From the NCBI RefSeq assembly GCF_000737535.1, contig NZ_CP006269.1:310001-374000 (forward strand): DNA of 64,000 bases, written 5' to 3'. Made by a program: the position numbers and the translations under genes. Below the pieces are notes generated by a model, which saw only the letters and a program-made list of their open reading frames with translations, was not told the DNA's origin and did no database searches. Shown in pieces: positions 1-64,000 of the stretch. This DNA comes from Synechococcus sp. KORDI-100. GTDB taxonomy: Bacteria > Cyanobacteriota > Cyanobacteriia > PCC-6307 > Cyanobiaceae. Positions within the stretch are counted from its first letter, which is position 1, and every line of letters starts with the position of its first letter.

Positions 1-2
1 CA

Positions 3-512
3 AAGATTTGGCCCTTTGCGTATTGGAAGATTGTTATTGAGTTTTTGGAAGGGAATGACATGACCATTGGCTTAGTTGGTAGTCCTCCCAGGTTGCAGAC
101 TGAGACCTATAATTCTGGAGATGGAGAAGAGTTTCTTTTAGCGAATAGTTCTTTAATTGATCTACGTGGTAAGACGTCTTTAATCCAATTGGCCGGCGCT
201 TGTCGTGCTGCTCGAGCTGTTATCAGCGTTGATGCAGGACCACTGCATATTGCTGCTGCAGTAGGCACTCCAACCTTTGCCATTGTAGGTAATGATAGTG
301 ACGCGATTGGTGCAAGTCCGATTAGGTTATGGATGCCACGTTGCGATAATGTTTCTCGCTCAGTCTCGCCATATACTTGTGATCGATGTGCATCTAACCA
401 TTTTCGTAACGACGAATGTCTTGTAGACGGTCATCCTTGCATGTCAATGATGTTACCAAATCAGGTGATTAATTGGTTGATCAATACATTCTCACTCATA
501 CAGGAATCATAG
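3..512 (+). CDS. Glycosyltransferase family 9 (heptosyltransferase-like), C-terminal part, cut by window start
   Basis: The reading frame is open from the first in-frame codon at position 3, so the gene starts before the window; the TTG at 45 is not a convincing start. The visible part looks like the C-terminal nucleotide-sugar-binding half of a GT9 enzyme. There is a WPF..W segment, then GLVGSPP, then SVDAGPLHIAAAVGTP, the usual GT9 pattern of D.G..H.A before the donor site. A cysteine-rich tail (CDRC...ECLVDGHPCM) follows, as in many cyanobacterial members. It probably adds a sugar to a surface glycan or lipopolysaccharide; donor and acceptor cannot be told. Its last 17 bp overlap the convergent gene that ends at 496. 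Confidence 0.75.
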   Translation, partial: KIWPFAYWKIVIEFLEGNDMTIGLVGSPPRLQTETYNSGDGEEFLLANSSLIDLRGKTSLIQLAGACRAARAVISVDAGPLHIAAAVGTPTFAIVGNDSDAIGASPIRLWMPRCDNVSRSVSPYTCDRCASNHFRNDECLVDGHPCMSMMLPNQVINWLINTFSLIQES

Positions 513-1410
513 ATAATAATGTTTTTATATGGTTTTCAAAATGTATCGCCATCTCTTTGCTTTTGAAATATTTCCAACATGCGTGATTTCCGATAGCCTC
601 CTCGTGAAATTTTGCTTCACATGCAAAGCTTTGCGCAATCTCTATTGGAGTCGATTCGAATATTTGGTTGATGTATCTACTAAAAAATAAATCTTCGGGT
701 TCGTTGTCGTCTGTTTCTTTACCAAATTTTCCGATTAATTTCTTCATTGCATCTCTGTGTCTAATTGATAAGCCTCCATTACCAACAAGATTTGGATATA
801 AAGATTTATTGGGTTTGTTATGTACCGCGGATTCGTACTTGTAAAAGTTCTTGATTTCGCGATATTTATTTCTTTCGCTGTAAATTTCTATAATCTGCGA
901 AGGTATGAAGGGAGCGCCTAGATATGGCAGTTCAAAATAGAATTCTTGAATTGGCTTGATAATTAATGCGTCTGTTTGACTAATAAGTAATTTATTCTCG
1001 TCAAAGTAATTCCAGAACGATCTGTCTTTGAGCATTTTGCTGTATTCATATATATTATCAATTCTAAAGGATTCTTTGATTTGCTCTACTTCGATAATGT
1101 CAACGTGAATTTTTTCTCCAAGCTTGCCGATCGTATCTTGTGCTGAGCTTTTACTTTGATTATCGCAGACTGCATAAATATGTGTGCCTACGGGACACAT
1201 CGTAGCTGTGTTAGCGATTGTAAAAAGCCATTGGCTATTGATTCTATTGTCGATAATGATCGCACCATATTCGTTATATCCTTTTATTTTAGCATCTGCT
1301 TGAAAATCAATATGTGGGAATAATTGATCGAGAGAAAAAACGCAATGATTGATAAATAGCCTTTCTCTATAGTCTATGATCAGCTTGTGTTTGCTCTCTT
1401 TGTCCATCAT
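496..1410 (-). CDS. DUF5672 family protein, probable glycan-modifying enzyme
   Basis: A 304-aa protein that resembles the DUF5672 family found in glycan clusters. Supporting segments are LLISQTDALI, then LPYLGAPFIPSQ, then a glycine-rich LVGNGGLSIRHR and an acidic EPEDLFFSRY near residue 245. This order (Q.D, GAP, GNGG.S.R, PED.FF) is what I associate with that family, whose fold is thought to be glycosyltransferase-like; the activity is unproven. No signal peptide or membrane segment is visible. Two ATG codons stand in tandem at 1410 and 1407. The start overlaps the stop of the upstream gene in a TAATG arrangement, so the two are probably co-translated. Base composition is clearly AT-rich compared with the housekeeping genes downstream. 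Confidence 0.6.
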   Translation of the reverse strand: MMDKESKHKLIIDYRERLFINHCVFSLDQLFPHIDFQADAKIKGYNEYGAIIIDNRINSQWLFTIANTATMCPVGTHIYAVCDNQSKSSAQDTIGKLGEKIHVDIIEVEQIKESFRIDNIYEYSKMLKDRSFWNYFDENKLLISQTDALIIKPIQEFYFELPYLGAPFIPSQIIEIYSERNKYREIKNFYKYESAVHNKPNKSLYPNLVGNGGLSIRHRDAMKKLIGKFGKETDDNEPEDLFFSRYINQIFESTPIEIAQSFACEAKFHEEAIGNHACWKYFKSKEMAIHFENHIKTLLSMIPV

Positions 1411-2282
1411 TATTTTCCCAGAGTTGTAGTTTCGAAACTATGTCTTTGCCATAGGTTGTCTTGATGACGAACCATTAGGAATCGGTAATGCTCTGGTACT
1501 GGCTTCATAATTTTAAAGACTGGTAGTAGTAATCCGCTTGCAGCTTGCTCTAGAGGCCCTGAAAGTGTAAAGTCAGATACCCAATTCTTTTCTGTCCAAT
1601 AGTCTCTTAGCTTGAGTGCTTGATGTTGTGTTAGGAAATAACAGCCTGAATGAGGGTTGGTTGCTCTATAAAACTGTTTATCACCAAGTGGCCACGGGAT
1701 CGTGATCTTTTCACCCGTATCCCAGAATAAATCTGGCCGTCCACCATCTGGATCTCCAGAAAGGATGACATCTCCACGTCCTGGAATTGTTTCGCATCGA
1801 TGTGGCAAAAACGACAAGCTACCACCACTGCCATTGATCAAGTAATGAATTTTTTGAAAGAATTCTGTGTCTTCAATAACTAAATCATCCTCCATGTAGC
1901 AAATCATGTCATATTCGTGGGCTTGTTCAATGATACTTCGTGAGGCAACCATTGGCATTTGCTTGGCATCCTCTAGTTCGATGTTTACGATATTAATTGC
2001 TTTATTCTCTATTAGATTCACTGCTAAACTTTTTCTCAAGTCTGTATAGACTTGGAACGTTAGATCGACTCCCATTGGTGACGTTAAAGCGCGAGTAGTT
2101 ATTTGCTTGCGAAAGCCTAAGGATGCGTGGATCCAATGTTCTCTTTGATGTCTTATGCGGTTTCCTTCAGTCGCCAGTGCTAACGCGTTTGTTTTTAGCT
2201 TGCGCTTACTTTCACTTTCTGATGAATAGACTGAATCTTTTTTTGGAGAAAAAATGTGTGGGATTCCTATTAATACTTTCAT
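1410..2282 (-). CDS. Probable glycosyltransferase, family not recognised
   Basis: I chose the ATG at 2282 (about 290 aa, starting MKVLIGIPHIF). The longer frame to 2321 would overlap the upstream gene and adds residues with no family look. The N-terminus resembles the first beta strand of a GT-A or GT2-like enzyme. An acidic MICYMEDDLVIED segment around residues 126-138 looks like a DXD metal/nucleotide site. The C-terminal half contains NPHSGCYFLTQ and SGPLEQAASGLLLP, which suggests an acceptor-side domain. No membrane segment is seen. It lies in a minus-strand run sulfotransferase, this gene, DUF5672 with almost no spacing, so it likely acts on the same glycan. AT-rich. Confidence 0.55.
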   Translation of the reverse strand: MKVLIGIPHIFSPKKDSVYSSESESKRKLKTNALALATEGNRIRHQREHWIHASLGFRKQITTRALTSPMGVDLTFQVYTDLRKSLAVNLIENKAINIVNIELEDAKQMPMVASRSIIEQAHEYDMICYMEDDLVIEDTEFFQKIHYLINGSGGSLSFLPHRCETIPGRGDVILSGDPDGGRPDLFWDTGEKITIPWPLGDKQFYRATNPHSGCYFLTQHQALKLRDYWTEKNWVSDFTLSGPLEQAASGLLLPVFKIMKPVPEHYRFLMVRHQDNLWQRHSFETTTLGK

Positions 2283-2287
2283 CGTCT

Positions 2288-3091
2288 TTAACTTAGTGAA
2301 AGCCAGTCTTTGCAGTCCCAATCTAGCATTTTTTCGATGGCTTCAATTTCCTCTCTGTAAACGTCCTTAAGTGAATTGAGTGTTGCAACTGGCGCTGTAT
2401 GTGGAATCAAGTTTTCCAGGCCTGCTTTCTTTCCCGCGTGACTAATCTCTGCTCGCCATGACGGTATGTGAAGTTTTTGTAGAATTTTCTGTGGCGAAAC
2501 TCCCAGAAATTTGTAGGTTTTATTCAATACAGTTTCTGGTTGGTCTATAAGGTCATCTTGCTTGATGATCAACATTTGATCTCTGGGAAAAAATTGCCAG
2601 GCTCTTCTTAGTTGTTCAGTATAAAATCCTCTGCTGAGATAGGATTTAACTCTATCTTGAAGCGGTAACGCACCTCTGCACCGGATTTCTTCTTGAGCCA
2701 AACTTAAGGGAAGCTCATCTGTTTCTCTTCCGCGAAGGCGTTCCATTCTCCAATTTGCGTATGCTCTCGTGATTGGGTTCCTTAGGATTGCAATCAAACG
2801 CATTTCTGGGTTGTACTTCCATATTCTTTCGATCGCTGGCTTCCACCATAAGCTGACAGGTGTTGCCTCTCCCATTACTTTTGTTTGCTTGCTTGGTATG
2901 AAAAAATGTTCTATCTCGTTGTCAATTTTATTAATTCCCTGATCGCTCCAATCTCTTGTTTCATTGTCGAAGAGATGGAGCTCTTTCGTTTCTGCGATTG
3001 AAATTTCAGGATGGCACCCTAGATAACTGTGAAAAGCGCTAGTTCCACTCTTTTGAGCGCCACAGATGACGAAGTTCATCATCGCCTGCAT
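2288..3091 (-). CDS. Sulfotransferase domain protein
   Basis: A PAPS-dependent sulfotransferase by motif. The 5'-phosphosulfate loop is VICGAQKSGTSAFHSYL near the N-terminus, and the 3'-phosphate-binding region is LIAILRNPITRAYANW about 100 residues later. The frame is open to an ATG at 3142, but the family normally begins just before the loop. ATG 3091 has an AGGAA a few bases upstream and ATG 3082 is a close alternative, so I prefer 3091 (267 aa). No transmembrane anchor is visible, so it is probably cytosolic and acts on a lipid-linked or nucleotide-linked glycan; the acceptor is unknown. It heads the minus-strand cluster and diverges from the GT4 gene across about 110 bp that must hold both promoters. 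Confidence 0.8.
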   Translation of the reverse strand: MQAMMNFVICGAQKSGTSAFHSYLGCHPEISIAETKELHLFDNETRDWSDQGINKIDNEIEHFFIPSKQTKVMGEATPVSLWWKPAIERIWKYNPEMRLIAILRNPITRAYANWRMERLRGRETDELPLSLAQEEIRCRGALPLQDRVKSYLSRGFYTEQLRRAWQFFPRDQMLIIKQDDLIDQPETVLNKTYKFLGVSPQKILQKLHIPSWRAEISHAGKKAGLENLIPHTAPVATLNSLKDVYREEIEAIEKMLDWDCKDWLSLS

Positions 3092-3203
3092 TGTTCCTTG
3101 TCCTGATCTAATGTATTGTATTGCATTTATCCGCAACTTCAACGTTCATTGATGGCCTGTCAGTGATCTTGCTATGTCAGATATCCTCTCTTGAGGCACG
3201 CTC

Positions 3204-4517
3204 ATGATTGATCCTCGGCTTTCAGGTCCCCCTGAATCTTTAAATCATGTTGTTCAAGTTTTGAATTTATGGAGAAGTGCTGATCAGTCTTCTGCTTTGC
3301 ACTATATAGATCAACTTAGTCCTATTGAATTTGAAAAATCAGCTCTGCTTTTTGAGTTAAGATGTCGTTGTCATGGCTTTGTTGGTCCACGTCTTCTCGT
3401 TGATGGTCTTTGGTTTGTTCGATCTTATGGCGGTATATCTAGGGTTTGGGAGCAAATTTTGCAAACCTTGTCCATCCCTGGAATGTGCTTTCCGGACGCT
3501 CCTGTCTCCATTATTGATCGCCATTCATGTCTAGCTATTTCTGATCGCTTTCCTCAGATGATTGGCTCAAGTGTTGATCCTCTTAATTGGTGTTTACTTC
3601 CAGCTGTCTCTGATGAAAATAGTGTTCTTTGTTCCCAAAACGGCGCTGATGTCTTTGTCTCCAGTTGGATTAGCTCTTCTGGCCACAAAAAACCTGTATG
3701 CAGCGAGTTGGCACTTGTTCATGATTGCATTCCTGATCGAATGCCTGATCTTGATCCATCTCTCAGGAGTTTGCGTCGACGCTGGCTAGTGGGCGCATCT
3801 GATCATTTGGCTGTCTCTGCCTCGACCGCAGCCGATCTATCTCAAGTTCTAGGCCATCAATCTTCTTTTTGTTCGTGGTGTCATCCATGTACGATTGATG
3901 GTTTTGATAAGTCTTTCCCTTCTGTAGAGATTCAGTCTCAACTTTTTGCGCAGCTTGATCTCCCCGCTCCCTATGTTTTGTTGCCGGCTACTGCTGGTAT
4001 TGGAACCTACAAAAATCCAGAACTTCTTTTATCGGCATTGTCTGATTGTCGCCTTGGGCAGGTTCATCTTGTGTTGTGTGGACGTTCCTCTTTGAGACAT
4101 GTGGATTCGTTCTGTCGTTTTCATCCGTCACTGGAAGGCAGGGTTCATGGACGTGTTTTTAACGATTTTGAACTTCGGCTGGCTTATCAAGGTGCTCTTG
4201 CTGTTGTTGTGCCCAGCCGATTTGAGGGTTTCGGCCTCCCGGTGATTGAGGCACTTGCTGCGAATAGCGTTGTGATTACCACCGATGTTCCTGGTCTTCG
4301 GGAGGCAGCTTCTGGAGCCGTCCCAACTGTCGGCAGCGGTGACCCCCAAGCTTTAGCTGATTGGCTCTCGCTTCTCCTCGATCCAAGCTCATTGGCCTGG
4401 CTTCGTCGCCACCTCGAGCGACGTCGACGTCGACGAATGTCCCAGCTCCACCCGGATCTCTTGGGCTTGTCCCTTTTATCCAAAGCAAGACGTCTGGCTT
4501 CATCCCTGTCTCGGTAG
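3204..4517 (+). CDS. Glycosyltransferase group 1 (GT4 family)
   Basis: A 437-aa GT-B enzyme. The C-terminal Rossmann domain carries LVLCGR, then GRVFNDFELRLAYQGALAVV, then SRFEGFGLPVIEAL at about residues 336-349, the E.....E motif of GT4 retaining glycosyltransferases that bind the nucleotide sugar. The start at ATG 3204 is supported by a GAGG seven bases upstream. The C-terminus is strongly basic: a tandem CGACGT hexamer around 4420 encodes a run of arginines. That could help membrane association, but it may only reflect the repeat. GC content rises towards the 3' end, so the gene bridges the AT-rich glycan block and the secA side. Donor and acceptor are not predictable. Confidence 0.85.
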   Translation: MIDPRLSGPPESLNHVVQVLNLWRSADQSSALHYIDQLSPIEFEKSALLFELRCRCHGFVGPRLLVDGLWFVRSYGGISRVWEQILQTLSIPGMCFPDAPVSIIDRHSCLAISDRFPQMIGSSVDPLNWCLLPAVSDENSVLCSQNGADVFVSSWISSSGHKKPVCSELALVHDCIPDRMPDLDPSLRSLRRRWLVGASDHLAVSASTAADLSQVLGHQSSFCSWCHPCTIDGFDKSFPSVEIQSQLFAQLDLPAPYVLLPATAGIGTYKNPELLLSALSDCRLGQVHLVLCGRSSLRHVDSFCRFHPSLEGRVHGRVFNDFELRLAYQGALAVVVPSRFEGFGLPVIEALAANSVVITTDVPGLREAASGAVPTVGSGDPQALADWLSLLLDPSSLAWLRRHLERRRRRRMSQLHPDLLGLSLLSKARRLASSLSR

Positions 4518-4550
4518 GCTGCTTTAACGATTTCGGTAGCTCCTGTCACC

Positions 4551-7352
4551 ATGCTCAAGCTCCTGCTGGGTGATCCCAATGCCCGCAAGCTGAAGCGCTA
4601 CCAGCCGATCGTCACAGACGTCAATGTCCTGGAGGAGGACATTGCTCCTTGGAGTGACGACGACCTACGTAGACGTACTGCTGACTTTCGTGAGCGTCTG
4701 GCCAACGCCGGTACTCTCGAGAATCAGCGGCCCGTGCTGGATGAAATCCTCCCCGAGGCGTTTGCAGTGGTACGGGAAGCAGGCAAGCGCGTTCTAGGCA
4801 TGCGTCATTTTGATGTGCAGCTGATCGGTGGCATGGTTCTGCATGAAGGCCAGATTGCCGAAATGAAGACCGGTGAGGGTAAAACTTTGGTGGCCACCCT
4901 TCCCAGCTATCTCAACGCGTTGACGGGGCGTGGTGTTCATGTGGTCACAGTCAACGATTACTTGGCGCGACGTGATGCTGAGTGGATGGGCCAAGTTCAT
5001 CGTTTTCTGGGCCTATCCGTTGGCTTGATCCAACAGGACATGCGGCCTGAGGAACGTCGTCTCAATTACGCCTGCGACATCACCTATGCCACCAACTCGG
5101 AGCTTGGTTTCGACTACTTGCGGGACAACATGGCGGCGGACATCAGCGAGGTGGTGCAACGCCAGTTCCAATATTGCGTGATAGATGAAGTGGATTCGAT
5201 CTTGATTGATGAGGCTCGAACGCCGTTGATCATTTCTGGCCAGGTTGAGAGGCCTCAGGAGAAGTATCAGCAGGCTGCCGAACTTGCTAATGCCCTTGAG
5301 CGTGCCGCCGAAATGGGTAAGGACGGCATTGACCCGGAAGGTGATTATGAGGTAGATGAGAAGCAGAGAAGTTGCACACTCACCGATGAGGGCTTTGCTA
5401 AATCTGAGCAGATCCTTGGTGTCCAGGATCTCTATGACCCTAAGGATCCTTGGGCTCACTACATCACGAATGCCCTAAAGGCCAAGGAGTTATTTGTTAA
5501 GGATGTGAACTATATCGTTCGTGATCGAGAAGCGGTGATCGTCGACGAGTTCACTGGACGGGTGATGCCTGGGCGTCGTTGGAGCGATGGCCAGCATCAG
5601 GCGATTGAAGCCAAGGAATCACTTCCGATTCAACCTGAAACCCAGACCCTCGCTTCAATCACGTATCAGAACTTTTTTCTTCTTTACCCGAGGCTTGCTG
5701 GCATGACGGGTACGGCCAAGACTGAAGAAGTGGAATTTGAAAAGACCTACAAATTGCAGACCACGATTGTTCCAACCAATCGGGTACGTGCCCGCCAGGA
5801 TTGGGCTGATCAGGTCTATAAAACCGAAGCTGCTAAGTGGCGTGCCGTCGCCAATGAAACCGCTGAGATCCACAAGAAGGGTCGTCCGGTGTTGGTGGGA
5901 ACAACTTCGGTTGAGAAAAGTGAGCTACTCAGTTCCCTGTTGGCTGAGCAGGAGATCCCTCACAACTTGTTGAATGCCAAACCGGAGAATGTGGAACGCG
6001 AATCTGAGATCGTTGCCCAGGCCGGACGGGCAGGCGCTGTGACGATTGCCACAAATATGGCTGGGCGTGGGACGGACATTATTCTTGGTGGTAATAGCGA
6101 CTACATGGCGCGCCTCAAGCTGCGTGAGGTGTTATTGCCACGCTTGGTACGACCGGAGGAGGGTCATCGTCCTCCCGTTCCCCTGCAACGCAGTGCTTCA
6201 GCTGGATTTGCGGAGACGCCCATAGCTCTAGCTCCATCCCGCGTCAGCGACAGTCTTTATCCATGTTCATTAGCCGATGATACGGACCAGGTTCTTGGCG
6301 ACCTGGCCCGAGGCTTGGTGAAGGCATGGGGCGATCGAGCGTTGAGTGTGATCGAGTTGGAGGAACGTATTGCGACTGCTGCCGAGAAAGCCCCAACGGA
6401 CGATCCCCATATTCAGGCCCTCCGGGGTGCGATCGCGAGAGTTCGCTCTGAATATGACACCGTCGTGAAGCAGGAAGAAGAGCGCGTCCGTGATGCCGGA
6501 GGTCTTCATGTGATTGGGACGGAACGCCATGAATCCCGCCGGGTGGACAACCAGCTGCGGGGGCGCGCAGGTCGTCAGGGTGATCCTGGATCGACACGTT
6601 TCTTCCTATCTCTTGGGGACAATCTTTTGAGGATCTTTGGAGGGGATCGCGTTGCTGGCTTGATGAATGCCTTCCGGGTGGAGGAAGATATGCCGATTGA
6701 ATCAGGTATGCTCACTCGCTCTTTAGAGGGTGCTCAGAAGAAGGTTGAGACCTATTACTACGACATCCGTAAGCAGGTATTTGAGTACGACGAGGTGATG
6801 AACAACCAGCGTCGAGCTGTCTATTCAGAACGACGCCGTGTCCTGGATGGACGGGCATTAAAAAAGCAAGTTATTGGTTATGGAGAGCGGACAATGAATG
6901 AAATCGTCGAGGCGTATGTAAATCCTGACCTTCCACCAGAAGAGTGGGATCTGGAGCAACTTGTTGGCAAGGTGAAAGAATTTGTTCATCTACTTGAAGA
7001 TCTCACTCCTGATCAGGTGCAGGGCCTTGGAATGGACGAACTGAAGGCTTTTCTCCAGGAGCAGCTTCGTAATGCTTATGACATCAAGGAGGGCCAGATT
7101 GAGCAGCAGCGCCCCGGCTTGATGAGGGAAGCGGAGCGTTTCTTCATCCTTCAGCAGATCGATACATTGTGGCGTGAACATCTTCAGGCGATGGATGCCC
7201 TAAGAGAATCTGTGGGGTTACGAGGTTATGGTCAAAAAGATCCTCTCATTGAATATAAAAATGAGGGATATGATATGTTCCTCGAGATGATGACAAACAT
7301 GCGCCGTAATGTTATCTATTCGATGTTCATGTTTCAGCCTCAGGTGCCTTGA
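4551..7352 (+). CDS. secA: Preprotein translocase ATPase SecA
   Basis: The SecA motor drives unfolded proteins through SecYEG in the plasma and thylakoid membranes. The 933-aa product starts [19 protein letters not shown]. It has Walker A MKTGEGKT at about residues 105-112, [19 protein letters not shown] at about 213, the [10 protein letters not shown] motif near 505, and [13 protein letters not shown] near 670. Relative to E. coli SecA there is an extra segment of roughly 100 residues between [14 protein letters not shown] and [12 protein letters not shown], the cyanobacterial-type insertion in the second nucleotide-binding domain. The C-terminus ends FMFQPQVP with no zinc-binding SecB tail, as expected in an organism without SecB. 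No clear Shine-Dalgarno sequence precedes the ATG. Confidence 0.98.
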
Positions 7353-7391
7353 TTTCATTGCGTTGTTCAGTCTCTCAGTGCTGTTATCTGC

Positions 7392-7514
7392 ATGATGAAA
7401 CTTTGGTCAGAAGTCTTTTCTTTTATGTTTGTACCGGGTTTGCGGGTTTACAATGATGCTGTTGAGTTCGGCATATTTCTGAAGTTTCTTGGGCATCCAA
7501 ATCGCACTGATTGA
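7392..7514 (+). CDS. Possible small ORF (40 codons) between secA and the GT2-sulfotransferase gene
   Basis: The 158-bp gap after secA contains an open frame of 40 codons starting with two ATGs (MMKLWSEVFSFMF) and ending RTD. Its TGA overlaps the TTG start of the next gene as TTGA, the geometry expected for translational coupling. The peptide is hydrophobic in its first third and otherwise unremarkable. No clear ribosome-binding site is visible, and a 40-codon frame can easily occur by chance. I do not recognise the product. The alternative is that the gap is simply leader sequence for the downstream gene. Confidence 0.22.
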   Translation: MMKLWSEVFSFMFVPGLRVYNDAVEFGIFLKFLGHPNRTD

Positions 7515-9232
7515 GTTTGGCTTTCATCGCTCCTCCACGGTTTTCGCTCTCTGTAGTGGTTGTGACTTACAACATGCGAAGGGAAGCCCCTCGCACGTTG
7601 TATACCCTTACCCCTTCTTATCAGGGTGTTTCCGGTGATCTGTTTGAAGTCATAGTTGTTGATAATGGATCACAATTTCCAGTTGGTCAGCATGCAGTGG
7701 AGAGTGTTGACTCAGGCTTTCGTTATGTCGAGCTTCCGCCCGGCAATCCATCTCCTGCAGCGGCCCTTAACCATGGTGTTGCTCTAAGTCGTGCACCTGC
7801 TGTCGCCCTCTTGATTGATGGCGCCCGCATGCTCTCTCCAGGGGTCATCCGCTATGCCCTGCAGGCTTTGCGGGTCCATGTTCGCCCGGTGATCAGTACG
7901 TTGGGGTGTCATCTCGGAGCGAAGCCCCAGCAGCAATCCGTGGCTGACGGGTATGACGCGGCGGCTGAAGATGCCTTGCTTGAGTCGGTGCCGTGGCAGC
8001 GCAACGGTTACCGCCTCTTCGACATTAGTTGTTTGGCTGAATCATCGAAGCATGGGGTGTTGTCTCCTTTGGTCGAGAGCAATGCGCTCGTGATGCCGCG
8101 CCAGCTCTTTGATGAACTCGGTGGTTTGGATGAGCGGTTTACGAGTCCAGGTGGTGGCCTGGTGAATTTGGATTTTTATCAGCGTGCGCTTGCGCTTCCC
8201 GATGTTCAGTTGGTGACGTTGCTTGGAGAGGCAAGCTTTCACCAGGTTCATGGAGGAGTGTCTACGGGAACGGAGAACCGCTGGCGTGAGATGTGTGACG
8301 AGTATCAGCGCATTCGCGGGATGGTTTTTGATCCTTATCCGAGGCCATGGCCGCGCAGCGACTATCTCGGACAACTATCTCGATCTTATTTGCCATGGCT
8401 GAAAAGGGCGTTGGTTCTAAGGCGTCGCTTCTATGCCGGTTTCGAGGGAAATCCTCACGTGGGTGAACATGCCCCCTCAAGAAAAAGCTTCGATCAAGCC
8501 ACACGCACAGTTGTGGTGCTTGGAATGCATCGCAGTGGTACAAGTCTTCTTACAGGGACTCTTCAGGAAGCAGGTTTAAATCTTGGGAATGTTGTACATG
8601 CTGCGCCTCACAATCGTAAGGGAAACCGAGAGTCGATTGCAATCAGAACCTTGCACGAAGACCTCTTGCAGCGTTCTGGGGGCAGTTGGCATCAGCCACC
8701 AGATTCAGTGGAGTGGTCACCAGTGCATCAAGCCATGAGAGATTTAATTATCGCTCAGTTTCAAGGGCAGTCAGTTTGGGGATTCAAGGACCCTCGAACA
8801 GTCTTCTGTTTTGAGGGTTGGCTTGAGGTGTTGCCACAGATTCAAGTGGTAGCGATTGTGCGACATCCCGAATCGGTTGCGCGTTCGTTGCAAGCTCGGG
8901 ATGGTTTTTCTCTTGATCAGGGATTCGATCTCTGGTTGCGTTACAACCTTCGCTTGAAATTTTGGTTGGAACAGTTGCCGGTACCACTTCTATACTTTGA
9001 CGAAAATCTTTCCACTTTCCGGGTTCACGCTGCAAGCTTGATTGAACACTTGAAGTTGCCAAGACAATTAAGTGCTGATGATTTGAAATTTGGTGAAGCT
9101 TCTTTACAGCATCAGGCCCCTCGAGGCCTGACTCTTCCAACTGCTGTACGGGATCTCTTCGAAGCCTTGTGTGCTCGTTCCGTCAGCTCTTTTCCGACTC
9201 CCCTAAAAATTCCAAAATCTCCCGATCTTTGA
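7511..9232 (+). CDS. Two-domain glycosyltransferase family 2 / sulfotransferase fusion protein
   Basis: A 573-aa protein with two enzyme-like halves. Residues 12-250 look like a GT2 GT-A fold: [17 protein letters not shown], then [11 protein letters not shown], then [14 protein letters not shown] where a DXD is expected, then [13 protein letters not shown]. The DXD position reads IDGA, so the second aspartate is missing. From about residue 330 a P-loop sulfotransferase domain begins: [18 protein letters not shown], then [12 protein letters not shown], then [15 protein letters not shown] near 445. The only plausible start is a TTG at 7511. The 3' end overlaps convergent cysE by 50 bp. It probably transfers a sugar and a sulfate in building a surface glycan; the coupling is inferred from the fusion. 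Confidence 0.75.
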
Positions 9233-9932
9233 GGCTTTGTGCCTCACCACTGAAGAGTTCCCGTGAATTATTCCCTTCTAGAGTCGTAATTAATAAACGT
9301 TGAAGATTTTCAACAGAATTTTCTAGCTCGTCAATTCGTTCCATCAGATTGCGGATCACATTCGCTTCCGCATCCGGCAGGGCTGAGTGGGCTAGGGGAT
9401 TGATGCGCACACCGCTCTGGTGGATCACACGACCGGGGATGCCGACAACGGTGCAGTCTGCCTCCACATCCCTCACGACAACGGAGCCAGCCCCGATTCG
9501 GGTGTTGGCGCCGACTGTGATGGCACCCAGCACCTTGGCGCCTGCACCCACCACGACGTTTTGCGCCAGGGTTGGATGCCGTTTGCCTGATTCTTTGCCG
9601 GTGCCGCCCAGGGTGACCCCCTGATACAGGAGGCAGCGGTGGCCGATCTCTGCGGTTTCGCCGATCACCACGCCCATGCCGTGGTCGATGAAGACGCCGT
9701 TTCCGATCCTGGCGCCTGGATGAATTTCAATGCCGGTGATGCCACGTCCCAGCTGGCTGAGGCATCGGGCGACGAGCTTCAAGGGCAGTTTCCGTCTCCA
9801 CAGCCAGTGACTCAGCCGATGCAGGCTGATGGCATGAAAGCCGGGGTAGCAGAACAGGATCTCGAGCCAGCCGCGAGCGGCCGGATCACGCTCGCGAATG
9901 ATCGCCAGATCGGCGCGAATGTGATCGAGCAT
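9183..9932 (-). CDS. cysE: Serine O-acetyltransferase
   Basis: CysE makes O-acetylserine from serine and acetyl-CoA, the carbon skeleton for cysteine. The 249-aa product has an N-terminal helical part ([15 protein letters not shown]). A left-handed beta-helix of hexapeptide repeats follows at about residues 70-175, including [21 protein letters not shown] and [16 protein letters not shown], which carry the catalytic Asp-His region. A C-terminal extension ([20 protein letters not shown]) looks like a short coiled coil. It lies 10 bp after the GntR-type regulator gene on the same strand, so both may be one transcript. Sulfur supply sits well beside sulfotransferase genes, but that link is only contextual. 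Confidence 0.95.
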
Positions 9933-9942
9933 TGCTTGGGCG

Positions 9943-10941
9943 TCAGCTGGCGGCTGGGGTCTGCAAACCGATCTCCTTGCGGAGCTGCTCGATCGTATCG
10001 ACGCTCAGGTAACTCTCGGCGCAGTGCACCTGGGGCATGCGCATCAGTTGTGAGCGGTTCTGGCGCAGGCTCTGTTCCACCAACGGCAGGCTGGGGCGAT
10101 CGCAGAGCACATGGCTAGAAGCGCGCAGCAAGGCCAGCAGCCGGCTCCCCACATCCGGTGTGGCGGTCATCAGCAGGAGCTCATTGCCGCGCATGGAGTG
10201 CAGGATCACTTCAGCGGCCCTCAGAATCCCTGGGCTGATGCTCACCAGGCCCACGCAACTGCCAGGCCGCAGCTCCTTGAGCATGGCGAGTTCCTGACGG
10301 AAATCATTGAGATCCACGGCCACAGCACGCACGCCGTGGGCCTTGGCGAGCTCTTCGACAGGCTGAAGGAAATAACGGCTGGTCACGACAGTCCCGTTGC
10401 TGGAGCTTTCTAGGACGCTCTCCAGCTCTTCCATCGGGACGACTTCGACAGGCACGTCCAGACAGGGCACTAGCTCCTCTGCAATCAGCATGGAGGCTCC
10501 GATGTCTTCACGCGGAGTGCTCACCAGCACTCGTGCGCCGCAGCGGAGTCGCCAGTCGATCTCACGGGTGAGCATTTCGCGGGTCTGTTGCAGAGTGCAG
10601 CCCGCATTGAGCAGCCCATCAACACATTTGCGCACTTCCCGATCGAGATCGGTGACGCCGCGGTTGCGGATGTGGGGCGGAGTCCGGATTTCGCGGGGCT
10701 TCTGCTGATCGCGCACATAAATGCCTGAGCCGGCCATCGCTTCCACGACGCCATCCGTCTCGAGCTGCCTGTAGACCTTGCTGATCGTGTTGCGATGCAG
10801 GCCGGTCTGCATCGCCAGCTGACGGGTGCTGGGCAATCGGTGCCCAGGGGGATAGTGCCGCGCTGCAATTGCGAAGCAGATCTGGTTGTAAAGCTGGGTC
10901 GACGCCGGAATGTCGCTTTCCTGCTGGATGTGGAATCGCAC
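9943..10941 (-). CDS. GntR-family transcriptional regulator
   Basis: The N-terminal 75 residues form a GntR winged helix-turn-helix: [20 protein letters not shown], then [30 protein letters not shown], then MAGSGIYV. The remaining 250 residues are an effector or oligomerisation domain. It is not an aminotransferase (MocR) domain, because there is no PLP lysine motif and the length is too short. It contains alternating beta/alpha segments such as [22 protein letters not shown] and [21 protein letters not shown], which suggests a sensor fold. Ligand and targets are unknown. It precedes cysE by 10 bp and diverges from the hydrolase gene across 49 bp, so either could be a target. Confidence 0.85.
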
Positions 10942-10990
10942 GCCGGTAGGCCGGGTTGGAATGCGGCCACCCTAAGGACCGAATCGCCTG

Positions 10991-11791
10991 GTGACAATTG
11001 CTTCGGTGTCCTGTGAACTTGTGACAATCTCCAACTCCCTTGCCGGCCACTGGGTTGAGGTGCCGGGTCGTGATGTGCCACTGCGCAGCTGGTGGGCGGA
11101 TGCTGACCAAAAAAAGCACGATATTGAATCAATAACGGTTCAGAACCGTGTCGTTATCGTGCTTCCCGAGGTTTTCGGCATCAATCGCTGGGTGCGAAGT
11201 GTCGCTGGGCGCATCGCTTCCTCGGGCGTGCCGGCGTTGGCGATGCCGTTGTTCGCCCGCACGGCTCCGAGCCTCGATCTCGGGTACAGCGATTCTGATC
11301 TGATCGAGGGACGCCGGCACAAGGACGCCACGACCACCGATCAGATCCGTGCCGATGTCAGTGCGTCGATCGCCTGGCTGCTCATTCGCTACCCGGAGGC
11401 TGTTGTCACGGTTGTTGGCTTCTGCTTTGGAGGCCATGCCGCGTTGTTGGCTGCCACCGATCCAAATGTGCACTCCAGCTTCAACTTTTATGGGGCCGGT
11501 GTCAGCCGGATGCGGCCGGGAGGCGGGTCGCCTTCATTGGACCTGCTGCCGAAGGTCAAGGGTCAATTGACCTGTTTGTGCGGAACGGCAGACCCCTTGA
11601 TCCCAGCTGACCATCGCTCTGAGATCCAGACAGCGTTGCGAGCTGAGGATCCAAGCGGCTCGAGGCTGGCTTACGTCGAAGTTGCAGGAGCCGATCACGG
11701 CTTCATGTGCGAAGCCCGCAGCAGCTTTGACGCCCAGGCCTCACAACTCGGCTGGTCCCTTCTGTGGAGGGACCTCCAGACGCGTGCCTAG
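10991..11791 (+). CDS. Dienelactone hydrolase family protein (alpha/beta hydrolase)
   Basis: A 266-aa alpha/beta hydrolase of the dienelactone hydrolase family. Family marks are VLPEVFGIN (the glutamate that holds the nucleophile), [11 protein letters not shown] with Cys145 as nucleophile, [11 protein letters not shown] with the acid, and ADHGFMC with the catalytic histidine. The substrate is unknown; most bacterial members do not act on dienelactone. A GTG at 10991 starts the frame. The segment around residues 38-58, between the WWAD strand and [10 protein letters not shown], is encoded by an unusual nested palindrome (11108-11164, listed separately). The last 4 bp overlap the end of convergent infC. 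Function is confident at family level only. Confidence 0.85.
11108..11164 (-). terminator. Nested inverted repeat with minus-strand T tract inside the hydrolase coding region
   Basis: AAGCACGATA at 11114-11123 and TATCGTGCTT at 11155-11164 are a perfect 10-bp inverted repeat. Inside lie two more perfect palindromes, ATTGA-A-TCAAT (11123-11133) and ACGGTTC-A-GAACCGT (11135-11149), so a three-way-junction fold is possible. Seven A residues (11109-11115) flank the left arm, so on the minus strand the stem is followed by a T run, as in an intrinsic terminator. It could stop transcripts from miaA-infC before the gntR-cysE unit. It is in frame and encodes about residues 40-58 of the hydrolase. Confidence 0.5.
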
Positions 11792-12441
11792 CCCTGTTTC
11801 GTCGCCACTTTGGCGGCCGTCGGTCGTGGCGGAGCAGGAATGGTGCGAACAGCCTTGGCTGCTGCGGTTTCTTTTTCCTCTTTCTTCACCAGAGGTGTTT
11901 TGCGAGGCGTCAGAAACATGATCATGTTTCTGCCCTCACGCTTCGGAGCCTGCTGAATTTCGGCTTTTTCTTCGAGATCCTTAGCCATCCGCCTCAGCAA
12001 TGTTTCTGCCAGGGCGGTGTGCTGAATTTCGCGGCCCCGGAAAATCACGGTGCACTTCACCTTGTCCCCGGCCTTGAGGAAACGTTCGGCCTGGCCGATG
12101 CGAACGTCGTAGTCGTGTTGATCAATCTTGTATCGCATCTTCACTTCCTTGACTTCGGTCTGGTGCGACTTTTTCTTGGCTTCCTTGGCCTTTTTCTCCT
12201 GCTCGAACTTGTACTTGCCGTAATCCATGATCCGGCAGACCGGTGGGTCGGCCTTTTCACTTACCAGCACCAGATCCAGTTCACGCTCCTTGGAGACGTC
12301 CAGCGCTTCTTCGCGACTAATCACCCCGAGCTGAGTGCCGTCTGAATCAACGACCCGCAGCTGTGGGTAATTGATGCGCTCATTGATGTTGGGTAACTCC
12401 CGAACAGGAGCACGACGGTCAAAGCGGGGACGTGGAGCCAT
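11788..12441 (-). CDS. infC: Translation initiation factor IF-3
   Basis: IF-3 binds the 30S subunit and checks the initiator tRNA and start codon. The frame is open to 12495, but the family begins near [16 protein letters not shown], so I place the start at ATG 12441 (217 aa). The N-domain has [17 protein letters not shown] and [17 protein letters not shown]; the C-domain has [17 protein letters not shown] and [13 protein letters not shown] lysine- and alanine-rich tail of roughly 40 residues follows the core, as in cyanobacterial IF-3. It is downstream of miaA on the same strand with 57 bp between stop and start, so the two are probably cotranscribed. The stop overlaps the convergent hydrolase gene by 4 bp. 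Confidence 0.97.
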
Positions 12442-12498
12442 GCAGATCTTGTTTGGGACGGGCGTGGTTGTCTGCTTCAACTCACAGATCCACATCCT

Positions 12499-13395
12499 TC
12501 ACCTTAGTTGTCGCTCGATCAGTGTCATCGCTTCTTTCAGAAGGTCTTCTCCAGCAAGCCAGCTGGGGTTGTGCTGGCGGCGAAACCAGGTGCGTTGGCG
12601 TTTGGCGAACTGCCGCGTGCGCTGGCTGGTGATTTCGATGGCATGCTCCCTGCTGATGGATCCTGCAAGGGCTTCCAGCGCCTCTCGGTAGCCGATCGTC
12701 TGCAACAGAGGCAGCCCCGTTCCATAGCGATCGGCAAGTGTTTGGGTTTCTTTGATCAACCCAGTGTCATAAAGCTGCTGGGTTCGTTGCTGGATGCGTT
12801 GTCGCAGATTGCTGGGATCAAGGCCGAGTTCAACCACGTTCCATGGAGGAGGACGCATGGAGGTCTGTTTGCTCATGGGTTGGCCAGTGGCGTAAATCAC
12901 TTCCAGAGCCCGTTGGGTCCGTACGGCGTCGGCGGGAGCGATCTTTGCAGCGGCCACTGGGTCAGCTGCGTTCAGCAGCGGATGGCACACCATTTGGCCA
13001 ATGTCAGAGAGCTGTTGTCTGAGCTGGGGTTGGGGCGGTACGGCTGGCGGCTTCAGTCCAGCTGTGATCGCTTTGAGGTAAAGACCGCTTCCTCCAACCA
13101 ACAAGGCGATTCCCTGGTGTCTGAGTTGCTCGTTGATGCTGACTTCGGCTTCGCGTTGGAATTCCTGCAGGGTGATGGGCTGATCCGGTCGTCGCAGATC
13201 CAAAAGGTGGTGGGTGACCCTCGCGCGCTGGCTCGCCGTGGGCTTGGCCGTCCCTACGGTCATGCCTGTGTACAGCTGCCTGGAATCCACGTTGTGAATG
13301 GGGATCCCCAGACGCGTGGCGATGTCGATAGACAGAGCTGTCTTTCCGCTGGCTGTGGGCCCCAGAAGCACGATCACCAGTGGTTGGTCAGGCAT
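12499..13395 (-). CDS. miaA: tRNA dimethylallyltransferase
   Basis: MiaA adds a dimethylallyl group to N6 of A37 in tRNAs that read codons starting with U. The 298-aa product opens with [20 protein letters not shown], the P-loop that binds dimethylallyl pyrophosphate. It continues with [20 protein letters not shown] (catalytic Asp and Arg region), [30 protein letters not shown], and [13 protein letters not shown]. The C-terminal QTIGYREAL and [14 protein letters not shown] are the tRNA-binding end. Length is normal for the family. It is transcribed away from gyrB, with about 155 bp between the two starts. Confidence 0.97.
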
Positions 13396-13551
13396 CAGGG
13401 ATGGTTAGGGGTTGCACCCCTGACTGAAACGGCATCGCAGAGGCCTCTGTGAGCCTCCACGGGACGCCGGTGGTAATCTAAGCCTGCCTGGTCGAGGTAT
13501 CGAGGCATTGAGGCTTCATAGAACCCTGTCTCCTGGATCAAGAGCTTCTGA

Positions 13552-15518
<1,967 letters not shown>

Positions 15519-15519
<1 letters not shown>

Positions 15520-15857
15520 TGGCTGCTGTTCGATTAGGTGGTGTTCGATTAGGCGGTGTTCTGCGCTGGAGTTGGTTGTTGGGGGTGGCTCTGATGGCCC
15601 CGGCGACGTTGCCGGCAGGAGCCGGTGAGATCCGCCAGCCCCAGATCCGCCGCCGTTCGCAGGGCACCGGACCTTTGCACACCACTCTTGAGGCTGATTT
15701 GCACCAAAGTCCCGTGGCGATGGCTCCGGCATTAAGCAACCTCGCCGCTGGAACTCCTTTGCGTTTGTTGCATCGCTGGGCTGGAGATGATGGTTGTGTC
15801 TGGTTCCACGTCCAGGAACTCACAGGGGATACGCGTCGTGGCTGGCTTCGGGCTTGA
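15519..15857 (+). CDS. Small secreted SH3-like protein of unknown function
   Basis: A 112-aa protein whose start overlaps the gyrB stop. Residues 1-35 look like a signal peptide: a basic start, then [21 protein letters not shown] with a likely cleavage after AGA. The mature part ends in [20 protein letters not shown]...RRGWLRA, which fits the end of a bacterial SH3 fold, suggesting a periplasmic peptide or glycan-binding role; this is inference. The basic N-terminus is made by a 15-bp tandem duplication (15528-15557) encoding VRLGG twice, so the annotated start may lie inside variable sequence. I do not recognise a named family. Confidence 0.6.
15528..15557 (+). repeat. 15-bp tandem duplication at the 5' end of the post-gyrB gene
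   Basis: Two adjacent 15-bp units (15528-15542 and 15543-15557) differ at one base and encode [10 protein letters not shown] in frame. It is a short local duplication, possibly polymorphic, at the n-region of a predicted signal peptide. Confidence 0.85.
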
Positions 15858-16218
15858 TCCTGTTCTGGTCGGGCTCGGTGCTGTGCCCGGTGCTTTGTTG
15901 CGGCTGCGCGTTGTTAACCATATGGAGCCTATCGTTCCCCGGAAGCACTGGGGCACCTTCATTGTCAATGTGGTCGCCAGCTTTGGCCTCGGTCTCGTGA
16001 TGGCGTTGCAGGGGTCTTGCGGGTCCGCCACCGGCATCACGCTGCTCTTTGGCACAGGTTTCTTCGGGAGTTTGAGCACCTTTTCCAGCTTTGCGATGGA
16101 GCTTCTCAATGAATTGCAGGCTCACCACTGGTTCGGGGCTGCTGCTCTGGCGCTTGCGTCGCTGGTGTTTGGCCTGATTGCCGCTGCGTTGGGATACACC
16201 ATTGGCTCCTATGCCTGA
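15838..16218 (+). CDS. crcB: Fluoride channel CrcB/Fluc, first subunit gene
   Basis: A four-helix fluoride exporter subunit. The frame is open from ATG 15787, but that would overlap the upstream gene by 71 bp. GTG 15838 leaves a 20-bp overlap and gives 126 aa, the normal size. Family motifs are [26 protein letters not shown] (with the pore asparagine) and [17 protein letters not shown] (the TTFST-type fluoride track). It overlaps the second crcB by 8 bp (ATG 16211, TGA 16216), so the two are translated together and most likely form a heterodimeric channel. Function would be to keep cytosolic fluoride low. No fluoride riboswitch is visible upstream. Confidence 0.9.
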
Positions 16219-16585
16219 GAACGTTCCTTCACCACTACGGTCTGAGTCTGAGGAAGTTCTGCTCGTCGCCGCAGGCGCTGTTCCAGGTGCGCTTGTGCGT
16301 TGGCAGCTTGCAGACATTGTTCAAGATCAACATCTGCTCGTGAACATTGTTGGTGCATCGCTCCTGGGCTTTCTGATGGGTTTGCCTTTTGCCCCCCGCC
16401 GCCAGTTGTTGTTGGGTGTCGGATTGTGTGGGTCAGCCACTACCTTCAGCAGTTGGATGTTGGCGGCCATAAAATACTTGAGTTCAGGTGATTGGGCTGC
16501 CGCATTGGGCTTGATCGGGCTGACCCTCGGATGCGGAGTGGGTGCCGCTGGTGCGGGCTTCTGGTTCGCTCGGCGAATCCTTTAA
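16211..16585 (+). CDS. crcB: Fluoride channel CrcB/Fluc, second subunit gene
   Basis: A paralogous Fluc subunit of 124 aa from ATG 16211 (MPENVPSPL). The longer frame from 16178 would start inside the upstream gene. Motifs match the family: [30 protein letters not shown] and [17 protein letters not shown], plus four hydrophobic segments. The two crcB products differ clearly from each other, as in organisms where two genes replace the homodimer. The gene ends 15 bp before the first GT32-like gene, where base composition changes abruptly from GC-rich to AT-rich. Confidence 0.9.
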
Positions 16586-16600
16586 TTTAATCAAGTCCCA

Positions 16601-17377
16601 GTGGGTTCAGAAGTGCATCAAAATCATAATTTTTTTCAGATTTTTTTGTCTGCAGAGTCTAGTTCCACAATTACTCTGCCCGATTTGATTGAAGCCGTAT
16701 CAACTGAATCACGCTCTCATCTCCAGGGTTTTCACTACCGCCGTTGGGACATAATATCTCTAAGAAATCTTCTTTCATCTCATTTTGGCAGAGATGTTTT
16801 GCTCGCATTTGATTCTCTAAGGCCTTTTGCTTATAAGGCGGATTTGGGACGCTATTGTTTATTGTATCAATTTGGCGGCTGGTACTCTGACATTACTTTG
16901 AAAATTATCTCATCCACTCTGGCATCAGCTGGCCCTAATTCCGGGTTGTGCTTTTTTAGGGATTACGGTGAAGGCCTGCCTTCGCCCCATGCCAGTTCTT
17001 TTGATTGTCAGAACAGTTTGATTTATTCACCCGCGGGTCATCCTGTTATGCTGAAATGTATTGAGAAAATTCTTGAACATGTTCGCAAGAAGTATTATGG
17101 AACGAGTTCGACTGCTCCAACGGGCCCATCACTTTTAGGTAGTATTTTGGCAGGGTTTGGTGTGGATAATATCAAGCAATTAGGGTTTTTTCTCCCTCTT
17201 ACTCAGCGATTTCTCAATCGCAATCTTGCATATGTCTCAAGTTCTGGTGAAATTTTGGCATGGCACAAGACGGCATGGCATCCCATGAGGCCAAGGGGTG
17301 GAGATATGGCTTCTTTAGGATTACAGGGGACGAATAATTATAATCAACTATGGAGGGAAAGAGCAGTTTATGTATGA
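16601..17377 (+). CDS. GT32-like glycosyltransferase, first of a tandem pair
   Basis: A 258-aa protein with the core of the Gly_transf_sug (GT32, Och1-like) family: AFDSLRPFAYKADLGRYCLL then FGGWYSDITLK at about residues 70-101. In GT32 enzymes this region carries the DXD that binds Mn and nucleotide sugar; here it reads SDIT, so only Asp97 remains. Later segments include FFRDYG, FDCQNSLIYSPAGHPVM and APTGPSLLG, the usual GT32 pattern. The start is GTG 16601, with GTG 16613 possible. It has no membrane segment. It is AT-rich and inserted between core genes, so probably acquired or fast-evolving; the next gene is a clear paralogue. Confidence 0.75.
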   Translation: MGSEVHQNHNFFQIFLSAESSSTITLPDLIEAVSTESRSHLQGFHYRRWDIISLRNLLSSHFGRDVLLAFDSLRPFAYKADLGRYCLLYQFGGWYSDITLKIISSTLASAGPNSGLCFFRDYGEGLPSPHASSFDCQNSLIYSPAGHPVMLKCIEKILEHVRKKYYGTSSTAPTGPSLLGSILAGFGVDNIKQLGFFLPLTQRFLNRNLAYVSSSGEILAWHKTAWHPMRPRGGDMASLGLQGTNNYNQLWRERAVYV

Positions 17378-17422
17378 TCTTAAAATTATCAAATTAAGCT
17401 TTTTTAATTGTAACAGTGAAGC

Positions 17423-18178
17423 ATGAGCTCTATATCGACAAAAAGTGATAATTTATTTCAAATATTCATTTCTGATGGGCAGTCATCTTTGCCTCCATCT
17501 CTTTTGTCATGTCAAGAGGATTTTATAGATCAGTTTTCTAATTACAACTATCATTTTTTCAACAAATTATATTTGCGTCAATTTATTGTTGAACATTTTT
17601 GTAAAGACGTCGTTGCTGCATATGATACACTTTTGCCCTATGCCTATAAGGCTGATTTAGGTCGTTATTGCTTGCTTTATGCATTCGGTGGTTGGTATGC
17701 AGACATTACGTTGAAACCAGTTATGACGGCAAAGGTTCCCTTATTGTCGTCCCCTGAAATTATTTATTTTTATGATTATGGAAATGGACCTTACCACTCT
17801 CTATATCATTGTCAGAATGGTTTCTTATATATAAAAAGAGGCCATCGCTTGATGGCGGAATGTATTGAAAAAATCTTAATAAATTGTCGCGAGAAATATA
17901 TTGGTTGCACTCCGCTGGCGCCAACTGGTCCAGGATTGCTAGGCGAGAAATTGATTCATCATCTTGGTGAACAAGTGCATCATGGTTTCTTTATGCAACT
18001 AACCCCTTTTCACAAATACAAAAACAGGGCTTATGTTGGTCCTTCAGGGCACCTTATGGCATTACACAAATCCACTTGGAATCGCAATGCCTCAGAAGGG
18101 TCTTTGGAGGCCTTTGGAACCAGTGGCGTTAATAATTATATAGCGATGTGGTCTAGAAAAGAGATTTACGCTGTTTAG
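17423..18178 (+). CDS. GT32-like glycosyltransferase, second of a tandem pair
   Basis: A 251-aa paralogue of the preceding gene, alignable over its whole length: FQIFIS near the start, then AYDTLLPYAYKADLGRYCLL and FGGWYADITLKP, with Asp94 where the DXD is expected. FYDYG, YHCQNGFLYIKRGHRLM and APTGPGLLGEKL follow, ending in a shared NNY..W.....Y tail. The 45-bp spacer is very AT-rich. Both copies have lost the second Asp of the metal motif in the same way, so this is a family trait and not damage. The gene ends one base before the convergent glutathione peroxidase gene, leaving no room for a terminator. The acceptor is unknown; a surface glycan is likely. Confidence 0.75.
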   Translation: MSSISTKSDNLFQIFISDGQSSLPPSLLSCQEDFIDQFSNYNYHFFNKLYLRQFIVEHFCKDVVAAYDTLLPYAYKADLGRYCLLYAFGGWYADITLKPVMTAKVPLLSSPEIIYFYDYGNGPYHSLYHCQNGFLYIKRGHRLMAECIEKILINCREKYIGCTPLAPTGPGLLGEKLIHHLGEQVHHGFFMQLTPFHKYKNRAYVGPSGHLMALHKSTWNRNASEGSLEAFGTSGVNNYIAMWSRKEIYAV

Positions 18179-18179
18179 T

Positions 18180-18653
18180 TCACATCCCCAGTGCTAATTC
18201 AACTTTAGAAGTAATTTCTTCTGGAGTAACTTCACTTTTGAATCTGGCAATGACGATTCCATCGCGTCCCACCAGAAACTTCTCGAAATTCCAGGCCACA
18301 TCGCCGGCTGGATCCATCTGGTTCAAGGTTGTGAATGGTTCTGTGGTGCTGCCCATGGCGTGGACTTTGTCGAACAGCTCGAAGCTGGCGCCATAGCTGG
18401 TTGAGCAGAAGCTCTTAATCTCCTCCAGTGTTCCCGGTTCCTGACCGCCGAAGTCGTTGCAAGGGAAGCCCAGCACCGTCAGTCCTTTGTCGGCGTAGTT
18501 GTCCTGCAGTGCCTGCAGGCCGGCGTATTGCTTGGTGAAGCCGCAGCGACTGGCCACATTCACGATCAACAGAACCTGTCCGGCGTAATCACCCAGAGAT
18601 TTGGAATGTCCATCGGGTGTGGTCACGGTCACGTTGCTGACGCTGATGGCCAT
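18180..18653 (-). CDS. Glutathione peroxidase (thioredoxin-dependent type likely)
   Basis: A 157-aa thiol peroxidase that reduces hydroperoxides. The active-site tetrad is visible: Cys37 in NVASRCGFT, Gln71 in FGGQEPG, Trp121 and Asn122 in VAWNFEKFLV. Cys65 in GFPCNDFG is the conserved second region; bacterial cysteine versions of this family often use thioredoxin as reductant. There is no signal peptide, so it is cytosolic. It is transcribed away from mgtE with 72 bp between the starts. It probably protects against photosynthetic peroxides; specificity for lipid or hydrogen peroxide cannot be read from the sequence. Confidence 0.93.
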   Translation of the reverse strand: MAISVSNVTVTTPDGHSKSLGDYAGQVLLIVNVASRCGFTKQYAGLQALQDNYADKGLTVLGFPCNDFGGQEPGTLEEIKSFCSTSYGASFELFDKVHAMGSTTEPFTTLNQMDPAGDVAWNFEKFLVGRDGIVIARFKSEVTPEEITSKVELALGM

Positions 18654-18725
18654 GTCCTTTGTCTTTGAGTGAGCGTGAGGCTAACGCCCTGAAGCCCCAT
18701 ACACTTGGTCGTCAGCTGAGGTCCG

Positions 18726-20183
18726 ATGGCTGAAAGTTCTGGGGTCTCGACAGGCGTCACCGTTGAGCACCATATGCTCGCTGAGGTGGTGTCGCGTCAG
18801 CTTGAAGCCATGCTGGCCGTCGGCAATTACGACGCCGTCAAGCTGCTGTTGGAACCGGTTCAGCCGGTTGATATCGCTGAAGCCATTGGCAATCTGCCCA
18901 CCACGCTCCAGGCGATCGCCTTTCGTTTGCTGAGCAAGGACGAGGCAATCAGTGTTTATGAATACCTCGGCACGACTACGCAACAAAATCTGCTCAGCAA
19001 GCTGCGCTCCAGCGAGGTGCTGGAGGTGGTCGAGGAAATGTCTCCCGACGATCGGGCTCGCTTGTTCGAGGAACTGCCTGCCAAGGTGGTGCGTCAGCTT
19101 CTGAGTGAGCTCAGTCCGGATGAGCGACGGGTTACGTCAGAACTGCTCGGATTCAAGGCTGAAACAGCTGGTCGTCTGATGACGACGGAGTTCATCGATC
19201 TCAAGGAACACCACCTTGCCCAGGAAGCGCTGGAAATCGTCCGTCGCCGTGCCCGCGATACGGAAACCGTTTACAGCCTCTACGTCACCGATGCTGAACG
19301 GCACCTCACCGGCATCCTTTCGCTCCGGGATCTGGTCACCGCAGATCCCATCACCCGCATCGGTGATGTGATGACGGCTGATGTCCTGAGTGTTCAAACG
19401 GATACGGATCAGGAAAAGGTGGCTCGCACGATTCAGCGCTACGACTTTCTGGCAGTTCCCGTCGTCGATCTTGAGCAACGTCTGGTTGGCATCGTCACCG
19501 TTGATGACGTGATTGATGTGATCGAGCAGGAAGCCACCCGTGATCTCTATGCGGCCGGGGCTGTTCAGGCCGGTGATGAAGACGATTACTTCGTCAGCAG
19601 CTTGTTCACCGTGGCGCGTCGCCGGGTGGTGTGGCTTGCCGTGCTGGTGGTGGCCAGCTTCTTCACGTCGGAGGTGATTGCTGCCAATGAGGACGTGCTG
19701 CAGAAGGTGGTGTTGCTGGCAGCCTTCATCCCTCTGTTGGGAGGAACCGGCGGCAACGTCGGTGCCCAGAGTTCCACCGTGGTGATCCGAGGTTTGAGCA
19801 CGCAGAGCATCTCGACCCTCGGTCCCCTCAAGGCAGTGGGCCGCGAAGTGATGGCCGGAGCGCTGCTGGGCGTCCTGATGATGCTTTTGGTGGTGCCCTT
19901 CGCCTGGTGGAGAGGTGAGAGCGCCTTGGTGGGCATTTCCGTTGGGATCAGCCTTCTAGCGATCACGACCTTGGCCGCGACAGCAGGGGCTGCTTTTCCA
20001 TTGCTGTTCGATCGGATGGGATTGGATCCGGCGTTGATGTCGACGCCATTCATCACCACTTGCACCGACGTGGCTGGGACACTCATCTATCTAAAAACGG
20101 CTGAGTGGCTGCTGAACCACCTCCCTAAGCTCCTACAAGCGGCAGGTATTTCTACCCAATTCGCTGCAGCTTTGGTTTTCTGA
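18726..20183 (+). CDS. mgtE: Magnesium transporter MgtE
   Basis: A 485-aa magnesium channel with the full MgtE layout. The N-terminal superhelical domain (about 25-130, with AIGNLPTTLQAIAFRLL and LFEELPAKVVRQLL) is followed by a pair of CBS domains (about 140-260, with YVTDAERHLTGILSLRDLV and VVDLEQRLVGIVTVDDVIDV). The membrane domain from about 285 has five hydrophobic helices and the pore signature PLLGGTGGNVGAQSSTVVIRGL near 337. Acidic residues in the cytosolic domains sense free magnesium and gate the pore in characterised MgtE proteins. No M-box riboswitch is visible in the 72-bp leader. Confidence 0.96.
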   Translation: MAESSGVSTGVTVEHHMLAEVVSRQLEAMLAVGNYDAVKLLLEPVQPVDIAEAIGNLPTTLQAIAFRLLSKDEAISVYEYLGTTTQQNLLSKLRSSEVLEVVEEMSPDDRARLFEELPAKVVRQLLSELSPDERRVTSELLGFKAETAGRLMTTEFIDLKEHHLAQEALEIVRRRARDTETVYSLYVTDAERHLTGILSLRDLVTADPITRIGDVMTADVLSVQTDTDQEKVARTIQRYDFLAVPVVDLEQRLVGIVTVDDVIDVIEQEATRDLYAAGAVQAGDEDDYFVSSLFTVARRRVVWLAVLVVASFFTSEVIAANEDVLQKVVLLAAFIPLLGGTGGNVGAQSSTVVIRGLSTQSISTLGPLKAVGREVMAGALLGVLMMLLVVPFAWWRGESALVGISVGISLLAITTLAATAGAAFPLLFDRMGLDPALMSTPFITTCTDVAGTLIYLKTAEWLLNHLPKLLQAAGISTQFAAALVF

Positions 20184-20235
20184 GAGCTTGTTTACGTTTC
20201 TTAGGAGTACTCTTTACATAACTAAATGAAGCGTC

Positions 20236-21240
20236 ATGGCCCCCGCGACAGCCGTTGCTTCCAAGTCTGCAACGACCACCACCACACGCCCGATCAGCGT
20301 TGACGTTGACCTTGTTCGGTCTTATTTGCGAGATATCGGTCGCGTACCGCTGTTGACCCATGAGCAGGAGATCACGCTGGGTCGTCAGGTCCAGGATCTG
20401 ATGGGTCTGGAGGCTTTGGAGGGAGAGCTGGAGAGCCGCGATGGATCGACCCCAACCCGTGACCAGCTCGCCAAAGCTGCTGGCCTTTCCTACTTGCAGC
20501 TCAAGCGCAAACTCCAGCACGGACGCCGCGCCAAGGAGCGCATGGTGGCTGCCAACCTAAGGCTTGTCGTGAGCGTCGCCAAGAAATACACCAAGCGGAA
20601 TATGGAACTTCTTGACCTAATTCAGGAGGGAACCATCGGACTGGTTCGTGGTGTCGAGAAATTTGACCCCACCCGTGGCTATAAGTTTTCCACCTATGCC
20701 TACTGGTGGATTCGTCAGGGGATTACGCGAGCCATCGCCGAGAAGAGTCGCACGATTCGTCTGCCGATTCACATCACGGAGATGTTGAATAAACTCAAGA
20801 AGGGTCAGCGTGAGCTCAGTCAGGACCTTGGTCGCACCCCCACCGTCACAGAGTTGGCAGAGTTCGTTGAACTTCCCGAAGACGACGTCAAAGATTTGAT
20901 GTGCCGTGCTCGTCAACCGGTGAGCTTGGAGATGAAAGTTGGCGATGGCGACGACACTGAGCTGCTGGAACTCCTCTCCGGTGATGGCGACCTCCCGAGT
21001 GATCAAGTAGAAGAAGACTGTTTGAAGGGTGACTTGCGCAACCTTTTAGGTCAACTGCCTCATTTGCAGGAGCAGGTTCTGCGCATGCGCTATGGCATGG
21101 ATGGTGAAGAGCCGATGAGCCTCACCGGTATCGGACGAATTCTTGGGATGAGCCGTGATCGCGTACGCAATCTCGAGCGAGATGGTTTAGCTGGCTTGCG
21201 GCGCATCAGTGATCAAGTTGAAGCTTATGTCGCGTGCTAA
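20236..21240 (+). CDS. RNA polymerase sigma factor, group 2 (RpoD-like)
   Basis: A 334-aa sigma-70 family factor. Region 1.2 is SVDVDLVRSYLRDIGRVPLL. Region 2 is VAANLRLVVSVAKKYTKR, LLDLIQEGTIGLVRGVEKFD and FSTYAYWWIRQGITRAI (about 105-165), with the aromatic residues that melt the -10 element. Region 3 is IRLPIHITEMLNKL, and region 4.2 is GIGRILGMSRDRVRNLERDGLAGLRR. It lacks the long region 1.1 of the primary factor, which places it in the non-essential group 2 used for stress, light or circadian responses in cyanobacteria. The 52-bp leader contains TTTAC twice (20191, 20213), but no clear promoter. Subtype cannot be fixed by eye. Confidence 0.93.
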   Translation: MAPATAVASKSATTTTTRPISVDVDLVRSYLRDIGRVPLLTHEQEITLGRQVQDLMGLEALEGELESRDGSTPTRDQLAKAAGLSYLQLKRKLQHGRRAKERMVAANLRLVVSVAKKYTKRNMELLDLIQEGTIGLVRGVEKFDPTRGYKFSTYAYWWIRQGITRAIAEKSRTIRLPIHITEMLNKLKKGQRELSQDLGRTPTVTELAEFVELPEDDVKDLMCRARQPVSLEMKVGDGDDTELLELLSGDGDLPSDQVEEDCLKGDLRNLLGQLPHLQEQVLRMRYGMDGEEPMSLTGIGRILGMSRDRVRNLERDGLAGLRRISDQVEAYVAC

Positions 21241-21244
21241 ATAT

Positions 21245-22810
21245 TTAAAAACTATAGTGTCTTTTAATTATATTTGTAGCAGTATCGAGGGCGCAATCCC
21301 AATCATTTGGATTTTGACACCTCGCTAAATGTAATGTTGGATAAATTCTACATTTAGAACCACTTTGCCCCCATCTCCAATCGCAGGGGGAATTGAGTAA
21401 AACAATGCATTCAATTCCCAAGGCTCCGCATAGATGAGCAACAGCAGTATCAACAGTAACGATTAATCTAAGTTTTTCAATTGACCTTACTGTAGGCATC
21501 CAATCTTTTTCTAATAACTCTGCTTGGGATATGTTGATAAAATCCTTCCACGTATGAAGATCTGAATCAGAACAGAGTTGTAAACTTACCAATGATTGTG
21601 CATATTTTTTACTCCATTTAGCGGCAATTGGTATCAATTTCTTGAGAGGTACGTCTCTAATCCGTGCGGACCACTCTGGTTGAGCTTCACGATGTTTCCC
21701 TGCTGACCAAACAAGGCCGATTCCTGTTTTTTCTTTGTTGAAGTCAGGCTTTTTCAGGTAATTCCCGTAGCAGAGTCTTGGCTTAGTCTCGTTTGCCAGA
21801 ACGATTTGAAGATTGCTAAGGCCCAAATGTTGGTCCCCATTCATCCATGCGAATTGTATATCCTGCGTCATGGTGTGCACTGAACAGTTGGACGGCAAAT
21901 CAAAGCGTTGTTTAATAGTGTTTAATAAAGAACTCGGTAAATACAGTTGAAGATGCTCGCACTTTTTGCAAGCAAGATCGATCCAGCGCAGGTGTTGAAA
22001 GGTATCTCCATAGCCTTGGTCGTGCCATATCGTCAGCAGTCGAATATTTCGGCCATTCCATGTTCTTTGGATAAATCTTTCGTCTGTCCAGCAATTGCTG
22101 TGCATGCCGATGTTGGCAAGCAACAGGCAAAGGCTCAGATTATTGTCTGGATTGATCTGTAAGTCGTAAAGTCCAAGATTGACTAGCTCGAGGTGATGAT
22201 GAACGCTCGCCTCGATAGAAGACTTGGGTTTTCCGATTGATTGAATCAAGTTGACGCGATCAATGGCTTTGAATGGGTTGCCTTTTAGAATTGAAAGTTC
22301 TTGACTTCGTCGAGCTTCGTGAAGTTTATTTTGTTGTCGAAGGCAAACGGCAAGGTTTGTGTAGCCATTGCACTCTGGGTTGTATTGAATAAGGTATTTT
22401 GCGCTTAAGTTTGCTTTTTGGGGTTCCCTAATAAAAAGCAGGGTCTCGCACAGGCTGCTGTAAAGGAGCGCGTTTTGAATTGATGTATTGTTTTGTATGG
22501 ACAATCCTCTTGAGAGTAGACGCAAAGCATCCTTATCTTCTTGTTTTGCTAAGCTAATTAAAGCAAGATTGTTCAGGGTCCCACTTCTATTTGGATTGAT
22601 CTGAAGGGCTATTCGATAATTTTTCTCCGCTTGATTAAACTTGCCTAGTCTTTGGTGCAGTCTGCCGAGCCGGTGAAAAAGTTCATCTTGTTGCAAGTAT
22701 TGGGAGCATTTTCTATTGAGGATTTTGATTGCCTCTAGCCATAGACCCTGATCTTCTAGGTCATCAACAATTTCAATTGTATTCTCGATATCTTTAGTTT
22801 CTGTGTTCAT
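21245..22810 (-). CDS. TPR-repeat protein with a GT9-like C-terminal domain
   Basis: A 521-aa protein. Residues about 20-190 hold tetratricopeptide repeats (HRLGRLHQRLGKFNQAEKNY, ALQINPNRSGTLNNLALISL, LAVCLRQQNKLHEARRSQ). The second half resembles GT9/ADP-heptosyltransferase-like domains of TPR glycan proteins: LTIWHDQGYGDTFQHLRWI, GIGLVWSAGKHREAQPEWSA, and IVTVDTAVAHLCGALGIECIVLL near residue 450 (the D.....H..GA..... pattern). TPR-GT9 proteins are common in cyanobacterial surface glycan clusters. It is markedly AT-rich next to GC-rich neighbours. It follows the hydrolase by 4 bp, so it sits at the end of the RND operon, and converges with the sigma factor gene with 4 bp between stops. Confidence 0.75.
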   Translation of the reverse strand: MNTETKDIENTIEIVDDLEDQGLWLEAIKILNRKCSQYLQQDELFHRLGRLHQRLGKFNQAEKNYRIALQINPNRSGTLNNLALISLAKQEDKDALRLLSRGLSIQNNTSIQNALLYSSLCETLLFIREPQKANLSAKYLIQYNPECNGYTNLAVCLRQQNKLHEARRSQELSILKGNPFKAIDRVNLIQSIGKPKSSIEASVHHHLELVNLGLYDLQINPDNNLSLCLLLANIGMHSNCWTDERFIQRTWNGRNIRLLTIWHDQGYGDTFQHLRWIDLACKKCEHLQLYLPSSLLNTIKQRFDLPSNCSVHTMTQDIQFAWMNGDQHLGLSNLQIVLANETKPRLCYGNYLKKPDFNKEKTGIGLVWSAGKHREAQPEWSARIRDVPLKKLIPIAAKWSKKYAQSLVSLQLCSDSDLHTWKDFINISQAELLEKDWMPTVRSIEKLRLIVTVDTAVAHLCGALGIECIVLLNSPCDWRWGQSGSKCRIYPTLHLARCQNPNDWDCALDTATNIIKRHYSF

Positions 22811-22814
22811 TTCT

Positions 22815-23738
22815 TTAGGTGTTACACACTAACTTTAGGAGGATATTATTGACGATCTTTGGTTTTTCGTCGTGGGGGCAATGCCCGGCTGACTCGATCA
22901 CATCGATGGAGTGAATGCAGGCGATTGTTTCTTTCCATCGTTGTGCCTCAGCGATAGGTTCCCAGGGATCGTCCTGACCCCAGATCAGGTTGACGGGTAG
23001 GTCCAGATCGGCCATGAGATCAGGAGCGAGGACGTCATCAAACAAGTTGATGAATCCTCGAAACGCTTCAGCAGCTCCCGGTCGTCGTGTTGGTTCATAA
23101 AGCAACTGCACCAAATCGTCGTCGACGTTCATTCCGCTGGGGTATGCCTGCTTCAGCACCTGACGAATCACACCGGGACGCGCAGCATTCCGGAACAGGG
23201 CCGTGCTCAACCAGCGTTGTCGCACCAGGGTTTTCAGCAGTGGCCGGATCCAGGCCATCCATGCTGGCTGCGTCGCCAGTTGTTTGTCATCCATCAGCCG
23301 TTGGGCGCAGTCGATCAAGACGAGGCCTTGGCACAAAGAAGGTTCTGATTTCTGTTTCAGCATCTGCGCGGCTTGCAGGGCGACGACACCGCCAATGGAA
23401 TTGCCCACAAGTAGAACAGGCTGTTGGATGACCTCTCGGCAGAAGTCAGCCACCTGCTGACCCCAGAGATCAAAGCTGTAATGCACCGAGCCCGCTGTGT
23501 TGGGCTCATCCTTCAGGCGTGCCCTGGGCTGATCGCTGCGACCAAAACCCAGCAGGTCGATGGCATAGGTGGTGGCCTGTTCGGCCAGCACCGGTTGATT
23601 GAAGCGCCAGTGCCCAGTATTGGCGCCGAAGCCGTGAATCAACAGGACCGCCAGATCAGTGCTGCCCTGGGACTGACTCCTGGACCAGCCGATCGTTGCG
23701 TCCTGCCAGGTCCAGAGAAACGGCTCAGGTTCAGTCAT
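22815..23738 (-). CDS. Alpha/beta hydrolase fold protein
   Basis: A 307-aa alpha/beta hydrolase. The oxyanion region is VLLIHGFGANTGHWRFN, the nucleophile elbow is LLVGNSIGGVVALQA (Ser), the acid is near LIWGQDDPWEP, and the catalytic His is in ESAGHCPHDEKP. A cap domain lies between the elbow and the acid. Cyanobacterial homologues of this shape are often annotated as chlorophyll or pheophytin-type esterases or generic hydrolases; the substrate is not evident here. Its start overlaps the RND pump stop by 4 bp (ATGA at 23738-23735), so translation is coupled to the pump gene. Confidence 0.85.
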   Translation of the reverse strand: MTEPEPFLWTWQDATIGWSRSQSQGSTDLAVLLIHGFGANTGHWRFNQPVLAEQATTYAIDLLGFGRSDQPRARLKDEPNTAGSVHYSFDLWGQQVADFCREVIQQPVLLVGNSIGGVVALQAAQMLKQKSEPSLCQGLVLIDCAQRLMDDKQLATQPAWMAWIRPLLKTLVRQRWLSTALFRNAARPGVIRQVLKQAYPSGMNVDDDLVQLLYEPTRRPGAAEAFRGFINLFDDVLAPDLMADLDLPVNLIWGQDDPWEPIAEAQRWKETIACIHSIDVIESAGHCPHDEKPKIVNNILLKLVCNT

Positions 23739-26700
23739 GCCTCAGTGGGCAGATCGGTGGAGGCTTGATCGGTTGTTGGTCTTTCGCTTCCGAACAGCCG
23801 ATCTTCCAGGTTTTTCACCACCACATAGAACGGTGGCACCACACCAAGGGAGAGCACCGTGGCCACCACCAGACCGCCGAAGATCACGGTGCCGAGGGAC
23901 TGCTGACTGTTAGCTCCGGCGCCATTGGCCACCACCAGCGGCAGGAAGCCGGCCAGTGCGGCGATGGCTGTCATCAGGATCGGCCGCAGCCGCGATTCAG
24001 CCGAAGCCACCACCGCGTCGGTCGCGTTTATGCCCTGCTTCAGCTTCTGCTCCGCCACCTCAACAATCAGGATTCCGTTCTTGGCCGCCAGACCGATCAG
24101 GGTGACCAGTCCCACCTGGGCGTAGATGTTCAGATCGATCGAGCGAATCGCCAGGAAGGTCAGAGCCCCCAGCATCGCCAGCGGCACCGTGGCCAGGATG
24201 ATCACGGGCGTGACGTAACTCTCGTACTGGGCTGAGAGCACCAGATACACGATCAGTACACCGAGACCGAACACCAGCAAGCTGGCGCTGCCGGCTGAGA
24301 GCTGGAGCGCTGCCAGACCGGTGAAGGCGTAGTCGATGTTGTTGAAATTGAGAGATTGGAACAGTTTCTGGATGGAGCTGAGGGCCTGGCCGCTGCTCTT
24401 GCCTGCGGCCGGTCCACCCTGGATCAGGACGGACCGGGAGAGGTTGTAGTGGTTGATCGTGGGGGGTGCGCTGCTGAGATCCGCCGTGGCGAACTGGGAC
24501 ACCTGCACCAGCTCACCATCCCGGGAGCGGACGTAATAGCCCAGTACGTCTTCAATGGTTTCGCGTTGATCCGGCGCTCCCTGCGTATAGATGTTGCGTA
24601 CTTCACCGGCCTCGTAAGTGAGGCCGGTGTAGTTGCTGCCGGAGAGCGCGGCAATCGTGTCCATCGCCTCCTGATAGTCGATGTTGAGGGCACCCATCAG
24701 GTCCCGGTTGATCGAGAGACCAACGGCCGGAGAACTTGGGTTGAACTGGCTGTACACCTTCTGGAAATCGCCGCTGGCATTCGCCTCCTTGATCAGTTCA
24801 CCGGCCATATCGGAGAGCTGGTTAAACGTGTAGGCGCCGTTGCTCAGGTCGTTGAACTGGAAGTAGAAGCCTCCCTGGGGGGAGAAGCCCGGGACCGCCG
24901 GAGGCCCGATGGCCACGGCCATGCCGTCGCTGAGCTCCACCAGCTTCTCGTTGAGGCTCTGGATGATGGCTTCAGCACTCTGGCTGGCCTTCTTGCGTTC
25001 GGAGAGCGGTTTGAGGCCGAAGAAGAACAGGCCCTGGTCCGGGCTGGAGCCGTTGAAGCCCGATCCGCTGATGATGGCGGCATTCTCAAGCTCGGGCTCT
25101 TCGCCGAGCACCTTGGCGATTGCCGAGGCGAACTCCTTGGTTTCGTTGAGTGAGGCACCGTTCTGCAGCTGATAAATGCCCAGGCCGTATCCCTGATCTT
25201 CATCAGGGATGAAGGCTGTCGGCAGGGAGCTGAAGGCGAACACGGTGAGGGCGATGCCGGCCGCCAGTCCCGCCAGGATCAGCAACCGCGCCTTGATCAG
25301 CAGCGCCAGGAGCTTGGCGTAGAACGCCTGAAGACGAGCGAATCCGGCGTTGAACACCCGGAAGATCACAACCAGATTGGCGCCGGCCAGGGCACCGACG
25401 ACCAGCCCGAGGATGTAGGTCCAGGAGCCGAAGGAATCGGCACTGAAGTGACCGAAGGCCAGCCCCACGATCACGCCGATCACAATCCATGAGAAGCCGC
25501 GCGGTTCATTCGGCTTCTCCTTGGGCAGGATCAGGCCCGACAGCATCGGCGAAAAGGTCAGGGCGTTGAACGCTGAGATCGCGATCGAGAAGGCGATCGT
25601 GAGGGCGAACTGCTGGTAGATGATCCCGATGCCACCGGGATAGAAGGCCACCGGCACGAACACCGCCATCAGCACCAGGGCCGTGGCGAGCAGGGCACCG
25701 AACAGCTCACCCATGCATTCCAGAGCTGCCTCTCGGGGCTTCATGCCCTTCTCGATGTTGCTGGAGACGGCTTCGATCACCACGATCGCGTCGTCCACCA
25801 CAAGGCCCGTGGCCAGCACCAGGCCCAGCAAGGTGAGCTGGTTGATCGAGAAACCGAAGGCCTTCAGGAAGGCAAAAGCGCCGACGAGTGAGATCGGAAT
25901 CGCCAGGCTGGGCACCAGCGTGGCGCGCCAGTTCTGCAGGAAGACGAACAGGATGATCAGAACGAGCACGATTGCCAGTCCGAGTGCGTCGATCACGCCA
26001 TCCACGGAGGCTTCGATGAATTCGCCGATGTCGTAGATCTGATTCACCGTCACCCCGGTTGGTGCGGTGGAGGCGAACTGCGCCATCTGCTTCACCACGG
26101 CATCGGACACATCCAGCGCATTGCTGCTCGGCGTCTGGAACACCCCGATCGTCAGGGAGGGGTGGTTGTTTTTATCGATCGCCTGAACGGAGTAGGTGTT
26201 GGTGCCGTAGCGCACCTCACCCACATCGCTGAGCTTCAGCAGATTGCCCGTCTCTGAGCGGTTGAGGATCAGGTTGTTGAAATCGTCGATCGAGGTGAGG
26301 TTGCCGTTGTTCTCGACCAGGATCGGGTAGGTATAGGCCTGATTTCCCGCTGCAGGTGGACCTCCCACCAGGCCCCCAACCGCGATGCTGTTCTGGGCCT
26401 GTACGGCAGACATCACGTCTTCTGAAGTGAGGCCGTTGGCGGCGAGTTTGTCGGGATCAACGAACAGCCAGAAGGCTGGATTGGCGCCGCCATAGACCGT
26501 CACGGTGGCAACGCCGTTGATGCGCGAGAGGGGGTAATAAAGCTGGTCGTAGATCAGACCATTGAGATAGCCCGCATCAAACTGCCCTTCGGTTGATCCC
26601 ACTTCATAGGCAAGCAGGATCGATGGGGTGCTCTGCTCCACGGACACACCGGTGGCCGAGACCTGCTCCGGAAGCTGGGGCATCGCCAGAGACACCCGGT

Positions 26701-27031
26701 TCTGCACATTCACCTGGTCGATATCGATATCCGTGGTCTGGTCGAAATAGACGCTGACCGTGCTGTTCCCCAACATGTCGCTGTTGGAGGTGATGTAACT
26801 CATGCCGGGCACGCCGTTGATCTGCTGTTCCAGCGGATTGGTGACGGCCTGCTCGGTCACTTCGGCATTGGCACCGCCGTACACAGCCGACACCTGAATC
26901 AGGGGGTTGGCGATGTTGGGAAGGTTCGCGATCGGCAGGGTCGGGATGGCGATCACACCAACCAGCACGATCAAGATGCTGCAGACGGTTGTGAGAACAG
27001 GGCGCTTGATGAAGTTGTCGGAAAAGGACAT
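23735..27031 (-). CDS. RND (HAE1-type) efflux pump inner-membrane protein
   Basis: A 1098-aa AcrB-like proton antiporter. It begins MSFSDNFIKRPVLTTVCSIL (first helix). The porter-domain sequence YGGANAEVTEQAVTNPLEQQ follows, and the proton relay is GLVLATGLVVDDAIVVIEAV with paired Asp. The second half repeats the layout, ending in helix-rich segments such as LVTLIGLAAKNGILIVEVAE. A segment of about 50 hydrophobic residues (WIVIGVIVGLAFGHF to LAGANLVVIF) between the two halves looks longer than usual. The adaptor gene lies 5 bp upstream. No outer-membrane TolC-type gene is in the window. The substrate is unknown; it may export toxic compounds or a cell product. Confidence 0.95.
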   Translation of the reverse strand: MSFSDNFIKRPVLTTVCSILIVLVGVIAIPTLPIANLPNIANPLIQVSAVYGGANAEVTEQAVTNPLEQQINGVPGMSYITSNSDMLGNSTVSVYFDQTTDIDIDQVNVQNRVSLAMPQLPEQVSATGVSVEQSTPSILLAYEVGSTEGQFDAGYLNGLIYDQLYYPLSRINGVATVTVYGGANPAFWLFVDPDKLAANGLTSEDVMSAVQAQNSIAVGGLVGGPPAAGNQAYTYPILVENNGNLTSIDDFNNLILNRSETGNLLKLSDVGEVRYGTNTYSVQAIDKNNHPSLTIGVFQTPSSNALDVSDAVVKQMAQFASTAPTGVTVNQIYDIGEFIEASVDGVIDALGLAIVLVLIILFVFLQNWRATLVPSLAIPISLVGAFAFLKAFGFSINQLTLLGLVLATGLVVDDAIVVIEAVSSNIEKGMKPREAALECMGELFGALLATALVLMAVFVPVAFYPGGIGIIYQQFALTIAFSIAISAFNALTFSPMLSGLILPKEKPNEPRGFSWIVIGVIVGLAFGHFSADSFGSWTYILGLVVGALAGANLVVIFRVFNAGFARLQAFYAKLLALLIKARLLILAGLAAGIALTVFAFSSLPTAFIPDEDQGYGLGIYQLQNGASLNETKEFASAIAKVLGEEPELENAAIISGSGFNGSSPDQGLFFFGLKPLSERKKASQSAEAIIQSLNEKLVELSDGMAVAIGPPAVPGFSPQGGFYFQFNDLSNGAYTFNQLSDMAGELIKEANASGDFQKVYSQFNPSSPAVGLSINRDLMGALNIDYQEAMDTIAALSGSNYTGLTYEAGEVRNIYTQGAPDQRETIEDVLGYYVRSRDGELVQVSQFATADLSSAPPTINHYNLSRSVLIQGGPAAGKSSGQALSSIQKLFQSLNFNNIDYAFTGLAALQLSAGSASLLVFGLGVLIVYLVLSAQYESYVTPVIILATVPLAMLGALTFLAIRSIDLNIYAQVGLVTLIGLAAKNGILIVEVAEQKLKQGINATDAVVASAESRLRPILMTAIAALAGFLPLVVANGAGANSQQSLGTVIFGGLVVATVLSLGVVPPFYVVVKNLEDRLFGSERPTTDQASTDLPTEA

Positions 27032-27036
27032 CGCGC

Positions 27037-28203
27037 TCAGTTGGTCGTTTTGGTCGTCGTTGTCGACTTGGCTGAGCTCACCTTCACCGGCATGCCGCTG
27101 CGCAGCATCGAGGTGTTACTGACAGCGACCACGTCTCCAGCCTTGAGGCCGGATGTGACGGGGTAGAGGTTGTTCTGAAGCGTTCCCAGCTCCACCTTGG
27201 TCTGCACCACGATCGGGGTGTTGCTGGGCATCTTCTCGAGCTCCTTCTTGGTTTTCTCCGGTGTGCTCTGGGACGCCTTGATCTTGGGCAGGGCCTGACT
27301 CAGCGGGATCACCCGGTACACGAAGGGCTGCTCGGCCTGCATCATCACGGCCTGGACGGGGACGGCCAGGTTCGTTGAGTTGCCCGTGATGATCTCGGTC
27401 TGCACGTACTGGCCTGCCTTCAAGGCCCCGTTGGGGTTGGGAAACTGCGCTTTCACCATCACCGTGTTCGGGGCGCTGCCGGCTTCGTCCTCCTGCCCGT
27501 AGTAAGGCGAGATGAACACCACCACACCATTGGCCGTGATCGGTGGCTTGCCCTGGGAGGTCAGCCTCACGGGCTGGCCCTTCTGCACCGTTGATGCAAC
27601 GGACGAGGGAATCTCCATCAGGGTCCAGAGATTGGAGTTGTCGACAATTCCCGTGATGGTTTGTCCCGTGGTGACGTAATCACCCACCTTCACCATGTCG
27701 AGGTTGCCGATCACCCCATCGATCGGTGAGCGCACCACCTTGTAACCGAGGGTGGCTTCATCGGAGCGTGCTTCATCCCGGGACTGGATCGCCTCTGTGA
27801 TGTACCGGTCGCGATCCTTGGCGGAGACAGCTCCCTGGTCGTACAGATATTCGTAGCGTTCCGCATTGACGCGGTCCTTGATCGCTTCCGAACGGGCGGC
27901 ATCGAGGGCAGCCCGTTCCTGGATGTTGTCCAGGACCAGGATCACCTGGCCGGCTTTGACCGGATCTCCATCCTTGGCCAGGATCCTGACAACACGCCCA
28001 TCTATGGATGGCTTGAGCTCCACATTCGCTGTGGCCTCGAGGGGTGCAATCGTTTCCACCACCGGAGCGAAGTTGGCGTTGGCCACCTTGGTGGTCTGAA
28101 TCGAGAGAGGACTCTGCTTCGTCGCCGACTTGCCGCAACCCGCAACAGCCAGTGCCAGAGCGACACTCAGGAGCCAAGTTCTCCGGGCCAAGCAGGTGGT
28201 CAT
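27037..28203 (-). CDS. RND efflux membrane fusion protein (periplasmic adaptor lipoprotein)
   Basis: The adaptor that bridges the RND pump and an outer-membrane channel. The frame is open to 28599, but the upstream 132 codons lie opposite the MoxR gene and look non-coding. ATG 28203 gives 388 aa starting with a lipoprotein signal, TWLLSVALALAVAGC, with the lipobox Cys at residue 23. A barrel-sandwich half (ELKPSIDGRVVRILAKDGDPV), a short hairpin, and the second half (LGYKVVRSPIDGVIGNLDMV) follow, then a beta-barrel. The tail is rich in Ser, Thr and Lys. It is the first gene of the minus-strand unit adaptor, pump, hydrolase, TPR-GT9. Confidence 0.93.
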   Translation of the reverse strand: MTTCLARRTWLLSVALALAVAGCGKSATKQSPLSIQTTKVANANFAPVVETIAPLEATANVELKPSIDGRVVRILAKDGDPVKAGQVILVLDNIQERAALDAARSEAIKDRVNAERYEYLYDQGAVSAKDRDRYITEAIQSRDEARSDEATLGYKVVRSPIDGVIGNLDMVKVGDYVTTGQTITGIVDNSNLWTLMEIPSSVASTVQKGQPVRLTSQGKPPITANGVVVFISPYYGQEDEAGSAPNTVMVKAQFPNPNGALKAGQYVQTEIITGNSTNLAVPVQAVMMQAEQPFVYRVIPLSQALPKIKASQSTPEKTKKELEKMPSNTPIVVQTKVELGTLQNNLYPVTSGLKAGDVVAVSNTSMLRSGMPVKVSSAKSTTTTKTTN

Positions 28204-29170
28204 CCCTGAAGCACAACGCTCTCCGAAATTACCGAGGAGAATCGTTCCTGTACGGCTCCAGGAGTCTGCGATACAGCTGCACCAGCTCATCCAAGCCCTC
28301 AGCACCGTTCTGCTGGGAAAGCAGCACCAGGTGCGGTTGGCGCTGTGCTGTCTGATCGCAGGCGGGCATCTGCTGATCGAGGACCGTCCAGGAATGGGGA
28401 AATCGACCCTCGCTGAATCCCTGGCCAGGAGTTGCGCCCTTGCCTTCAAGCGGGTCAGTTTCACCAGCGACCTGCTGCCGGCTGATCTCACCGGCCTGAC
28501 GGTCTTCGACCCAGCCACGGCCAGCTTTCGCTTCCAGCCGGGACCGGTCTTCACGCAGGTGTTGCTGGCGGATGAAATCAATCGAGCCAGCCCCCGCACG
28601 CAGAGCGCCCTGTTGGAAGCGATGGCCGCTGGGCGCGTCAGTGTCGACGGGACGAGTCATCCGCTGCCGGATCCTTTTTTTGTGATCGCCACCCAGAACA
28701 GCCTCGATCAGGTGGGGACCAGCCCCCTGCCGGAAGCCCAGCTGGATCGATTCCTGATGCGTCTCAGCCTTGGCTATCCGGATCGGGCCGCCGAGAGAAC
28801 CTTGCTGATGGGAGAAGCGACGCCTATGGCGTCGCAGGCCCAGGTCCTGGAGTCCGCTCAGCTGATCGAGTGGCAGACGCGTTGTCGTCAGCAGTACTGC
28901 TCTCAACAGTTGATTGATTACGTGCTGGACCTTGTCCAGGCCACACGCCAGGGCGGCGTTGGGTTGTCACCCCGGGCCAGTCAGGGGCTGATCGCTGCGG
29001 CTCGGGCCTGGTCGCTGTTCGAGCAGCGTCCCCATGTGACGCTGGATGATGTTCAGATCGTCTGTGCCGCAGTGGTTGAGCATCGTCTTGATGGCGGGAT
29101 CCCATCGGCGCTCGATGGCGGCGCACCGCTCAGCCAGGCCTTGCTTCAGCAGGTGAATGCGCTTCGTTAA
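28196..29170 (+). CDS. MoxR-family AAA ATPase
   Basis: A MoxR-type AAA+ chaperone-like ATPase of about 324 aa. Motifs are GGHLLIEDRPGMGKSTLAESLA (Walker A), VLLADEINRASPRTQSALLEAM (Walker B), FFVIATQNSLDQVG (sensor 1) and LPEAQLDRFLMRLSLGYPD. No ATG lies near the expected start. The last in-frame initiator before the domain is GTG 28196, which overlaps the divergent adaptor start by 8 bp; a TTG at 28130 is less likely. It heads the MoxR, DUF58, transglutaminase unit, a conserved trio thought to mature or assemble extracytoplasmic proteins. The client is unknown. Confidence 0.9.
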   Translation: MVIPEAQRSPKLPRRIVPVRLQESAIQLHQLIQALSTVLLGKQHQVRLALCCLIAGGHLLIEDRPGMGKSTLAESLARSCALAFKRVSFTSDLLPADLTGLTVFDPATASFRFQPGPVFTQVLLADEINRASPRTQSALLEAMAAGRVSVDGTSHPLPDPFFVIATQNSLDQVGTSPLPEAQLDRFLMRLSLGYPDRAAERTLLMGEATPMASQAQVLESAQLIEWQTRCRQQYCSQQLIDYVLDLVQATRQGGVGLSPRASQGLIAAARAWSLFEQRPHVTLDDVQIVCAAVVEHRLDGGIPSALDGGAPLSQALLQQVNALR

Positions 29171-30047
29171 GCCACCGCTGATCCGACGTCAGACCGGGAT
29201 TCAGCTGCGTCTCGGTTTGCGCAACCTTTTCATTCTTCCGACCCGTTTCGGTCTGCTCTGGTTGGCCGCTGCTGGACTTCTGCAGCTCGTGGCGATTCAG
29301 ATGCGCAGCAACGGCACGCTTCTGCTCAGCTTTCTGCTGCTGGGCCTGATGTTGCTGGCCATGCATCTCACCCATGACGCCTTGAACGGTCTGGAGATGC
29401 GCTGCGGGCAGCCATCCCCAGGTTTTGCAGGACAGGCGGTGGCCTACCCCCTGCTTCTGACCAGCCGATCGCCGCGACAACACCTGCATCTGTCGTTGTC
29501 AGGCGATCACGGGCATGAGATCGCTGAACTGCCGCCAGGAGAGCAACGCCTGGAGCTGCTCTGGCGTTCGAACCATCGCGGGTTGCAGCGTCCGGGTGCC
29601 GTGCACATCGCCACCACGGCTCCTCTGGGTTTGTTCGTCTGCTGGAGTCGCTGGGAGCCCGCGACGCCCCAGCTGATTTATCCAGCCCGTCGGCAGGGCC
29701 CCGTTGAAGTCGAGGCTCCTGAGCTGCCTCAGTCAGGGCTGCAGGAATGGCAGGACCTGAAGCCCTACCGCCCTGGGGAGCGACTGGCCCTGGTCCATTG
29801 GGGAAGTGTGGCCAAAGGCCGTCCCCTGCAGCTGAAGCAGTTCAGCGATCCAGCCAGCCAACGTCTGATCCTGAAACCAACGGCGGCTGTGCCCTGGGAC
29901 CGGGCCCTCGAGCATCTCGCCGATCGCATTTGGCAACTGCATCACCACGGTGAGAGCTATGGCCTGCAGCTTCCAGGACTCACCATCGAACCCAGCCGCG
30001 GCGCCGCCCACCGCGATGCCTGTCTGGCCGCCCTGGCAGTGGCATGA
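29157..30047 (+). CDS. DUF58 domain protein
   Basis: A 296-aa DUF58 protein that partners MoxR ATPases. Two hydrophobic helices lie near the N-terminus (FGLLWLAAAGLLQLVAIQM and GTLLLSFLLLGLMLLAM). A beta-rich middle follows, then the family signature SGLQEWQDLKPYRPGERLALVHWGS near residue 200. The part after it is short, so a complete von Willebrand-like domain with a MIDAS motif is not obvious. It overlaps the MoxR gene by 14 bp and the next gene by 4 bp, so the three are one operon. It likely sits in the plasma membrane with the conserved domain in the cytosol. Confidence 0.85.
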   Translation: MRFVKPPLIRRQTGIQLRLGLRNLFILPTRFGLLWLAAAGLLQLVAIQMRSNGTLLLSFLLLGLMLLAMHLTHDALNGLEMRCGQPSPGFAGQAVAYPLLLTSRSPRQHLHLSLSGDHGHEIAELPPGEQRLELLWRSNHRGLQRPGAVHIATTAPLGLFVCWSRWEPATPQLIYPARRQGPVEVEAPELPQSGLQEWQDLKPYRPGERLALVHWGSVAKGRPLQLKQFSDPASQRLILKPTAAVPWDRALEHLADRIWQLHHHGESYGLQLPGLTIEPSRGAAHRDACLAALAVA

Positions 30048-31828
30048 GCCGGACCCTGGCCTGGTGCACCCTGCCGTTGCTGCTGTTGCAGTGTCTCGGG
30101 CTGGAACCCTCGATGGTTCTGGCCTGGGTGACCGTCGCCCTGGTGCTGGTTTCGAGCTTCAAATTGCTGGAGGCCAGACGCCCCTTGGACCTAAGGCTCG
30201 TTGCACTGCTTCAGCTGATCGCTGTCGGTCTGCTGGCAGCCCAGTCCCCTGGCCTGCTGGCCAGCCTGCTGCAGATGCTCTCGGCCGTCATGGCGCTCGC
30301 CTCCCTGCTGGCGGTGGACGTCGTGGGCGTGTCCGGCATTCGCGAGCTTCTGATGCGCAGCCTCCAGCTCCTGGCCGCGGCCCTGCCTCTGGCCCTGATC
30401 CTGTTTCTGCTGTTGCCGCGTATCGGCCCGCTCTGGAATTCCGATCTCGCCGGTTCCGCCCGTGCTCGCACGGGACTGTCGCCTGATCTCGATCCCCTGA
30501 GCATCGCCGAACTTGTGAGATCGGACGATCCGGCGGCGCGGCTGAGTCTGGGAGCGGACCGCGATCCCCCTGAGGATGCCTACTGGAGGGTGATGGTGCA
30601 TTCCCACGTCGATGGAACGCGCTGGCAACGCCGATCCTCGGCACGCTCAGATCGTTTGCCCTCTCAGACCCAGTTCGGGTCAAACCCTGTCGGGCAGCAG
30701 TGGTGGACTGTCGAGCCCACCTTCAGCAAAGCTGTGCCCTGGGATGGCCGTTCCCGTCCCGCATCGCCGGATCTTCAGCTGGGCAGGTCGGGGGAGTTGC
30801 TTTTGCAGCAACCGCCGGCGCAACAGCGTGTCTATCGCCTGCAGGACTTGGATGACCCCCTGCCATGGCAGCTGCAGCCTCCGAGTGCCGTGGATCTGGA
30901 GTTGCCCCGCGGCCGCCAGCCTCGGCTTGAAGCCCTGGCTGCCTCCTGGCGTGATCGTCCAACCGACCGCGCTCGCCTGGCCGCGGCGGAGGCCTGGTTC
31001 CGTCAGCAGCCGTTCACCTACAGCCTCCAGCCCGGAGCTGGGCGATCCGGAACCCTCGATGAGTTTCTGTTCGAATCGCAGGTGGGTTTCTGCGGGCATT
31101 ACGCCAGTGCCTTCTCCGTTCTGATGCGGGCGTCCGGTGTCCCGTCCCGCGTTGTGAGTGGCTACCGCGGCGGCCGTTTGGTCCGTCCCCTGAGTGGTTC
31201 CCCCTATCTCGACATCCGTCAGAGCGATGCCCACGCCTGGAATGAGGTGTGGTTGGAGGGTCAAGGCTGGAGCCGGGTGGATCCCACCACCTGGGTTCAA
31301 CGGATCGATGCCTCGGCGCGTCTATGGAGCGAGCGTTCCGATCAGTCCTTCTCGGCACCGTGGTGGCGTTGGTTGCAATGGCAGTGGTGGGGACTGGATC
31401 TTGCCTGGACCCAATGGTGGCTTGGCTGGAATCAGGTGGGACAGCAGGGGCTGCTGCAACGCCTGCTGGCATGGGCCGGAGACTGGACCGGGTTGATCGT
31501 GCTCCTGGGGGCCGGAGCGTCCGTTGCCATCGGCCTGTTGATCCTGCGATGGCTGCGGCGCGCTGCAGCGGCGGATCCGCTGCAGCGCAGCCTGCGCCTG
31601 CTGTCGAGACTGGGAATCGAGCCATTGCCCGGAGAGACGTTTCCGCAGCTCTGTCGCCGCGCAACGTCTCTGCAGCCGGATGTCGCCGATCTGCTTGATG
31701 GGATGGCCCAGCAACAGCAGCTGCTTGCCCATGCCCGCTTGCCTCGATCTGAGCAGCGCCAGTGCAGCCGTCGCTGGCGCCAGCTGCGAGCGGCACTGGC
31801 CCGGCGCCTTCAGGTCATGCATCAGTGA
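30044..31828 (+). CDS. DUF3488/transglutaminase-like membrane protein
   Basis: A 594-aa protein. The first 130 residues contain several hydrophobic helices (for example LAWCTLPLLLLQCLGL, LLAVDVVGVSGIRELLMRSL and ALPLALILFLLLPRIGPLW), the DUF3488 region. A soluble part follows, with a transglutaminase-like core: SQVGFCGHYASAFSVLMRASGVPSRVVSGYRGG carries the Cys, and DAHAWNEVWLEGQGWSRVDPTTW carries the His and Asp. A last helix at about 485-505 (LIVLLGAGASVAIGLLILRWL) precedes a cytosolic DUF4129-like tail. The catalytic triad looks complete, so it may be a peptidase or cross-linking enzyme outside the membrane. Its end overlaps convergent yqhA by 7 bp. Confidence 0.88.
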   Translation: MSRTLAWCTLPLLLLQCLGLEPSMVLAWVTVALVLVSSFKLLEARRPLDLRLVALLQLIAVGLLAAQSPGLLASLLQMLSAVMALASLLAVDVVGVSGIRELLMRSLQLLAAALPLALILFLLLPRIGPLWNSDLAGSARARTGLSPDLDPLSIAELVRSDDPAARLSLGADRDPPEDAYWRVMVHSHVDGTRWQRRSSARSDRLPSQTQFGSNPVGQQWWTVEPTFSKAVPWDGRSRPASPDLQLGRSGELLLQQPPAQQRVYRLQDLDDPLPWQLQPPSAVDLELPRGRQPRLEALAASWRDRPTDRARLAAAEAWFRQQPFTYSLQPGAGRSGTLDEFLFESQVGFCGHYASAFSVLMRASGVPSRVVSGYRGGRLVRPLSGSPYLDIRQSDAHAWNEVWLEGQGWSRVDPTTWVQRIDASARLWSERSDQSFSAPWWRWLQWQWWGLDLAWTQWWLGWNQVGQQGLLQRLLAWAGDWTGLIVLLGAGASVAIGLLILRWLRRAAAADPLQRSLRLLSRLGIEPLPGETFPQLCRRATSLQPDVADLLDGMAQQQQLLAHARLPRSEQRQCSRRWRQLRAALARRLQVMHQ

Positions 31829-32358
31829 TTGCCGCTTTGGCCCAGCAGCCACGCACTGAAGGACAGCATCAACACACCGCCGCAGAACATCAGCAGTTCG
31901 GGGACGGTGGAGACTTCAAATCCCACCATCGCCTTGAAGGCGGTGACGATCAAGGCGACGACAATCACCTTGGTGAGCTTCTGCTTGAGGCCGTCCAGGG
32001 AGTCGATGTTCAGCAGGTTGCGCTTCAGAACCGTTGTTTCCTGCTGACGCAGATCCATGTCTGCAATCACCAGCTCATAGATGCCATAGCCGAAAATCAG
32101 CAAGGCGATGCCGATCAGGTAGTAGTCGATGCTTCCCACAACCTGTCCGACCAGACGTGTGCTGTAGGTCTCGTTGAAGCGTCCCTGCAGCACATGGCTC
32201 AGCACGCTGAGTTGCGCATAGGTGCCGATGACAAAGCAGCTGATGCTGCCGATCAGGCTCATCACCACAGGAATGAGAGTGATCAGCCGGAATTTCCAGA
32301 TCGCCCGTTCCAAGCGGCGTTCAATCCGGCCTGGTTGGATGCCTGTCTGCTTTCTCAT
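31822..32358 (-). CDS. YqhA / UPF0114 family membrane protein
   Basis: A predicted integral membrane protein of the UPF0114 family. ATG 32358 (MRKQTGIQ, 178 aa) avoids an overlap with the divergent mutY start; the frame also allows ATG 32412. Three to four hydrophobic segments are visible: LITLIPVVMSLIGSISCFVIG, the family hallmark GSIDYYLIGIALLIFGYGIYEL, IVVALIVTAFKAMV, and LLMFCGGVLMLSFSAWLL. KRNLLNIDSLDGLKQKLTKVI is also typical. The function of the family is unknown. It ends inside the last 7 bp of the transglutaminase gene. Confidence 0.82.
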   Translation of the reverse strand: MRKQTGIQPGRIERRLERAIWKFRLITLIPVVMSLIGSISCFVIGTYAQLSVLSHVLQGRFNETYSTRLVGQVVGSIDYYLIGIALLIFGYGIYELVIADMDLRQQETTVLKRNLLNIDSLDGLKQKLTKVIVVALIVTAFKAMVGFEVSTVPELLMFCGGVLMLSFSAWLLGQSGNH

Positions 32359-32381
32359 CGCGTCTGGACGCTGAACCCTCA

Positions 32382-33539
32382 ATGAGTCAAGTGTGGTTTC
32401 CAACGGCGTCAACCATGGCCACGGCCCTGCTGGCCTGGTGGGAAGAGCATGGCCGCAGGGATCCAGCCTTGAAACCGTGGTTGTTCAGCAAGGACGGGCG
32501 CTGGCCAGATCCTGACGAACCCCTTGGGTTCTACGGATGCTGGATCGCCGAGGTGATGCTGCAGCAAACCCAGCTGTCTGTTGTTCTTCCCTACTGGCAG
32601 CGTTGGATGGAGGCGTTCCCCAGCCTCGAGGCCCTCGCTTCGGCCTCACTGCAGCAGGTGCGTCTGCAATGGCAGGGTCTGGGTTATTACTCCCGGGCAA
32701 GGCGTCTTCATGAGGCGGCCCAGGCGATCCAGGCGACGTCCTGGCCGCGGGATCTGCAGGGTTGGCAGGCCTTGCCGGGGATTGGCCGCACGACGGCGGG
32801 GGGCATCCTGTCCAGTGCCATCAATGCCCCAGAGGCAATCCTGGATGGCAATGTGCGGCGGGTGTTGGCGCGTCTGAGGGCTCACCCAACCCCGCCGGCC
32901 CGGGATCAGGCCCTGTTCTGGCAATGGAGCGAGGCCTTGCTGGATCGCCCACGGTCCCGCGATTTCAATCAGGCCCTAATGGATCTGGGTGCGACCGTCT
33001 GCACGCCTCGCCATCTCAACTGTCAGTGTTGTCCCTGGAAGGGCGACTGCGCTGCCTACGCTTCCGGCGATCCGACCCGCTGGCCCGTGACCGACGATCG
33101 CAAACCTCTGCCGTTTCAGGTCATCGGCGTTGGCGTTGTGCTGAATGAATCGGGTGAGGTGTTGATCGATCAACGGCTGGAAGAGGGCCTGCTGGGGGGG
33201 CTCTGGGAATTTCCCGGCGGCAAACTGGAACACGGCGAAACCATCGCTGAATGTATTGTCCGTGAGCTGCGCGAGGAGCTGGCGATCGAGGTCCGCGTCG
33301 GGGAGGCGTTGATCAGCATTGAGCACGCCTACAGCCACAAGAAGCTGCGCTTTGAGGTGCATCTCTGCACCTGGCTGTCCGGCGATCCCCAGCCCCTGGC
33401 CAGTCAGCAGGTGCGCTGGGTGCGACCGGGGGACCTTGGCGACTATCCGTTTCCAGCCGCCAACGCCCGGATCATCGATGCGCTGCTTGGCAGGCTCGGG
33501 GAATCTGTTCAGGCTGGAGGGAACCGCGACGCGGCCTGA
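32382..33539 (+). CDS. mutY: A/G-specific adenine DNA glycosylase with C-terminal Nudix domain
   Basis: MutY removes adenine paired with 8-oxoguanine. The catalytic Glu is in CWIAEVMLQQTQLSVVLPYW. The helix-hairpin-helix is WQALPGIGRTTAGGILSSA with the catalytic Asp in AILDGNVRRVLARL. The 4Fe-4S cluster cysteines follow the C-x6-C-x2-C-x5-C pattern in CTPRHLNCQCCPWKGDC. From about residue 245 a Nudix-fold domain recognises 8-oxoG: GGKLEHGETIAECIVREL continues into REEL, a complete Nudix box. An extra loop (ALKPWLFSKDGRWPDPDE) replaces the usual LPWR near residue 28. The start could be ATG 32382 or 32415. The stop overlaps the kinase start as TGATG. Confidence 0.95.
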   Translation: MSQVWFPTASTMATALLAWWEEHGRRDPALKPWLFSKDGRWPDPDEPLGFYGCWIAEVMLQQTQLSVVLPYWQRWMEAFPSLEALASASLQQVRLQWQGLGYYSRARRLHEAAQAIQATSWPRDLQGWQALPGIGRTTAGGILSSAINAPEAILDGNVRRVLARLRAHPTPPARDQALFWQWSEALLDRPRSRDFNQALMDLGATVCTPRHLNCQCCPWKGDCAAYASGDPTRWPVTDDRKPLPFQVIGVGVVLNESGEVLIDQRLEEGLLGGLWEFPGGKLEHGETIAECIVRELREELAIEVRVGEALISIEHAYSHKKLRFEVHLCTWLSGDPQPLASQQVRWVRPGDLGDYPFPAANARIIDALLGRLGESVQAGGNRDAA

Positions 33540-34525
33540 TGCTGGAGACCAGCCGCCCGGGGCGGGTTGTTTGCCTGGGGGAGGCTCTGATCGATCGCCT
33601 CGGGCCGCCGGGAGGTGACCCTTCCGTTGATCGACCGGTGAATGATCGCCTTGGAGGGGCTCCAGCCAATGTGGCCTGCGCTCTGGCCCGTCTCGGCACA
33701 CCGGCTGCTTTTCTCGGACGCGTCGGTGCGGATGCCATTGGCGTCTCGTTCCAGACCCTGTTTGAAACCCGTGGCGTCGATCGCAGCGGTTTGCAGATCG
33801 ACCCTGAGCGTCCAACCCGCGTCGTTCTGGTGCGGCGTGATCGCTCCGGTGAGCGGACGTTTCAGGGATTCAGCGGGGATGGTGGTTCGGGGTTTGCCGA
33901 TCAGGCTCTCTCCGCAGAGTCCCTGGCGGAAGCCTGGCCCCAGATCGCAACCGATGCCGCCTGGTTGCTGATCGGCACGATTCCATTGGCGACACCTCAT
34001 TCAGCAAAGGCTCTGCACTGCGCTGTTGACCTGGCACAGGCCCAGGGCACGTCGATTGCCCTTGACGTGAACTGGCGGCCCACGTTCTGGGATCCCTCAT
34101 CGGACCCCGGCAGTGGGCCGACGCCAGTTGCCCTGGAGGCGATTCAGCCGCTCCTGAACCAGGCGGCTTTGATCAAACTGGCTCGCGAAGAGGCGCTCTG
34201 GTTGTTTGGATCCGATGATCCTGCTGTGATCCAGGAAGCTCTTCCGCAGCAGCCCGCAGTGGTGGTGACCGATGGGGCGCAGCCCGTGCGCTGCCGCATC
34301 GAAGGCGTGTCCGTTCAGATCGCCGCGTTCAGGCCACCCAAGGTGGTGGACACCACAGGGGCTGGAGATGCTTTCACAGCCGGCCTGTTGCATCGCTGGG
34401 CAGCGCCGGTGCCGGATCGCCTGCGCTTTGCAGCGGCCTGCGGGGCTCTGGTGTGCGGTGGTGCTGGAGCGATCGACCCTCAACCCACCGAGGCAGAGGT
34501 TGCTTTGTTCGGAGAAATGAGTTGA
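33539..34525 (+). CDS. PfkB-family carbohydrate kinase (fructokinase-like)
   Basis: A 328-aa ribokinase/PfkB-family sugar kinase. It has VCLGEALIDRLG at the start, the sugar-site signature GGAPANVACALARLGTPAAFLGRVG, GTIPLATPHS, LDVNWRPTFW, and the C-terminal VVDTTGAGDAFTAGLL with the catalytic Asp in GAGD. The DVNWRP and GGAPANVA pattern fits fructokinases best, so it likely makes fructose-6-phosphate, but the sugar is inferred. It is translationally coupled to mutY by TGATG. Its last 46 bp overlap the convergent tsaE gene. Confidence 0.88.
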   Translation: MLETSRPGRVVCLGEALIDRLGPPGGDPSVDRPVNDRLGGAPANVACALARLGTPAAFLGRVGADAIGVSFQTLFETRGVDRSGLQIDPERPTRVVLVRRDRSGERTFQGFSGDGGSGFADQALSAESLAEAWPQIATDAAWLLIGTIPLATPHSAKALHCAVDLAQAQGTSIALDVNWRPTFWDPSSDPGSGPTPVALEAIQPLLNQAALIKLAREEALWLFGSDDPAVIQEALPQQPAVVVTDGAQPVRCRIEGVSVQIAAFRPPKVVDTTGAGDAFTAGLLHRWAAPVPDRLRFAAACGALVCGGAGAIDPQPTEAEVALFGEMS

Positions 34526-34992
34526 GCCCGCCGCCCGCCGCTGGCCTGCGGTTCAAGCGCCAGACACCAGGCTTCCGGCAGGGACAGGTTGAGGCGTTCA
34601 GGCCATTCCACGGCCATCAGGGCATGAAGGGCTTTGGCCTCCTCCTCTTCCTGAAGAAAGAGTTCATCGGCTGCTGCTGGGTGTTCCAGTCGGTAGAGAT
34701 CGAGATGCACGAGGGGTGGATGGCCACTGGTGTAGTGCTGCGCGAGGGCAAAGGTTGGGCTGGTGATCGGTTCGTTGATTCCCAGACCCTGCGCCAACCC
34801 CTGCACCAGTGATGTTTTGCCGGCGCCCAGGGGCCCATTGAGCAACAGAATCGACCCTGGCGGGAGCTGCTGGGCCAGTTGACGCCCCAGGGCATGGGTG
34901 GTCTCAAGGGTCTCTAGATGCCAGATACACCCTGTAGAGTCCGCCGCAAGCAAGCCCGAAGTCTCGGCGTCTCTGCAGCGATTGATCTCCAC
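34480..34992 (-). CDS. tsaE: tRNA threonylcarbamoyladenosine biosynthesis protein TsaE
   Basis: The ATPase that works with TsaB and TsaD to place threonylcarbamoyl on A37 of ANN-reading tRNAs. The 170-aa product has [20 protein letters not shown] (Walker A), [24 protein letters not shown] and VEWPERL, all family hallmarks. The first 25 residues before [13 protein letters not shown] are not part of the domain, so a later start is possible, but none is clearly better. It is divergent from ahcY with only 23 bp between starts, so the ahcY promoter must lie within tsaE or in that gap. It overlaps the PfkB kinase gene by 46 bp at the 3' end. Confidence 0.93.
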
Positions 34993-35015
34993 GATTCCTA
35001 GGGAGCTTTAAAACC

Positions 35016-36446
<1,431 letters not shown>

Positions 36447-36469
36447 TCGCTCAGCGGATCAGAACCGTC

Positions 36470-36513
36470 GCCCCATGGAAGACTTGCGCCGTTTCGCGCG
36501 GTCTCCATGGGGC
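36470..36513 (+). promoter_or_regulatory. Hairpin covering the dedA start codon
   Basis: The arms at 36470-36483 (GCCCCATGGAAGAC) and 36501-36513 (GTCTCCATGGGGC) pair over 13 bp with one bulged A. An inner GCGC/GCGC pair sits at 36486-36489 and 36496-36499. TTT follows, a weak T tract. The ATG of dedA (36507) lies in the 3' arm. It could be the ahcY terminator, a translation block for dedA, or both. A 23-codon frame starts at 36475 and overlaps dedA out of frame. Confidence 0.6.
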
Positions 36514-37166
36514 TTTCTGATGCCATCACACAACTGCCTGAGCTGATCGGCCAGGCCGTGGAGGCCAACCAATGGCTCGGGTACACCGCGATCTTCGCCG
36601 CGATGTTTCTCGAGAACTTGTTTCCCCCGATCCCATCGGAGCTGATCATGCCCCTGGGAGGGTTCTATGTGCAGCAGGGTCAGCTGCAGCTGGTTCCCGT
36701 GGTGGTGGCAGGGCTGCTGGGGACGGTGCTGGGAGCACTCCCCTGGTACGGGATCGGTCGCTTGATCAATGAAGACAGGATCGAACAGTGGCTGGTGCGC
36801 CACGGTCGCTGGATCGGCATCAGCCCGGAGGAGCTGGCGCGGAGTCACCGTTGGTTCACCCGCTACGGCAACGCCCTGGTGTTCTGGGGGCGACTGGTGC
36901 CTGGAATCCGCACGTTGATTTCGGTCCCCGCCGGGATCGAGATGATGTCGATGGGGCCTTTCCTGATCTGGACAACAGCCGGCAGCCTGATCTGGACATT
37001 GCTGCTCACCATCGCCGGCATGCTGCTCGGAGAGGGTTACAGCAATGTCGAGGTCTGGATCGACCCCGTCTCCAAGGTCGTCAAGGTTCTTCTCGTCATC
37101 GCTGTGCTGGCCGGCGGCATCTGGCTGTGCCTGCGGATCTGGCGCCGCCGTCAGTCACCTGACTGA
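36507..37166 (+). CDS. DedA-family membrane protein
   Basis: A 219-aa member of the DedA/VTT family, thought to flip lipids such as undecaprenyl phosphate or phosphatidylethanolamine. Family sequence includes GYTAIFAAMFLENLFPPIPSE, IMPLGGFYVQQG and GLLGTVLGALPWYGIGRLI, with RLVPGIRTLISVPAGIEMM near residue 130; the conserved acidic and arginine residues are present. About five hydrophobic segments are visible, ending ILVIAVLAGGIWLCLRIWRRR. The ATG at 36507 lies inside a 13-bp hairpin (listed separately), so translation may depend on the structure opening. Confidence 0.9.
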   Translation: MGLSDAITQLPELIGQAVEANQWLGYTAIFAAMFLENLFPPIPSELIMPLGGFYVQQGQLQLVPVVVAGLLGTVLGALPWYGIGRLINEDRIEQWLVRHGRWIGISPEELARSHRWFTRYGNALVFWGRLVPGIRTLISVPAGIEMMSMGPFLIWTTAGSLIWTLLLTIAGMLLGEGYSNVEVWIDPVSKVVKVLLVIAVLAGGIWLCLRIWRRRQSPD

Positions 37167-37204
37167 ACAGTCATCGGACTGACGAACGGCACCCGACTGC
37201 CTGT

Positions 37205-37585
37205 TCAGAAGGGAATCTCTTCGTCACTGGCCTGGTTGCCGCCGAAACTGCCAGCTGCAGCCTCGTTGTCGCGTTTGGATCCGAGCAGTTCCAGACGGTC
37301 AACGCGGACGACAGGTTTGCTGCGTTCCTCACCGCTATTGCGGTCGTTCCAGCGATCCAGTTTGAAACTGCCGACGATTCCCAGCAGGGACCCTTTCTTG
37401 ACGTAGTCAGCGGCGACCTGGGCCTGTTTGCCCCAGATTTCAAGGTTGAACCAGTCGGGCTCGTCGTCCCGGCTGCGCCGGTTGACGGCCATTGTGAGGT
37501 TGGCAACAACGCTGCCTGATTCGAAGTAGCGGACTTCGGGATCCCGGCCGGCACGGCCGACGAGGGTGACGGAATTCACGCCCAT
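37205..37585 (-). CDS. ssb: Single-stranded DNA-binding protein
   Basis: SSB coats single-stranded DNA in replication and repair. The 126-aa OB-fold protein starts MGVNSVTLVGRAGRDPEVRY and continues with VVANLTMAVNRRSRDDEPDWFNLEIWGKQA and DYVKKGSLLGIVGSF. The C-terminal linker is very short and ends ASDEEIPF, an acidic tip that recruits partner proteins. Cyanobacterial SSBs are often this short. It is convergent with dedA (38-bp gap) and divergent from mreB, sharing a 141-bp intergenic region that probably holds both promoters. Confidence 0.95.
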   Translation of the reverse strand: MGVNSVTLVGRAGRDPEVRYFESGSVVANLTMAVNRRSRDDEPDWFNLEIWGKQAQVAADYVKKGSLLGIVGSFKLDRWNDRNSGEERSKPVVRVDRLELLGSKRDNEAAAGSFGGNQASDEEIPF

Positions 37586-37726
37586 GGATGACTCTTTTCT
37601 GGTGATGTGGTCAATGATGCGCCACAGATGAGGTGGCTGCTTTTAAGGAGTTCCACCCCTGACGTCGGACGTATCAGATCTGTCCGGAAATCGCCCTTAA
37701 ACTTCATCGATCTGTGTCCGGTGTCT

Positions 37727-38779
37727 GTGTTTCTCCGTCGCTTCCAGCTGTCACGAGACATCGGCATCGATCTGGGCACTGCCAACACCCTGATCTACGT
37801 CTCCGGCCGCGGCATTGTTCTGCAGGAGCCCTCCGTGGTCGCTCTGGATCTGGAGCGCGGCGCCACCTTGGCCGTGGGGGATGAAGCGAAGCTGATGCTC
37901 GGTCGCACTCCCGGCAACATCCGGGCAGTCCGCCCGCTGCGGGACGGCGTCATCGCCGATTTCGATGCTGCGGAACAGATGCTGAAAACCTTCATCAACA
38001 AGGGGAACGAAGGGCGCGGAATCATGGCTCCCCGTCTGGTGGTCGGCATTCCCAGCGGCGTCACCGGGGTCGAGCGGCGGGCGGTCCGCGAGGCCGGGAT
38101 GGCTGGGGCCCGCGAGGTGCATCTCATCGATGAGCCGGTCGCTGCGGCGATCGGCGCCGGCCTTCCCGTCACCGAGCCGGTTGGAACGATGATGGTTGAT
38201 ATCGGCGGTGGCACCACCGAGGTGGCCGTGCTGAGTCTTGGTGGCACGGTCCTGAGTGAATCGGTGCGGGTCGCCGGTGATGAAATCAGCGATTCGATCG
38301 GGGTGTATCTCAAGAAGGTCCACAACATGGTGGTGGGTGAGCGCACCGCTGAGGACATCAAGATCCGTATCGGTTCGGCCTTCCCGGACGATGAATTCGA
38401 TCAGCAGTCCATGGATGTGCGCGGACTGCACCTGCTCTCGGGTCTGCCTCGCACCGTCAATCTCAAGGCAGGCGACCTGCGTGAGGCCATCGCTGAACCA
38501 CTCAAAGTGATTGTCGAGGCCGTCAAGCGAACCCTCGAGCGCACACCCCCTGAGCTCGCTGCCGACATCGTTGACCGCGGCATCATGCTGGCCGGCGGTG
38601 GCGCACTGGTGCGTGGGATCAGTGACCTGATCAGCCACGAGACAGGGATCTTTGTCCATGTGGCGGAGGATCCTCTTCTGTGCGTTGTCAATGGCTGCGG
38701 TCAGGTTCTGGAGGATTGGAAGCGTCTGCAGCGGGTGGTCGATACGCCTGAATTCGTTCGCTCCGCTGTGACTGCCTGA
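37727..38779 (+). CDS. mreB: Rod shape-determining protein MreB
   Basis: A bacterial actin that organises cell-wall synthesis. The frame is open from 37607, but homologues begin just before RRFQLSRDIGIDLGTANTLIY. I place the start at GTG 37727 (350 aa), with GTG 37721 equally possible. Phosphate-binding loops are DIGIDLGTANT and MMVDIGGGTTEVAVLSLGG, and the adenosine site is IMLAGGGALVRGI. The N-terminal FLRRF could act as a membrane anchor. It is the first gene of mreB-mreC-mreD, with 4 bp to mreC. Codon use and GC match the core genome. Confidence 0.96.
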   Translation: MFLRRFQLSRDIGIDLGTANTLIYVSGRGIVLQEPSVVALDLERGATLAVGDEAKLMLGRTPGNIRAVRPLRDGVIADFDAAEQMLKTFINKGNEGRGIMAPRLVVGIPSGVTGVERRAVREAGMAGAREVHLIDEPVAAAIGAGLPVTEPVGTMMVDIGGGTTEVAVLSLGGTVLSESVRVAGDEISDSIGVYLKKVHNMVVGERTAEDIKIRIGSAFPDDEFDQQSMDVRGLHLLSGLPRTVNLKAGDLREAIAEPLKVIVEAVKRTLERTPPELAADIVDRGIMLAGGGALVRGISDLISHETGIFVHVAEDPLLCVVNGCGQVLEDWKRLQRVVDTPEFVRSAVTA

Positions 38780-38783
38780 TCCC

Positions 38784-39521
38784 GTGGCACCAACCCAGTG
38801 GCCCGGCGGCAGCCGATGGCGGGGTGTTCTGACGTTCTGGCCATGGTTGATCCTGTTGGTGGCCTTCGTTCTGGTTCGAGCCAGCAAGGGTGCTGGTTTC
38901 GCTGATGCCTACGCCTTGTTGACCCGTCCGTTCTGGCCGGGTCCCGCCCAGAGTGAGTGGCTGGGCGCCGCGGCGGATCTTGAAGCAAGGGCATCGCTCC
39001 AGCTGCTGGAGGCCGACAACAGGCGCCTGCGTGGATTGCTCGGGTTGCAGGAAGGAGGGAACAGTCTTTCAGCCGCTGTCATCTCGCGCTCACCTCGCGG
39101 ATGGTGGCAGCAACTCGAGCTCGGCAAAGGGGCCTTGAACGGCATCACGGCAGGTGATGCGGTGATGGGTCCGGGCGGCTTGGTGGGGCAGGTGCAGAGC
39201 GTCACGCCCACCACCAGTCGGGTGAAGTTGCTGACGGCTCCTGGGACGGAGGTCGGTGTCTGGCTTCCCCGCACGCGCAGCCATGGATTGCTTGTGGGGA
39301 TGGGCACCAGTCGCCCGCAGCTTCGGTTCATTGAGAAGGATCCCAGCGTGCGGCCAGGTGATCTGGTGAGCACGTCGCCCGCGAGCACCCTTCTGCCGGC
39401 CAACCTGCCTGTCGGCGTGGTTCAGTCCGTGGATGAACGGGCTGTCCCTGCTCCCCACGCCGTTGTGCAGTTGATCGCCGCTCCCGAGGCGATCGACTGG
39501 GTTCAGGTCCGCCTGCGCTGA
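38784..39521 (+). CDS. mreC: Rod shape-determining protein MreC
   Basis: MreC links MreB to the periplasmic wall enzymes. The 245-aa protein (GTG start) has one N-terminal membrane helix, VLTFWPWLILLVAFVLVRAS. A short coiled-coil (LEARASLQLLEADNRRLRGLL) follows, then the periplasmic beta-barrel domain, including GINAG-like GALNGITAGDAVMGPGGLVGQ, SRVKLLTAPGTEVGVWL and DPSVRPGDLVSTSPAS. It is slightly shorter than the E. coli protein. It lies between mreB (4-bp gap) and mreD (2-bp gap), one operon. Confidence 0.92.
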   Translation: MAPTQWPGGSRWRGVLTFWPWLILLVAFVLVRASKGAGFADAYALLTRPFWPGPAQSEWLGAAADLEARASLQLLEADNRRLRGLLGLQEGGNSLSAAVISRSPRGWWQQLELGKGALNGITAGDAVMGPGGLVGQVQSVTPTTSRVKLLTAPGTEVGVWLPRTRSHGLLVGMGTSRPQLRFIEKDPSVRPGDLVSTSPASTLLPANLPVGVVQSVDERAVPAPHAVVQLIAAPEAIDWVQVRLR

Positions 39522-39523
39522 CG

Positions 39524-40033
39524 ATGGCACGACTGCATCGTCAGCCCCTTTGCCTTGCCACGGCCCTCCTGGTTCCCCTGTTGACTCTGGCGACTCCGAG
39601 CTGGTTCGGCGTCGCCGGCGTCGGCCCCGCCTGGGCTGTGCTCTGGCTGCTGCCCTGGGCCCTGGTTGATGGCCCTGTCTCCGGCGGCTTCGCAGGGGTG
39701 TCCCTGGGTCTGGTGCTCGATGGACTCAGCCTTGGTGGTGTCACGCAGGTGCCGGCGTTGCTGTTGCTGGGCTGGTGGTGGGGCCGCCTCGGTCGTCGCG
39801 CACCACCGATTCAGCGCAGCCTCAATCTTGGTTTGCTGGCCTGGATCGGCAGTGTTGCCCTCGGGCTCAGCCTGATCGTGCAGGTTCTGGTTGTTCAGGG
39901 CGGTGAGCTGGGTCCCTGGATGGCTGGCTGGGCCTGGAAGACCACCTGGAGTCAGTCCCTGATGACGGCGTTGCTGGCGCCGATGCTGGTGTCGATTCAG
40001 CTGTTGATCTGGCGACGGAGGGCACCGGCGTGA
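39524..40033 (+). CDS. mreD: Rod shape-determining protein MreD-like membrane protein
   Basis: A 169-aa hydrophobic protein directly after mreC. About five membrane helices are visible, for example LCLATALLVPLLTLATPSWFG, WAVLWLLPWALVDGPVSGGF and ALLLLGWWWGRLG. The sequence is too variable for firm motif matching, so the call rests on length, topology and position. Its last 4 bp overlap the GTG of the next gene (GTGA), so the lipoprotein gene behind it is coupled to the mre operon. Confidence 0.78.
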   Translation: MARLHRQPLCLATALLVPLLTLATPSWFGVAGVGPAWAVLWLLPWALVDGPVSGGFAGVSLGLVLDGLSLGGVTQVPALLLLGWWWGRLGRRAPPIQRSLNLGLLAWIGSVALGLSLIVQVLVVQGGELGPWMAGWAWKTTWSQSLMTALLAPMLVSIQLLIWRRRAPA

Positions 40034-41331
40034 AGCAGCTCTGGACGCGCCGCCAAATCCTGCTGGCTGCAGCAGCCGGTTCACTGGCGGCCTGTGGTCG
40101 ACCGACCATGCCAGGCCAGGAGCTGGATCTCTGGACGCTGCAGCTGGCTCCGAAATTCAATCCTTACTTCGCTGATCTGCTGGCCGATTGGACGCGCAGT
40201 CACCCCGGTCTTCCGGTGCGTTGGACGGACCTGCCCTGGGGCTCAGTGGAACGCAAGTTACTGGCGGCAGTCTTTGCACGCACGGCTCCCGATCTGGTGA
40301 ATCTCAATCCGCCCTTTGCGGCCAATCTCGCCAGCAAGGGGGGGCTCAGCGATCTTTCGCCGCTGCTGACAAGCGATGTGGAGGAGCGTTACCTCCCTTC
40401 CGTCTGGCAGGCCTGTCGTGATGACGAGGCCGGTCAGATCGCCATCCCCTGGTACCTCACGGTGCGGCTCAGCCTCGTGAACCGGAGCCTGCTGGATCAG
40501 GCCGGCATCGCCACACCGCCGCGCTACTGGAGTGAGATTCCGGATTTCGCCCGCCGCTTGCGCGACAAAACCGGTCGCTACGGCCTGTTCGTGACCGTGG
40601 TCCCGGATGACTCGGCCGAGATGCTGGAAACGCTGGTGCAGATGGGTGTGCAGCTGCTGGATGACCGGCGCCGCGCTGCCTTTGACAGACCTGCTGGCCG
40701 TCGGGCCTTTCGTTTCTGGACCGATCTCTACCGCGCTGGGCTTTTGCCCCGCGAAGTCGTCAGCCAGGGCCAGCGAAGGGCGATCGAGCTCTTCCAGAGC
40801 GGTGATCTGGCCCTGGCGGCGACAGGCGCTGAATTTCTGCGCAGCATTCAGACCAATGCGCCCGGTGTGGCTGCAGTCACCGAACCCCATCCCCCGCTCA
40901 CCGGACCTGACGGCACGGCCAATGTGGCCCTGATGACCCTGGCTGTGCCGAGTCAGAGCCATCGTCGCGAGGAGGCTGTGGACTTCGCCGCCTATCTCAC
41001 GAATGCGGCCAACCAGACCCGCTTTGCCACAGAGGCCAGGGTGCTGCCGTCTTCCAGACAGGCTCTCATGACGATTCGCAACGCTCTCGAGCAGGAGCAA
41101 CCCACCACGGCGGCTGAGGTTCAGATCCGAGCAGCGCGACTGTTGTCGGCCCAGACCCTCGAGACGGCCCGTGTGCTCGTCCCCGCCCTGCCGGGGATCA
41201 AACGGCTGCAGAAGATTCTCTACACCCAGTTACAGAAAGCGATGTTGGACCAGATCGGCAGCGATCAGGCTGTTGTATCCGCTGCAGAAGAGTGGAATCA
41301 GTATTCAAGATCCCGCTGGCCGGACGCCTGA
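40030..41331 (+). CDS. Extracellular solute-binding lipoprotein (sugar-type), Tat-exported
   Basis: A 433-aa substrate-binding protein of the ABC sugar type (MalE/UgpB-like). The N-terminus has a twin-arginine motif, TRRQILL, followed by a hydrophobic stretch and a lipobox LAAC at residue 22, so it is probably exported folded and lipid-anchored. The mature part has NPYFADLLADWTRSHPGLPVRW, APDLVNLNPPFAANLASKGG, IAIPWYLTVRLSLVNRSLL and a C-terminal alpha-helical lobe. No permease or ATPase gene lies nearby. Its coupling to mreD by a GTGA overlap is conserved-looking context but leaves the substrate open. Confidence 0.85.
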   Translation: MKQLWTRRQILLAAAAGSLAACGRPTMPGQELDLWTLQLAPKFNPYFADLLADWTRSHPGLPVRWTDLPWGSVERKLLAAVFARTAPDLVNLNPPFAANLASKGGLSDLSPLLTSDVEERYLPSVWQACRDDEAGQIAIPWYLTVRLSLVNRSLLDQAGIATPPRYWSEIPDFARRLRDKTGRYGLFVTVVPDDSAEMLETLVQMGVQLLDDRRRAAFDRPAGRRAFRFWTDLYRAGLLPREVVSQGQRRAIELFQSGDLALAATGAEFLRSIQTNAPGVAAVTEPHPPLTGPDGTANVALMTLAVPSQSHRREEAVDFAAYLTNAANQTRFATEARVLPSSRQALMTIRNALEQEQPTTAAEVQIRAARLLSAQTLETARVLVPALPGIKRLQKILYTQLQKAMLDQIGSDQAVVSAAEEWNQYSRSRWPDA

Positions 41332-41429
41332 ATTGTTAAGAGAATCAGAAAAGAGCCTGCGGCGCAGCTGGTTTCCGTCACCTTCAACACATTCAACTGT
41401 ATGGTTGCAAGTCGTTAAGCGTGTGGCCG

Positions 41430-42188
41430 ATGACGGGCAGTGGGCCCTCGCAACCGAAAGCCACGATTCTTGTGGTGGACGACGAGGCCGCTGTCCGTCG
41501 TGTACTTGTGATGCGGTTGCAGCTGTCGGGCTACCGCGTTGTCTGCGCTGAAGATGGGGAGGAGGCTCTTGAGCTTTTCCACAACGAAGAGCCTGATCTG
41601 ATCGTTCTCGACGTGATGCTGCCGAAGCTGGACGGCTTCGCGGTTTGCCGTCGTCTGCGTGCTGAATCGTGCGTGCCGATCATTTTCCTGTCGGCTGTTG
41701 AAGCGATTTCCGAGCGCGTGGCGGGGCTTGATCTTGGTGCCGACGATTACCTGCCGAAGCCTTTCAGCCCCAAGGAACTCGAGGCTCGCATCGCCACCAT
41801 TCTCCGCCGCGTGGGACGCGGCAACGCTGTTGTTGAAAACCGAGATGTTCCCACCGGGCAGGGTGTTCTCAAGCTGGGAGATCTGGTGGTGGACACCAAC
41901 CGGCGACAGGTGAGCAGAGGCGGGGAGCGCATCAACCTCACCTACACCGAGTTCAGCCTGCTGGAGCTCCTGTTCCGCGACCCGGGCAGCGTGGTTCCAA
42001 GAGCGGAAATCCTCGAGCAGCTCTGGGGTTATCCACCGAGGCGCGCTGCCGATCTTCGTGTTGTTGATGTCTACGTGGCCCGCTTGCGCGGCAAGTTGGA
42101 ACCCGATCCCCGCAATCCTGAGCTGATCCTCACGGTACGAGGGATCGGTTACGCCTCCCAGCGTCTCGGGGAAGCGGCAACAGCCTGA
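41430..42188 (+). CDS. OmpR/PhoB-family response regulator, RpaB (Ycf27)-like
   Basis: A two-component regulator of 252 aa. The receiver domain has VVDDEAAVRRVLVMRLQLSG, phosphoacceptor Asp61 in LIVLDVMLPKLDG, and Lys110 in ADDYLPKPFSPKEL. The C-terminal winged helix has INLTYTEFSLLELLFRDPG, EILEQLWGYPP and RVVDVYVARLRGKLE...ILTVRGIGY. It resembles RpaB, the master high-light regulator, but the neighbours here are lysS and a lipoprotein gene, so it may be a paralogue. I leave the symbol blank. ATG 41430 matches homologues better than GTG 41421. No histidine kinase gene is nearby. Confidence 0.88.
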   Translation: MTGSGPSQPKATILVVDDEAAVRRVLVMRLQLSGYRVVCAEDGEEALELFHNEEPDLIVLDVMLPKLDGFAVCRRLRAESCVPIIFLSAVEAISERVAGLDLGADDYLPKPFSPKELEARIATILRRVGRGNAVVENRDVPTGQGVLKLGDLVVDTNRRQVSRGGERINLTYTEFSLLELLFRDPGSVVPRAEILEQLWGYPPRRAADLRVVDVYVARLRGKLEPDPRNPELILTVRGIGYASQRLGEAATA

Positions 42189-42235
42189 CCTTGTGCGACG
42201 GCTGATCAGCGACATGTGACCAGCGGGCGGGCAAG

Positions 42236-43741
42236 ATGACGCCCGTCTGCCTTTCTCCCTTGTCTGATCTGCGCGACACCCGCCTGGAGAAGGCCCAATC
42301 GCTTCAGGAGTTGGGTCAGGGGCCCTACGCCCTGCACTTTCGCCCGTCCCATCGCATGGCGACGTTGCAGACCGATCACGCGGATCTGCCGAAGGGGGAG
42401 GAGCGGGATGTCACCGTCTCCGTTGCCGGTCGTGTGATGACCCGCCGGGTGATGGGCAAGCTCGCCTTCTTCACCCTTGCCGATGAAACCGGCACGATTC
42501 AGTTGTTCCTCGAGAAGGCCGGCCTTGAGGCGCAGCAGGACGGCTGGTTCAAGCAGATCACGGGCCTTGTCGATGCGGGTGACTGGCTGGGGGTCAGCGG
42601 CAGCCTGCGCCGCACGGAACGTGGTGAGTTGTCGGTGAAGGTGCGTGATTGGCGCATGCTCAGCAAGGCCTTGCAGCCCTTGCCGGACAAGTGGCATGGC
42701 CTGGTGGATGTTGAGAAGCGCTACCGCCAGCGCTATCTCGATCTGATCGTGTCGCCCCAGTCGCGCGAGACCTTTCGCCGACGTGCCCTCACCGTGAGCG
42801 GCATTCGTCGCTGGTTGGACGAGCGTCAATTCCTGGAGATCGAAACACCCGTGCTTCAGGCGGAGGCTGGTGGTGCCGATGCGCGTCCGTTCATTACCCA
42901 CCACAACACCCTCGACCTCCCCCTCTATCTGCGGATCGCCACGGAACTCCACCTCAAGCGACTGGTGGTGGGCGGCTTTGAGCGGGTCTATGAACTCGGC
43001 CGCATCTTCCGCAACGAGGGGGTGAGCACCAGACATAACCCGGAGTTCACCTCCGTAGAGGTGTATCAGGCCTATGCCGACTACGTCGACATGATGGAGC
43101 TCACCGAGTCGATGATCAGTTCGGTCTGCCAGCAGGTCTGCGGCGGCACCCGCCTGAGCTACCAAGGGGTTGAGGTGGACCTGACGCCCCCCTGGCGCCG
43201 CGCCACGATGCATGAACTGGTGCAGGAGGCCACCGGCCTTGACTTCAACGGCTTCGCCGGTCGTGAAGACGCGGCAACGGCGATGCAGGCCGCAGGACTC
43301 GAGGTGCCTAGCAAAGCGGACAGTGTAGGCCGCCTTCTGAATGAAGCGTTCGAGCAGCGCGTTGAAACAAGTCTGATTCAACCCACGTTCGTGACGGATT
43401 ATCCAATCGAGATCTCACCTCTGGCCCGAAAACACCGCAGCAAATCCGGCCTCGTGGAACGCTTTGAACTGTTCATCGTGGGCCGTGAGACCGCGAATGC
43501 CTTCAGTGAGCTGATCGATCCGGTGGATCAGCGCCAGCGCCTGGAAGCACAGCAAGCTCGCAGGAGTGCCGGAGACCTCGAGGCACAGGGCCTGGATGAG
43601 GATTTCGTCAATGCTCTCGAGGTCGGGATGCCGCCGACGGGAGGCCTTGGGATCGGAATCGATCGGCTGGTGATGCTGCTGACGGACAGTCCGTCAATCC
43701 GCGATGTGATCGCTTTTCCGCTCCTACGTCCAGATGTTTGA
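42236..43741 (+). CDS. lysS: Lysyl-tRNA synthetase, class II
   Basis: LysRS charges tRNA-Lys. The 501-aa product has an N-terminal OB fold ([21 protein letters not shown]) that binds the anticodon. The class II core follows: motif 1 [23 protein letters not shown], motif 2 [23 protein letters not shown], and motif 3 [19 protein letters not shown] 42236 opens the frame, but homologues usually start at the residues [11 protein letters not shown], which here would use TTG 42260; the ribosome-binding site does not decide. It follows the response regulator on the same strand with a gap of about 50 bp. Confidence 0.97.
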
Positions 43742-43794
43742 GAGGTTTGCCCCCCCAAAGTGGATAATTAGGTCAGTGGCAAGGTCCGAACTCC

Positions 43795-44058
43795 ATGAGT
43801 GGTGAGCGCGTAGGGTTTCGCTTCAAACACGCCGATGCGGTGGTCAAGCGCAACCCGCAGGGCCGTTCTCGTCGGGGTTGGGTGATGGAACCCGTCGAAC
43901 AGACGACCAGCCGCGGCACCAAGATGCCGGCCTATCGCATCCGCTGGCGTGACAGCGAGCGTCCTGAAATCGTTCTGCAACACATGCTGATCGCTGATCC
44001 GGATCCGACTCCCCCACCCGAGGGTGTGAGCCTGGAACCCCCAGCACCCAAGGCCTGA
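43795..44058 (+). CDS. Conserved-looking 87-aa protein of unknown function
   Basis: A small basic protein beginning MSGERVGFRFKHADAVVKRN with a proline-rich tail (DPDPTPPPEGVSLEPPAPKA). The middle, RRGWVMEPVEQ then KMPAYRIRWRDSERPEIVL, reads like a small beta-barrel of the KOW or SH3 type: a G-W-V...Y-R-W-D pattern. No membrane segment or cysteine is present. An AAGG lies about ten bases before the ATG. I do not recognise a named family. It converges with the egt operon with 19 bp between stops, and follows lysS by 53 bp containing TGGATAAT, a possible -10 element without a clear -35. Confidence 0.6.
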   Translation: MSGERVGFRFKHADAVVKRNPQGRSRRGWVMEPVEQTTSRGTKMPAYRIRWRDSERPEIVLQHMLIADPDPTPPPEGVSLEPPAPKA

Positions 44059-44077
44059 CTGTCAGCCGGCCTGCTCT

Positions 44078-44560
44078 TCAATGGTCAAGGCCATGGCGGC
44101 GTCGCATCTCCTCCAGTTCCTGTTCGGCTTCGAACATGGCCCAGTCCTTGTCCAGATCGGCTGGCCTTGAGGCCATGGCCTCCTCTTCCCCGAGTTGTTC
44201 GAGCTGACAATCCACCTCTGAGAAGCGACGTCCCAGAGCGTCGAGGTCGCTCCAGAGATGGCGCCCCTGCTGCATCAGACCATCGAGATGGTTGGAGGCT
44301 CGAGAGGCCAGGTCATCGGCGCCGGCCCTGCGGGCCCGTTCCATGCGGTCGCGCCAGGCACGGACGTCAGCGGCGAGATCGAGGAGCTGTTGCCGCTGAA
44401 CGTCTGCTTCCGATTTGAGCTGGATGCGCTGTCGCCTGAGGGCATCGGCCCGGTCCTTGAGATGCTGATCGCGGAACAGTCGCTCCTGATTGGGATTGCT
44501 GCGCAGAAAGGCGGAGAGCCGCGCATCAAGCTCCCGTTCGAGCTGGTCCAGCCAGCTCAT
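44078..44560 (-). CDS. Coiled-coil protein of the egt operon (hercynine-metabolism-associated)
   Basis: A 160-aa protein, almost entirely helical and charged: LDQLERELDARLSAFLRSNP, then DRADALRRQRIQLKSEADV and LRRLGRRFSEV-like heptads in its middle. A C-terminal EEMRRRHGLDH follows. No catalytic motif or membrane segment is visible. It is the last gene of the minus-strand chain egtB, egtD, 79-aa protein, this gene, and overlaps the 79-aa gene by 4 bp. I recall that marine cyanobacteria keep such a protein next to egtBD under the label hercynine metabolism protein; its role is unknown. A scaffold or regulator is a guess. Confidence 0.7.
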   Translation of the reverse strand: MSWLDQLERELDARLSAFLRSNPNQERLFRDQHLKDRADALRRQRIQLKSEADVQRQQLLDLAADVRAWRDRMERARRAGADDLASRASNHLDGLMQQGRHLWSDLDALGRRFSEVDCQLEQLGEEEAMASRPADLDKDWAMFEAEQELEEMRRRHGLDH

Positions 44561-44796
44561 GGCTTGTCGGTTGCTGGCGTGGTGATCACAGGCTTTTCAA
44601 TTTCCTTGAGCAGTGGTTCGATCGCCCCTGTTTTTGAATTCAGGATCATCTGGGTGAGCTGGGCTGCTTTCACCTCCCCAACATCGCCCTCGAGCTGTCC
44701 AAGCCGGTCAAACGCTGCCATGTACAGCGCCTCGAGCTCCTGGATCAATTGTTCCCGCTGTGTCCTGATCGCTTCCCGTCGCTCGTCCTGTTTCAT
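44557..44796 (-). CDS. 79-aa protein of the egt operon (hercynine metabolism small protein)
   Basis: The frame is open to 44871, but the upstream codons overlap egtD. ATG 44796 (MKQDERREAIRTQREQLI) gives 79 aa, 20 bp after the egtD stop. It is helical and acidic with a KTGAIEPLLKEIEKP tail and no recognisable enzyme motif. The 4-bp overlap with the following 160-aa gene implies coupled translation. From memory, this matches the small protein that accompanies egtB and egtD in picocyanobacteria. A role in a complex with EgtB or EgtD is inferred from position only. Confidence 0.68.
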   Translation of the reverse strand: MKQDERREAIRTQREQLIQELEALYMAAFDRLGQLEGDVGEVKAAQLTQMILNSKTGAIEPLLKEIEKPVITTPATDKP

Positions 44797-44816
44797 GACG
44801 CTCCGCCCAGTCGATC

Positions 44817-45770
44817 TCAGTCTGCCGGTTCCAGCCAGTGAAGAGAGAAGCTGTCGTCGCGGTCGTGCCATCGCCGTTGGATGCGCCAGCCCGCTGCTGC
44901 TGCCAGATCGGCGGCGGCAGCGGGCGAATACTTCAGGCTGTGCTCCGTAATCAGGCGCTCGTGGGCCTGGAAGGTCCAGGTTTCACCGGCCAGTTCGATG
45001 CTCTGCTCGCAACGACTCACGAGGGCCATTTCGATGCGTTGCTCCGCCTCCTGCCACACCGCCCGGTACGCAAAGCGCTGAGGATCAATCGTTCCCTGCA
45101 GATCCCTGTTGAGCCTGGAGAGCAGATTGCGGGCGAAGGCTGCTGACACGCCTGCGGCATCGTCGTAGGCGGCTTCGAGGGCGGTGGGATCGCGGGGCTG
45201 ATCGAGTCCCAGCAGCAGCGGCCCACCAGCCAGCAACTGACGGAACTGGCGCAGCACCCGGACGGCGTCGTTGCGCAGGAAGTTGCCGAGGGAGCTGCCA
45301 GGAAAGAAGCCGATGCGGCGCTGCCCGTTCAGGCGCGGGTGCTCGGGCAGGTCGGTGAGGTGGCTGTGGTCACAGCAGATGCCCACCATGGCGGTGTTGG
45401 GATGACTGCCTGCCAGACCCGTCAATGACTGTTCAAGGGCGGATGGACTGATATCAAGAGCCACGAATGCTGGGGGCTGGATCGTGCTCAGCAGCGGGTC
45501 CACTTTGCGGGCGTTGCCGATGCCGAACTCCACCACCACCCCATGTCCGGCAGTTCTGGCGATGTCATCGGCATGGTCTTTAAGCAGGGCGATTTCAGTG
45601 CGGGTGAGGCCATATTCCGGTTGCTCGCAGATCTTCGAGAACAGGCGAGATCCTTCGGCGTCATACAGCAGCCAGGCCGGCAACTGACGCGGTCGCGCTC
45701 GCATGCCGTCGCGGACCAGCTGCACCAAGTCGGCGACGGCTGGTTGCAGATCGATGAGCTCAATGCTCAT
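44817..45770 (-). CDS. egtD: Histidine N-alpha-methyltransferase, EgtD type
   Basis: EgtD trimethylates histidine to hercynine with SAM, the first step to ergothioneine. The longer frame to 45974 lies inside egtB, so ATG 45770 is the start (317 aa, MSIELIDLQPAV), overlapping the egtB stop as ATGA. Family marks are YDAEGSRLFSKICEQPEYGLTRTE, VVVEFGIGNARKVDPLL (the SAM loop), FVALDISPSALEQS, and FFPGSSLGNF. The second Tyr of the usual PEYY is Gly here, and the SAM loop is FGIGNARK instead of the common GSG form, so activity on histidine is likely but not certain. Confidence 0.87.
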   Translation of the reverse strand: MSIELIDLQPAVADLVQLVRDGMRARPRQLPAWLLYDAEGSRLFSKICEQPEYGLTRTEIALLKDHADDIARTAGHGVVVEFGIGNARKVDPLLSTIQPPAFVALDISPSALEQSLTGLAGSHPNTAMVGICCDHSHLTDLPEHPRLNGQRRIGFFPGSSLGNFLRNDAVRVLRQFRQLLAGGPLLLGLDQPRDPTALEAAYDDAAGVSAAFARNLLSRLNRDLQGTIDPQRFAYRAVWQEAEQRIEMALVSRCEQSIELAGETWTFQAHERLITEHSLKYSPAAAADLAAAAGWRIQRRWHDRDDSFSLHWLEPAD

Positions 45771-46951
45771 CGGGCCAATCGCACGCCAGATGCCATCCAG
45801 CGACTCGCAGGCGGGTAGAAGTTTCTGTACGTGTCCCGGCCATGGCCAGGGGGCGTGAGCCAGCAACTGCCGCGCAGCACGAACTGGGAGCTCATGAATT
45901 TGCCGTTGTACTCCCCGATCGCCCCGGCTGCCGGTTGAAAGCCCGGGTAGGGCCGGTAAGGACTGGAGGTCCACTGCCAGAGATGATCATGGGCCTGGCC
46001 CATGGCCTCCCCGTGCTGCAACCTGGCGATTTCCCATTCCCCCTCACTGGGAAGTCTGGCGCCGGCCCAGCGGGCAAACGCATCGGCTTCAAACCAGCTG
46101 AGATGGCGCACGGGCGCATCTGGATGCAATGGCTGCCGGCCCATCAGGGTGAATTCCTCCTGCCACTCCCAGGCAGGGCCCTCACCGCGCCAGTACCGCG
46201 GTGATTCCCAGTTCTGCCGTTGGCAGTGGCTCCAGCCCTCGCTCATCCACAGGTCGGCACGCTGGTAGCCGCCATCGGCCATGAAGGCCCTGTACTCGCT
46301 GTTGGTTACTAGTCGGTCCTGCAGCGCGAACGCTTCCAGCCAGAGGCGATGGCGGGGAGCTTCGTTGTCGAAATGGAAACCACCATCGGCATCGACGCCT
46401 TGATGACCGATCGCCACCAGACCTCCACCGCAGCTCAGCCACTTGGCCTCACCCGGAGGTTTGACGGCAACAAAATCGGACTTGGGGGCATAGATCGGTT
46501 CCAGTGGCTGACGGCTGAAGCCATCCAGCAGATCCATCAGCAGCAGTTCCTGGTGCTGCTGTTCGTGATGCAAACCAAGCTCCGCCAGCTGGATCTGCGT
46601 TGGTTCAGCTGATTCCCAGAGACGGGAGAGGCCTTCATCCACATCAGATCGCCACCGCATCACCTCATCGATCCCCGGACGACTGATCAGGCCCCGCTGC
46701 GGTCTTGGATGACGGGCGCCGACGGCTTCGTAATAGCTGTTGAACAGCACTGACCAGCGCGGATCGCAGGCCTGATGGCCAGGCAGGTGCGGTTGCAGCA
46801 GGAAGGTCTCAAAGAACCAGTTGGTGTGCGCAAGGTGCCATTTCGGGGGGCTGGCATCCTCCATGCCCTGCAGTCCCAGATCCTCTGGTTGCAGCGGATC
46901 AATCAGCGACTCGCTGTGCCGTCGCACCGCCAGCAGGGTGTTCAGCAGCAA
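45767..46951 (-). CDS. egtB: Ergothioneine synthase EgtB-type sulfoxide synthase
   Basis: A non-haem iron enzyme that joins hercynine to a thiol. The 394-aa protein has an N-terminal DinB-like bundle with the iron ligands: His42 in KWHLAHTNWFFE, and His129 and His133 in LHHEQQHQE. A formylglycine-synthase-like domain follows (LVTNSEYRAFMADGGYQ, LSWFEADAFARWAGARLPSEGEWE, LWQWTSSPY, and YNGKFMSSQFVLRGSCW). EgtA, EgtC and EgtE genes are not in the window, which fits forms that use cysteine directly, but that is inference. The first in-frame initiators are TTG 46951 and GTG 46927. It heads a four-gene unit. Confidence 0.9.
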   Translation of the reverse strand: MLLNTLLAVRRHSESLIDPLQPEDLGLQGMEDASPPKWHLAHTNWFFETFLLQPHLPGHQACDPRWSVLFNSYYEAVGARHPRPQRGLISRPGIDEVMRWRSDVDEGLSRLWESAEPTQIQLAELGLHHEQQHQELLLMDLLDGFSRQPLEPIYAPKSDFVAVKPPGEAKWLSCGGGLVAIGHQGVDADGGFHFDNEAPRHRLWLEAFALQDRLVTNSEYRAFMADGGYQRADLWMSEGWSHCQRQNWESPRYWRGEGPAWEWQEEFTLMGRQPLHPDAPVRHLSWFEADAFARWAGARLPSEGEWEIARLQHGEAMGQAHDHLWQWTSSPYRPYPGFQPAAGAIGEYNGKFMSSQFVLRGSCWLTPPGHGRDTYRNFYPPASRWMASGVRLAR

Positions 46952-47035
46952 CGTGTGGATGTGACTCGGCAGACCCTAGTGGGGAGTGCAACGGGCTGAC
47001 CACCGGTACGATCACCGCCAAGAATCCGCTATTCC

Positions 47036-49183
47036 GTGGGCGAGTCCAGCGCAGTGGCTGTCGGCTCCGTGCTGAACGACCGATACAGGCTGGAGTCTCG
47101 GCTCTCTGACCCGGACCCGGTTCAGGGTTGCCTCTGGCTCGGCAAGGATCTACTGGCGGGTGAGATACCAGTGGTGATCCGTCAGCTTCTCTCCGAGGAC
47201 ACCACCTCAAGATTTCAGCGCCACTGGCCGCGGCTGCAGTCCCTGCTGCACCCCCAGTTGCCGCGGTTTGGTGAATTGTTGGAGACGCAGGGAACGGTCT
47301 GGGCGGTCAGGGATTGGCAGGACGGCAGCGGTTTCGATCAGATCCTTCAACAGCGCCGTGAGCGTCAGCTGGTGTTTGGTCCCGGCGAGGTGCTGCTGTT
47401 CCTGCGCCAGATCCTGCCTGTGCTGGCTGTCCTGCATGGTCGCGGCGTTGTGCATGGCGATGTCAACCCCCGCAACCTGCTGCGCAGGAATAGTGATGGC
47501 CTGCCTGTGTTGCTGGACTTCGGTCTGGTCCAGGGCGATGGGGACTCTCCTCTGCCTGGTGCCACACCGGGTTATGCCCCACGCGCTCAGGGGCGTCAGG
47601 ACGCGTGTGCTGCTTGGATGGATCTGCATGGGCTCGGGGTGACTGCTCTGGTCCTGCTGACAGGTCAGGCACCGGAATCGCTGATCGCTGCTGATGCCGT
47701 TGACTGGCCCTGGCCCGAGGGTCCTGATCTCGATAACGACTTCCGCGCGGCTGTGGAGCGGTTGCTGAGTGAGGACCCGCAACACCGCTTTGCTGCTGCC
47801 AGTGAGGTGCTTCAGGCCCTGGAGGCGGTGCCGATGCCCGACAGCACAGGGCCGATCGCCCGATCCGATCGCACGGTTGCCCTGGCTCCTGCTGCACCCG
47901 ACTTGCCCGATCTCAAGGCGCGTTCAACCGGCATGGATGTGCCGGATGCTGCGGGGTCGGTGCCGGTCCAGCCTCGCCGCCTGAGTCGGGCCGAAGAGCG
48001 GGAGAAGGGCGCTGAAGGCCGTCTCTGGCCGGTGGTTGCGGCACTGGCCCTGTCGGCTCTGGTGGGGACGGCGATCGGTTGGTATCTGTTGTCGCGTGGA
48101 GCCTCCAGGGGGACGGCACCATCCACCAGTCGTGATGTGGTGGGGCGACCTCCATCCGTGAGTCTTCCTCCGGCTGAAGTGGATGAGCGCCAGCAGTTGC
48201 TCAGCCGCCTGCGGGCCTTGCAGGTCGATCGCAGCTGGTTCCTCAAGCTTGTGGACAGCAGCCTGCTCAGCCGCTTCCCTGAACGGGGAGGCCGGTTGCC
48301 CAAGGACTCCCTTGAAGATGCCCCGCTTCGCCGGGTCTGGAACGATCTGGCCGAAGAGTGGCTCGCCAGAATCGAACAGCTGCCACCGGGGCTTCGATCC
48401 AGGCTCGGACAGCTCAACGATGCTGATTGGCGTGAGCCGCAGCAGGCGCTTGAGAAACAGGGTGTGCATCCCCGTGTCGTCGAACAGCTGGTCAGTGCCG
48501 CAGCGCGCAATTTGCTTCCCGGGGATTCCCAGGGTCGTAAGCCACCGGAGCCCTATCGGCAGCTCTGGTATGCCGCTGCGGTTCAGAGCCTGGCTGACGT
48601 CAAGATCGAGACGCTGGTCGCCAAGCCCAGACAGGCCACCAACCTGTCGCTTCGCGTGCCCTCCGGAGGGGCTCGTCTGATCTCTGTCGCGGTGCCCAGC
48701 GGCTATGGGCTGGTGCTGGGGATCAACGGAACCCCGTTGATGCAGATGACCATCTACGGCTCCGAGGGGCAAGTTGAAACAGAGCGTGGTCCCCTGCGGG
48801 TGGTGACGCTGCCTTCGGCGGTTGGTTCTCCAATTCAGGTCCTGGTGACGAATGAGGGCGTTGCGTCCGGGCTGCTCACCCTGTCCTGCCGTGCGGACCA
48901 ACCCGATCGTCCCGTTGCGCCGGCACCGAACAGACCAGAGCTGCGGCCACCGTTGCCGAACCCGGTTCGTCGTCCAGAGCCTGCGCCTGCTCCTGATCAG
49001 ACGTTTCCATCTGAGCCAGTGCCGGATTCGGCAACAGGGGCTCCGATGCAGCCGGAACCGCCGCCTGGAACGGAACAGCCTCCAGCAGACCAGCCTTCAT
49101 CAGAACCGCTTTCAAGAGATCAGCCTTCCACGGAACGGCGATCCATCCAGGTGCCCTTGGTTCTTGAGGACGAGATTCAGTAG
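47036..49183 (+). CDS. Membrane protein with degenerate serine/threonine kinase domain
   Basis: A 715-aa protein (GTG start). Residues 15-270 follow a protein-kinase fold. The catalytic loop reads [10 protein letters not shown] (about 140) and the metal loop LDFGLV. The glycine-rich loop is absent ([11 protein letters not shown]), the beta-3 lysine of VAIK is Arg in VVIRQ, and the APE motif reads APR. A single membrane helix ([22 protein letters not shown]) at about 330-352 leads to an extracytoplasmic part with a beta-rich domain ([19 protein letters not shown]) and a long Pro-rich tail. It may be a pseudokinase or an atypical kinase that senses the envelope. It diverges from egtB. Confidence 0.8.
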
Positions 49184-49671
49184 CGGGCGATCGCTGCCTT
49201 CACTTCCTTTCTTACCTGCTTTTCCTTCTCTGCGGCTCTCTTGTCGTGGAGTTTGCGCCCTTTGCCCAGGCCAATCGTGATCTTGATCCAGGACCCCTTG
49301 AGGTGGAGGTTGAGCGGAATCAGCGCCAGTCCCTTCTGATCGAGCTGGCCGCGCAGTTTGTCGATTTCTCGGCGGTGGGCCAGCAGTTTTCGTGTTCGCA
49401 ACGGGTCGTGGTTGAAGTAGCTGCCGGCATGGCTGTGGGGGGAGATGTGCACATTCATCAGCTGCAGTTCACCGTTCCGGATCAGGCAGAATCCATCGCG
49501 AAGATTGGCCTTGCCGGCCCGGATTGATTTCACCTCGGTGCCAACCAGCTCGATTCCCGTCTCCAGGGTTTCGAGAATCTCGTACTGATGGCGGGCCTGC
49601 CTGTTGTCCGCCAGCAGCCGATTGGCTGCAGCCCGTGCCGCCGCTGCGGCCTTTTTTCCTCCTTTTGCCAT
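49177..49671 (-). CDS. smpB: SsrA-binding protein SmpB
   Basis: SmpB carries tmRNA to stalled ribosomes. The frame is open to 49776, but ATG 49671 ([20 protein letters not shown], 164 aa) is the natural start and clears the divergent ruvB start. Core motifs are [56 protein letters not shown] and [12 protein letters not shown]. The tail [16 protein letters not shown] is the basic helix that follows the tmRNA into the mRNA channel. The alanine- and lysine-rich N-terminus is a lineage extension. The tmRNA gene is not in this window. The stop overlaps the kinase gene by 7 bp. Confidence 0.97.
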
Positions 49672-49721
49672 GGCGCTGTCTGCCTGCCCCGACCCTATCC
49701 AGGTCTCGGTACCCTGCCTGC

Positions 49722-50780
49722 ATGGCGATTGTCTCCTCCAGCGCAGATCGCAGTCGTCCGTCACCGGAGCGCCCATCCAATGAGGTGCTCAATTCCTCTC
49801 CCACGCCCGACGAGGTTGGCTCCAGGCCCGATGACGGACTGCGTCCCCGTCGCCTGGACGATTACATCGGACAGGCCGAGCTGAAGCAGGTTCTCGGGAT
49901 TGCCGTGAAGGCAGCGATCGCTCGCGGTGACGCCCTCGATCACGTGTTGCTCTATGGGCCCCCTGGACTGGGCAAAACCACCATGGCTCTGGTGCTGGCC
50001 GAAGAGATGGGGGTGTCCTGCAGGATCACCAGCGCTCCGGCTCTGGAGCGGCCGAGAGACATCGTTGGGCTGCTGGTGAATCTGCAGCCACGGGAACTGC
50101 TGTTCATTGATGAAATCCACCGTCTGACCAGGGTGGCGGAAGAGCTCCTCTATCCGGCGATGGAAGACCGTCGCCTCGACCTCACGGTTGGCAAGGGCAG
50201 CACAGCCCGTACGCGATCCCTGGAGCTGCCCCCCTTCACGTTGGTGGGAGCCACCACCCGCGCCGGCTCACTCAGCTCGCCGCTGCGGGATCGCTTTGGC
50301 TTGATCCAACGGCTGGAGTTCTACAACCAGGCCGATCTCGAGGCGATCGTGGCGAGAACCGCCGGGTTGCTGGGGGTTTCCCTGACGGCGCCGGCCTGCT
50401 CGAGACTTGCCGGCTGCAGCCGAGGAACTCCGAGGATCGCCAACCGTTTGCTGCGCCGGGTCCGTGATGTGGCCAGCGTTCAGGGTTCCCAGGATGCGAT
50501 CGATGAGTCACTGGTGGCCCAGGCCCTGAGCCTCCACCGCGTCGATCATCGCGGCCTCGATGCCAGCGACCGGCGTCTGCTGATCATGTTGATCAATCAG
50601 CACGGCGGCGGACCCGTCGGCCTGGAGACGCTGGCGGCGGCTCTGGGCGAGGACGCCTCCACCTTGGAGTCCGTCGTCGAACCGTTTCTGCTGCAGCAGG
50701 GCCTGCTGGTGCGCACTCCCCGGGGACGAATGGTCACCGATGCTGCTCGTGCCCACCTCGATGGAGCGGAGGCGGCGTGA
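49722..50780 (+). CDS. ruvB: Holliday junction branch migration helicase RuvB
   Basis: RuvB is the AAA+ motor that moves Holliday junctions with RuvA. The frame is open from 49524, but ATG 49722 ([12 protein letters not shown], 352 aa) avoids overlap with smpB. Motifs are [39 protein letters not shown] (Walker A), [10 protein letters not shown] (Walker B), [20 protein letters not shown] (sensor 1 and arginine finger), and [11 protein letters not shown]-like [15 protein letters not shown] (sensor 2). The C-terminal winged helix ends [16 protein letters not shown]. The stop overlaps the next GTG start by 4 bp. Confidence 0.98.
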
Positions 50781-51550
50781 TCCGATTGGCTCTGCTGATG
50801 GCCCTGCTGTTGCAGCTTCTGCTGCCGCAGGCTGTGCTGGCTGAAAGCTACCGGTCGCTCTACGACCAGGCCTTGATGGCCAGCCAGGCTGGAGACTTCG
50901 TGCGGGCCTTGCCGCTCTGGGATCAGCTGCTCGCTCTTGAGCCTCGGGATGCAGCGGCCTTGAGCAATCGCGGCAACGTACGGCTGGCTCTTGGGGATCC
51001 CGATGGAGCGATCGATGATCAGTCCCGCGCCATTGCCTTGGCTCCCGCTGAGATCGACCCCCATCTCAACCGGGGAACGGCCGAGGAGGCGCTCCAGGAT
51101 TGGTCGGCAGCGGCCAGCGACTATCTCTGGATTCTGGAGCGGGATCCAGAGGATCCTTCCGCTCTTTACAACCTCGGCAACGTGCGTGGATCCGAGCAGG
51201 ACTGGTCTGCCGCACGCGAGCTCTTCGGTGAGGCCTTCAGGGTCCGGCCTGGGTTTGCCATGGCCCGCTCCAGCGAAGCCCTTGCGGCCTGGCAGGAGGG
51301 GGATCTGGGATGGGCGGAAGCCGAACTGCGCAAGTTGATTCGCCGCTATCCGATGTTCGCGGATGCTCGAGCCGCACTCAGCGGTTTGTTGTGGCGCCAG
51401 GGGTCCTCTGGAGAAGCGGAAAGCCACTGGGCCGCGGCTGCCGGACTGGATCAGCGCTACCGACAACTCGACTGGTTGCTTGAAATCCGCCGTTGGCCGC
51501 CCCAGCCCGCCGCTGATCTCATGGCCTTCCTGGCTCTGGAGGAGCCATGA
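50777..51550 (+). CDS. Secreted TPR-repeat protein
   Basis: A 257-aa protein starting at a GTG that overlaps the ruvB stop. Residues 1-22 are a signal peptide ([21 protein letters not shown], cleavage before ES). Five to six tetratricopeptide repeats follow, for example [40 protein letters not shown] and [21 protein letters not shown]. It is likely a periplasmic or lumenal assembly factor; TPR proteins of this kind help photosystem or envelope assembly in cyanobacteria, but nothing here fixes the partner. It is coupled to the next gene by a 4-bp overlap. Confidence 0.82.
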
Positions 51551-52716
51551 GTCATCAGGAGCTGCTGGACCGGGAGCTACCGCAGCTGATCGAGCTGCGG
51601 CGTCATCTGCACGCCCATCCCGAGCTCAGTGGTCAGGAGCATCAGACGGCGGCGCTGGTCGCAGGTGAGTTGCGTGCTCTGGGTTGGCAGGTGCAGGAAG
51701 GCGTCGGGCGAACCGGTGTGCTGGCGGAAATGGGACCCAGCTCTGCTCCCCTGGTAGGCCTGCGGGTGGATATGGATGCCCTGCCGGTGGAGGAACGCAC
51801 GGGGCTCCCGTTCGCCTCGAAGCAGCAGGGGGTCATGCATGCATGCGGCCATGACATCCACACCTGCATCGGTCTGGGGGTGGCCCGGCTGTTGGCAGCG
51901 GAATCCGCCCTGCAGGCTCGATTCAGGCTGCTGTTTCAGCCCGCCGAGGAGCTGGCCCAGGGCGCGGTCTGGATGCGGGATGCCGGGGCCACGCAGGGAC
52001 TGCAGGCCCTCTTCGGCGTTCATGTGGTGCCGGATCTGCCGGCTGGAACCGTGGGTGTGCGCAGCGGTTGCCTGACCGCTGCAGCCGGCGAGCTGGAGAT
52101 CATGGTGCAGGGTGTGGGCGGCCATGGGGCCCGCCCCCATCAGGCCGTTGATGCGATCTGGCTGTCGGCCAGGGTGGTCACGGAGTTGCAGCAATGCATC
52201 GCGCGACGGCTGAATGCCCTGCAGCCGGTGGTGATCAGTTTCGGGAAGATCGAGGGAGGCAAGGCCTTCAACGTGATCGCCGATCGGGTGCGTCTTCTCG
52301 GCACCGTGCGTTGCCTGGATCTGGAGCAGCACCGGCAACTGCCCCGGTGGATCGAACAGACTGTCGACGAGATCTGCCGCAGTGGCGGTGGCGAGGCGCA
52401 GGTTCGCTACCGCTGCATTGCGCCGCCCGTCTGGAATGACGCTGCGCTCACCTCTTTGCTGGAAACCGCTGCGGTTGGCTGTCTCGGCCGCGAGCGGGTG
52501 CTTCCCGTTGAGCTGCCGTCCCTGGGTGCTGAGGACTTTGCGGAACTGCTGCGGGATGTGCCCGGAACAATGATGCGCCTCGGCGTCGCGGGGCCGCAGG
52601 GATGTGCGCCGCTGCACAACGGCACCTTTGATCCTGATGAGCGGGCCCTTGGAGTTGGCGTCCAGGTGCTCACCGCAACGCTGCTGGCCTGGATGAAGCA
52701 GGAGGTGAACGGATGA
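51547..52716 (+). CDS. M20-family amidohydrolase (hippurate hydrolase-like)
   Basis: A 389-aa metallo-amidohydrolase of the M20D type. It has LIELRRHLHAHPELSGQEHQTA at the start, LRVDMDALPVEERTGLPF, and the metal-site ACGHDIHTCIGLGVARLL. The catalytic Glu follows in LLFQPAEELAQGAVWMRDAG. A dimerisation lid sits in the middle (GGHGARPHQAVDAIWLSARVV), and the final metal histidine lies in CAPLHNGTFDPDERAL. Members cleave N-acyl amino acids, indole-acetyl or peptide amides. The substrate here is unknown. No signal peptide, so it is cytosolic. It overlaps its neighbours by 4 bp on both sides. Confidence 0.92.
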   Translation: MSHQELLDRELPQLIELRRHLHAHPELSGQEHQTAALVAGELRALGWQVQEGVGRTGVLAEMGPSSAPLVGLRVDMDALPVEERTGLPFASKQQGVMHACGHDIHTCIGLGVARLLAAESALQARFRLLFQPAEELAQGAVWMRDAGATQGLQALFGVHVVPDLPAGTVGVRSGCLTAAAGELEIMVQGVGGHGARPHQAVDAIWLSARVVTELQQCIARRLNALQPVVISFGKIEGGKAFNVIADRVRLLGTVRCLDLEQHRQLPRWIEQTVDEICRSGGGEAQVRYRCIAPPVWNDAALTSLLETAAVGCLGRERVLPVELPSLGAEDFAELLRDVPGTMMRLGVAGPQGCAPLHNGTFDPDERALGVGVQVLTATLLAWMKQEVNG

Positions 52717-52931
52717 GTCGGACCGTCACCATCTGGTTGTCCTTCGGGGCGCCGCTGATGATCCTTCTGGCCGTGCTGGCCAGTCAGCAACGTCAGGGCA
52801 GTGATCGGGTCCAGGCCCTGCCTGCGGTGTTGGTGGGTTCAGGACTGATCATCAGCAGTGCCGTCGGTCGACGTCGTCGTCGCGGCAAGCTGCTCAGTGC
52901 TCTGCTCAGCAGCCGCGCTCAGCCGGATTGA
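52713..52931 (+). CDS. Small membrane protein, DUF3188-like
   Basis: A 72-aa protein with two hydrophobic helices (VTIWLSFGAPLMILLAVLAS and VQALPAVLVGSGLIISSAVG) separated by a short charged loop, then a strongly basic RRRRRGKLL tail. This matches my recollection of the cyanobacterial DUF3188 family, whose function is unknown. The tail suggests that the C-terminus stays in the cytosol. It starts within the stop of the amidohydrolase gene (ATGA) and ends 3 bp before the HEAT-repeat gene, so it is translated with them. Confidence 0.65.
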   Translation: MSRTVTIWLSFGAPLMILLAVLASQQRQGSDRVQALPAVLVGSGLIISSAVGRRRRRGKLLSALLSSRAQPD

Positions 52932-52934
52932 TTC

Positions 52935-53564
52935 ATGACCCAGACCCCCGATTCTCAACCACCTGATCCGCAACAGCCGGATCTGGAGTCTCTGCGTAAG
53001 GCGATTGCCAGTGGCGATCCTGTCCGGGCGATGCCGGCCCTGACTCAGCTGCGTTTCTGCACTGAAGAGGATGCCGTTCCTCTGCTGGTGCTCGGCACTC
53101 AGCAGCAGCCATTTTTGGTGCGGTCCCTGAGCTGCAGCGGACTGGGATACAAACGCAACGAGGCGGGCTGGGAGGTTCTCACCCGTCTGCTGCAACAGGA
53201 TTCTGATCCCAATGTGCGTGCTGAAGCGGCCAATGCGATGGTCAGTTACGGCGTTGTGCGTTCCTGGGAGCTGCTGAAGAACGCTTTTGCTGTCGATCAG
53301 GCCTGGTTGGTGCGCTGCAGCATCCTCTCCGCCCTGGCGGAGCAACCCGACATCGATCCAACCTGGCTGCTGGAGTTGTCCCGTCTCGCCATCGAAGACG
53401 GCGATGGCACCGTCCGTGTGAGTGGAGCGGAGATTCTCGGTCGGCTCGTTCGCGAGCAGGGCGCCGCGGGCGTTGGCGGGACAGCCCGCAGCCTGCTGCA
53501 GCCTCTGCAGCAGGACGTCGATCACCGCGTGGTGGCGGCGGCACTCAATGGTCTGCAGTCCTGA
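52935..53564 (+). CDS. HEAT-repeat protein
   Basis: A 209-aa soluble protein with several HEAT repeats: AMPALTQLRFCTEEDAVPLL, then LVRSLSCSGLGYKRNEAGWEVL and DPNVRAEAANAMVSYGVVRSW. GTVRVSGAEILGRLVREQG lies near the end. The N-terminus is Pro/Gln-rich and probably disordered. HEAT proteins of this size in cyanobacteria include phycobilin lyase-like and assembly proteins, but the lyase-specific residues are not obvious, so I call only the repeat fold. It is the last gene of the ruvB chain, 28 bp before the thiC riboswitch region. Confidence 0.75.
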   Translation: MTQTPDSQPPDPQQPDLESLRKAIASGDPVRAMPALTQLRFCTEEDAVPLLVLGTQQQPFLVRSLSCSGLGYKRNEAGWEVLTRLLQQDSDPNVRAEAANAMVSYGVVRSWELLKNAFAVDQAWLVRCSILSALAEQPDIDPTWLLELSRLAIEDGDGTVRVSGAEILGRLVREQGAAGVGGTARSLLQPLQQDVDHRVVAAALNGLQS

Positions 53565-53591
53565 TCAAGCGATCTTGCTAGTTTTCAGACA

Positions 53592-55140
<1,549 letters not shown>

Positions 55141-55161
55141 TCAGAGGTTTTTACTGCCGAG

Positions 55162-55190
55162 CCCTGCTCAAAGCGAGCAGGGTTTGTTTT
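55162..55190 (+). terminator. Rho-independent terminator after thiC
   Basis: CCCTGCTC (55162-55169) and GAGCAGGG (55175-55182) form a perfect 8-bp stem with a 5-nt loop, followed by TTTGTTTT. It lies 22 bp after the thiC stop on the plus strand. Confidence 0.85.
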
Positions 55191-55206
55191 GCTGCTGATT
55201 GACCTG

Positions 55207-55239
55207 ACAAAAAAGCTTCCCCGGGGACTGGGGAGGCTT
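55207..55239 (-). terminator. Rho-independent terminator after tkt (minus strand)
   Basis: AAGCTTCCCC (55213-55222) and GGGGAGGCTT (55230-55239) pair over 10 bp with one G-T-type mismatch. Read on the minus strand the stem is followed by a T run (the A tract at 55209-55214). It lies about 47 bp past the tkt stop, back to back with the thiC terminator. Confidence 0.8.
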
Positions 55240-55285
55240 GATTCAGTTCGTTGTTAAGCGTTGGTTGTTGCTGTTCGGGTATCGA

Positions 55286-57295
<2,010 letters not shown>

Positions 57296-57358
57296 GGTTC
57301 GAGGGGGGATTGCGTCAGATTTGCTGAAGAGTTTGACCGATGCGGGCGGTGTCGCCGC

Positions 57359-58606
57359 TCACGTCATCCGTCGGATGGCGAGGCAGACGTTGTGTCCGCC
57401 GAAGCCGAAGGAGTTGGAAAGCACCGTTCCCAGTGTGGACTCCCGGGCGGTATTGGGGACGACGTCCAGGTCACAGTCTGGATCAGGACGGCTGTGGTTG
57501 ATCGTGGGTGGGACAACCCCGTTCTGCAGGGCGAGGATGCAGGCCACGGCCTCAATCCCGCCCGAGCCGCCCAGCAGGTGCCCGGTCATCGATTTTGTGG
57601 AGCTCACCGGGATCTGGAAAGCCCTTTGACCCAGGGCGCTTTTGATGGCCGAGGTTTCGTTTTTGTCGTTCGCCGGTGTGCTGGTGCCATGGGCGTTGAC
57701 GTAGTCCACGTCATCTGGATTGATGCCGCCATCGGCCAGGGCCAGCCGCATCGCTTCGGCACCACCCACGCCGCCCGGCGTGGGTGAGGTGATGTGGTGA
57801 GCGTCACAGGTCATCCCGTAGCCCACGATCTCGGCCAGGATCGACGCGCCGCGGGCCTCGGCGTGCTCCAGTGTTTCCAGCACCAGAATTCCGGCGCCTT
57901 CACCGATCACAAAACCATCGCGCTCGGCGTCGAAGGGACGGCTGGCGGTGGAGGGATCATCGTTACGAAACGACAAGGCCTTGGCGCTGGCGAAGCCTGC
58001 GACCCCCAGCGGCGTGATCGCCGACTCCGCACCCCCGGCCACCATGGCGTCGGCCTTGCCGAGCTGCAGCAGCCGGAAGGCATCGCCGATGGCGTTCGAG
58101 CCCGCAGCACAGGCTGTGGCCACGGCGGAGCTGGGCCCTTTTGTCCCCAGCGCAATGGCCGCAAGGCCAGTGGCCATGTTGGGAATCATCATCGGCACCG
58201 TGAATGGGCTCACCCTGCCGGGACCCTTGCCCTCAAGAACGTGGGCCTGGGTTTCCATCGTCAGCAGTCCGCCGACGCCGGAACCGATGATCACGCCGAT
58301 TCGATCGGCATTGTCCTCGCTGATCGTGAGACCCGCGTCCGCCAGCGCCTGTTTGGCAGCAACCACACCGAACTTGCAGAAGCGATCCCATCGCTTGGCT
58401 TCCTTGGGTTCGATCAGTCCGGCAGGGTCGAAGTCCTTCACCTCCGCTGCGAAGCGGCAGGCATGGGCTGAGGCATCAAACAGGGTGATGGCCGCGACAC
58501 CATTGGTGCTGGATGTCAGACCACTCCAGTAGTCCTGAACCGTGTTGCCGATCGGTGTGACCGCGCCGAGGCCAGTGACCACGACGCGATGGAGACCGTC
58601 CACCAT
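57359..58606 (-). CDS. fabF: 3-oxoacyl-[acyl-carrier-protein] synthase II
   Basis: FabF condenses acyl-ACP with malonyl-ACP in fatty-acid elongation. The 415-aa product has RVVVTGLGAVTPIG at the start, the catalytic Cys in VATACAAGSNAIGDAFRLL, the two active-site histidines in YVNAHGTSTPANDKNE and STKSMTGHLLGGSGG, and a glycine-rich end SFGFGGHNVCLAI. It begins 8 bp after the acpP stop, so the substrate carrier and the enzyme are cotranscribed. Length and all catalytic residues are normal. Confidence 0.98.
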   Translation of the reverse strand: MVDGLHRVVVTGLGAVTPIGNTVQDYWSGLTSSTNGVAAITLFDASAHACRFAAEVKDFDPAGLIEPKEAKRWDRFCKFGVVAAKQALADAGLTISEDNADRIGVIIGSGVGGLLTMETQAHVLEGKGPGRVSPFTVPMMIPNMATGLAAIALGTKGPSSAVATACAAGSNAIGDAFRLLQLGKADAMVAGGAESAITPLGVAGFASAKALSFRNDDPSTASRPFDAERDGFVIGEGAGILVLETLEHAEARGASILAEIVGYGMTCDAHHITSPTPGGVGGAEAMRLALADGGINPDDVDYVNAHGTSTPANDKNETSAIKSALGQRAFQIPVSSTKSMTGHLLGGSGGIEAVACILALQNGVVPPTINHSRPDPDCDLDVVPNTARESTLGTVLSNSFGFGGHNVCLAIRRMT

Positions 58607-58614
58607 GCCGTTCC

Positions 58615-58857
58615 TCAGGCCTGCTTGTCTTCGATGTATTTCACGGCGTCGCCGACGGTGGTGATGCCCTCAGCCGCTTCATCGGGGATTTCGATGTCGA
58701 AGGCTTCTTCGAGGGCCATCACCAATTCCACGGTGTCCAGGGAGTCGGCGCCGAGGTCGTTCTGGAAGTTGGATTCCGGCTTCACCTCGCCAGCATCAAC
58801 GCTGAGCTGCTCCGCAACGATCGAACGCACCTTCTCGAGGATCGCTTCCTGGGACAT
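58615..58857 (-). CDS. acpP: Acyl carrier protein
   Basis: ACP carries growing acyl chains on a 4'-phosphopantetheine arm. ATG 58857 gives the normal 80 aa ([18 protein letters not shown]); the longer frame to 58992 runs into the psaC leader. The arm attaches to Ser in [17 protein letters not shown]. The acidic helix II ([17 protein letters not shown]) and the tail [13 protein letters not shown] are typical. It is the first gene of acpP-fabF-tkt. A 12-bp palindrome sits 3 bp upstream of the start codon. Confidence 0.98.
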
Positions 58858-58860
58858 GGG

Positions 58861-58872
58861 CCGTTGCAACGG
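58861..58872. promoter_or_regulatory. 12-bp perfect palindrome next to the acpP start codon
   Basis: CCGTTGCAACGG is self-complementary and lies 3 bp upstream of the acpP ATG, where a Shine-Dalgarno sequence would be expected. It is also in the 140-bp spacer shared with divergent psaC. It could be an operator or a short RNA hairpin; neither is shown. Confidence 0.35.
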
Positions 58873-58988
58873 GACGCTGCATCCTACGGGCACGCCTTGG
58901 CCTCCCTTGAAGTGGGTATGAACAACGGTGACGGCTCTGGCGCCAGGGGGTGGCAGGGCGGGTACCTTGAGCCCAAGGACTTCTTTGA

Positions 58989-59243
<255 letters not shown>

Positions 59244-59280
59244 GGCTCTGAATTGAATCATTGAAAACCCCATAAGCTCT

Positions 59281-59304
59281 GCCCGGCGACTGCCGGGCTT
59301 TTCT
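59281..59304 (+). terminator. Rho-independent terminator between psaC and glmS
   Basis: GCCCGGC (59281-59287), loop GACT, GCCGGGC (59292-59298), then TTTTCT. It ends 2-3 bases before the glmS start codon at 59307, which leaves no space for a separate glmS ribosome-binding site. Confidence 0.88.
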
Positions 59305-59306
59305 GT

Positions 59307-61199
<1,893 letters not shown>

Positions 61200-61245
61200 T
61201 CATCGAGCAGGGAGAACGGTGGCGTGAGCTTGCGCTGAGCCTCAG

Positions 61246-62274
61246 CTAGTTGCGCAGGGTGCCTGCCGCCTTCTGCTCTCTGAAATCCGCGACGGCCCTG
61301 GGCAGCCCCTCGCTCAGGCTGATTCCCGCGCGCCAGCCCATGGCCGCCAGGCGGCTCACATCGAGCTGCTTTTTTGGGGTGCCATCGGGCTTGCTGGTGT
61401 CCCACTCAATCGACCCTGCATATCCAACGGCATGGGCAACCGCTTCTGCGAGCTCCCGGATCGACAGATCGATGCCGGTCCCCACATTGAGAAACGCGAG
61501 GGGGGATCCGGCTTCATCGCACGGGGCATCCTCTGCATCGGGATTCCAGCGCTCCAGGGCGAACACACTGGCCTCGCCCAGGTCATCAGCATGCAGGAAC
61601 TCCCGCAGTGGGGTTCCCGATCCCCAGCAGGTCACGGTCGAGACGCCACGCTCAATGGCAACCTGGAAACGGCGAATCAGTGCCGGCAGCACATGGCTCC
61701 CTGTCGGGTGGTAGTTGTCGCCCGGTCCGTAGAGGTTCGTCGGCATCAGGCTGATCGCGTCAAAACCGTGCTGAAGCCTCAGAGCCTGAGCGAGTTTGAT
61801 GCCGGCGATCTTGGCAATGGCGTACCACTCGTTCGTGGGTTCCAGGCTTCCCGTGAGCAGGGCCTCTTCACGGATCGGTTGGTCGGCAAATTTTGGATAG
61901 ATGCAGCTGCTGCCCAGAAAGAGCAGGCGTCGAGCACCTTGATGCCAGGCCGTTTCGATCACATTCGTTTCGAGCTGCAGATTCTGCAGCAGAAAATCCG
62001 CCGGTCGGCTGCGGTTCGCTTCGATGCCGCCCACGGTGGCAGCCGTCAGCACCACCACCGTGGGTTGTTGCTTTGCAAACCAGGTCCGAACAGCGGTTAG
62101 GTCCAGCAGATCCAGCTCCTGTCGAGTCGGCGTGAGCAAGGATCCGCCACAGCGTTCGTCCCCGTAGCCAGCCCGTCGCAGGGCCCTCACCACCGCACTG
62201 CCGGCCATGCCACGGGCGCCGGCCACCAAGATTCGATCGCTGGCGGAGATCAGCAGCGAGGTTTCAGGCTTCAT
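61246..62274 (-). CDS. fcl: GDP-L-fucose synthase
   Basis: Fcl (WcaG) epimerises and reduces GDP-4-keto-6-deoxymannose to GDP-L-fucose. ATG 62274 gives 342 aa and overlaps the gmd stop by 4 bp (ATGA); the longer frame to 62394 lies in gmd. Motifs are [19 protein letters not shown] (the GxxGxxG nucleotide loop), [36 protein letters not shown], and the catalytic Tyr-Lys in [14 protein letters not shown]. Length fits the family. It is the last gene of manC-gmd-fcl and converges with glmS with 46 bp between stops. Confidence 0.94.
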
Positions 62275-63401
62275 TCGCGGGGGCCCACCACCTGGAAGCC
62301 CTTCCGACGCAGATAGGCCTCCTTCTTCGCCTCCTCCTGATCGTGGTGGATCATCTCCGCGATCATCTCCTCGAGGCTGGTGGTGGGAGTCCACCCGAGC
62401 TTTTCGCGGGCCTTGCTGGGATCGCCCAGCAGGGTCTCGACCTCAGCGGGCCTGTAGTAACGCGGGTCGATGCACACCACGATAGCCCCGTCGCTGCCGC
62501 GTCGTCCCACCTCCTGTAACCCGTCCCCGTCCCAGTGGATGGAATCAGTGCCGCCCTCGCCGCTCCAGCCAAGTTCAGCGGCGGCCAGTTCGATGAAGCG
62601 CCGCACCGACTCCTGCCGTCCGGTGGCGATCACAAAATCCTCGGGTTGCTCTTGTTGAAGCATGCGCCACTGCATCTCGACGTAATCGCGGGCGTGTCCC
62701 CAGTCCCGCAGGGCATCGAGATTTCCCATGTAGAGGCAGTCGTCCAGGCCGGCATCGATGCGGGCCAGCCCACGGGTGATCTTGCGCGTGACGAAGGTCT
62801 CCCCGCGTCTGGGGCTTTCGTGGTTGAACAGAATCCCGTTGCAGGCGTACATGCCGTAGGACTCCCGGTAGTTCACCGTGATCCAGAACCCGTAGAGCTT
62901 GGCCACGCCATAGGGGCTGCGGGGATGGAACGGGGTGGTTTCCGTCTGCGGCACCTCCTGCACCAGGCCATAGAGCTCAGAGGTTGAGGCCTGATAAATG
63001 CGGGTCCGTTGCGTCAGCCCCAGAACCCTGACGGCCTCGAGAATCCGAAGGGTGCCCAGCGCATCGGCATTGGCTGTGTATTCCGGTGCCTCAAAACTGA
63101 CCGCCACATGGCTCTGGGCGCCCAGGTTGTAGATCTCATCAGGCTGGATCTCCTGGATGATCTTGATCAGATTGCTGCTGTCTGTGAGATCTCCATAGTG
63201 GAGAACCAGTCGGGGATCCACATCGTGGGGATCCTGATACAGATGATCGATCCGGCTGGTGTTGAAGCTGCTGGCCCGTCGTTTGATCCCATGGACGATG
63301 TATCCCTTCTCCAGCAGCAGTTCGGCCAGGTAACTGCCGTCCTGGCCGGTGATTCCGCTGATCAGGGCGACACGGGCCTGGCCGGAGCCGTTTCTGGTCA
63401 T
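62271..63401 (-). CDS. gmd: GDP-mannose 4,6-dehydratase
   Basis: Gmd makes GDP-4-keto-6-deoxy-D-mannose from GDP-mannose. The 376-aa product has [50 protein letters not shown], the catalytic YxxxK in [20 protein letters not shown], and [19 protein letters not shown]. The end is a little longer than in E. coli. It lies 27 bp after the manC-type gene and overlaps fcl by 4 bp, so the three steps from mannose-1-phosphate to GDP-fucose are one operon. Confidence 0.97.
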
Positions 63402-63428
63402 TCGGAAATCGCTAGCCCCTGAGACCCA

Positions 63429-64000
63429 TCATCCGGCAAGAAGGGTCGGTTCATGGCGGCCGTAACGGTCTTCGAAACGCACGATGTCGTCCTCTCCGAG
63501 GTATTCACCGCTCTGGACCTCGATCAGTTCAACGGGGATCTTGCCGGGATTGGAGAGCCGGTGCCGGCAACCCATCGGGATGTAAGTGCTCTGGTTCTCA
63601 CCGAGCAGCTGCTGTTCGCCGTCCCGTTCCACCAGAGCGGTGCCGCGGACCACCACCCAGTGTTCGGCCCGGTGATGGTGCATCTGAAGCGAGAGGCTCG
63701 CCCCTGGTTTCACGGAAATCCGCTTCACCTGCCAGCGGTGATCCTCCACGACACCGGTGTAAGCGCCCCAGGGTCTGTAGATCTTTCGGTGCGCCTTGCC
63801 TTCCGGGCTGCCGTCCGTTTCGAGCTGTTTCACCACCTTTTTGATCGCCTGCGCCTGTGAGCGGTCCGCAATCAGCACCGCATCATCGGTTTCCACCACC
63901 ACGAGATTTTCGACCCCTAGACCCACCACCAAACGATGTTCGCTGCGCATGTAGCAGTTGCGGCTGCCTTCGGAAATCACCCGTCCCTGCAGCACATTGC
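63429..64000 (-). CDS. Mannose-1-phosphate guanylyltransferase / mannose-6-phosphate isomerase, C-terminal part
   Basis: The frame runs off the window end, so the N-terminal part lies outside. What is visible is the end of the guanylyltransferase domain ([36 protein letters not shown]) and the type II isomerase cupin: [16 protein letters not shown], then [33 protein letters not shown] with the metal histidines, then [26 protein letters not shown]. This is the ManC/AlgA arrangement that makes GDP-mannose for gmd. The start at 63995 seen in isolation is not real. Confidence 0.92.

Follow-up and report, generated by a model that had tools for sequence, protein, structure and literature searches.

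A strain-specific palindrome and T-run inside a hydrolase gene of Synechococcus sp. KORDI-100 as a probable by-product of coding

The stretch of DNA analysed here, called the window below, covers 64,000 nucleotides of the 2.79 Mb genome of Synechococcus sp. KORDI-100, a member of the Synechococcus/Prochlorococcus group. On its plus strand it carries a gene of the dienelactone hydrolase family (PF01738; Pfam match of 94.3 bits, with a curated cut-off of 21), which spans positions 11021–11791 if, as is probable, it starts at GTG 11021 and not at GTG 10991. The gene is flanked by minus-strand miaA-infC and gntR-cysE, with infC (11788–12495) overlapping its 3' end by 4 bp and the GntR-family regulator located at 9943–10941. 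For comparison we used 13 intact homologues, namely this strain (G000) and 12 others of the genus, none of the same species. At all 13 of these loci the hydrolase has gntR and cysE as neighbours, and at 12 of them it also has infC, the exception being G022 (L012). The same gene order is also found in the Cyanobium-like loci L140 and L141, and at the Prochlorococcus hydrolase loci no match to the gntR, cysE or infC neighbours was found within the flanks examined, which are short for some of them. Across the genus loci, the intact hydrolases are 62–69% identical, miaA 70–83% and infC 85–96% (the latter two over the parts covered), while the GntR regulator is 93–99% identical in the 20 other loci of the same genus. 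Being more conserved than the hydrolase, miaA or infC, the regulator is, by these identities, under strong constraint.

Within the hydrolase gene, positions 11114–11123 (AAGCACGATA) and 11155–11164 (TATCGTGCTT) are the two arms of a perfect inverted repeat, 10 bp each and separated by 31 nt, as can be read directly in the sequence. On the plus strand the two arms are the codons K-H-D-I and V-I-V-L, respectively. As the first-pass annotation of this DNA had pointed out, the repeat encloses two further perfect palindromes, ATTGAATCAAT at 11123–11133 with 5-bp arms and ACGGTTCAGAACCGT at 11135–11149 with 7-bp arms, and it is flanked by seven A residues (11109–11115), which become T7 on the minus strand. 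Read on that strand, the feature (11109–11164) is shaped like an intrinsic terminator, that is, a 10-bp stem, a 31-nt loop holding a second hairpin, and then T7. The outer stem has four G-C pairs out of ten, and its upper part is A/T-rich.

The same annotation had also proposed a three-way junction. This was rejected, because it is absent from the predicted minimum-energy fold of 11108–11164, which consists of the outer stem and one inner hairpin; the latter is a 6-bp hairpin at 11135–11149, and the palindrome at 11123–11133 forms no hairpin of its own. The calculated fold energy is −18.7 kcal mol−1 for the plus strand and −15.9 kcal mol−1 for the minus strand, with z values of −4.5 and −4.0, respectively. 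When segments of like G+C content in the 64 kb are considered (n=611), 0.65% (plus) and 0.49% (minus) fold as well as this one, and when all segments are considered (n=10,658, step 6), the fractions are 27% and 40%.

The A7 tract is at the same time part of the heptamer A-AAA-AAG in zero-frame phase, which we take to be a known slippery site, and with the hairpin behind it the arrangement could be read as a −1 ribosomal frameshift site. We find this extremely unlikely. In the shifted frame only three codons (ARY) precede a stop, which still lies inside the loop, and no useful product would result, for which reason this option was rejected. In addition, there is no spacer between the heptamer and the stem, and the A7 tract is missing in all 12 other intact homologues.

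It is worth considering how unusual such a hairpin is. A perfect stem of at least 8 bp with a loop of 3–40 nt, followed by T6 or more, occurs at a single place on either strand of the 64 kb, which is 11108–11164. Perfect inverted repeats of at least 10 bp with a gap of 3–40 nt give 15 nested reports there, at 12 places, compared to a shuffle mean of 3.35 reports. In a larger set of 454 kb, made up of the window and further stretches of the same genome, four stems of at least 10 bp with at least T6 were found, 11109–11164 included, compared to none in 25 shuffles. The other three are terminator-like, with short loops of ca 4–12 nt; two of them are on the 3' side of genes and the third is antisense within one, these labels being rough since genes were called as the longest non-overlapping ORFs. 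A standard scan for short-loop terminators (loop 3–8) over positions 9000–14000 gave two sites, below the mean of 4.8 for shuffled sequences, and at 11108–11164 it picked the inner hairpin only and left the outer one unreported. Among known RNA families, the sole match in the same region is at 10391–10625, with 17.1 bits compared to a gathering score of 70, and there is none at 11108–11164.

Two other repeats can be mentioned here. At 11297–11347 the hydrolase gene has a second perfect 10-bp inverted repeat, also with a 31-nt spacer, over the SDL...DQI codons. Elsewhere in the genome, the pattern ACGATA-N28..34-TATCGT is found at only one other place (L170, G000:C1:282121-282160), where a rough count would lead one to expect about one.

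At the protein level, 11108–11164 codes for residues 40–58 of the hydrolase. In the structure model (mean pLDDT of 81.8, alignment of 13 rows) these form a loop followed by the core strand 53–58, of which the V-I-V-L codons of the 3' arm are a part, and the earlier description of the segment as an in-frame loop just before the VLPEVFG strand is thus borne out. Residues 44–49, between strands 31–36 and 53–58, have pLDDT values below 50. The hydrolase has matches in 23 of 34 genomes of the genus, with an intact full-length gene in 13, and in all of these 13 the loop has the same length and the alignment is gapless through the region. Over a wider set of 121 loci, which includes duplicates of single genomes, the distance from the WW to the LPE motif is 13 residues in 78 loci, 22 in 27, and 15, 16, 20, 28 or 32 in 14, with two loci unmeasurable. 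The lengths found outside the genus (13, 15, 16, 20, 28 and 32) argue for repeated small indels, and by this comparison the WW-LPE region is a variable loop and not one single insertion. In some relatives (e.g. G030, L008), TCGT recurs at 11-bp steps in the loop region 11129–11164, which follows in part from conserved R and I-V codons.

The loop of 22 residues in the genus, compared to 13 in the 78 loci, which are mostly from Prochlorococcus, would be in line with the idea put forward in the first-pass annotation that a small mobile palindromic element has been domesticated here as a protein loop. We give this practically no credence. The 51-bp element was not found at other loci, neither in this genome nor in 33 other genomes of the genus, some of them incomplete; outside the hydrolase gene the lowest E value is 0.004, and the best matches there cover about 20 bases. 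Empty sites were not found among the 13 intact genes of the genus either, and shorter loops, of several lengths, are seen only outside it. Within the genomes searched, the mobile element was rejected on account of the single copy, the constant loop length in the genus and the varied lengths outside.

We now come to the conservation of the hairpin. An antisense hairpin with a T-run of T5 or more is found in the gene in only one of the 13 intact homologues, i.e. in this strain alone; in the closest homologue, G005, the A tract is no longer than A4 and the arm is 6 bp. An equally good fold is reached by 6 of 400 synonymous recodings of the KORDI-100 segment on the plus strand and by 14 of 400 on the minus strand. 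The one other homologue with such low counts is G024 (5/400 and 29/400). For the remaining 11 the count is at least 57/400 on each strand, and their segments fold no better than recoded ones. Structure counts were made for 18 of the 21 genus loci, with L016, L020 and L023 left out. In these aligned loci the outer stem is paired in 75.0% of the cells, the shuffled mean being 75.1, and no excess covariation was found in it (score of 0.103 vs 0.104 shuffled). A conserved RNA structure was consequently rejected. When the outer stem is slid by 1–3 columns it pairs in 24–48% of the cells, as compared to 75% in the true register, but part of this excess is unsurprising, given that one of the aligned sequences supplied the structure.

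It is also important to examine the codons themselves. Over all 13 homologues, codons 47–57 have the top synonymous conservation of the gene body (2.15 in an 11-codon window; mean 1.45, SD 0.20). In an eight-member subclade the value is 2.19–2.21 (mean 1.65, SD 0.24), which is matched by a peak close to codon 242, and codons 47–57 lose the first rank to other positions when the window is set to 7 or 15 codons. A mild codon-level constraint in the living genes remains at these codons. The peak could point to a conserved DNA control element of gntR, made up of inverted ACGATAT and TCGT repeats, inside the hydrolase gene. In line with this, 11 of the 21 genus loci have the 6-bp core ACGATA...TATCGT at a common position, and gntR itself is very conserved. 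Outside the genus, however, the core was found within 300 bp in none of 13 hydrolase-gntR loci and in none of 29 gntR loci, the two sets sharing some species.

Degraded gene copies help to separate coding by-products from real constraint at the DNA level. Seven loci of the genus (L016, L017, L018, L019, L020, L022 and L023), two of which come from incomplete assemblies, have a hydrolase gene that is broken or carries an internal deletion. In all seven, gntR matches over nearly its full length, and infC adjoins in six, the exception being L019. For the pairs G003-G001, G003-G013, G001-G013 and G004-G027 of degraded copies, the identities over codons 43–58 are 29/48, 29/48, 34/48 and 35/48, respectively, and over codons 17–42 they are 67/78, 57/78, 54/78 and 51/77. 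Over codons 1–16 the first three pairs all have 43/47 and the last one 46/48. Compared with the functional genes, the seven degraded copies have mean identities of 0.56–0.69 over codons 43–58 and 0.45–0.63 over codons 17–42, and between functional genes the corresponding means are 0.68 and 0.56. The stretch drifts in the degraded copies like its surroundings, which makes a DNA function independent of the hydrolase unlikely. Since it decays there while the block beside gntR stays, and since the core is absent outside the genus, a conserved gntR operator at 11108–11164 was rejected, and we judge a control element of this kind to be very unlikely.

The test with degraded copies also points to this conserved block upstream of gntR and to the doubtful start codon of the hydrolase. 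The block (10990–11038, minus strand) contains GTGACAAT, GTGTCC and a second TGTGACA, and codons 1–7, which belong to it, have the strongest synonymous conservation, with a value of 2.81. At no more than 100 bp from gntR, GTGACAAT is present in all 21 genus loci and in all 13 other hydrolase-adjacent loci, so that all 34 keep it upstream of gntR, those with degraded hydrolase copies included. It is also found in 11 of 18 gntR loci with no adjoining hydrolase, and each of the seven misses is a one-base variant. The second TGTGACA is present in 17 of the 21 genus loci, in none of the 13 other hydrolase-adjacent loci and in 5 of the 18 gntR loci without the hydrolase. The two-part pattern of the block occurs once in the genome. 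We infer that the block is probably promoter or operator (auto-regulatory) DNA of the divergent gntR gene. The first start codon of the hydrolase, GTG 10991, falls inside it. Codon 11 (11021) is ATG in 3 and GTG in 10 of the 13 intact homologues, and residues 1–17 of the model have pLDDT values below 50; from these two observations the true start is probably GTG 11021. The regulator, in turn, is probably PMM1637, a regulator of the PlmA kind common to all cyanobacteria, which is a candidate assignment. A motif named CGRE1 has been described for PMM1637. In the accessible part of PMC6778093, PMM1637 is described as a GntR regulator common to all cyanobacteria, and in that of PMC5083789 PlmA is the studied regulator of this kind. 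A literature search joining dienelactone hydrolase, Synechococcus and plmA found no publication.

We turn finally to transcription of the minus strand. The hairpin had been proposed to be the terminator of infC, and although the terminator form is indeed there, a conserved terminator is not supported, as it is present in none of the 12 other intact homologues and there is no excess covariation. What could be considered instead is a recent, strain-specific intrinsic terminator, which would halt read-through from infC before the promoter region of gntR-cysE. The T7 tract comes right after the 10-bp stem, thus giving at least four U in the eight positions directly after it, the hairpin just upstream has a stable predicted fold (−15.9 kcal mol−1), and a stem with such a T-run is hardly to be expected by chance, as it is the only one in the 64 kb and none arose in the shuffles of the 454 kb. 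Furthermore, the overlap of infC with the hydrolase leaves no intergenic room for a terminator, and in the accessible part of a study of S. elongatus (PMC13289151), more consecutive U at the ends goes with less read-through. On the other hand, only one of the 13 homologues has the hairpin and T-run, and 11 of the 12 lacking it have infC beside the hydrolase, which means that infC needs no such terminator there. The stem with four G-C pairs out of ten and the 31-nt loop depart from the short loop and G+C-rich stem of intrinsic terminators, the hairpin lies 624 nt beyond the infC stop, and canonical ends in S. elongatus account for only 22% of the units in the accessible part of PMC13289151. On balance, we consider a terminator of this recent kind doubtful. 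That selection has recoded the disordered loop so that it works as an antisense terminator, insulating the highly conserved gntR and cysE from infC read-through, seems to us improbable. If true, one DNA segment would serve as a protein loop on one strand and as a terminator on the other, and there would be selected insulation in a phylum that has no Rho (PMC13289151, accessible part) and in which termination is mostly unexplained. A working terminator here would also offer a possible answer to how convergent units are terminated in cyanobacteria. As a minor possibility at the level of this strain, some antisense termination may occur.

The probable reading, in our view, is that 11108–11164 is ordinary coding DNA and that the hairpin has no function common to the relatives examined. 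The sequence, its position in the loop and its lack of conservation are direct observations. The stretch encodes the tip of a variable, poorly ordered β-hairpin loop and the next core strand of the hydrolase, and substitutions in the A/T-rich loop codons (K-K-H-D-I vs V-I-V-L) would have aligned two complementary 10-mers and an A7 run, presumably by drift in this strain. RNA polymerase arriving antisense from infC might then stop at the hairpin part of the time, as a by-product. Counted against the by-product reading are the synonymous peak at codons 47–57, the 6-bp core in 11 of 21 loci, the pairing in the true register and the absence of such stems with T-runs from the shuffled sequences. 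The case calls for caution, since even a conspicuous palindrome together with a T-run within a coding sequence can be specific to one strain.

It is instructive to compare the stretch with known systems. REP/MITE-like elements are short and palindromic. Compared by description, the stretch is alike in both respects, but it is single-copy as far as searched, and an empty site was not found within the genus. With the intrinsic terminators of S. elongatus, as presented in the accessible part of PMC13289151, the KORDI-100 hairpin shares a stable predicted fold and, on the minus strand, a stem that leads directly into seven U. It differs from them in its 31-nt loop and A/T-rich upper stem, in its location antisense in a gene and 624 nt past infC, and in its absence from the 12 other intact homologues of the genus. 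With the PF01738 family, finally, the gene shares Pfam membership, the stretch coding for a loop and a core strand, while the KORDI-100 loop exceeds in length that of most Prochlorococcus relatives compared.
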